Shown: positions 1 through 32,045 of the stretch, piece after piece
How positions within the stretch are numbered: the first letter of the stretch is position 1
Layout of the letters: every line of letters starts with the position of its first letter
Assembly: GCA_003232915.1 (NCBI GenBank)
Contig: QIKE01000092.1
Span: 1-32,045 of the forward strand
Direction of reading: 5' to 3'
Length of the DNA: 32,045 bases
Origin: Bacteroidota bacterium
GTDB taxonomy: Bacteria > Bacteroidota > Bacteroidia > Bacteroidales > F082
The notes under the pieces: generated by a model
What the model was told of the DNA's origin: nothing
Seen by the model: only the letters and a program-made list of their open reading frames with translations
The model's database searches: none
Position numbers and translations under genes: made by a program

Positions 1-234
1 AAGTGATAAAATTATGCGGTCAAATGCTGTATAAATTACTTTTAAACAACTATTTGACCCTTTTTGTTAATAACTTGCTTGCGGATGTAAGGTATTATAA
101 AGATTATTACAATTCTTTAATTAAAAGGCGTGTAAAAAGTTCTACTTGGTTGGTATTTTGCATATTAATTATTTTATGTTTTATAACACGTTTTTAGTAA
201 ATTTAAGATAATCAGCAAAATAATAAAATGAAAC

Positions 235-249
235 CGGCTGAGTAGTTAC
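235..249 (+). repeat. Solitary 15-bp motif, copy 1
   Basis: CGGCTGAGTAGTTAC, one base different from the reverse complement of 16406-16420. It lies 11 bases past the FKBP stop codon in a stretch with no other features. Confidence 0.35.
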
Positions 250-259
250 AACATTTTTA

Positions 260-742
260 CTAATTTCCGTTGAAGGAATGTAAGTTAATATCGAAAACAA
301 GAACAGCATTGCTCCTTACACCACCGGATGGATTTGCACCATAAGCCAGCGACGAAGGAATGATTAACTTTATTTTTCCACCTTCGCCGATAAGTGGAAT
401 ACCCTCTTGCCAGCCTTTTATCAAATTGCTAAGTTTAGAAGTAAAATAATCACCTTGATCGAGTAATGTATTGTCGAGGTAATATCCTTTGTACGAAACT
501 GTTACTTCCGAATTAAAAGTAGGATGATTGGATGTTCCCGCCTTAATAATCACATAATATAATCCCGAAGCGGTAAACTGCCCTTTAATCTTGTTGTTTG
601 CCACGTATTGTTCAATCAGCTTCTTATCAGCTACATCCTGATTTATTTTATTTGTTTTTTTACAAGAGCTGAGTATTAAACTAAAAGCCATCACAGCTAA
701 TACGGTTGTCAATATATTTTTTCCCATATTCATTTTTTTCAT
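260..742 (-). CDS. FKBP-type peptidyl-prolyl cis-trans isomerase, lipoprotein
   Basis: A 160-residue protein with a lipoprotein-type signal (basic start, hydrophobic stretch, then LILSSC followed by KK), so it is probably anchored in the periplasm or outer membrane. The rest is one FKBP domain: VTVSYKGYYLDNTLLDQG, LIKGWQEGIPLIGEGGK and IPSSLAYGANPSGG are the usual FKBP strand and loop motifs, ending in LVFDINLHSF. Expected role is proline isomerisation during folding of exported proteins. I chose the ATG at 742 because it overlaps the TGA of the upstream serine hydrolase gene in an ATGA arrangement, implying translational coupling; the reading frame is open further upstream, but that extension lies inside the preceding gene. 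Two further in-frame ATGs (733, 727) are possible. Confident about family, less so about exact start. Confidence 0.88.
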   Translation of the reverse strand: MKKMNMGKNILTTVLAVMAFSLILSSCKKTNKINQDVADKKLIEQYVANNKIKGQFTASGLYYVIIKAGTSNHPTFNSEVTVSYKGYYLDNTLLDQGDYFTSKLSNLIKGWQEGIPLIGEGGKIKLIIPSSLAYGANPSGGVRSNAVLVFDINLHSFNGN

Positions 743-1965
743 TTTATTGGTTTTGCTATTCCTAAAGGCAACGTATCGGCTTTTATTATATTCCAAAAGT
801 TCACCGATCCCGGTCCTCTATCTTTATTCGTTAATACGATTAAAGTTTTTTGATGTTTCATATCTCTGATGTAAAAAGTCCGGAATCCTTTCCACCAGCC
901 GAAATGATAAACGCAACTGTCCATTCCTCCTCTGATACGCCAACCGAAACCGTAATTATCTTTTCTACGCCAGTATTTTGGGCTTCCAGGCGTAAAAGCT
1001 TCTCGGAGTATAGAGTCGGGTAAAAGTGTGAAATTATCCAAAGCCATATCGAATTTGTATAAATCTTCTACCGAGGTATAAATATTTTTATCACCCATTA
1101 CACCATTTAAATAGTCGTTGGTCATTTGTCGCCATCGCCAACCTCTTTGATACCAACCTGGAACCCCTTTGTTAACATAAAGCGGTACAATCGAATCGCC
1201 ACGCATATTATAAACAAATGAAGAATCCATATGTAAGGGTTTGAAAATGCGTTTACGTATAAAGTCTTCGAAATGCATACCCGAAACCACTTCAACAATA
1301 TTGGCAAGCAACGCGTAATTAGTGTTGCAGTAATGAAAGCCGGTGTTGGGAGCAAAATACCGGTCGGGATGGTATTTTACTAATAAATCCATCATTGAGT
1401 CGTTATTGAAGGGTTTTCTTTTGTTTTTCCAGTTATCTTGTGCCAGGCTCATATAACGCGGTAAACCCGAACGATGATTCATCAGCAACCGGACAGTTAT
1501 TCCTTTGTAGGGAAAATTGGGCAAATAAGTTCGGATATCTACGTCGTAGTTGAGTTTGCCATCGTTTTTTAAAAGCATAATTGCAAATGCACTAAACATT
1601 TTCGATACCGAGGCAAGCTGAAACTGATCGCTAGTTTTTAATGCATCTCGCCGATGACGAACATTACGATATCCGTAAGCTTTTTTGAAAATTACTCTCC
1701 CTTTTTCAGCATACAACACCGTACCGTTAAAACCGGTGAGTCTTTGAAGACGTTTGAATTTTTTATCAAGTGCGGCTGCTTTCTTCTTAATGACAGCACT
1801 ATCGCTATTGATAGCTATTATTGCGAGAGTATCAACATCAATGGCTTGTGCTTTTCTATATCTTTTTTTTTGTTGTGGCGAACTGCAAGAAATTGTCAGA
1901 CCATAGATAAGAATGTATATGACGAAAATACTCAAATGCCTTTGATATGTATATTTTTTTTCCAT
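739..1965 (-). CDS. Serine hydrolase, beta-lactamase/class C (PF00144) fold, lipoprotein
   Basis: A 408-residue protein with a lipobox ending at Cys27 (GLTISC), so probably a membrane-anchored periplasmic enzyme. It carries the penicillin-binding-protein-like active-site set: SVSK at residues 119-122 (SxxK), YCN at 212-214 (YxN) and HFG at 354-356 (HxG in place of KTG), plus the family motif LLMNHRSGLPRY. This family includes esterases, D-aminopeptidases and carboxypeptidases, so the substrate cannot be predicted; true beta-lactamase activity is not implied. It is the first gene of a two-gene unit with the FKBP gene, sharing an ATGA overlap. A TAnnTTTG element sits only 8 bases before the ATG. 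Confidence 0.88.
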   Translation of the reverse strand: MEKKYTYQRHLSIFVIYILIYGLTISCSSPQQKKRYRKAQAIDVDTLAIIAINSDSAVIKKKAAALDKKFKRLQRLTGFNGTVLYAEKGRVIFKKAYGYRNVRHRRDALKTSDQFQLASVSKMFSAFAIMLLKNDGKLNYDVDIRTYLPNFPYKGITVRLLMNHRSGLPRYMSLAQDNWKNKRKPFNNDSMMDLLVKYHPDRYFAPNTGFHYCNTNYALLANIVEVVSGMHFEDFIRKRIFKPLHMDSSFVYNMRGDSIVPLYVNKGVPGWYQRGWRWRQMTNDYLNGVMGDKNIYTSVEDLYKFDMALDNFTLLPDSILREAFTPGSPKYWRRKDNYGFGWRIRGGMDSCVYHFGWWKGFRTFYIRDMKHQKTLIVLTNKDRGPGSVNFWNIIKADTLPLGIAKPIK

Positions 1966-1973
1966 AAAACGGG

Positions 1974-1981
1974 CAAAAGTA
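1974..1981 (-). promoter_or_regulatory. Bacteroidota-type -7 promoter element for the serine hydrolase gene
   Basis: TACTTTTG on the minus strand, a perfect match to TAnnTTTG. Only 8 bases separate its G from the ATG at 1965, so the transcript would be leaderless or nearly so. No clear -33 TTTG at the usual spacing. Confidence 0.5.
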
Positions 1982-2159
1982 ATGAAAGCCGTACAAAAAA
2001 GTAGAGTATGATTTCACAACAGATGTTAAAAACACTCCATTATCGGATAGTAAATCATTAGTCGGATAATTGGATATTTTATAAACGACAGATATTCAAC
2101 TATAAACAAAATATGGTATATTAATTGCAAGAGAAAATAAAAGCAAAAAGAAATTTACG

Positions 2160-2477
2160 ATGATTATTTATTTCATACTAGCATATTTAGTAGTAACCGT
2201 TTTCGTAACGACATTGGCCGCAGACCGGAGAATAAGTTTCGGCACTGCTTTTATAGTTAGTCTCTTTCTTACCCCTGTTTTGGGTCTTTTCACCATTTTA
2301 AAAACCGACAAAAAGATAATAGTTTCGCATTACTCCAACAAATACCGTTGTCCTCGCTGTCAGTCAGTATATACAAGATATAACAAATATTGTACACAAT
2401 GCCTTGCCGAAGGAGTAAAATCAATACCGGAGACGTTAAACTTTGAATTAGCAGGTTATTTTTTTTCTACAAAATAA
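2160..2477 (+). CDS. Small membrane protein with a zinc-ribbon-like tail, unknown function
   Basis: A 105-residue protein I do not recognise as a named family. The N-terminal half has two hydrophobic segments (about residues 2-20 and 28-46) separated by a short charged loop (ADRRIS), then KTDKK. The C-terminal half contains CPRC (about residues 63-66) and CTQC (about 77-80), a pair of CxxC knuckles typical of a single zinc ribbon. A membrane hairpin with a cytoplasmic metal-binding knob is the simplest reading. It lies alone on the plus strand between a divergent and a convergent gene. No clear TAnnTTTG or ribosome-binding sequence was found; the ATG follows an A-rich stretch. Hydrophobic periodicity and the two knuckles argue for a real gene. 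Confidence 0.65.
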   Translation: MIIYFILAYLVVTVFVTTLAADRRISFGTAFIVSLFLTPVLGLFTILKTDKKIIVSHYSNKYRCPRCQSVYTRYNKYCTQCLAEGVKSIPETLNFELAGYFFSTK

Positions 2478-2528
2478 ACACTCACGTTGAATTTTTCTTT
2501 ACAAGCCAATTACCCTAGCCGCATTGCT

Positions 2529-4844
2529 TTATTTTATCAACACAATATTTTGCGATTTTAGCAGTTTATTATTTCTATAAATCATTACGTAAACCACACC
2601 CGATGCAAAAGCTATTGTATTTATGTTGAAATGAATATATTTTCCTTTAAATCGAAAACGTTTAAGCAAACGAGCTTGCCAGTCGAAAATACCGACACGA
2701 TATTGGCCATTTTCGGGCATTTCGATATTTAGAAAGCCGTGTGTGGGATTAGGATATATTTTTATCTTAATTTTTTCAAGTGTATGTTTTTTTATGCCAA
2801 CGGTTTGCTTATCCCAAACGGCGAGAGTATATTCGCCGGCTTTTAGTTGATCAACATAAATATAACCTAACGACCAAATACCGTAACGTGTTTGAGGAAT
2901 TCCCTTCCAATCGTTGGCAGATGTTTTCCGGTAAAGTATTACAACCGAATCGTTTGACGTGCGGATTAGGTTTTCGTCGAGATATTGAGAATGATCGTAA
3001 TAAAATCTACCCCGAGCTTTAAAACCTTCATCAACAACCTCTACTATACTCCAGTAGCGCCGCTGGGAAAGGCGTAAACCAGGGACCGCCGTTTTCAAGC
3101 TATCGGGTGCCACCATATGCAAAGTAGCTCTTACCAAACTTGTGTCGGGTAACGAATCAATATACAATTTAAAATAAGTATCGGGAAAAATATGACTTCC
3201 CGTTTGAGTAAATATTTTATAATTGTCGAGGGTGGCATCGTCAATGCGTTCGTACAAATCAAGCATCACTGCCTTAGGATAAAAAGGAAGACTTTTTTGT
3301 GAATGTCCCGTTTCTCCCGAAAAGTGAACAGTATCGGTAATAATATTCATATGCTCATCCACAAAACTTACGTCCAACACGTTGTCATCGGCAAGAAAAT
3401 CGAAACCTTTGAATTTTTGTTTTAAGTAAATATCCGTCAGGAATTTACTACCGTTTGGGACAACTTTTACCGAATCAATGGAAAAATGTGGAGTTCCGGG
3501 CGAAAACACCCATGCGTCGAAAAAAGGAGACATATCAATACCTGTATAATAAGTTAGGAAGTCGCGCAAATCGGCGGACGATTTCGATTGCCAAGCCATA
3601 GAGTCGAGGTAAGCCGTTATAGCAGGAAAAAATAACGAATCGCCGAGGTATCCACGTAGTGTGTTTACCACAACAGCTCCTTTATCGTAAGAGGTACTTC
3701 CGTAGGTATATTGTTGTGGTACGGAATCTAAGGCCCAATAACCATTGTCAATAAAATTAGTTTTCAGTAACACCTTTTTGTTTCTGTCGCGCATTTCACT
3801 CAATACTAAATCATTACCATATATATCTTCTTTATAATACATTTCACAAAAGCTAGCCCAACCTTCGTTGAGCCACATTTCTTCGGCAGAAGCACAGGTA
3901 ACTTCGTCGCCGAACCACATATGCGACAATTCGTGGGCATACAAATATTCATCTGTAGTGTTGCCGTTGATAAGATAATTGGGATAAGCAATATTGGCAG
4001 CATGTTCCATAGCACCAATAGCTGTACCTACATAGCCCACTCTGCTAAAAGGGTAAGCTCCAAAATGATTTTCGTAAAATTGCAAAATATCTTTTAGCCT
4101 GACAAAACTACCGGCTACATTTCCCTGCTCCGACGGCCGGGTATAGATGTAAATGGGAATGGTATCTTCCAAACCGTAATAAACATCGGAATAGCGAACG
4201 TAATTGCCCGTAGCTATTGAAACAAGATAAGTTGGCAAAGGATGCGCCAGTTGCCAATGCCAAGTGGTAGTGCCGTTTCCGTTATCAATTGTATCGACTA
4301 ACAGACCACCTCCTATAGCTTTTTTGTTGTTGCCAACGGTAGCAAATACATCGTAAGTAGCGCGATCGGTAAAATTATCTACGCATGGAAACCAAGCTTT
4401 GCCAAGATTATGAGGTATCGACTGAAAGCCCACGCCAAGGTTAAAAGCATAATCGCCCGAAAAATGAAAGCCTCCCCAATTTTCGTGAAATGGCTGTCCG
4501 TGGTAATAAACGGTAAGCAATAGTGTGTCGGTAGTTCCCGCTGAGGCGGCAAGTTGAATTCTGATAAGTTCGCCGGTATGATTAAAAACCGCTTGTTGAT
4601 CGCTAACAAAAACACTATCAACAGTTAAGTCTTTCAATTCGAGCGGAATGGAAGTAATACCTTCGACAAGCGGTACTACACGTACTAGTGTATGTCCTAC
4701 AATAGTATGGTTGGCAGTATTTATTTCGGTAAGATGAATAGCATAATGAATGGCATGGATAGTATCGCCAATTTTATTGCCGTTTTGAGCAAAAAGTCCA
4801 TTACATACTACCATCAGAGCCACAAATAAATATAAACGTTTCAT
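2529..4844 (-). CDS. M1-family zinc metallopeptidase with T9SS C-terminal sorting domain
   Basis: A 771-residue secreted aminopeptidase-like enzyme. A signal peptide (MKRLYLFVALMVVCNGLFAQ) is followed by the M1 beta-sandwich, then the catalytic gluzincin motif HELSH at residues 304-308 with the third zinc ligand Glu327 in NEGWA, the expected HExxH-x18-E spacing. The exopeptidase GAMEN motif is present as GAMEH (277-281), a change in the last residue. The last ~75 residues, starting around KIKIYPNPTHGFLNIEM and ending in LLKSQNIVLIK, form a type A T9SS sorting domain, so the protein is probably exported by type IX secretion and attached to the surface or released. No T9SS structural genes lie in the window. 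A weak TACTTTTA promoter-like site lies just upstream (minus strand, 4861-4868). Confidence 0.92.
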   Translation of the reverse strand: MKRLYLFVALMVVCNGLFAQNGNKIGDTIHAIHYAIHLTEINTANHTIVGHTLVRVVPLVEGITSIPLELKDLTVDSVFVSDQQAVFNHTGELIRIQLAASAGTTDTLLLTVYYHGQPFHENWGGFHFSGDYAFNLGVGFQSIPHNLGKAWFPCVDNFTDRATYDVFATVGNNKKAIGGGLLVDTIDNGNGTTTWHWQLAHPLPTYLVSIATGNYVRYSDVYYGLEDTIPIYIYTRPSEQGNVAGSFVRLKDILQFYENHFGAYPFSRVGYVGTAIGAMEHAANIAYPNYLINGNTTDEYLYAHELSHMWFGDEVTCASAEEMWLNEGWASFCEMYYKEDIYGNDLVLSEMRDRNKKVLLKTNFIDNGYWALDSVPQQYTYGSTSYDKGAVVVNTLRGYLGDSLFFPAITAYLDSMAWQSKSSADLRDFLTYYTGIDMSPFFDAWVFSPGTPHFSIDSVKVVPNGSKFLTDIYLKQKFKGFDFLADDNVLDVSFVDEHMNIITDTVHFSGETGHSQKSLPFYPKAVMLDLYERIDDATLDNYKIFTQTGSHIFPDTYFKLYIDSLPDTSLVRATLHMVAPDSLKTAVPGLRLSQRRYWSIVEVVDEGFKARGRFYYDHSQYLDENLIRTSNDSVVILYRKTSANDWKGIPQTRYGIWSLGYIYVDQLKAGEYTLAVWDKQTVGIKKHTLEKIKIKIYPNPTHGFLNIEMPENGQYRVGIFDWQARLLKRFRFKGKYIHFNINTIAFASGVVYVMIYRNNKLLKSQNIVLIK

Positions 4845-5067
4845 TGGTTAAAATTTTTGATAAAAGTAAGTGTTTTCTATCAGAAAGACATTTTTTTGTA
4901 CAGTATGCTTTGAAAGATAGTTGAAATAGCTTTGGTGAGATGACTACAACAGAAATCCCGTTCGCCAACATAATAATAGTAAATGATCCAACTTCTAAGA
5001 ATGCGGCTTTGGTTCGCCTCCATTGGCAGATTTTTAGCATTTTCTATTCTTTTTAATAGAGAACACA

Positions 5068-5232
5068 TATTAACGATGTGGGAATCTTGACGTTTTAATT
5101 CACCTTTTAAATCGTGATTCGTTAATTGATATTCCTCATTCAATTTATCTCCATACACATAAGGCATAGTCAAAAGAACATTACCACACCCAAAGGAATT
5201 GGTTTCTCAAGTTGAAATAAAATTTTATAAAT
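5068..5232. repeat. Dispersed intergenic repeat, copy A
   Basis: Shares long stretches with 8371-8610 and 22770-22936, all in the same orientation. The best-conserved core, GTGATTCGTTAATTGATATT at about 5114-5133, is repeated at 22895-22914 and, with changes, near 8510. With copy B it also shares CATTCAATTTATCTCCA and, further right, ACCACACCCAAAGGA followed by TCAAGTTGA. Copy A lacks the hairpin head (CCTCC...GGAGG) seen in B and C. Confidence 0.7.
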
Positions 5233-5310
5233 CGGAACCTTTTTTGACAACAGTAAGATTTCAAAACCGAAGAGATGAAATTTGGTTATTGTCATTGATA
5301 CTTTTTTTCA

Positions 5311-5359
5311 AAAAAAGCAACCTGCTCAAAGAATATTCCTTCAAACAGGTTACTTTTTT
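5311..5359 (-). terminator. Rho-independent terminator of the M16 peptidase gene
   Basis: Arms AAAAAAGCAACCTG (5311-5324) and CAGGTTACTTTTTT (5346-5359) are complementary apart from one base. The stem is flanked by A- and T-runs on both sides, so it could stop transcription in either direction. It sits 34 bases past the M16 stop codon. Confidence 0.75.
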
Positions 5360-5392
5360 TTGAAAATTCAGTTTGTTTCGTAGGCAGACGGG

Positions 5393-8188
5393 CTATTTTG
5401 CAGGTTTCAACACGCCAAGAACATAATGGTTGAGGGAGATATATTTTTTGGCAGCTTTTTTAATTTCTTTGGCTGTAACAGCTTCTACCGCTTTGTTGTA
5501 TTCCGTTTCGGGCATAATTTTCGAGCCGTAAAAATCAAAGTTCATTAGCGAGCGCAACCAGAAATTATTTTCTCTTTCTTGGGTTTCTCTAGCGCGGATA
5601 AAAGTTTCTTTAGCTTTTTGCATATCTACTGCAACAGGGCCATTTTTTCTAATATGTTCCATTTCGTCGAAAACCGAGTTCGTAAGTTTTTCAACATTTT
5701 TAGGAGAACAACCGAAGCCAAGCATCAGCATATAGTCTTGTTTTGGATATTTGTTCAAGTTCGGGCTAACGTAGATACCATAAGTACCGCTTTCTTCTTC
5801 TCTGACTTTTTCGCGCAATTTGATGTTAAGTATTTTTACCAACGTTTTCATTTTCAAATTGTCTTCAAAGTTGTATTTATACTTTCCGTGCATAGCAATA
5901 GTAACCTGACTTTGGGGTGCTTTTCCTTTGAAAACGGTAAACTCTATTTTTCTTTTTGGAAAATTGGGTTCAACGTCTTTCCAGTTTGTTTTAGTCCCTG
6001 TCGGTATAGAAGCGAGGTATTTTTCCACCAAAGGTTTTAGCTTCTCGGTATCAATATTTCCCACAAAAAATACTTTGAACCCATCGGCATGTTGATAGAG
6101 TTTTTGATAAATTTTGAAAATATTTTTCATATCTATTTTATCGTATTGCGCTGGTGTTGGGAAAAGAACAACCCGTGGCGAATTCATTGTTATTACCTTA
6201 TAAAGCGAATCGTAATAAGCATATTTTGGATTGTTAATCATAAACTTAGCTCGATCTTTACGGTTTTCGATAATAGTTGTAAATATCTCTTTGTCATGTC
6301 TTGGGTGGGTGAAATACATATATTGCAATTTCAAAAGTGTTTCCAAATCTTTCGGGCTGGCTTTTCCACTAAAACCATTTTTCAAACGGTAAATATACGG
6401 GTTAAGAGAAGCTATGGTACCTGCAAGTTTTTTCTCAAGATTAACGCCACTGAAATCGCCCACTCCGCTACGGGATATTATTTGCGGCAATACCTTAGCC
6501 GAAACCACTTCGTTATCGGCAAGTAGCGATCTTCCTCCGAGAGTATAAGCATTATAAAGCACTTCGTCGTTTTTGAAATTAGTGGGTTTTATATAAACCT
6601 CCATACCGTTGCTTAATGTCCATTTTTCGTATAAAGTATCTACTTTGGTAATGTTTACTATTTTGCCCGGCGTAATTGAATCAATAATCAGCGGTTTATT
6701 AGAAACCTTGTCTTTATAAGCACCTAAAACAGTGTTTTGTGTCGAATTTATAATTGATAATACTTCGTTTTGTGTAGGAACTTTTACTCCCTTTTTTTTG
6801 GGTGCGGTAATTAACACTACAACATTTTTGTTTGTAATCCATTTTTTAGGCAAGCTGTTCACTTCGTCAAGTTTGATGGTTGGCAGCAGTTGTTTTACCA
6901 TATTATATTCCGCTTTGGTGCCAGGGTACGGATCGCCTTCCAAAAAATTGTTTAAATACTCTTGGATCAGAGTTTTCGATTTTTGTTTATTACGTTCGGC
7001 ATAGAGTTTTTCGTAATGCCGCAGCATATCTTTTTTCTCACGATCGAATTCGGTTTTGGTAAAACCGTGCTTTTCTACTCTTACATTTTCATCAAGTAAT
7101 ACTTTTAAAGCTGTGTCGATTTTGTTAACTTTGGCAACAGCAAAAGAAGAGTACGAATCTTCTGTTCTACCCAAAAAATTACCGTAATTCGTTGAGGCAT
7201 ACATAAATGGAGAAGTAGGTTTTTGTGCAATTTCATTGAGACGTGCGTTAAGCATATCCGTAAAAATTTTATAGATAATGTATTGCCGGTAATCGCCAAC
7301 GGTTTTTTCAACTTTGCGTGGGTGCTTGTAAAAAATGTTTACCATATTATATGTGGTTTCGTTGTCGGTTTCGATGGCAATCAAAGGCTTATTGTTGTTA
7401 GGAATACCGAAAATTTCTCTTTTTCTTTCGTTGGCCGGATTAGGAATGGCCGAGAAATCTTTTTTTATCAATTGTTCCATTTTGTCAACATTGATATCGC
7501 CAACCACAACAACGGCCATCAAATCGGGACGGTACCAATCTTTGTAAAAACGCCTGAGGGTATTGTAATGGGCGCTGTCTATAATGGCCATTTTCCCGAT
7601 AGGAAGGCGTTGTGCATATTTAGAATTTTTCAGGATGATGGGAATGTATTTGTTCCTCATTCGCTCTTGAGCACCAAGGCCTAAGCGCCACTCTTCTTTT
7701 ACCACGCCACGTTCTTTATCAATTTCGGAACTGTCGAGAGTAACGTTGTGTGCCCAGTCTTCGAGCACTAATAAACCACTGTCGACAAGACTTTCACGGT
7801 CTGAAGGTATTTGCAGCATATACACTGTTTCGTCGAAGCTCGTGAAAGCGTTTAGATGTGCGCCGAATTTTACACCTGTTTTTTCCAAAAAGTCTATGAG
7901 CTTCGATTTCTCAAAATGTTTAGTGCCATTAAAGCTCATATGTTCAAGTAGATGTGCCAGCCCTTGCTGGTTGTTGTCCTCACATATTGAACCTGCATCA
8001 ATAGCCAACCTTAGTTCAACACGATCTCTCGGTTCGGAATTGTAACGAATGTAATATGTCAGTCCGTTTTGGAGTTTACCGAACCGCACACTGGAGTCTC
8101 GTTGTAAAACCTGTTGTAAATTCTGGGCCTGCAACGAAAACAATGCAAGCATAAAAATTACAGGGAAAATGAGAAGTTTTTTTAACAT
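5393..8188 (-). CDS. M16-family zinc peptidase (pitrilysin/insulinase-like), exported
   Basis: A 931-residue enzyme with a signal peptide (MLKKLLIFPVIFMLALFSLQAQ). The inverted zinc motif HLLEH is at residues 79-83, followed by the conserved ERGVVKEEWR segment (159-168) that supplies the downstream Glu ligand, probably Glu166 by analogy with pitrilysin. The length matches the two-repeat (~900-residue) M16 form; the second half (from about 540) has the fold's sequence features but no HxxEH, the usual arrangement of one catalytic and one non-catalytic half. Expected to degrade peptides in the periplasm. It is a single-gene unit with its own promoter (8319-8348) and terminator (5311-5359). Confidence 0.93.
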   Translation of the reverse strand: MLKKLLIFPVIFMLALFSLQAQNLQQVLQRDSSVRFGKLQNGLTYYIRYNSEPRDRVELRLAIDAGSICEDNNQQGLAHLLEHMSFNGTKHFEKSKLIDFLEKTGVKFGAHLNAFTSFDETVYMLQIPSDRESLVDSGLLVLEDWAHNVTLDSSEIDKERGVVKEEWRLGLGAQERMRNKYIPIILKNSKYAQRLPIGKMAIIDSAHYNTLRRFYKDWYRPDLMAVVVVGDINVDKMEQLIKKDFSAIPNPANERKREIFGIPNNNKPLIAIETDNETTYNMVNIFYKHPRKVEKTVGDYRQYIIYKIFTDMLNARLNEIAQKPTSPFMYASTNYGNFLGRTEDSYSSFAVAKVNKIDTALKVLLDENVRVEKHGFTKTEFDREKKDMLRHYEKLYAERNKQKSKTLIQEYLNNFLEGDPYPGTKAEYNMVKQLLPTIKLDEVNSLPKKWITNKNVVVLITAPKKKGVKVPTQNEVLSIINSTQNTVLGAYKDKVSNKPLIIDSITPGKIVNITKVDTLYEKWTLSNGMEVYIKPTNFKNDEVLYNAYTLGGRSLLADNEVVSAKVLPQIISRSGVGDFSGVNLEKKLAGTIASLNPYIYRLKNGFSGKASPKDLETLLKLQYMYFTHPRHDKEIFTTIIENRKDRAKFMINNPKYAYYDSLYKVITMNSPRVVLFPTPAQYDKIDMKNIFKIYQKLYQHADGFKVFFVGNIDTEKLKPLVEKYLASIPTGTKTNWKDVEPNFPKRKIEFTVFKGKAPQSQVTIAMHGKYKYNFEDNLKMKTLVKILNIKLREKVREEESGTYGIYVSPNLNKYPKQDYMLMLGFGCSPKNVEKLTNSVFDEMEHIRKNGPVAVDMQKAKETFIRARETQERENNFWLRSLMNFDFYGSKIMPETEYNKAVEAVTAKEIKKAAKKYISLNHYVLGVLKPAK

Positions 8189-8318
8189 GATTTATTGTTT
8201 TTTGTAAGATGAAAAATGATTATTTGATGAATTAATAATATAAAAACGCATTTAAGTTGAAATTATTTTCCGGCTTTTAAGTAATTTATTTCTGATTAAA
8301 ATCCAGAAATTATTATTA

Positions 8319-8348
8319 CAAAGGTACAAAATTTTGAACTATTTCAAA
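8319..8348 (-). promoter_or_regulatory. Complete Bacteroidota promoter for the M16 peptidase gene
   Basis: On the minus strand, TTTG (8348-8345), an 18-base spacer, then TACCTTTG (8326-8319). Both the -33 and -7 boxes match the Bacteroides consensus with near-standard spacing, making this the best complete promoter in the window. Start codon is ~130 bases downstream. Confidence 0.65.
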
Positions 8349-8370
8349 TAAAGTAATAAAAATAACTAAT

Positions 8371-8610
8371 CCTCCCTCTTGGAAGGTGGAGGCTTCGGTT
8401 TGCCTGTATATGAGGTTTTTGGGCATTTTTCACTTTTTTGAATGCTGAACGCCGGTTAACAATTTTTAGAATCTCGAAGTTTTTATTTATCCCTTAAAAC
8501 GTTGTTCGTTAATTAATATTTCTCATTCAATTTATCTCCACAAACAGAAAAGTATTGCCCGAAGAACTTTACCACACCCAAAGGACGTGATTTTTCAAGT
8601 TGATATAAAT
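8371..8610. repeat. Dispersed intergenic repeat, copy B
   Basis: The longest of three copies. It begins with a hairpin head, CCTCC(8371-8375)...GGAGG (8388-8392), matched by CCTTCT...AGAAGG plus GGAGGCTT in copy C. The middle shares ATCTCGAA and TTTTATTTA with copy C, and the right half shares CATTCAATTTATCTCCA, ACCACACCCAAAGGA and TCAAGTTGA with copy A. No open frame is conserved among copies. Confidence 0.7.
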
Positions 8611-8733
8611 CTCCATACTTATTTATTATAGGATAGATATGCAAATTTCCAAAACATATATCCATAGTATTCGATTATTTAAGATTTATTAAATTGGTTA
8701 AATTATGCTTATTAGTTTATGTTCAATTATGCG

Positions 8734-9429
8734 TTATCCGTTGACTTTTATTTTCCATAAAAAATCATAATCAAGAATGTTAATTGTTTTTCCTTTTGTA
8801 GCGATAATTCCGTCGTTGTTGAAATCAGAAAGTGTGCGGATAGTATTTTCGGTAGTCATAGAAATCAGTTCGCCGAATTCTCTACGTGTAATGGGTAATT
8901 CAAAGGTTTTACGGTGATAAACCTGATCGGCAAAAAATAGCAAAATGCTTGCTATCCGGCCTTTTATTTGTTGTTGCGACTGCTCGAAACGACTTTCAAT
9001 AATTTCACCGGCAATATGCCCCATTCGATGAACAATACTAATAGCAAAATCGCCATTGGCTTTTATCAAATGTTCCAGCACATTAATGTCCACTTCACAT
9101 GCAAGGGTTTCTTCAAGGGTAGAAATGCTGTAGTTGTAAGTTTCGTTTGTAAAAATACATAACAGATTAATAAAATCGCCGGGTTTGTTAATACTTAAGA
9201 TATGGTCTTTTCCCGTATGGTCGGTTTTGTACAATTTTACCAATCCTCTTCTAAGATAAAGAAACGAATTGATTTTTTCGAATTCACTTTTTATCTTTTC
9301 TCCCTTATGAAACAACACTTCTCTTCGGGCATTATTTATCATCTTATACTCTATATCATCAAGGCATCCGAAAAGCAAAGTACGATAAACGCAAGTTTTA
9401 CAGCTTATTATATCATTTTTTATTTTCAT
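8734..9429 (-). CDS. FNR-like Crp/Fnr transcription regulator with cluster-type cysteines
   Basis: A 231-residue Crp/Fnr-family protein: N-terminal cysteine segment, cyclic-nucleotide-binding-like beta-roll, dimerisation helix and C-terminal winged helix-turn-helix. Cys10, Cys13 and Cys22 (SCKTC, then FGC) precede the beta-roll, and Cys111 in TLACEVDINVLEHL aligns with E. coli FNR Cys122 in SMVCEIPFETLDDL, so all four positions expected for an oxygen-labile [4Fe-4S] cluster are filled, with a wider third gap (x8 instead of x5). The recognition helix MTTENTIRTL keeps the FNR-type Glu (194) and Arg (198), consistent with reading TGA half-sites. It is divergent from the sulfide oxidoreductase operon with 117 bases between start codons and an FNR-type palindrome in that gap. 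A role in redox control of that operon and of itself is inferred. Confidence 0.88.
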   Translation of the reverse strand: MKIKNDIISCKTCVYRTLLFGCLDDIEYKMINNARREVLFHKGEKIKSEFEKINSFLYLRRGLVKLYKTDHTGKDHILSINKPGDFINLLCIFTNETYNYSISTLEETLACEVDINVLEHLIKANGDFAISIVHRMGHIAGEIIESRFEQSQQQIKGRIASILLFFADQVYHRKTFELPITRREFGELISMTTENTIRTLSDFNNDGIIATKGKTINILDYDFLWKIKVNG

Positions 9430-9447
9430 TCTAAATTATTGGAATTG

Positions 9448-9455
9448 CAAAGATA
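9448..9455 (-). promoter_or_regulatory. -7 element for the FNR-like regulator gene
   Basis: TATCTTTG on the minus strand, a perfect TAnnTTTG, 18 bases before the ATG at 9429. The FNR-type palindrome at 9458-9469 lies immediately upstream, between the -7 and where a -33 box would be, a position suited to autorepression. Confidence 0.5.
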
Positions 9456-9457
9456 GG

Positions 9458-9469
9458 TGATTTATATCA
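9458..9469. promoter_or_regulatory. FNR-type operator, TGAT-N4-ATCA
   Basis: TGATTTATATCA is a perfect inverted repeat TGAT-tttat minus one-ATCA (TGAT, TTAT spacer, ATCA), the core of the FNR consensus TTGAT-N4-ATCAA with the outermost base of each arm changed. Its centre is about 54 bases before the predicted start of the SQR operon and about 20 before that of the regulator gene. Confidence 0.55.
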
Positions 9470-9503
9470 TACTTTAAAATGCAAATACTTAAATATATCA
9501 ATA

Positions 9504-9511
9504 TAACTTTG
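9504..9511 (+). promoter_or_regulatory. -7 element for the SQR operon
   Basis: TAACTTTG, a perfect TAnnTTTG, 35 bases before the chosen ATG at 9547. No TTTG at the normal -33 distance, which fits an activator-dependent promoter. Confidence 0.55.
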
Positions 9512-9546
9512 TAAAGAAATTGTTACAACAAAAAATTATTAAATTT

Positions 9547-10776
9547 ATGAAAAAATTATTGATACTTGGCGCTGGAACAGCGGGAACTATGATGGCCAAC
9601 AGGATGCGAAAAATACTTGCGCGCGACGAATGGGACATCACTATTGTGGACCGTTTTAAAACACATTATTATCAGCCGGGATTTTTATTTATTCCTTTCG
9701 GGATTTATCAACGAAATGATGTTGTAAAACCGAAAAATGATTTTTTTCCCATCGGTGTAAATGTGATTTATTCAAAAATAGAAAAAATTGAGGCTACCGA
9801 AAGCAAAGTATTACTTGCTGAGGGTGTTGTATTGAGTTACGATTTTTTAATTATCGCAACGGGTACACGTACGGCGCCTGAAGAAACACCGGGATTAAAA
9901 GATAAATTATGGTACAAAGAAATTTTTGATTTCTACACCATTGAAGGGGCTGTTGCTTTGGCCGGCTTTTTCAAAACATGGCAAGGTGGCAAATTAGTAG
10001 TAAATATTGCCGAACTTCCTTATAAATGTCCGGTAGCACCACTTGAGTTTGTTTTTTATGCCGATGCTTTTTTCACCGAGAGGGGAATGCGCAACAAGGT
10101 GGACATCACTTTTGTTACCCCTTTGTCCGGTGCATTCACCAAACCGAGAGCCACAAAAATGTTGGGCGAATTATTAAATGACAAAAATATCAACATCATT
10201 CCCGATTTCAATATTGCCGAAGTGGACAACGATGCTAAAAAAATCATTGATTTCGGTGGTAGCGAAATAAATTTCGATTGTCTTGTAAGTATTCCTACCA
10301 ACCTTGGCGACAAAATGATAGAACGTAGCGGTTTGGGCGACGATATGAACTTTGTGCCTACCGATAAACACACTTTACGATCGCGCGACCACGAAAACAT
10401 TTTCATTATTGGCGACGCTGCTAACCTGCCCACATCCAAAGCCGGTTCGGTAGCTCATTTTGCTGCTGAAATTCTGGTCGAAAACCTGATATGTGCTATC
10501 GAAAAAAGACCCTTTACCGCTAGTTTCGACGGTCATGCCAATTGTTATATCGAAACCGGTTTCGGCAAAGGAACACTCATTGATTTTAATTACGATACCG
10601 AACCTTTGCCAGGTTCATTCCCTTTCCCTGGTATAGGCCCTTTCGGGTTACTGAAAATAAGCCGAATGAACCATTATGGCAAAATGTTGTTTCGCTGGAT
10701 TTATTGGCATATTTTGCTTAAAGGCAAAGAAATGCCTATCGACTCTGAAATGCAAATGGCCGGTAAAAAGCTTTAA
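9547..10776 (+). CDS. sqr: Sulfide:quinone oxidoreductase-like FAD flavoprotein
   Basis: A 409-residue disulfide-reductase-fold flavoprotein. It opens with MKKLLILGAGTAGTMMANR, the FAD dinucleotide motif (Gly8, Gly10, Gly13), has the SQR-typical YYQPGFLFIPFG, the IIATGTR segment, and IIGDAANLPTSKAGS for the flavin ribityl site. Cys161 in LPYKCPVAPLEF occupies the place of the conserved SQR/flavocytochrome c redox cysteine, and Cys333 in ANCYIETG is a candidate partner. The C-terminus (FGLLKISRMNHYGKMLFRWIYWHILLKGKE) looks like the amphipathic helices that dock SQR on the membrane. Expected reaction: sulfide oxidation to persulfide or polysulfide with quinone as acceptor. I chose ATG 9547 over an upstream in-frame start because the Rossmann strand begins right there. 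First gene of a four-gene operon with sulfur-relay proteins, which supports the call. Subtype not assigned. Confidence 0.85.
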   Translation: MKKLLILGAGTAGTMMANRMRKILARDEWDITIVDRFKTHYYQPGFLFIPFGIYQRNDVVKPKNDFFPIGVNVIYSKIEKIEATESKVLLAEGVVLSYDFLIIATGTRTAPEETPGLKDKLWYKEIFDFYTIEGAVALAGFFKTWQGGKLVVNIAELPYKCPVAPLEFVFYADAFFTERGMRNKVDITFVTPLSGAFTKPRATKMLGELLNDKNINIIPDFNIAEVDNDAKKIIDFGGSEINFDCLVSIPTNLGDKMIERSGLGDDMNFVPTDKHTLRSRDHENIFIIGDAANLPTSKAGSVAHFAAEILVENLICAIEKRPFTASFDGHANCYIETGFGKGTLIDFNYDTEPLPGSFPFPGIGPFGLLKISRMNHYGKMLFRWIYWHILLKGKEMPIDSEMQMAGKKL

Positions 10777-10789
10777 GCTAATCTTAATA

Positions 10790-10810
10790 AACTAAAACTT
10801 AAAGCTATGG
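10790..10810 (+). repeat. Repeated translation leader, copy 1
   Basis: AACTAAAACTTAAAGCTATG at the start of the DUF1641 gene differs by one base from the sequence at 11843-11863 before the DsrE2-like gene. Confidence 0.6.
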
Positions 10811-11487
10811 AAAACAATAAGATGCAAGAACAGATTGATGCCATAAATCAAAAGCTCGACATTATACTTGAGGAGGTGATGGCACAACGCGAAGTAAGAC
10901 AAAATATTACCGACCTGTCGGCCGATATGAACATTATCGGCAAAGACCTTTTTGGAGCGGCAGTTACCGAACTCGACAATGCAGGTGTGGAAATAGACGG
11001 TGAAGCGGTTAAAGTATTGGTATTGAAAATTATCAGAAATATTGAAACCCTCAACGAAATGTTCGATATGCTTGAGAGCTTTTACGACCTAATAAAAGAT
11101 ATTTCACCTATTCTTCATCAGGCAGGTCTTGACGGCATTAAGGCAATGAACCGGTTAGAGCAAAAAGGTTATATCGATTTTATTAAGGAATCGGGGAAAA
11201 TTATAGACAATATCGTTACCCATTTTGAGCTAGAAGATGTACGTCTGCTCGCCGATAACATCGTAATTATTTTGGAAACTGTGAAAAACCTCACACAACC
11301 CGAAATGCTTAGTGCTATCAACAATGGAGTGGTAGTTTATAAAAGTCTCGATGTAAATGATATACCGGCTTATTCTTTGTGGAAAGCTATGCGGGTTATG
11401 AACTCTCCCGAACTACGAAAAGGTTTGGGTTTTATGATAACTTTCCTGAAAAATATTGCCTCACAATCGGAAAATATCAATAAATAA
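10807..11487 (+). CDS. DUF1641 family protein
   Basis: A 226-residue, mostly helical, acidic protein without signal peptide or membrane segment. The first 30 residues (MQEQIDAINQKLDIILEEVMAQ) look like a coiled coil. The LVLKIIRNIETLNEMFDMLESFYDLIKD region and the LTQPEMLSAINNGV-type segment near residue 175 resemble DUF1641, a family often found next to sulfide:quinone oxidoreductases and formate dehydrogenases; its biochemical role is not known to me. It starts 30 bases after the SQR stop codon and is followed 42 bases later by the TusE-like gene. No cysteine is evident, so it is unlikely to carry sulfur itself; a scaffolding or adaptor role is a guess. Confidence 0.72.
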   Translation: MENNKMQEQIDAINQKLDIILEEVMAQREVRQNITDLSADMNIIGKDLFGAAVTELDNAGVEIDGEAVKVLVLKIIRNIETLNEMFDMLESFYDLIKDISPILHQAGLDGIKAMNRLEQKGYIDFIKESGKIIDNIVTHFELEDVRLLADNIVIILETVKNLTQPEMLSAINNGVVVYKSLDVNDIPAYSLWKAMRVMNSPELRKGLGFMITFLKNIASQSENINK

Positions 11488-11529
11488 CAGATGAAACATT
11501 TTAATATTAACCATTTAAAAATTTATAAT

Positions 11530-11841
11530 ATGGCAACAAGAACAATAGCAGGTGTAAATGTGGATGTAAACGAAGAAGGTTATCTTACCGATGCATCGCA
11601 ATGGACTAAAGAAATGGCAAGGGAAATTGCCAAAGAAGAGGGTATTGAACTTACCGGCAAACATATGGAGGTAATTGACTATATTCGTACTAAAGTTCTA
11701 TCGGGCGAAGGATTAACAATTCGAGGTATAGGTAAGTCGGGAGTCGTGGATGCCAAAACCTTTTATCAGTTATTTCCTGGTGCACCTTTAAAAAAAGCAA
11801 CCAAAATTTCGGGGGTACCTAAGCCGGTATCCTGTATTTAA
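11530..11841 (+). CDS. tusE: TusE/DsrC/DsvC-family sulfur carrier
   Basis: A 103-residue protein matching the DsrC/TusE family throughout: N-terminal VDVNEEGYLTDASQWTKEMA, central helices, and a C-terminal arm FPGAPLKKATKISGVPKPVSCI. The penultimate Cys102 is the family's sulfur-carrying Cys(A). The second arm cysteine, Cys(B), which true DsrC proteins have in the KACKIAG position, is Thr here (KKATKISG), so the protein resembles TusE-type carriers that bind a single sulfur. An in-frame ATG 39 bases upstream exists, but ATG 11530 gives the family's normal length and follows an A/T-rich leader. In an operon with SQR and a DsrE-like protein but no dsrAB, it probably accepts sulfane sulfur for relay. 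Confidence 0.9.
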   Translation: MATRTIAGVNVDVNEEGYLTDASQWTKEMAREIAKEEGIELTGKHMEVIDYIRTKVLSGEGLTIRGIGKSGVVDAKTFYQLFPGAPLKKATKISGVPKPVSCI

Positions 11842-11842
11842 T

Positions 11843-11863
11843 AACTAAAACTTAAAGATATGG
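11843..11863 (+). repeat. Repeated translation leader, copy 2
   Basis: AACTAAAACTTAAAGATATG before the DsrE2-like gene; matches 10790-10810 at all but one position. The upstream coding sequences are unrelated, so this is a duplicated or selected leader. Confidence 0.6.
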
Positions 11864-12363
11864 ATAAGCAAAATGATTATCCTTTGAAAAAAATCATGAT
11901 GATTTGCTCCAAAGGTACACTTGAGGATGTATATGCTGCTTTGGTAATGGGCAATGGCGCTGTGATGGAAGGTATTGAAACAAAAATGTTTTTTACCTTT
12001 TTTGGTCTTGATGCCATCACAAAAAAGACTATGAACCACTTGCATACGGCAACTGTGGGAAATCCTGCCATGCGTATGCCAGGCGGTTTACCTTTTCCCA
12101 CACTACTTGGTGTTTTGCCGGGAGTAGAAGCCGGTGTTTCAAAAATGATGAAAGCCGGAATGGAAAAACTTGATATTCCGCCGGTGGAAGAATTTCTTGA
12201 ACTTATCGAAGCCGGTGGCGGCGAAATTTATGCATGCAAACTCGCAGCCGATATGTTTAAACTTAAAAAAGAGGATTTTCACAAAACCGTAAAAGACATC
12301 ATCACCGTTGGCGACCTTTATGCTATGTGTGGCGGCCTCGGAACACAAATTGTGTTTACCTGA
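11860..12363 (+). CDS. DsrE2-like (DsrE/DsrF/DrsH family) sulfurtransferase-type protein
   Basis: A 167-residue protein of the DsrE/DsrF/DrsH-like superfamily. The N-terminal strand-loop KKIMMICSKGTLEDVYAALVMGNGAV carries Cys16, and the second strand GGEIYACKLAADMF carries Cys126, the position of the sulfur-accepting cysteine in DsrE-type proteins; Cys157 lies near the end (AMCGG). The glycine/proline-rich middle (MRMPGGLPFPTLLGVLPGVE) is typical of the DsrE2 subgroup, which takes part in cytoplasmic persulfide transfer with TusA and rhodanese. It is the last gene of the SQR operon, 18 bases after tusE, with two terminator-like hairpins directly after its stop. Expected to pass sulfur between SQR-derived persulfide and the TusE carrier; the direction is inferred. 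Confidence 0.87.
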   Translation: MDKQNDYPLKKIMMICSKGTLEDVYAALVMGNGAVMEGIETKMFFTFFGLDAITKKTMNHLHTATVGNPAMRMPGGLPFPTLLGVLPGVEAGVSKMMKAGMEKLDIPPVEEFLELIEAGGGEIYACKLAADMFKLKKEDFHKTVKDIITVGDLYAMCGGLGTQIVFT

Positions 12364-12382
12364 TACGAGTCTCGTATTTTTT
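12363..12382 (+). terminator. First hairpin/T-tract after the SQR operon
   Basis: ATACGAG (12363-12369) and CTCGTAT (12371-12377) are perfectly complementary around a minimal loop and run into a T stretch. It begins within the TGA stop codon. Confidence 0.55.
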
Positions 12383-12390
12383 AATCATAA

Positions 12391-12421
12391 AAACCTCAGC
12401 TTACGGTTGAGGTTTTTTTTT
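12391..12421 (+). terminator. Second, stronger terminator after the SQR operon
   Basis: AAACCTCA (12391-12398) pairs with TGAGGTTT (12408-12415), loop of 9, followed by a run of T to 12421. The end of the T-run overlaps the promoter element of tatC. Confidence 0.8.
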
Positions 12422-12428
12422 ACTTTTG
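12421..12428 (+). promoter_or_regulatory. -7 element for tatC
   Basis: TACTTTTG, a perfect TAnnTTTG that begins at the last T of the preceding terminator and ends 8 bases before the tatC ATG, so the mRNA would be almost leaderless. Confidence 0.45.
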
Positions 12429-12436
12429 GCCTCGTT

Positions 12437-13279
12437 ATGGTTACCGAACAAAATACAAGCAAAAACAAGTCTGAGGAAAAGGAAAAGGTAATGAGTTTTT
12501 GGGATCATCTCGACGAGTTGAGGATGCATATCATCAGATCGCTTATTGCTGTGGTGTTGTTAGCTTCTATTGCTTTTCTCAACCGTAAAATTGTGTTCGA
12601 TTATGTAATATTAGCCCCGAGTAGTTCCAATTTTATAACATACCGGATGCTGTGCAAACTCGGACATTTTTTATCTGTTAGCAGCTTGTGTGTTAGCGAT
12701 ATGCATCTTAAAATTATTAATATTAAAATGTCGGGACAATTTTTAACCCATATGTATATTTCCATTGCAACCGGTTTTCTACTTGCTTTTCCGTATGTGT
12801 TGTGGGAAATTTGGCGATTTGTACAGCCTGCTATGCATGAAAAAGAAAAAAAACATTCTCGTGGAGGTGTCGTTATTAGCACACTGCTCTTTTTAACCGG
12901 CGTGTTGTTTAGCTATTTCCTTATAGTTCCGCTTACAGTAAATTTTCTGGGCACCTATTCGGTAAGCTCGGATGTGCAAAATCAAATTTCGCTTTCTTCT
13001 TATATCTCAACGGTGGTGTCGCTAACATTTGCCGTCGGCATTGTTTTCGAACTACCCATTTTAGTTTATTTTCTTACCCGTATCGGTGTAATTACACCCG
13101 GTTTTTTAAAGAAAAATCGTAAATATATGTTTGTTATTCTTTTGATTTTGGCCGCTATCATCACTCCTCCCGATATGTTTAGTCAAATAATGGTTGTAAT
13201 TCCGCTCTGGGGTCTCTACGAGTTTAGCATACTTGTTTCAAAAAGAGTGTATAAACGAAACTTGGAAGCGCCGAAATAA
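12437..13279 (+). CDS. tatC: Sec-independent protein translocase TatC
   Basis: A 280-residue polytopic membrane protein. The N-terminal motif MSFWDHLDELRMHIIRSL is the cytoplasmic twin-arginine signal recognition region of TatC; about six hydrophobic segments follow, with the hallmark FAVGIVFELPILVYFLTRIGVITP and AIITPPDMFSQIMVVIPLWGLYEFSI. It is the core receptor of the Tat pathway that exports folded proteins. ATG 12437 is chosen because the frame upstream runs through the terminator and the previous gene. A short lysine/glutamate-rich extension precedes the conserved region. No tatA gene lies next to it. It is convergent with gcvP. Confidence 0.95.
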   Translation: MVTEQNTSKNKSEEKEKVMSFWDHLDELRMHIIRSLIAVVLLASIAFLNRKIVFDYVILAPSSSNFITYRMLCKLGHFLSVSSLCVSDMHLKIINIKMSGQFLTHMYISIATGFLLAFPYVLWEIWRFVQPAMHEKEKKHSRGGVVISTLLFLTGVLFSYFLIVPLTVNFLGTYSVSSDVQNQISLSSYISTVVSLTFAVGIVFELPILVYFLTRIGVITPGFLKKNRKYMFVILLILAAIITPPDMFSQIMVVIPLWGLYEFSILVSKRVYKRNLEAPK

Positions 13280-13324
13280 GATATAATTTTGCAAATCAAG
13301 TATTACGATCTTTTTACTTTAATG

Positions 13325-13396
13325 TTTCAAACAGCTGACTAGTAAAAAACTGGTTTCTTTTGTCAGAAAAACGAATTCTGAAGAAACTGTTTGAAA
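13325..13396. terminator. Long hairpin between convergent tatC and gcvP
   Basis: TTTCAAACAG (13325-13334) and CTGTTTGAAA (13387-13396) are perfect inverted repeats, with an inner pair GTTTCTT / AAGAAAC (about 13354 and 13380). The right arm touches the gcvP stop codon. There is no clean T-run on the tatC side, so efficiency is uncertain; a bidirectional terminator is the simplest reading. Confidence 0.45.
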
Positions 13397-16297
13397 TTAC
13401 ATCTTTTTTATTTCTACTCCGGTTTTGCTATATTTTTCAGTTGGCAAACAAACACAGAGATTACGATCGCCAAAAGCATCGTCGATTTTGGTTACCGGAG
13501 TAAAGTATTTGTCGAAGCGTATCCAATTTAACGGAAAAGCAGCTTTTTCGCGACTGTAAGGTAACTTATAATCAGTAATCATAAGCATTTCTGCTGTATG
13601 GGGAGCATTGTAAATTACGTTGTTATTGCGTGTAGCCTGGCCGTTTTCTATTTCGGCAATTTCATTACGGATGGCTTTCATAGCTTCCACAAAACGGTCG
13701 AGTTCTTCGAGAGGTTCGCTTTCGGTGGGTTCTACCATAAGCGTACCATGTACCGGAAAAGCAACTGTTGGAGCATGAAAACCGTAATCCATCAATCTTT
13801 TGGCAATGTCGATAACGGCTATACCGGCAGTTCTCGCAAAAGCATTACAGTCGAGTATCATCTCGTGGCCTATTCTTCCGTTTTTACCACAATATAAAAT
13901 TGGATAGCTATCTTTTAGTTGATGTGTAAGGTAGTTGGCGCTGAAAATAGCCATTTTGGTTGCTTCTTTAAGACCTGTTTTACCGAGCATTTTTAAATAA
14001 CCGTACGAAATGAGAAGCACAAGAGCACTGCCGTAAGGAGCTGACGAAACAGCTGTAATTCCCTTTTCACCTCCTGTATCAACAAAAATATGTTTCGGAA
14101 GAAAATATTTCAGGTGTTTGGCAACACCGATGGGGCCGACGCCAGGTCCACCGCCACCGTGAGGAATACCAAAGGTTTTGTGTAGGTTCAAATGGCAAAC
14201 GTCGGCACCTATAAAACCAGGATTGGTATAGCCAACTTGTGCATTCATATTGGCGCCGTCCATATACACTTGTCCGCGATAAGTATGAATAATTTCGATG
14301 ACTTTGCGAATACCTTCTTCAAAAATACCATGAGTCGAAGGGTAGGTAATCATTAAAGCGCCGAGACGATCTTGGTATTTTTCCGCTTTCGATTGCACAT
14401 CTTTGATGTCGATATTTCCGTATTCATCGGTTTTCACAACCACAACTTCGAAACCGGCCATCACGGAACTCGCAGGATTGGTACCGTGCGCCGACGCCGG
14501 AATCAGACAAATATTGCGCTGTTGTTGACCAATGCTGTGCAAATAGGCACGAATAACCATTAGTCCCGTATATTCGCCGGCAGCCCCCGAATTGGGCATA
14601 AACGACATAGCCGAGAAGCCGGTAATCTCACAAAATATACGTTCCATTTCGTTAATAATCTCTTGATACCCTTTGGCTTGTTCTTTGGGTACAAAAGGAT
14701 GAATATCGGTAAATTCGGGCCAGCTTACCGGCATCATTTCCGAAACGGCGTTTAGTTTCATTGTGCAACTTCCCAAAGGTATCATCGACCGGTTTAGGGC
14801 AAGGTCTTTGTTTTCGAGCTTTTTAAGGTAGCGCATCATTTGTGTTTCGGAATGGTATTTTTTAAATACCTGCTGCTCCATAAAAGTAGATGTACGAACC
14901 AAATATTTAGGAAAATAAACTGTTGTCGTATTCCGGATATTCACTTCAGGAGAAAACGAGGCATTGCCTGCCGCTTCGTTGAAAAGCGTAACAATTTGGC
15001 TCACGTCTTTATCGACGGTAGTTGTGTCGAGACTAATGCCGATGTGTGTATTATCGAAATATCGAAAATTAATCTGTTGTTCGGTGGCTTTGTTGCGGAT
15101 GATGTTGGCATTGAGCGTTGAAGGTAATTTTATGGTAAGAGTATCGAAAAAGTAATGATTAAGAATTTCAAAACCCGATTTCTTTAACTTTTCCGCAAGT
15201 ATAACCGTTTGTTTATGAATATTTTTTGCAATTTCCGTAAGGCCTTCTTTACCGTGATAAACGCCGTAAAATCCGGCCATTATGGCCAATAAGGCTTGTG
15301 CGGTGCAAATGTTTGAAGTGGCTTTTTCCCGTTTGATATGTTGTTCGCGAGTTTGCAACGCCATACGTAAAGCGGTGTTTCCAAGTGCATCTTTCGATAT
15401 GCCGATGATACGTCCTGGCATCTGCCTTTTAAAATCTCCGGTAGTGGCAAAAAAGGCAGCGTGAGGACCACCATATCCCATAGGAACTCCAAAACGTTGA
15501 GAATTGCCGAAAACTACGTCTGCACCCCATTCGCCAGGGGGAGAAAGCAAAACCAAACTCATCAAATCAGCGGCAACAGCAACCGGAACACCTTGCTTTT
15601 TCATCTTAGCAGTCATTCTGTTGTAATCGTTTATTTCGCCTTTCTGATCGGGATACTGAACCATACAGCCAAACACATCGCCGGTAGGTGTAAAATTAAT
15701 ATGGTCATCAATACGTAATTCGATACGATAGCTGCCAGCCCGTGTTTTCAGTACTTCGATGGTTTGCGGAAATAAATCTTTTGACACTAAAAATACATTG
15801 GCACCGGTTCTGACTTTAGCACGAGACCTCGCATGATAAAACATCAACATGGCTTCGGCTGCAGCTGTACCTTCATCAAGTAAAGAAGAATTGGCTAAAG
15901 GCAGACCCGTTAAATCGGCAATCATAGTCTGGAAATTTAACAAAGCTTCGAGCCTGCCTTGTGAAATTTCAGCTTGATAAGGTGTGTAAGATGTGTACCA
16001 ACCAGGATTTTCAAAAACATTTCGCAAAATTACCGATGGTACAATAGTATTGTAATAACCCAAACCGATAAAAGATCTAAAAACTTTGTTGTCGGCGGCT
16101 ACTTTGCGGATGTGATGCAAATAATCGTATTCATCCATCCCATCTTCAAGATTCAGTTCGTGTGGCAAACGTATATCAGATGGAATAGTTTGGTCAATTA
16201 ATTCATCAACCGAATCAAGTCCCATTCGTTTCAACATAAGGTCAACGTCTTGTTTATCAAGGCCTATATGGCGTGTGGTAAAATTGTTTGATGCCAT
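13397..16297 (-). CDS. gcvP: Glycine dehydrogenase (decarboxylating), P protein of the glycine cleavage system
   Basis: A 966-residue PLP enzyme of full single-chain length (alpha and beta halves fused). The N-terminus FTTRHIGLDKQDVDLMLKRMG, the GLGYYNTIVPSVILRN and YTPYQAEISQGRLEALLNFQ blocks, the SMIPLGSCTMKLNA block and the PLP site HLNLHKTFGIPHGGGGPGVG (Lys707 binds PLP) are all present. It decarboxylates glycine and passes the aminomethyl group to the lipoyl H protein. ATG 16297 (MASNNFTTRH) is chosen; the frame extends 13 codons further but those lie in the leader. gcvT and gcvH are not in the window. A -7 element is 37 bases upstream. Confidence 0.97.
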   Translation of the reverse strand: MASNNFTTRHIGLDKQDVDLMLKRMGLDSVDELIDQTIPSDIRLPHELNLEDGMDEYDYLHHIRKVAADNKVFRSFIGLGYYNTIVPSVILRNVFENPGWYTSYTPYQAEISQGRLEALLNFQTMIADLTGLPLANSSLLDEGTAAAEAMLMFYHARSRAKVRTGANVFLVSKDLFPQTIEVLKTRAGSYRIELRIDDHINFTPTGDVFGCMVQYPDQKGEINDYNRMTAKMKKQGVPVAVAADLMSLVLLSPPGEWGADVVFGNSQRFGVPMGYGGPHAAFFATTGDFKRQMPGRIIGISKDALGNTALRMALQTREQHIKREKATSNICTAQALLAIMAGFYGVYHGKEGLTEIAKNIHKQTVILAEKLKKSGFEILNHYFFDTLTIKLPSTLNANIIRNKATEQQINFRYFDNTHIGISLDTTTVDKDVSQIVTLFNEAAGNASFSPEVNIRNTTTVYFPKYLVRTSTFMEQQVFKKYHSETQMMRYLKKLENKDLALNRSMIPLGSCTMKLNAVSEMMPVSWPEFTDIHPFVPKEQAKGYQEIINEMERIFCEITGFSAMSFMPNSGAAGEYTGLMVIRAYLHSIGQQQRNICLIPASAHGTNPASSVMAGFEVVVVKTDEYGNIDIKDVQSKAEKYQDRLGALMITYPSTHGIFEEGIRKVIEIIHTYRGQVYMDGANMNAQVGYTNPGFIGADVCHLNLHKTFGIPHGGGGPGVGPIGVAKHLKYFLPKHIFVDTGGEKGITAVSSAPYGSALVLLISYGYLKMLGKTGLKEATKMAIFSANYLTHQLKDSYPILYCGKNGRIGHEMILDCNAFARTAGIAVIDIAKRLMDYGFHAPTVAFPVHGTLMVEPTESEPLEELDRFVEAMKAIRNEIAEIENGQATRNNNVIYNAPHTAEMLMITDYKLPYSREKAAFPLNWIRFDKYFTPVTKIDDAFGDRNLCVCLPTEKYSKTGVEIKKM

Positions 16298-16333
16298 TAT
16301 TACTAAATTAAAATTTAATGATGAGTTTGTCTG

Positions 16334-16341
16334 CAAAGTTA
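16334..16341 (-). promoter_or_regulatory. -7 element for gcvP
   Basis: TAACTTTG on the minus strand, perfect TAnnTTTG, 36 bases before the ATG at 16297. No glycine-riboswitch-like structure fits in the short leader. Confidence 0.5.
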
Positions 16342-16405
16342 AGAATTTTTGTTAACTTGTTGGGTTTTTAACACTTGTTTTATCACAGGTTTTACTTATT
16401 TTGTC

Positions 16406-16420
16406 GTAACTATTCAGCCG
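16406..16420 (-). repeat. Solitary 15-bp motif, copy 2 (possible IS end)
   Basis: GTAACTATTCAGCCG; its reverse complement CGGCTGAATAGTTAC matches 235-249 at 14 of 15 bases and 23187-23201 at 13 of 15. It lies ~160 bases before the IS66-like reading frame, where an IS left end would be. Confidence 0.4.
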
Positions 16421-16567
16421 CAAAACGTACAAAGAAAATGTCCAACTCTTCCAACTTTACAGCAACAAGTTATAAACTTTTAATTAGTAACAACTTATTA
16501 GGATGGCGTGTTTGTAAGACTGAAATTTTCAATAATTTTGTTGTTAATGAGTAGTTGAAAAAAAATA

Positions 16568-16855
16568 TCATTCAAAGGTTTATCAAAAGAGCAATTGATA
16601 TTGATAATCAATACATAGTCTACTCAAATCCGGGGACTTATTTCACAAGTCGAAAATCTTAGTAAACGAGAGGATATGCTTACTAAAGAATTAGTAAGAT
16701 ATAATCATCCTAAAAATAGCAGTAATAGTTCAATACCTATAATAAAGGATGAAAACTGGCATAGACGGAATCAAAGTTTACAACAAAAAACAGACGGGAA
16801 AGTGGAGGTCAAAAAGGGTATAATGGGTCAGTTAAAGATGGTAAAAAATACCTGA
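16568..16855 (+). pseudogene. IS66-family transposase (TnpC) N-terminal remnant
   Basis: In one plus-strand frame the sequence reads KGLSKEQL, an in-frame TAG at 16616, then ISQVENLSKREDMLTKELV (to about 16696), and NHPKNSSNSSIPIIKDEN followed by RRNQSLQQKTDGKV. This is the N-terminal region of IS66-type transposases, whose pattern is NHPKNSSNSSxPPSKDEN...RRxQSLRxKxGRKxGGQKGH. After DGKV the GGQKGH part is found only in another frame (a one-base frameshift), no normal start codon is present, and the frame stops at the TGA 16853-16855. All of the catalytic DDE region is missing. The stop lies at the left border of composite repeat I, as if that repeat marks the break point. A dead fragment, no function expected. 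Confidence 0.8.
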
Positions 16856-17280
16856 TGAAACATCCATGATTGATTTAAAACCCACAAAGGAATGATTAAA
16901 AAAGCTATGAAGGAGCTTAATATTAATAGCCACAGGTTTTAACCTGTGGAATAATGGATTTGCCATTCCACGGGTTTAACCTGTGGAATAATGGTTTTGC
17001 CATTCCATGGGTTTAACCTGTGGAATAATGGATATGCCATTCCACGGGTTTAACCTGTGGAATAATGGTTTTGCCATTCCACGGGTTTAACCTGTGGAAT
17101 AATGGTTTCCATTCCATGGGTTTAACCTGTGGAATAATGGTTTCCATTCCACGGGTTTAACCTGTGGAATAATGGTTTCCATTCCATGGGTTTAACCTGT
17201 GGAATAATGGTTTCCATTCCATGGGTTTAACCTGTGGAATAATGGTTTTGCCATTCCATGGGTTTAACCTGTGGTACAAA
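16854..17280. repeat. Composite palindromic repeat, copy I (expanded)
   Basis: Begins GATGAAACATCCATGA, as does copy III at 25654. After a variable segment come ATTAAAAAAGCTATGAAGGAG and TAATATTAATAGCCACAGG, shared with copy III, then the hairpin array (16930-17274). The array ends GTGGTACAAA, the same join as in copy III, but the final right-hand module of copies II and III is replaced by a short CCCGCCAAAAC. Confidence 0.8.
16930..17274. repeat. Tandem array of nine 35-37 bp hairpin units
   Basis: After a first palindrome CCACAGGTTTTAACCTGTGG there are nine head-to-tail units, each AATAATGG, a 3-5 base variable part, CCATTCCA(C/T), GGGTTTAACCTGTGG. Five units are 37 bp (1-4 and 9) and four are 35 bp (5-8, with TTTCC in place of TTTTGCC). 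Within each unit CCATTCCAC-GGG pairs with CCTGTGGAATAATGG around TTTAA, so the array can fold into a row of similar stems. Units differ by only a few bases, pointing to recent expansion. The single-unit form is at 25735-25794. Confidence 0.9.
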
Positions 17281-17334
17281 CATCCCGCCAAAACAAAACA
17301 GAGATAATCAATAATATACAAAATTATAAACATC

Positions 17335-17500
17335 TGAAACATCCATGATCCGCTTGGGGCGGAACACACAGAAGAATTATTATAAAAGCCCCGGAGGGGC
17401 GTTATATTAGTAAACCCGACTTTCAAGTCGTGGGAATGAAAAAACGAGTACCGGTTTTGGCGGGATTTTTGCCCGCAGGCAGCAAAAATCGTGACAAAAC
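17335..17500. repeat. Composite palindromic repeat, copy II (no CCTGTGG array)
   Basis: Shares GAAACATCCATGA at the left, AGAATTATTA and a hairpin GCCCCGGAGGGGC in the middle, and the right-hand module CGGTTTTGGCG...AAAAATCGTGACAAAAC with copy III. The array region is replaced by ACCCGACTTTCAAGTCGTGGG, another small palindrome. The right module is itself a hairpin (GGATTTTTGC...GCAAAAATC). Confidence 0.75.
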
Positions 17501-17635
17501 TAAAATGCATACAAGCTGTTAATTACAAAATTATACACAGATGAAATGCTCGGGTAATGCAGTCAATGATGCTTATAGCCCAAATGCCAGTATTAGCGAC
17601 TGAATTGTTACACCGGCAAATTGAAATTAACAATT

Positions 17636-19102
17636 TTAATAATATGTGGGGCGCAATACGCCGGCAATCAATTTAGCAACGCGTATTACCTGAATGGCGT
17701 AAGCGAACTCGTTGTCGTACCAAACATACAGCACAACTGTTTTTTTATCGGCCGAAATTTTTGTGGCCGGGCTATCTACAATAGCAGAAGCCGGTTCGCC
17801 GATAAAGTCTGACGAAACCGCGTCATTAGAAGTGGAGTATTTTATTTGCTGAACCAACTCACCTTCAAGCGAAGCTTTTAGCATCAAGCCGTTAACATCC
17901 TCAACAGTAACTTCTTTTTTCAAATTCAGCGCCATAATCACAAGCGACACGTTAGGCGTTGGCACACGGATAGCATTGCCTGTAAGTTTACCTTTAAGAC
18001 TCGGTATAGCTTTGGCGATAGCACTTGCGGCACCTGTTTCGGTAATTACAAGATTGATTGGAGCCGAACGACCCCTGCGGTATTTTTTATGATAATTGTC
18101 CAACAAATTTTGATCGTTGGTAAAAGAGTGTACAGTTTCGAGATGCCCTTTTTCTATACCGTAAGTTTCTTCGATGATATGCAATACGGGCGTAGCTGCG
18201 TTAGTAGTACAGGAAGCAGCGGAGAAAATACGTTCATTTTTTATATCTACTGTTTTTTCATTTACACCGTAAACTATGTTAGGGATATCGTCGTCTTTTC
18301 CTGGTGCAGTAAGTAGCACTTTTTCAACTCCTTTAGCTTTTAGGTGTCGACTTAGACCTTTTCTATCGCGAAAAACACCGGTATTGTCAATCAATATTGC
18401 ATTTTTGATACCGTATTCGGTATAGTCGATATTTTCGGGACTATCCGTGGCAAGCATAAGAACTTTATGCCCGTTGATGTAAATAGTTTTGTCTTTGAGA
18501 TTTTCTATAGCCACACCACGAAAAGGCCCATGAACCGAATCGTGGCGAAAAAGTGATGCCCTTTTAATAATCTGAACATCATCGTTGCCACGGGTAACAA
18601 TTGCACGTACTCTTAGTTGGGTTCCGTTTCCTTGAATAATCAACTGTCGAACAAGCAAACGTCCGATACGGCCAAAACCGTACAAGATAACATCGCGGGG
18701 TTCACAGGGTTTGTTTTCGGTAACTTGTAGATCTTTTAATTTAATATTAATAAAATCTTCTTCATCAACAAAATTGTTTTTCTCTTCCGTCCATTCACGG
18801 TTCAAACGCCCTATGTCGATGCGTGCGTGGCCAATATTGCAATGCAGAATAGCCTTTGCCAACTTCAGAGAAACTTTTATACGCAAAGGCTTGTCGATAA
18901 TGTTTTCGGCATAGGAATGACGGTATAAAATTACACTTGCACTCCTGTCGATCAATTGGTTTCGGAATAAAACCAGTTCGATAGATTTGTCGTAGAAAAG
19001 TTTGTAAACGATACTGATAAATTCGTTGGCAAGTTTTTCTTGATACGACCAATCATTAAGAGAAGTAAGATACTTCCCGTTCATGTCTTTTGTTTGTGTC
19101 AT
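17636..19102 (-). CDS. gap: Glyceraldehyde-3-phosphate dehydrogenase, long form
   Basis: A 488-residue protein whose residues ~136-485 are a full GAPDH: NAD motif YGFGRIGRLL (141-150), catalytic SAASCTTNAATP with Cys298, the general-base His325 in ETVHSFTNDQ, TGAASAIAKAIPSLKGKLTGNAIRVPTPNVS, and the C-terminal VWYDNEFAYA. It interconverts glyceraldehyde-3-phosphate and 1,3-bisphosphoglycerate. The first ~135 residues are an extra helical domain absent from ordinary ~335-residue GAPDH; I know such long forms occur in Bacteroidota but not what the extension does. It is a monocistronic unit with its own -7 element (19149-19156). ATG 19102 is the first in frame; 19084 is also possible. Confidence 0.93.
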   Translation of the reverse strand: MTQTKDMNGKYLTSLNDWSYQEKLANEFISIVYKLFYDKSIELVLFRNQLIDRSASVILYRHSYAENIIDKPLRIKVSLKLAKAILHCNIGHARIDIGRLNREWTEEKNNFVDEEDFINIKLKDLQVTENKPCEPRDVILYGFGRIGRLLVRQLIIQGNGTQLRVRAIVTRGNDDVQIIKRASLFRHDSVHGPFRGVAIENLKDKTIYINGHKVLMLATDSPENIDYTEYGIKNAILIDNTGVFRDRKGLSRHLKAKGVEKVLLTAPGKDDDIPNIVYGVNEKTVDIKNERIFSAASCTTNAATPVLHIIEETYGIEKGHLETVHSFTNDQNLLDNYHKKYRRGRSAPINLVITETGAASAIAKAIPSLKGKLTGNAIRVPTPNVSLVIMALNLKKEVTVEDVNGLMLKASLEGELVQQIKYSTSNDAVSSDFIGEPASAIVDSPATKISADKKTVVLYVWYDNEFAYAIQVIRVAKLIAGVLRPTYY

Positions 19103-19148
19103 TGTCCATTAATTTGAAATAAATCTGTAAAATAAAAAAGCTGTCGGG

Positions 19149-19156
19149 CAAATATA
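19149..19156 (-). promoter_or_regulatory. -7 element for the GAPDH gene
   Basis: TATATTTG on the minus strand, perfect TAnnTTTG, 46 bases before the ATG at 19102. Confidence 0.5.
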
Positions 19157-19228
19157 AAAAAGAAGGCGATTGTAATTAAAACAACTGCCTTTTTTATAAA
19201 AATTCTACATAGTGTCTGTTGGAAAACT

Positions 19229-19254
19229 ATTTTCTAATAATGTCGTTAGAAAAT
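19229..19254. other. Perfect 9-bp hairpin downstream of rpoD
   Basis: ATTTTCTAA (19229-19237) and TTAGAAAAT (19246-19254) around an 8-base loop. AT-rich, no T-run; role unknown. Confidence 0.45.
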
Positions 19255-19276
19255 GTCAAGTTAGAGTCTTTGCCTC

Positions 19277-19321
19277 CTTTAAAGACTAATAATTACTAGA
19301 GTAAATAATTAGTCTTTAAAG
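19277..19321 (-). terminator. 18-bp-arm hairpin downstream of rpoD, possible terminator
   Basis: Arms CTTTAAAGACTAATAATT (19277-19294) and AATAATTAGTCTTTAAAG (19304-19321) pair at 17 of 18 positions around a 9-base loop. It lies 50 bases past the rpoD stop codon and before the GAPDH promoter. No T-run follows, so it may instead be an RNA-stabilising or mobile-element-derived structure. Confidence 0.45.
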
Positions 19322-19370
19322 CGAGTGTAACAAAGAAATTGATGTTTTAGGGCAAGCACTGTTTAACAGC

Positions 19371-20237
19371 TTACTGCCCGAGATAAGCTTTTAGCAAGCG
19401 GCTACGTGACGTATGTCGTAACCTTCTGATAGCCTTTTCCTTAATTTGTCTTACACGTTCACGAGTCAATTCAAATTTAGCACCTATTTCTTCGAGTGTA
19501 AGGCCATGGTTCATTCCTATGCCGTAGTATAAGTTAATAACATCGCGTTCTTTTTCGCTCAATGTAGCCAATGATCGCTGAATTTCTTTTCCAAGTGATT
19601 CGTGCATCAGGTTGTCATCGGTATTTCCCATATTACTCGGTACGAAAATATCAATAAACTTGGTATCTTCATCCGAAATAAGCGGAGCATCCATCGAAAC
19701 ATATTTAGTGGAAACTTTCATGGCCGAATCAATTTTCTCTTTTGTTACCTCCATTTCGCTGGCAATTTCACCTGACGAGGGCGGACGTTCGTACCTTTGC
19801 TCCAGTTTCGACGACACTTTTTTAATTTTGTTGAGCGAACCCACTTGATTCAGAGGTAATCTAACAATACGTGATTGCTCGGCCATAGCCTGAAGAATAG
19901 CTTGCCTGATCCACCAAACAGCGTAAGAAATAAATTTAAAGCCTCTTGTTTCGTCGAATCGTTTTGCCGCTTTTATCAAACCCACATTTCCTTCATTTAT
20001 CAAATCGGGAAGACTTAAACCCTGATTTTGGTATTGCTTGGCCACCGATACAACAAAACGTAAATTAGCTTTGGTCATTTTTTCAAGCGCTTCTTTATCG
20101 CCGGTTTTTATTCTTCTTGCCAATTCCACTTCTTGTTCCGCAGTGATAAGCGCTTCTTTTCCTATCTCCTGCAAGTATTTATCAAGCGAAGCAGTATTTC
20201 TATTAGTTATTGATTTTGTTATCTTTAGCTGTCTCAT
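19371..20237 (-). CDS. rpoD: Primary sigma factor RpoD (sigma-70, Bacteroidota short form)
   Basis: A 288-residue sigma factor with region 1.2 ([20 protein letters not shown]), region 2 ([38 protein letters not shown], then [15 protein letters not shown]), region 3 and region 4 ([42 protein letters not shown]). Region 1.1 is absent, as expected for Bacteroidota primary sigma factors, whose distinctive recognition of TTTG/TAnnTTTG promoters matches the elements found across this window. Single-gene unit with a candidate -7 element at 20294-20301. Confidence 0.96.
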
Positions 20238-20293
20238 ACCTTATGTTACGATTTGTTTTTATTATGGTTTCAAAAAAAGAAACGCAATTTATT

Positions 20294-20301
20294 CAAAAAT
20301 A
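20294..20301 (-). promoter_or_regulatory. -7 element for rpoD
   Basis: TATTTTTG on the minus strand, perfect TAnnTTTG, ~56 bases before the ATG at 20237; it overlaps the intergenic space behind the HtrA gene. Confidence 0.45.
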
Positions 20302-20318
20302 TTCCGGACTACAAAAGA

Positions 20319-21764
20319 TTATTTCATAAATTCATACGACACCCGCATACCGTTTGGATAAATCCCTTTCAAATGAACAACATTATGACTTGATTTGTCA
20401 AGTGCGCTATCTAAGTCATCTTTTGAATTTAGCTGAACACCATTTACTTCTGTAATGATAAAACCCTTTACGATGCCACCCCTTTTCAATATTCCATCTC
20501 TTACTTCAACCACCGTAAGTCCGTTGTTGATGTTTACATTCGACAATTCATCAGATTTTGCTTTACGTAGCGACACATTTAAATCACTATTGTAAAAGAC
20601 ATCTCCAACCTTCACAATGGTTGTCGTTCCATTTTGATTTTTCAGTATAACCGAATAAGTTTTTTTCTTCTTGTCGCGACGGATTACCACTTTTACTTTA
20701 TCGCCAGGATTGTATTGGCCGATAGTTCCCATCAGTTCCGAAATAGAATTAATGGGGGTAGTATTAATATCCAATATTACATCACCCTTTTTAATGCCGG
20801 CCTTATAGGCACCACTGCCATCAATTACACCGGCCACATATACACCATTGACTTGGGACAGACCTTCATCTTTTGCAAATTCAGCGTCAATATCACGAAT
20901 TTGAATACCAAGATAAGCTCTTTGAATTTCGCCATATTTCATCAGGTCGTCTACCACTTTTTTTACTATATTAACAGGAATTGCGAAGGAATAGCCTTCG
21001 TAAACTCCTGTATGCGAGGCAATGGCAGCGTTAATGCCAACCAACTCTCCTCTTGTATCAACCAACGCACCACCACTGTTTCCCCTATTTATTACTGCAT
21101 CGGTTTGAATAAATGACTCAATGGACGATTTGGCACCGAGGATGTTAATATTCCTGGCTTTGGCACTTACAATACCTGCCGTTACAGTGGAAGTAAGATT
21201 AAAAGGATTTCCTACGGCAAGTACCCATTCGCCTACCTTCAAGTTATCGGAATTGCCATAAGTAAGATAGGGCAAATCTTTGGCTTCTACTTTTATTAGT
21301 GCAAGGTCTGTCGAAGGTGATGTACCTATGATTTTACCTTCCAATTCACGCTTGTCGTTGAAAGTAACAGTAATTTTGTCGGCACCTTCCACTACGTGGT
21401 TGTTAGTAACAATATATCCGTCGGGCGAAATCACTACACCCGAACCGAAAGCGATTATAGCACTTTGGTGATGTGGATAGAAATAATCGCTGAAAGGCCC
21501 GAAGAAATTGTTGTAAACTTCAGTTTTTACTCCCATTTCGGTTTTAATATGCACTACTGCATTTACCGACTTTGCAGCAGCAGCTGTAAAATCGGTGTTT
21601 TGTGGCGGTACATAACTCGCCTGTATTACGGGAAGCCTATTTTGATCTCTTTCGATATGTTGAGGAGTTGCGCTAATTTGCGGTTTAATAAAATAAAACA
21701 TGACAACCAATACCAAACCAGCACCTATGAGGCCCCCAAGAAAACTTTTAACAAAATTTTTCAT
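20319..21764 (-). CDS. htrA: HtrA/Deg-family periplasmic serine protease with two PDZ domains
   Basis: A 481-residue protein with an N-terminal membrane anchor or signal (GGLIGAGLVLVVMFYFI, residues 10-26), a trypsin-like domain with the catalytic triad His123 (TNNHVV), Asp153 (TDLALI) and Ser230 (GNSGGALV), then two PDZ domains (about 255-360 and 385-480; the first contains AYLGIQIRDID and DVILDINTTPINS, the second GGIVKGFIITEVNG). It degrades or refolds misfolded envelope proteins. It lies upstream of rpoD on the same strand with its stop 82 bases from the rpoD start; no strong terminator between them, so some read-through is possible. No TAnnTTTG found upstream. Confidence 0.94.
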   Translation of the reverse strand: MKNFVKSFLGGLIGAGLVLVVMFYFIKPQISATPQHIERDQNRLPVIQASYVPPQNTDFTAAAAKSVNAVVHIKTEMGVKTEVYNNFFGPFSDYFYPHHQSAIIAFGSGVVISPDGYIVTNNHVVEGADKITVTFNDKRELEGKIIGTSPSTDLALIKVEAKDLPYLTYGNSDNLKVGEWVLAVGNPFNLTSTVTAGIVSAKARNINILGAKSSIESFIQTDAVINRGNSGGALVDTRGELVGINAAIASHTGVYEGYSFAIPVNIVKKVVDDLMKYGEIQRAYLGIQIRDIDAEFAKDEGLSQVNGVYVAGVIDGSGAYKAGIKKGDVILDINTTPINSISELMGTIGQYNPGDKVKVVIRRDKKKKTYSVILKNQNGTTTIVKVGDVFYNSDLNVSLRKAKSDELSNVNINNGLTVVEVRDGILKRGGIVKGFIITEVNGVQLNSKDDLDSALDKSSHNVVHLKGIYPNGMRVSYEFMK

Positions 21765-21885
21765 ACTATCATGATTTTTAAAACTTTTAATCTAATATTT
21801 AATGTTTGTTGTCTCAACGTTCGATTATCTTTCTAATTTTGCATCCTTTGTTAATGTTTGTTAATGAAAACAATAGAACCTTTTT

Positions 21886-21893
21886 TAACTTTG
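21886..21893 (+). promoter_or_regulatory. -7 element for dapF
   Basis: TAACTTTG, perfect TAnnTTTG, 60 bases before the dapF ATG. A second match, TAATTTTG, is at 21834-21841, so there may be two start points. The palindrome GATTATCAATAATC (21896-21909) falls at the predicted transcription start. Confidence 0.5.
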
Positions 21894-21953
21894 AGGATTA
21901 TCAATAATCAAACCGTTTTAAACAGGTTTTGTTATTTTAACAATCTTTAAAAG

Positions 21954-22742
21954 ATGAAATTTAATTTTTGGAAATGTCAGGGTAACGGAAACGATTTTAT
22001 CATTATTGACGAATGGGGAGGCCGGCAGAATATAAGCGAAGAACAAATTGTGGGGCTTTGCAATCGCCATTTTGGTATTGGTGCCGATGGTTTAATGCGT
22101 ATCGGAAAATCAAATAATAGCAATTTTGAAATGCTTTACTATAATGCCGACGGAAAGCCCGCGAGTATGTGTGGTAATGGCGGACGCTGTATTGCGGCTT
22201 TTGCTTTTTCACGAAAATACACCACTAAAACCATGATTTTCGAAGCATACGACGGGCTTCACAACGCAACAATTGAAAAAGAAATTATTTCACAAAAAAA
22301 ATATTATATTTCATTGGAAATGAGCAATGTTGAAAAGGTGGAAAAAGAAGACAAGTATTATTTTCTCAATACCGGCTCTCCGCATTACGTCGAGTTTGTT
22401 GAAAATGTTGCCGGTTTGGATGTGATTGGCAAAGGCGGCAACATCAGAAACAGCAAACGTTTTGCACCAAACGGCACTAATGTTAATTTTGCAGAATTCA
22501 ACGGCAACCGACTTTTTGTCAGAACCTACGAACGCGGTGTCGAAAACGAAACGTTTTCGTGTGGTACCGGCATTATCGCAACAGCCATTGCCGCTTATCT
22601 CGAAACAGGAAAAAAAGATTTTTCACTCCATACACCCGGTGGCGATTTTACGGTCGATTTTAAAAAAGTAAAAGAAATGTTTACACACATCTACCTGCAC
22701 GGCCCTGCCGAAATAGTGTTCAGGGGAACTATCGAAATATAA
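21954..22742 (+). CDS. dapF: Diaminopimelate epimerase
   Basis: A 262-residue enzyme with both catalytic cysteines in context: Cys73 in ASMCGNGGRC and Cys203 in FSCGTGIIAT. The opening MKFNFWKCQGNGNDFIIID and APNGTNVNFAE are family signatures. It converts LL- to meso-diaminopimelate for lysine and peptidoglycan synthesis in the cytoplasm. It stands alone on the plus strand, divergent from htrA, and no other lysine genes are nearby. Length is typical. Repeat copy C begins 27 bases after its stop, with a hairpin that may serve as terminator. Confidence 0.96.
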   Translation: MKFNFWKCQGNGNDFIIIDEWGGRQNISEEQIVGLCNRHFGIGADGLMRIGKSNNSNFEMLYYNADGKPASMCGNGGRCIAAFAFSRKYTTKTMIFEAYDGLHNATIEKEIISQKKYYISLEMSNVEKVEKEDKYYFLNTGSPHYVEFVENVAGLDVIGKGGNIRNSKRFAPNGTNVNFAEFNGNRLFVRTYERGVENETFSCGTGIIATAIAAYLETGKKDFSLHTPGGDFTVDFKKVKEMFTHIYLHGPAEIVFRGTIEI

Positions 22743-22769
22743 TAATGTGTGTGTGTTTAACAATAAATT

Positions 22770-22936
22770 ATCCTTCTTCTCAGAAGGAGGCTTTGATTTG
22801 TCCAACACCAGGTATGTACGTATCTTCAATTTTTTTTGAATTAACCCTATTAACGATATTAGTATCTCGAAACTTTTATTTACCTCTTCAATTGTGATTC
22901 GTTAATTGATATTCATCAAGATTAAATCCACAAAAA
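22770..22936. repeat. Dispersed intergenic repeat, copy C
   Basis: Starts with CCTTCTTCTCAGAAGGAGG (hairpin CCTTCT/AGAAGG), corresponding to the CCTCC/GGAGG head of copy B. It shares ATCTCGAA and TTTTATTTA with copy B and GTGATTCGTTAATTGATATT with copy A. It lacks the right-hand third (ACCACACCCAAAGGA block). Confidence 0.7.
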
Positions 22937-23186
22937 GTCATTAACAAAAAAGATGAAACTGCTATGTAAAAATATTTTACAAGCAGTAATGAGTAATTAT
23001 TTTACAACTGTCCAACCGGTTTATAATACTAAGTTTCAATATTATACGATAAAATGGATTTATCAAATATTCAACTATTTTTCATAATAAAATCTTATTT
23101 CATTGATATACTGTAGGTAACGTTTTGTTATGATTTAGTTAAAAAATATTGATACTGTAATCTTCAATGTGTTAGCTATGTCATTT

Positions 23187-23201
23187 CGGCTGAATAATTA
23201 T
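23187..23201 (+). repeat. Solitary 15-bp motif, copy 3
   Basis: CGGCTGAATAATTAT, 13 of 15 matches to the reverse complement of 16406-16420. No transposase remnant is visible nearby. Confidence 0.3.
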
Positions 23202-23284
23202 AAAATGCAAGATTTTATTCTAAGAATTCCTGAGATAGCGTAACTTTGTATTTACTTGCAGATTTAATGAGTTCCAAAAATGGC

Positions 23285-24079
23285 CTATTTTTTTGCATTG
23301 TTGGGTGTGTCAAGTCCCAGTTCTTGAACCAGTTTTTGTTGCAGTGTGGTGAGTTGAATTCCGTAACGCATTTCGCCTCTTACGCTAAACGAAATACGGC
23401 CTGTTTCTTCCGAAACAACAATGGCAAGCGCATTGGAAATTTCTGTTATGCCTATGGCTGCCCTATGACGCAGTCCGGCATGATGGCTCATCTTCTTTTT
23501 GGAAACCGGCAAAATACAGCCTGCTGCTTTAACGCGGTTTTTGGTGATAATCATAGCGCCGTCGTGCAAAGGAGAATTGATAAAAAAAATGTTTTCAATC
23601 AACTGACTATTAATGTCGGCATTGATAGTTTCGCCTGTGTTGACATATTGATTGAGTTCGTTTCCACGTGTGATAACGATTAATGCACCTTGTTTTATTT
23701 CGCTCATATGGCGGCAAGCATTTACAATAGGATCGATGTTGGTTTCGATTTTATATTTAAAATATTTTTGTAAAAAATTGAATTTTATACCGTATTTACT
23801 TAAAAAACCAGGTCGCCCCAATTCAAGAAGAAACTGTCTTATTTCCGGTTGAAAAATAATAATCAAAGCGATAATACCGACATTGAAAAAAGCACCAAGG
23901 ATGTCGGACAACAATTCCATTTTCAAGGCATAAGTTATTTTCCACAAAATAAAAACCGCTATAATACCGAGTAAAATATTAACCGCTGCTGTTCCTTTTA
24001 ATAATTTATAAAAGGTATAAAGCAACACTGCCACCAAAAAAATGTCAAGTACATCTAATATCCGAATGTCGATAAACAA
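23285..24079 (-). CDS. cdaA: Diadenylate cyclase CdaA (DacA type)
   Basis: A 264-residue membrane enzyme: about three transmembrane helices in the first 78 residues (LDIFLVAVLLYTFYKLL, VNILLGIIAVFILWKI, FFNVGIIALIIIF), a linker, then the DAC domain with DGA (173-175, in SPLHDGAMII) and RHR (204-206, in AGLRHRAAIG). It makes c-di-AMP, a regulator of potassium and envelope homeostasis. The start is TTG at 24079: no ATG precedes the conserved FIDIRILDVLD, while AAAGG lies 8 bases before the TTG, one of the few Shine-Dalgarno-like sequences in the window. Elsewhere in Bacteroidota this gene often sits beside folP; here it stands alone. Confidence 0.94.
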   Translation of the reverse strand: MFIDIRILDVLDIFLVAVLLYTFYKLLKGTAAVNILLGIIAVFILWKITYALKMELLSDILGAFFNVGIIALIIIFQPEIRQFLLELGRPGFLSKYGIKFNFLQKYFKYKIETNIDPIVNACRHMSEIKQGALIVITRGNELNQYVNTGETINADINSQLIENIFFINSPLHDGAMIITKNRVKAAGCILPVSKKKMSHHAGLRHRAAIGITEISNALAIVVSEETGRISFSVRGEMRYGIQLTTLQQKLVQELGLDTPNNAKK

Positions 24080-24101
24080 TTTGTTTGCCTTTAAATTTTT
24101 T

Positions 24102-24109
24102 CAAAAATA
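24102..24109 (-). promoter_or_regulatory. -7 element for cdaA
   Basis: TATTTTTG on the minus strand, perfect TAnnTTTG, 22 bases before the TTG start codon at 24079. Confidence 0.45.
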
Positions 24110-24267
24110 ATAAAACCTTTGATACTTGCAACGTGAGTGCCTCAAATATAAAAGCGTTGAAGGTGATACCAAGAAAATAAAATAATAAGAATTTTCTTCC
24201 AAATAAATATGCTTATTTATCACATTTGCTATAAAAGTATTATCAGTTAACCGGAGGAAAAACATTT

Positions 24268-25122
24268 CTATACAAAAGTTTTCAAATGGTAGGCTATCAA
24301 CCCTTCCATAGGTACTTTCATTATGTGCAAAACTTTTATGCCATTACTATCCATCACTTCTTGTAAGATATTGCTAAAGTAAAAAGCCACCGAACCTGTA
24401 AAAGCAACCGGAAGTTTCTGAATTCCTTTGTAGTGCGCTAACTGTTTTCGAACGAAATCTTGAAAATTCATATACAAAATTTTGTTGATAAAAGCATTAT
24501 CGGAATATATTTGTGCAAATTTTGCCAAACTTGCAATCCATTGATTTGCATTATATTCCTTATAAATTTTGTGCAAAATCTGTGTAAAATCCATCTGTAC
24601 ATAATCATAAAATGCTTCGGTAAGTTCTTTACCGACTCTCTCTGAAAGAATTTCTTTAAGCAACAACTTCCCGATATAAGTTCCACTACCTTCGTCACCA
24701 AGTATGTAGCCAAGTGAAGGTACATTGTCAACAATTTTGCTACCATCCCACAAACACGAATTGGAACCAGTACCGAGAATACAGGCAATACCTTCGGAAT
24801 GTCGCAACAAAGCTAAGGCAGCACCATAAAGATCGTGATTAATAAAAATTTTGGCTGCACTAAACAGTTCCCAAAATACACTTTTCACCATAGCACAATT
24901 GGCAACAGACGAACATCCGGAACCGTAAAAATGAATTTCCTCGATCGTATCTTGCTCCAAATCATTGTGTAAAATATTGGATAGTATTTTACTGATAGTA
25001 CTTCTGGAAACATAATTTGGATTAAAACCTTCAGTAAAAAATTCATTAATAAGTTTACCATCGTCGAGTAATGCCCAGTGGGTTTTGGTTGAGCCGCTGT
25101 CAATGATTAATTTCCTATCCAT
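24268..25122 (-). CDS. BadF/BadG/BcrA/BcrD-type ATPase, N-acetylglucosamine kinase-like
   Basis: A 284-residue protein of the acetate/sugar kinase-actin ATPase superfamily. Phosphate-1 motif LIIDSGSTKTHWALLDDG (residues 5-22), GSGCSS, phosphate-2-like CILGTGSNSCLWDG, and the LGDEGSGTYIGKLLL motif typical of eukaryotic-like GlcNAc kinases. The likely role is phosphorylation of an amino sugar, perhaps from peptidoglycan recycling; the substrate cannot be fixed from sequence. Its start overlaps the end of the upstream dgkA-like gene by 16 bases, so the two are co-transcribed. Confidence 0.88.
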   Translation of the reverse strand: MDRKLIIDSGSTKTHWALLDDGKLINEFFTEGFNPNYVSRSTISKILSNILHNDLEQDTIEEIHFYGSGCSSVANCAMVKSVFWELFSAAKIFINHDLYGAALALLRHSEGIACILGTGSNSCLWDGSKIVDNVPSLGYILGDEGSGTYIGKLLLKEILSERVGKELTEAFYDYVQMDFTQILHKIYKEYNANQWIASLAKFAQIYSDNAFINKILYMNFQDFVRKQLAHYKGIQKLPVAFTGSVAFYFSNILQEVMDSNGIKVLHIMKVPMEGLIAYHLKTFV

Positions 25123-25496
25123 ATTATTATTTTAGGTACAAAGATAATAAGTCCGGCAACAGCCGCTGCAATTGCACTGACAAGAACTGCACCAGCAGCT
25201 AAATCCTTTATACGACCTGCATTGGGGTGCTTATTCGGATGTATCATATCAACCAACTCTTCAATAGCAGTATTAATAATTTCGGTACTTATTACCAGTC
25301 CGATAGATAAAGTAACAACGATCCATTCGTTTTGCGAAAGCGTGAAAAACATACCTACCACAACTACAAGAAAAACCATTGACAAATGAATCAATAAATT
25401 ATGCTGGCTTTTTATGGCAAAACATAAGCCATGAAATGCATAAACAAAACTTCTCATTCGTTTTTTTACCGAAAAATTTTTACCTTTTTTATACAT
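25107..25496 (-). CDS. dgkA: Diacylglycerol kinase / undecaprenol kinase family protein
   Basis: A 129-residue integral membrane kinase with a basic N-terminus (KKRMRSFVYAFHGLCFAIKSQHN), three hydrophobic helices and the signature STEIINTAIEELVDMI followed by AGRIKDLAAGAVLVSA. In Bacteroidota such short DgkA proteins may phosphorylate undecaprenol or diacylglycerol. The frame can begin at a TTG (25523), but that TTG is part of a TATTTTTG promoter element, so ATG 25496 is chosen. The 3' end overlaps the BadF-type ATPase gene by 16 bases. Confidence 0.92.
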   Translation of the reverse strand: MYKKGKNFSVKKRMRSFVYAFHGLCFAIKSQHNLLIHLSMVFLVVVVGMFFTLSQNEWIVVTLSIGLVISTEIINTAIEELVDMIHPNKHPNAGRIKDLAAGAVLVSAIAAAVAGLIIFVPKIIIWIGN

Positions 25497-25520
25497 AACA
25501 GAAAATCTGAACTTATTTTT

Positions 25521-25528
25521 CAAAAATA
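25521..25528 (-). promoter_or_regulatory. -7 element for the dgkA/BadF-type ATPase unit
   Basis: TATTTTTG on the minus strand, perfect TAnnTTTG, 24 bases before the ATG at 25496. Confidence 0.5.
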
Positions 25529-25653
25529 CGATAAAATCTTTTGAAAATCATAAAAAAATAGCCATCTTGCACACAAATTTAAAATTGCATACTAAACAAC
25601 TACGCAAAAGGAGGGAACGTTTTTATGGCTTTTGCTACAAACAACAAAAATAA

Positions 25654-25855
25654 GATGAAACATCCATGACAAACAGGTTTGACACACAAGAGAATTATTA
25701 AAAAAGCTCCGAAGGAGTGTAATATTAATAGCCACAGGTTTTAAACCTGTGGAATAATGGCTTTGCCATTCCACGGGTTTAATCTGTGGTACAAAAAAAC
25801 GTCAGAACCGTTTTGGCGTGATTTTCGATGGCGAAGTCGAAAATCGTGACAAAAC
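25654..25855. repeat. Composite palindromic repeat, copy III (single-unit, most complete)
   Basis: Left end GATGAAACATCCATGA, then AGAATTATTAAAAAAGCTCC with a small hairpin (CTCCGAAGGAG), TAATATTAATAGCCACAGG, one hairpin unit (25735-25794) ending GTGGTAC, and a right module CGTTTTGGCG, hairpin GATTTTCGA/TCGAAAATC, ending CGTGACAAAAC. All modules occur in copies I or II, so this is probably closest to the ancestral form. Its right end runs into the 5' region of the next gene. Confidence 0.8.
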
Positions 25856-25896
25856 ATAAACAACGTATTAACAGTATATTACAATATTATAAGCAT

Positions 25897-26919
25897 ATGA
25901 AAAGCTTTTTAAAAAGATTTATTGCTTTGCGAATGGTCAGAAGCCACAAGAGTAGAGAAAATGCTATTGACGAACTGGAAAAAAGACATTTTAATAAATA
26001 TCACTCCAATTACAACGACAGTATTTATTTTGCAGGTTTAAACAAAGACGGTTTTTCATTTGTTAGCCGGATGGCATTTCGCAACGGCAAACACAACGAA
26101 AATTGGCTGAAAATTTCTATTCCGGGCGAAGGAGTTTGGGGGTTTGAAAATCTTGAATTAAAAGAAGGCGAAAATTTTAAGCAGGGAGAATTAAAATATT
26201 GCAATATTGAACCGGGTGAACTTTGGGAAATAGAATACCAAGGCCTTGTTTATCAGGGAAACAAGCACTACCAGATTGAAATGAAACTCAAATGGCATTC
26301 AATTACCCCCATCGCCGATTTCGATAATGTGGGTACATCTTACGAGCAAGTGGCTTTTCAACTTGCCACAAAAAAATGGAATCCACGCTTTTTCAAAAAA
26401 ATCAGAGAAATACTCAAGGTTCATTACGAACAGGCCGGCAACATTATCGGTACTATTACTTGGAAAAGAAAAAAATACGACGTGCAATTAAGAGGATTTC
26501 GCGACCACAGCTATGGCAACCGCAACTGGATTGACTGGGGACGAAATCTCTGGCTTATCGGCATGCTCAACGATGGTAGATTTTTCAATATCAGCATAGT
26601 AGATTACGATTTTATCAAAAACCTGAAAGCGGGATTTTTATGGAACCGGAGAGAGTACCATAACATTGCCTTCACACCTTCGTTCGGCAGTTTGAAACTT
26701 ATAGAGCCTTTGCCTGGACATCTTTCATTCAACATTAAAGAAACCGAAAATAGTGCGGCCATTCCAATAAACATTGATATGAAAACTTTTTTTCCGTTTA
26801 CTATGGACGGAGTTTACCACATAAGGCAAGCAGAAGCCTCCGTCGAATGGGGAGGCATCAAAGGTATTGGTATCGCCGAAATGGGTATTAATCTCAGAAA
26901 ATACAATGTTATTATCTGA
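25897..26919 (+). CDS. Conserved protein with GFRDHSYG motif, possibly DUF7064/AttH-like lipocalin fold
   Basis: A 340-residue soluble protein rich in beta-strand patterns, without a signal peptide. The segment YEQAGNIIGTITWKRKKYDV and the block GFRDHSYGNRNWIDWGRN (from about residue 200) resemble the GxRDHSWGxRxW signature of two-domain lipocalin-like families (AttH, CrtC, DUF7064/DUF7065). Those families have varied or unknown roles in lipid or isoprenoid chemistry, so I assign no function. An upstream in-frame ATG at 25828 lies inside composite repeat III, hence the choice of ATG 25897; 25936 is also possible. It is a lone plus-strand gene with no obvious TAnnTTTG; the repeat may have displaced its promoter. 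Confidence 0.62.
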   Translation: MKSFLKRFIALRMVRSHKSRENAIDELEKRHFNKYHSNYNDSIYFAGLNKDGFSFVSRMAFRNGKHNENWLKISIPGEGVWGFENLELKEGENFKQGELKYCNIEPGELWEIEYQGLVYQGNKHYQIEMKLKWHSITPIADFDNVGTSYEQVAFQLATKKWNPRFFKKIREILKVHYEQAGNIIGTITWKRKKYDVQLRGFRDHSYGNRNWIDWGRNLWLIGMLNDGRFFNISIVDYDFIKNLKAGFLWNRREYHNIAFTPSFGSLKLIEPLPGHLSFNIKETENSAAIPINIDMKTFFPFTMDGVYHIRQAEASVEWGGIKGIGIAEMGINLRKYNVII

Positions 26920-27018
26920 TTTAAATGAATTGGAAAAAACCCGAACACAATACTGTCATATAACAAAACGAAAAACTCTTATATTCTTACTACATTGATA
27001 TAACTCCACCCGTAGCAT

Positions 27019-27062
27019 CTCACTCTTTCACTCTTTCGTCCACTCGCCCACTCAGCCTTTAG
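27019..27062. repeat. Degenerate octamer repeat, CACTCTTT-like
   Basis: CACTCTTT CACTCTTT CGTC CACTCGCC CACTCAGC: four to five pyrimidine-rich units in the space before the OmpH-like gene. Low-complexity, role unknown. Confidence 0.45.
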
Positions 27063-27133
27063 CTCAATCTTTCACGTCAAAATATTATCTCACCTTTTTA
27101 AGTATTTTTATGAAGTTTATCAAAATAAATTCA

Positions 27134-27141
27134 TATATTTG
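27134..27141 (+). promoter_or_regulatory. -7 element for the OmpH/Skp-like gene
   Basis: TATATTTG, perfect TAnnTTTG, 49 bases before the ATG at 27191. Confidence 0.5.
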
Positions 27142-27190
27142 CGCCCTTAAATTGATTAACCGATTATTAATCATTATATTATTACAAAAA

Positions 27191-27709
27191 ATGAATACAA
27201 TTAAAAAAGGACTATTATTGTTAGCGTTAAGTGTTTTTATGAGCGGTTTCAGCTTTGCACAAAGCAGTTTAAAAATCGGATATATTGATTCTAACGAAGT
27301 GCTTTCCATTATGCCTGTTACCGATTCGTTGCAAAAAGAACTAAAAGTTTATTCAGCTAATCTGCAGAAGCAATTAAAAACCATGATGCAGGAATACCAA
27401 ACCAAGGTTCAAGCTTATCAAAATAACATGGGAACCATGTCAGATTTGATCAGGCAAACCAAAGAAAAAGAAATTAATGATTTGCAAACACGTATTCAGC
27501 AATTTCAGGGTTCGGCTGATCAAGATTTGCAAAACAAACAAAAAGAATTGTTTAACCCGGTTATTCAAAAAGTAAAAGACGCTATTACCGCGGTGGGTAA
27601 AGAAAACCATTATTCGTACATTCTAGACATTGCACAAGGTGTGGTTCTTTATTACGAAAATGGCGACAACATTCTTCCCAAAGTAAAAGCCAAACTCGGA
27701 ATTAAATAG
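27191..27709 (+). CDS. OmpH/Skp-family periplasmic chaperone
   Basis: A 172-residue protein: signal peptide MNTIKKGLLLLALSVFMSGFSFAQ, a short strand KIGYIDSNEVLSIMP, a long charged coiled coil (about residues 50-125, many K/Q/E), and the closing strand YILDIAQGVVLYY typical of OmpH/Skp. Skp trimers hold unfolded outer-membrane proteins in the periplasm. The frame is open upstream to 27110, but that part includes the promoter, so ATG 27191 is chosen. Bacteroidota often have two ompH copies beside bamA; here there is one, with no bamA in view. Confidence 0.92.
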   Translation: MNTIKKGLLLLALSVFMSGFSFAQSSLKIGYIDSNEVLSIMPVTDSLQKELKVYSANLQKQLKTMMQEYQTKVQAYQNNMGTMSDLIRQTKEKEINDLQTRIQQFQGSADQDLQNKQKELFNPVIQKVKDAITAVGKENHYSYILDIAQGVVLYYENGDNILPKVKAKLGIK

Positions 27710-27875
27710 TGTTTGCTGGAAAACATCATTTTTTTCTTTATGTTCGCTTTGGGAATTAGTCATTTACGTTTGCAATCCCATTATACTCAAAACTTCACAG
27801 AGTTCGAACTTACTGTTTTCTGAAGAATGATTATAAAAAAAACTGATGGTTTTCTTGCTTACGATATGGTATAAA

Positions 27876-28388
27876 TCACTCGTACCAGTTTGCGTACATA
27901 TTGTAATTGTTAGAAATACGATGTACTTCCCCTTCGAGTAGCGATTTTTCCATTTCTTTGATTTTCTTGGCAGGCACTCCGGCGAAAACACTTCGAGAAT
28001 GCACATGCGTATTTCTTAAAACCACAGCTCCGGCTGCTATCAACGAGTTACTTTCGATAACTACACCATCCATTATAATAGCTCCCATACCGATAAGTAC
28101 ATTATTGCGAATAGTACAACCGTGAACAATGGAGCCGTGTGCAATTGACACATTATTGCCAATTTCCACTGCCGCTTTTTGGTATGTACAGTGGATAATT
28201 ACGCCGTCTTGAATATTTACATTATTGCCGATGCGTATTCTGTTAACGTCGCCACGTACCACTGCGTTAAACCAAATACTACAATCGTTTCCTATAATTA
28301 TATCACCAGTTAGTGTTGCGTTTTCGGCAATAAAACAATTTTTCCCCCACTTTGGCAATACTCCTTTAACCGATTTAATCAATGCCAT
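27876..28388 (-). CDS. Gamma-carbonic anhydrase family protein (left-handed beta-helix)
   Basis: A 170-residue hexapeptide-repeat protein. Repeats such as IIIGNDCSIWFNAVVRGDVNRIRIGNNVNIQDGVII run from about residue 25 to 130, and the three zinc histidines are present: His66 (IIHCTY), His84 and His89 (SIAHGSIVHGC). It could hydrate CO2, but many family members have other or no activity, so only the family is firm. It begins 19 bases after the nadB stop codon on the same strand and is probably co-transcribed with it. Confidence 0.92.
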   Translation of the reverse strand: MALIKSVKGVLPKWGKNCFIAENATLTGDIIIGNDCSIWFNAVVRGDVNRIRIGNNVNIQDGVIIHCTYQKAAVEIGNNVSIAHGSIVHGCTIRNNVLIGMGAIIMDGVVIESNSLIAAGAVVLRNTHVHSRSVFAGVPAKKIKEMEKSLLEGEVHRISNNYNMYANWYE

Positions 28389-28407
28389 AATTTTCTGTTT
28401 TTTATAT

Positions 28408-30033
28408 TCATTTTTCTTTCAAAACCTTATCTCTTCGCATCTTCACATCCTTGTTTCCTCGCCCTTTCGTTTTTTCTTCCGGATAATCAATGGTATAATG
28501 CAGTCCGATACTTTCTTTGCGGTTCATCGCCATTTTTATTACGAGGTAGCCCACATTTATCATATTTCGCAGTTCGCAAATATCTTGCGAAAGAATGGAC
28601 TTGTCGTAAAGGTCTTCGGTTTCTTTATAAAGAATTTCCAGTCTGTCGAGAGCTCGTTTCAATCTTAGATCGGAACGGACGATTCCCACATAATTGCTCA
28701 TTATTGATTGCAATTCTTTTTTCGATTGTGTTATCAAAATCATTTCTTCGTTTAAAACCCTTCCCGAAGCATCCCAATTGGGTACACTACTGTGAAAATT
28801 GTAGTTTTTCAAGCTTTTTATAGCGTGTTGGGCTGCACGATGTGAAAATACGGCTGCTTCGAGCAAAGAGTTGGAAGCAAGGCGGTTAGCGCCGTGAAGA
28901 CCTGTTGATGCCACTTCGCCGGCTGCATACAAATTACAAATTCCGGTTTGCGCAAACTCGTTGGTTTTGATGCCACCACACGAATAATGAGCGGCAGGAA
29001 CCACCGGTATCATTTCTTTAGTAATGTCGATGCCGATACTTAGGCATTTGGCATAAATGGTGGGAAAATGATTTAGGATTTCGATTTTATTAATATGGCG
29101 TGCATCCAGAAAAACATAGTCATCGCCCGAAAGTTTTAGTTCTTTGTCGATAGCACGTGCCACAATATCGCGTGGAGCCAGTGAACCCATTTTGTGGTAT
29201 TTGTGCATAAATATCTCATCTTTCTTTGTTTTGAGCATAGCACCTGCTCCGCGCAAAGCTTCACTGATTAAAAACGACGGTTTTTCACCTGGGTTATACA
29301 ACGAAGTGGGATGAAATTGTACGAATTCAAGGTTCTCAAGATGTGTTTTAGCTCGATATGCCATAGCAAGACCGTCGCCTGTGGAAAATAACGGATTGGT
29401 AGTGGTTTGATAAACATTGCCCATACCGCCCGTAGCAAGCATAGTGGTGCGTGCAAGTATGGTTTCTATTTCACTCGTTGTGCGATTCATTGCGTAAACC
29501 CCATAACAGATAATATCGCTGCGATGCCTTGTAACCATTTCGTTAAGATGATGTTGCGTAATCAAATCAATAGCAAAATAATTTTCAAGAATTTCGATGT
29601 CGGGATGTTCTTTAACTTTTTGACTTAGTGCTCGTTGTATTTCGTAACCCGTATTGTCTTTATGGTGTAAAATACGGAATTCCGAATGCCCTCCTTCACG
29701 GGCAAGGGCATACTTTCCCGACTTTTCTTTGTCGAATTGCGTACCCCAAGCAATAAGTTCTTTTATCCTTTCGGTAGATTCGATGATGGTGATTCTAACG
29801 ATTTTTTCGTCGTTGATACCGGCACCGGCTTGAATGGTGTCGGAAATATGTTTTTCGTAATTATCGGGCGAATACATTACAGCAGCTATTCCTCCTTGCG
29901 CATAAGAAGTAGCCGTATTGTCCATGCTGCTCTTTGATAAAACAATTACTTTTCCATATGCAGCCACTTTCAAAGCAAAAATTAGGCCTGCACTTCCAGA
30001 ACCAATAATTAGAAAATCAGCTTTGCGTTGCAT
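28408..30033 (-). CDS. nadB: L-aspartate oxidase
   Basis: A 541-residue FAD enzyme of the succinate dehydrogenase/fumarate reductase flavoprotein family. FAD motif FLIIGSGSAG (residues 7-16), SYAQGGIAAVM, the aspartate-oxidase-specific LAREGGHSEFRILHHKDNTG, AAHYSCGGIKTN and LYAAGEVASTGLHGANRLASNSLLEA. It oxidises aspartate to iminoaspartate, the first step of de novo NAD synthesis; nadA and nadC are not nearby. The frame can start at TTG 30051, but that codon is part of a promoter element, so ATG 30033 is chosen. The last ~22 residues (EEKTKGRGNKDVKMRRDK onward) are a charged tail past the usual end, coded by pyrimidine-rich repeat-like DNA. Confidence 0.96.
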   Translation of the reverse strand: MQRKADFLIIGSGSAGLIFALKVAAYGKVIVLSKSSMDNTATSYAQGGIAAVMYSPDNYEKHISDTIQAGAGINDEKIVRITIIESTERIKELIAWGTQFDKEKSGKYALAREGGHSEFRILHHKDNTGYEIQRALSQKVKEHPDIEILENYFAIDLITQHHLNEMVTRHRSDIICYGVYAMNRTTSEIETILARTTMLATGGMGNVYQTTTNPLFSTGDGLAMAYRAKTHLENLEFVQFHPTSLYNPGEKPSFLISEALRGAGAMLKTKKDEIFMHKYHKMGSLAPRDIVARAIDKELKLSGDDYVFLDARHINKIEILNHFPTIYAKCLSIGIDITKEMIPVVPAAHYSCGGIKTNEFAQTGICNLYAAGEVASTGLHGANRLASNSLLEAAVFSHRAAQHAIKSLKNYNFHSSVPNWDASGRVLNEEMILITQSKKELQSIMSNYVGIVRSDLRLKRALDRLEILYKETEDLYDKSILSQDICELRNMINVGYLVIKMAMNRKESIGLHYTIDYPEEKTKGRGNKDVKMRRDKVLKEK

Positions 30034-30048
30034 CGGTTTGTTTTTTTG

Positions 30049-30056
30049 CAAAATTA
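30049..30056 (-). promoter_or_regulatory. -7 element for the nadB unit
   Basis: TAATTTTG on the minus strand, perfect TAnnTTTG, 15 bases before the ATG at 30033; a very short leader is implied. Confidence 0.5.
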
Positions 30057-30429
30057 CGGAATTTTAAAATCAATTATTGACATATCCTAATTTTATGTTT
30101 ATATAATATCATTAATTTGCCGGAAATATTAAAACCAAAATTATCAGGATTTTATGAGTTTAATTGATTACTTTAGCTTGATTCTAAGATAGAATAGATG
30201 GTTACTATTATGATGAAAATCATGGCGTCTTGAATGCATTTAGCTATGTTTTTGTTTAAATTTATGTATGGATCATTTAAACGGAAACCGTCATAATCAC
30301 CTATGGTTAAGTTCTATAAGTGGTTATCTATCCCTTTTTAGAATAGAGCCAACATTTATAATTACTTAGATGGTTCCTCTTGTATAAATAATCAAGATAA
30401 TTGTTTCATCATCCATAAACATCTGCGTT
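30057..30429. other. Gene-free AT-rich stretch
   Basis: About 370 bases between the nadB promoter and the TatD gene. No open frame with coding character, RNA gene or clear terminator was seen. ATAGAATAGATGG and AGAATAGAG occur within it but do not form a convincing repeat. Confidence 0.5.
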
Positions 30430-31203
30430 CTATCTTTTTAAATTGTACATAAGGGAAGCTGTTCGGCTAGTTGTCCGGGCAACCTCATCTATGTTTAAAC
30501 CTTTACTTTTGGCAATTATTTCGGCCACGTAAGTAAGATAAGCACTCTCGTTACGCTTTCCACGAAAAGGAACGGGTGTAAGGTAAGGCGCATCGGTTTC
30601 GAGAACGAGTTCATTTAAAGGAATTTTTTTTACTGTATCATACAATCCCGAGTTTTTAAAGGTAATTATCCCTCCGATACCAATTTTAAAACCTACGTCC
30701 ATAATTTGTTTTGCCTGATGATAATCGCCTGTAAAACAATGAAAAACACCTGACAAATCATCAGTCAGCTCTTCTTTGACAATAGAAAGTGCTAAATCGA
30801 AAGCGTTTCGTATATGAATGGAAACCGGTAGTTTAAACTTTTTTGCAAGGCGCAATTGAAACCCGAAAGCCTCCTTTTGCTGTTCCTTGAATTGTTTATC
30901 CCAATACAAGTCGAGGCCTATTTCACCCACGCCGCAATAATATCCCATTTGTAAACTGTTGGCTACTTTTTGCAATTCTTCTTCAAAATTTTCTGTTACC
31001 GAAGTAGGATGCAATCCCATCATAGGCAAGCAATTATCAGGAAACTCTAAGTGTAAAGCCATCATATCTTCAACTGTTGTACTGTCAATATTAGGGAAAA
31101 GCATATAGTGTATGCCTTTTTCGATAGCACGGTTTACAACTTCATAACTATCGTTACAAAATTCTTCAACATAAAGATGTGTATGAGTATCAATGAAAAG
31201 CAT
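30430..31203 (-). CDS. tatD: TatD-family metal-dependent hydrolase (DNase)
   Basis: A 257-residue TIM-barrel amidohydrolase-type protein. The metal motif FIDTHTHL (His7, His9) opens the chain; LPMMGLHPTSV, CGVGEIGLDLYW, LPVSIHIRNAFD, GVFHCFTGD and the final LVLETDAPYL are all family signatures. Related enzymes show DNase activity, with proposed roles in DNA or RNA turnover; despite the name, it is not part of the Tat translocase and is far from tatC here. The frame is open for 27 codons upstream, but these overlap the promoter; ATG 31203 starts the conserved domain. Confidence 0.93.
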   Translation of the reverse strand: MLFIDTHTHLYVEEFCNDSYEVVNRAIEKGIHYMLFPNIDSTTVEDMMALHLEFPDNCLPMMGLHPTSVTENFEEELQKVANSLQMGYYCGVGEIGLDLYWDKQFKEQQKEAFGFQLRLAKKFKLPVSIHIRNAFDLALSIVKEELTDDLSGVFHCFTGDYHQAKQIMDVGFKIGIGGIITFKNSGLYDTVKKIPLNELVLETDAPYLTPVPFRGKRNESAYLTYVAEIIAKSKGLNIDEVARTTSRTASLMYNLKR

Positions 31204-31208
31204 AACTG

Positions 31209-31216
31209 CAAAAATA
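31209..31216 (-). promoter_or_regulatory. -7 element for the TatD-family gene
   Basis: TATTTTTG on the minus strand, perfect TAnnTTTG. Only 5 bases separate it from the ATG at 31203, so a leaderless mRNA is expected. Confidence 0.45.
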
Positions 31217-31401
31217 GCGTAATAAGTAAAGTGGAAGAAACATTTTTTTTCAACAGTGTTCGATATTGAACATTCAGTGTACATTTTACAACATTATCAA
31301 AAATTAGCGTTATTGAATTCCAAATAGTTGTATATTTACGCACAATTATTGTGAGTACGAAACCAAATTTATTCACATTCATCATTAAAAAGCAAAAACA
31401 C

Positions 31402-32045
31402 ATGAAACGAATTACTGTAATTATTTTTTGTTTAATTTTTAGTATTAGCGCTATTTCACAAGATTTATCACTTAATCAAATACTAAACAAGTATTACGCA
31501 ACTGCAGGTTTGAAACATTTAATAAAAAAGAAGACCATTGAGATGAAAGGCAAATCAATGAGGCAAGGTATGGAAACGCCGTTTACTGTCTATCTAAAGA
31601 GACCAGATAAATACCGCCTTGAAGTATCCATACAGGGGCAAAAGATGATTCAGGTTTACAACAGTGGCAGCGGCTGGATGATTGCACCATGGACAGGAAG
31701 CACCGAAACCAAAGATCTTACCGGACAACAGTTGAAACAGATGAAAAAGCAAACCGACATAGAAGGCCCGCTGTATCAATACAAAGAAAAAGGTAACAAA
31801 GTAGTGTTGCTCGGCAAGAAAGATATGGAAGGTACAGAAGTTTACAAAATAAAACTTACGGAAAAAGACGGCGATATAACCACTTACTTTATTGATGCAG
31901 AAAATTTTGTGGTGCTCAAAACTAATACAAATACCAAAATAAGAGGCGAAGAAGTGGAATCCGATACTTATTACAGCGATTTTAAACCTGTGGGCGATGT
32001 GGTTATGCCTTTCAGTATAGAAATGAAATACAACGGACAAACAGG
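31402..32045 (+). CDS. LolA-like outer-membrane lipoprotein-sorting family protein (3' end outside window)
   Basis: Begins at ATG 31402 and stays open for 214 codons to the window edge. A signal peptide (MKRITVIIFCLIFSISAISQ) is followed by LSLNQILNKYYATAGLKHL, a strand series including MKGKSMRQGMETPFTVYLKRPDKYRLEVSIQG-type spacing, YNSGSGWMIAPWTGS, and YKIKLTEKDGDITTYFIDAENFVVLKTNT. This antiparallel sheet pattern matches periplasmic LolA/LppX-like proteins common in Bacteroidota, often annotated as outer membrane lipoprotein-sorting proteins; hydrophobic ligand binding in the periplasm is the likely activity. It is divergent from tatD; TATATTTA (31331-31338) is a 7-of-8 promoter match. Confidence 0.78.
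   Translation, partial: MKRITVIIFCLIFSISAISQDLSLNQILNKYYATAGLKHLIKKKTIEMKGKSMRQGMETPFTVYLKRPDKYRLEVSIQGQKMIQVYNSGSGWMIAPWTGSTETKDLTGQQLKQMKKQTDIEGPLYQYKEKGNKVVLLGKKDMEGTEVYKIKLTEKDGDITTYFIDAENFVVLKTNTNTKIRGEEVESDTYYSDFKPVGDVVMPFSIEMKYNGQT

Follow-up and report, generated by a model that had tools for sequence, protein, structure and literature searches.

A four-gene operon on a Bacteroidota contig is best explained, with a probability of roughly two in three, as a dedicated sulfide-oxidation and persulfide-relay system under its own regulator. The operon occupies positions 9547-12363 of the window, the whole 32,045-nt stretch of DNA that was analyzed, and comprises genes for a sulfide:quinone oxidoreductase (SQR), a DUF1641 protein, a single-cysteine TusE/DsrC-family protein and a DsrE2 protein, with a Crp/Fnr gene lying divergently upstream. 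Judged by the predicted functions of its products, it very likely draws electrons from sulfide, with the sulfur passing to a protein relay. The locus contains the following features:

8734..9429, minus strand: Crp/Fnr-family regulator (Pfam cNMP_binding and HTH_Crp_2)
9457..9470, no strand assigned: putative FNR/CRP-type operator GTGAT-TTAT-ATCAT, core TGATN4ATCA (site conservation)
9504..9511, plus strand: -7 promoter element of the Bacteroidota type (TAnnTTTG), 47.5 bases away from the centre of the operator
9547..10776, plus strand: type III SQR, Cys variant (NF049943; ATG at 9547)
10807..11487, plus strand: DUF1641 protein (Pfam PF07849)
11530..11841, plus strand: single-cysteine TusE/DsrC-family carrier, penultimate Cys102 (TIGR03342)
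11860..12363, plus strand: DsrE2-like predicted persulfide carrier, Cys126 (Pfam DrsE_2)
12389..12417, plus strand: intrinsic terminator at the operon end (13-pair stem, 3-base loop, T tail)

The five genes and their families are as first described, with coordinates checked and Pfam and NCBIfam in agreement, and the intergenic gaps of 30, 42 and 18 bases were likewise correct; the first possible ATG of the TusE gene lies at 11491. Two terminators had been claimed: the one listed above is strong, and the second is a weak candidate only, a short palindrome at 12363-12377 before a run of T's that was picked out by eye and is absent from the scan's list.

In the mechanism that we propose, SQR would oxidize sulfide through Cys161, Cys333 and FAD, reducing menaquinone, as its family and the literature suggest, while the DUF1641 protein would, by homology, dock this peripheral flavoprotein to menaquinone, a contribution that would be dispensable in some lineages. 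Cys126 of DsrE2 would accept sulfane sulfur from SQR and transfer it to Cys102 of TusE, by analogy with DsrE-to-DsrC transfer in Allochromatium, and TusE would pass it on in the cytoplasm to an acceptor that is not DsrAB. The Crp/Fnr protein would activate the operon from its phased TGATN4ATCA box, a binding event predicted from the conservation and phasing of the site. If correct, this scheme would give many uncultured bacteria a route from sulfide oxidation to menaquinone with the sulfur sent onward without DsrAB, would extend the role of DUF1641 beyond formate dehydrogenase, and would define an SQR-to-carrier sulfur hand-off testable within one operon. Our search of the open-access literature, with subscription papers and preprints outside its scope, found neither a description of the operon nor a paper treating DUF1641 together with sulfide quinone.

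A type III SQR in a conserved operon

Against NF049943, whose title is 'type III sulfide quinone reductase, selenoprotein subtype', the flavoprotein reaches 646 bits where the cut-off is 525; the second-best NCBIfam family gives just 60 bits. Its closest solved structures are mitochondrial-type SQOR chains, two cysteines of which, presumably the catalytic pair, align with Cys161 and Cys333; both residues are present in all 81 aligned SQR rows. Because of the family score and the match to SQOR structures and cysteines, we assign the flavoprotein to SQR, as originally suggested, and rule out an NADH dehydrogenase, the grouping that had been named as the challenge to that identity. By family and cysteines it is a type III SQR, with sulfide:quinone activity predicted.

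NF049943 takes its name from a selenoprotein with an HxxU motif (excerpts of PMC13188914). The window enzyme, which likewise exceeds the family cut-off, instead carries HANC with Cys333, a Cys that recurs at this position in 81 of 81 rows, and no internal stop (in-frame TGA, Sec) occurs among the over-cut-off NF049943 family matches listed. On its sequence, the window SQR is a Cys form and not a selenoprotein SQR in the strict sense. In E. coli, a type III SQR from Oceanidesulfovibrio marinus CS1, whose conserved cysteines are 159 and 331, brought down both the sulfide level and sulfide toxicity (PMC10989961, in part); the window cysteines are numbered 161 and 333, the two sequences being unaligned.

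As had been anticipated, the gene order is not confined to one genome, and its conservation is far above chance. All four genes occur in order at 71 of 80 named SQR loci, with 4 lacking DUF1641 and 5 cut by a contig end; these loci were those matching the window SQR most closely, a selection that favours full operons. The same order is conserved within the window's own taxonomic order, where eight further operons keep SQR-TusE-DsrE2 without DUF1641. A broader phylum sample (n = 29) contained 9 full operons, 14 without DUF1641 and 6 with SQR alone, and in this sample the core is SQR-TusE-DsrE2, with DUF1641 optional. Because DUF1641 is lacking from order operons, named loci and phylum loci alike, SQR can evidently do without it. 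Loci that combine SQR with the carrier pair are titled as belonging to many phyla.

A neighbouring regulator and its probable phased operator

The regulator gene lies divergently upstream of the operon in 32 of 41 wide loci, and at two of the other nine SQR is cut by a contig end. Of the 32 intergenic regions between regulator and SQR, 29 contain TGATN4ATCA, where shuffled sequence predicts 0.5; among loci that lack the regulator, it occurs at 1 of the 7 that could be tested. The whole window holds three matches, with 0.65 expected. In 28 of the 52 regions that carry the box, against an expectation of 0.09, the operator centre lies 47.5 or 48.5 bases from TAnnTTTG, which we take to be the Bacteroidota -7 promoter consensus. 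The entire 2.5 Mb assembly has two instances of the box with a phased -7 element, and across eight genomes the phased site is nearly confined to the SQR operon (6 of 12 matches), unlike the global regulon of FNR. This recurrence of box and phasing bears out the proposed link between regulator and operon, which is apparently switched by its Crp/Fnr neighbour through a predicted binding site, and makes the phased box a ready marker for the regulon.

Four cysteines had been placed in FNR-cluster positions, and three of them hold: Cys13 and Cys111 are present in 61 of 61 distinct relatives and Cys10 in 59. Cys22 occurs in the window protein itself and in no other of the 61, and the third N-terminal cysteine of a solved FNR-type regulator, whose aligned cysteines we assume to be cluster ligands, falls on window Leu19. 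The protein thus resembles FNR-type regulators in its Crp/Fnr family, its near-FNR box and three of four ligand positions, but lacks the third N-terminal ligand; it also scores 63.9 against the FNR family NF008365, for which the cut-off is 228. Because three rather than four ligand positions are kept, an oxygen-sensing Fe-S cluster in this regulator is unproven, and persulfide sensing is possible.

The carrier pair and the fate of sulfur

TusE scores 77.9 bits against TIGR03342 (TusE/DsrC/DsvC; cut-off 53.5), and its penultimate Cys102 is near-invariant, present at 41 of 41 loci and in 76 of 77 rows of a larger alignment (the remaining row is truncated), in agreement with the single-cysteine carrier first described. 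DsrE2 reaches 92.9 bits against Pfam PF13686 DrsE_2 (cut-off 25) and 95.5 bits against the DsrE2 equivalog NF047629, below its cut-off of 210; Cys126 is found in 39 of 39 sequences and in 73 of 76 in a larger alignment, the other three being gapped. The two genes adjoin in 48 of 50 loci examined in the order (39/41 and 9/9), and both exceptions end at a contig end. The second arm cysteine of dissimilatory DsrC is present in none of the TusE arms listed, and ten sampled two-Cys DsrC genes have neither SQR nor DsrE2 nearby. With one arm cysteine and no dsrAB partner, the carrier is, on these features, not a dissimilatory DsrC.

Sulfur transfer from a DsrE-family Cys to the penultimate Cys of DsrC has been shown in Allochromatium (PMC3397948, in part). 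The A. vinosum DsrEFH-DsrC relay and the window pair have in common a DsrE-superfamily Cys donor and a DsrC-family penultimate-Cys acceptor; here, DsrE2 stands alone, the acceptor is TusE-like with one cysteine, SQR is part of the operon and dsrA was not found.

The pairing of SQR and a sulfur relay without dsrAB, part of the preliminary description, is upheld across the order, where dsrA was detected in 0 of 43 carrier genomes. The same result suits an alternative that we consider unlikely yet worth serious attention, namely that the operon serves mainly in sulfide detoxification, with SQR lowering sulfide and DsrE2/TusE buffering or discarding sulfane sulfur; it departs from our preferred explanation solely in the sulfur's fate. 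Consistent with detoxification, the operon has no downstream acceptor, sulfur-transport (YeeE/YedE) and rhodanese genes lie near a minority of loci, and expression of a type III SQR relieved sulfide toxicity in E. coli (excerpts of PMC10989961). However, SQR and the carrier pair are conserved together in loci whose titles name many phyla, which suggests delivery to a defined target and not release. We weakly favour assimilation over disposal, with the sulfur entering a thio-biosynthetic pool or some other pool of persulfide. That no acceptor for TusE was found counts against the preferred scheme.

In E. coli, TusE functions in tRNA thiolation, and it shares with the window protein the form of a single-cysteine DsrC-family carrier. 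The pair could accordingly be a housekeeping tRNA-thiolation relay whose adjacency to SQR is incidental, a reading that its TusE-like arm favours and that we judge improbable. DsrC/TusE is present in only 76 of the order's 247 genomes, 43 of which are operon carriers, and nine of ten low-scoring copies from other genomes sit beside DsrE2, eight of those also beside SQR, whereas a universal function should not track SQR. Unlike E. coli TusE, the window type adjoins SQR and DsrE2 in the examined loci, and it scores far below the TusE equivalog cut-off (NF008562, 68.3 against 191 bits).

DUF1641 as a candidate quinone-coupling subunit

The DUF1641 protein scores 31.2 bits against PF07849 (cut-off 21), a family matched at E 0.01 by 36 of 42 aligned members. 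A profile of the family aligns with some 120 residues of ForE1 (8rqz; E 1.9e-6), from profile position 103 onward and across chain residues 33-158, which goes beyond the 39-residue motif; the homology is distant and limited to the C-terminal half of the DUF1641 protein. A single-sequence PDB search returned just two weak, unrelated matches, and low-confidence AlphaFold models (pTM 0.37 and 0.30) credibly matched neither ForE1 nor any other protein by fold, the structure search with the full model and its C-terminal part yielding nothing at E 0.001, ForE1 included.

ForE1 couples Bacillus formate dehydrogenase to menaquinone: formate:menadione activity requires it, and MK-7 most likely binds through it (PMC8808070, in part). 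From this homology we propose that the window protein is a ForE-like quinone-coupling subunit of SQR. Like ForE1/ForE2, it belongs to DUF1641 and shares an operon with a peripheral dehydrogenase linked to quinone; its partner is a flavoprotein whereas theirs is a molybdenum enzyme, and the window type has a longer N-terminal part than ForE1.

The preliminary description had instead cast DUF1641 as the missing sulfur adaptor between SQR and DsrE2/TusE, and among the 80 named loci that match best, 71 do have its gene between those for SQR and TusE. However, the window protein has no cysteine, no cysteine column is conserved strongly enough to be reported (threshold 30% in 41 rows and 25% in 76 rows), and the operons without DUF1641 retain SQR, TusE and DsrE2. 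Because a conserved cysteine is missing and the homology is to a menaquinone-coupling protein, we regard a sulfur adaptor as very unlikely; the protein could act as a non-covalent scaffold.

Elsewhere, a Parageobacillus Huc-type hydrogenase operon begins with a DUF1641 gene (excerpts of PMC12976888), and in Ignicoccus a DUF1641 locus tag adjoins an FAD pyridine nucleotide-disulphide oxidoreductase, both raised in co-culture (excerpts of PMC3149612). A bolder and rather doubtful extension combines DUF1641 as a general menaquinone-docking subunit of unrelated peripheral dehydrogenases (formate dehydrogenase, the Parageobacillus Huc-type hydrogenase operon and, by our proposal, SQR) with a three-cysteine regulator that senses sulfane sulfur and not oxygen. 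Were both parts true, the operon would control its own expression and lead sulfide through to persulfide, using a pair of carriers reserved for it across many phyla. HucM, the menaquinone stalk of Huc hydrogenase, was considered as a DUF1641 protein and set aside, no such link appearing in the available text of PMC10017518.

Sulfur and electron partners in the genome

Rhodanese, reported missing, is indeed missing from the operon and not from the genome, which has five domain matches across three reading frames. The stated lack of TusA fits the window's genome, with just a sub-cut-off match, and is no rule of the module: TusA exceeds the cut-off in 20 of 43 carriers, too few for a fixed partner. 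Cytochrome bd was rejected as a linked electron sink, being present in 32 of 43 carriers and 143 of 204 other genomes without enrichment, and none was found in the window's genome. menA was found there and is over the cut-off in 12 of 43 carriers, a count that is uninformative beyond the window's genome.

Sulfur reduction by menaquinol, too weak a reductant on its own, needs an enzyme driven by proton-motive force. On this ground, and because DsrE-to-DsrC transfer has been observed one way only (PMC3397948, in part), we give least credence to a reversed relay in which DsrE2/TusE would feed sulfane sulfur to the flavoprotein for reduction with menaquinol, a direction suggested by Psr/Phs-type molybdopterin reductase-like genes, assigned by eye, within 7 kb at 8 of 121 loci. 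One locus (L197) has regulator, TusE and DsrE2 with SQR missing, so the relay may draw on another sulfur source.

A conserved operon built from known part families

The preliminary description of a four-gene operon back to back with a Crp/Fnr gene, with intergenic gaps of 30, 42 and 18 bases, agrees with the coordinates of the window, which lies on contig 50 of a 2.53-Mb assembly (162 contigs, 86.6% complete):

8734-9429, minus strand: Crp/Fnr gene, divergent from the operon
9547-10776, plus strand: SQR, operon gene 1
10807-11487, plus strand: DUF1641, operon gene 2
11530-11841, plus strand: TusE/DsrC, operon gene 3
11860-12363, plus strand: DsrE2, operon gene 4
12389-12417: one strong terminator, at the operon end
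from 12437: tatC, downstream of the terminator

In the window's order, 43 of 247 genomes (hereafter carriers) gave a DUF1641 homologue. Wide regions from 40 of the 42 relatives (G170 and G175 omitted) and the window gave 41 loci, all of which hold SQR, DUF1641 and TusE; DsrE2 is present in 39, the other two (L036, L043) stopping at a contig end. The divergent Crp/Fnr gene occurs in 32 of the 41, and in two of the nine loci without it (L057, L058) a contig end cuts SQR. A second, partly overlapping set comprised the best 80 loci by SQR alignment among named genomes, a ranking by likeness to the window's SQR that favours full operons: 71 hold SQR-DUF1641-TusE-DsrE2, four hold SQR-TusE-DsrE2 without DUF1641, and a contig end cuts five. 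Full operons in this set are titled Bacteroidota, Ignavibacteria (with Melioribacteraceae), Neomarinimicrobiota, Calditrichota, KSB1, Opitutaceae, Caldilineae and Aminicenantes, mostly MAG titles of which at least one ('Chlorobiota', L142) looks unreliable. The expected conservation of gene order beyond the window's genome is borne out by these 71 loci and by the wide loci, of which 39, the window among them, have all four genes.

Across the phylum, SQR exceeded its family cut-off in 95 of 395 genomes. Among the 29 best SQR loci apart from the window's own, with flanks no longer than 1.5 kb, nine carry the full four-gene set and 14 keep TusE and DsrE2 without DUF1641, so the core is SQR-TusE-DsrE2 with DUF1641 optional; tblastn found no operon partner within those flanks in the remaining six (SQR identity 46-48%), making the SQR family wider than the operon. 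The operon is real, conserved and made of known part families, and we found no description of their combination in the open-access literature searched. We put at roughly two in three the probability of the explanation as a whole, in which SQR passes sulfur through DsrE2 to TusE, DUF1641 couples SQR to quinone, and the operon has its own regulator; the phylum loci lower this estimate slightly.

A proposed cysteine relay without DsrAB

The flavoprotein scored 646 bits against NF049943, whose cut-off is 525, and 60 bits against the next family. Among solved structures its nearest relatives are mitochondrial-type SQOR chains, in which two cysteines, which we take to be catalytic, align with its own. 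Judged from these matches, the protein first described as SQR-like is a type III SQR. The DUF1641 protein exceeds its Pfam score; the TusE protein reached 77.9 bits against the TusE/DsrC/DsvC family (cut-off 53.5) and fell far under the TusE equivalog cut-off, and DsrE2 lies over its Pfam score and under the NCBIfam equivalog cut-off. We infer the SQR function strongly, the functions of the relay and of DUF1641 moderately, and the destination of the sulfur weakly.

In the wide loci, SQR Cys161 is present in 40/41 (one gap), SQR Cys333 and TusE Cys102 in 41/41 each, and DsrE2 Cys126 and Cys16 in 39/39 and 37/39; in the best 80 loci plus the window, the counts are 81/81 for both SQR residues together, 76/77 for TusE Cys102 (one truncated), 73/76 for DsrE2 Cys126 (three gaps) and 50/76 for Cys16. 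Unlike DsrAB-linked DsrC, the window-type protein has no second arm cysteine; replacement of that residue by Ala, Ser or Thr is a near-rule in organisms without DsrAB, according to PMC3397948. With dsrA in 0 of the 43 carriers, the proposed relay without dsrAB is supported. The accompanying claim that rhodanese is absent holds for the operon, but the window's genome has five rhodanese-domain matches in three frames; TusA gave only a sub-cut-off match there. YeeE/YedE sulfur-transport proteins lie near the operon at L031, L040, L043, L045, L101, L102, L115, L139, L140 and L157, the last, the one examined, having a fused rhodanese domain, and separate rhodanese-type genes occur at L031, L101, L102 and L139 (Pfam on L102).

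DUF1641 as a candidate quinone partner

DUF1641 had been proposed as the missing sulfur adaptor, a role made unlikely by three results. The window's own protein has no cysteine, and no cysteine column appeared at the 30% reporting level in the 41 wide loci or at the 25% level in the best 80 loci plus the window; operons without DUF1641 keep TusE and DsrE2; and a profile of 42 DUF1641 members had a single PDB match with E below 0.001, to Bacillus subtilis ForE1/YjgD (8rqz, 8rr0, 9gzq), which spans chain residues 33-158 with E 1.9e-6. According to PMC8808070, ForE1 copurifies with formate dehydrogenase and is required for formate:menadione activity and, most likely, for MK-7 binding. Because DUF1641 has no conserved cysteine and its homologue couples a dehydrogenase to menaquinone, it is better read, with moderate confidence, as a putative quinone partner of SQR, and because it is frequently absent (the 14 phylum loci; eight low-scoring DsrC loci) it would be an aid rather than a requirement. 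Predicted structure models of DUF1641 gave no help toward its role. menA is present in the window's genome. In Parageobacillus, the Huc-type hydrogenase operon begins with a DUF1641 gene (PMC12976888), and in Ignicoccus a DUF1641 protein and an FAD oxidoreductase with neighbouring locus tags both increased in co-culture (PMC3149612).

Single- and two-cysteine DsrC

PF04358 matched in 76 of the order's 247 genomes, including the 43 carriers. We took 20 further DsrC regions, ten low-scoring and ten high-scoring. The sample spans part of the 33 non-carrier genomes and two second copies in carriers; five further carriers have second copies outside it. Eight low-scoring regions hold SQR-TusE-DsrE2 without DUF1641; L197 reads regulator-TusE-DsrE2, with no SQR between regulator and TusE, and L200 is a fragment without a match. 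All ten high-scoring regions hold a two-cysteine DsrC (two are second copies in carriers), near which neither SQR nor DsrE2 was found. The single-cysteine protein adjoins DsrE2 in 48 of 50 loci examined, the remaining two lying at contig ends; in these loci it is private to the operon, which argues against general tRNA thiolation. At L203, L205, L207 and L208, where no SQR or DsrE2 was found, a two-cysteine DsrC precedes genes for a CCG/4Fe-4S (DsrK-like) protein and a class-V aminotransferase, identified by Pfam at L207 and by eye at the other three; the set may form a DsrC-linked disulfide system that lacks DsrAB (the dsrA search covered the 43 carriers).

A probable regulator with a phased box

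Of the 32 intergenic regions between regulator and SQR, 29 contain a TGATN4ATCA box (0.5 expected), as does one of seven testable loci without the regulator. Pooling the wide and best-80 loci gave 63 intergenic regions (exact duplicates removed, near duplicates kept), 52 of them boxed. In 28 of the 52, exactly 47.5 or 48.5 bases separate the box centre from TAnnTTTG, presumably the Bacteroidota-type -7 element (0.09 expected); 35 are phased (0.27 expected) once a 63-66 spacing, consistent with a second box lying another 16-17 bases upstream, is also admitted, and 17 show neither spacing. A search of eight whole genomes gave 12 matches to the phased pattern, six at the operon, with no match in two of the genomes; read backwards, the pattern gave none in the same eight. 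Because box-to-promoter spacing is fixed, this arrangement suggests that the regulator activates the operon through the phased box.

Of the cysteines first assigned to FNR-cluster positions, 10, 13 and 111 are conserved at three of the four ligand positions, and the assignment of Cys22 to the remaining one is not upheld. Among 61 distinct relatives, 29 also have cysteines at positions 8 and 32 of the window's protein and 17 have only 10, 13 and 111; an Fe-S cluster completed by a different fourth ligand and a thiol switch are both possible.

A divergent Crp/Fnr gene was counted in 34 of the best 80 loci, with eight undecidable and by a criterion that missed at least L111 and L133; among decidable loci with non-Bacteroidota titles, none was seen except at L142. 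A MerR-family gene lies near the operon at L146, L153, L157, L166, L167, L169, L171, L172 and L177 (assigned by Pfam and cysteine-rich at L177), about 400-515 bases upstream of SQR in eight of the nine, and MerR may replace Crp/Fnr in other lineages. Two more TGATN4ATCA sites in the window, at 22906-22919 and 30210-30223, have no phased -7 element; the second lies upstream of a gene for a fumarate-reductase/FAD-type flavoprotein (28408-30051, minus strand), at a distance of about 160 bases.

Electron route

Cytochrome bd was not found in the window's genome. The only other phased box there (L214; contig G000:C17, about 5860-5913) is flanked by a second Crp/Fnr gene on one side and a cytochrome-c-maturation-like (ResB/CcsA-like) gene on the other, both named by eye, which makes cytochrome-linked respiration conceivable as the electron route. 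A multiheme-type protein, also named by eye, adjoins this box region.
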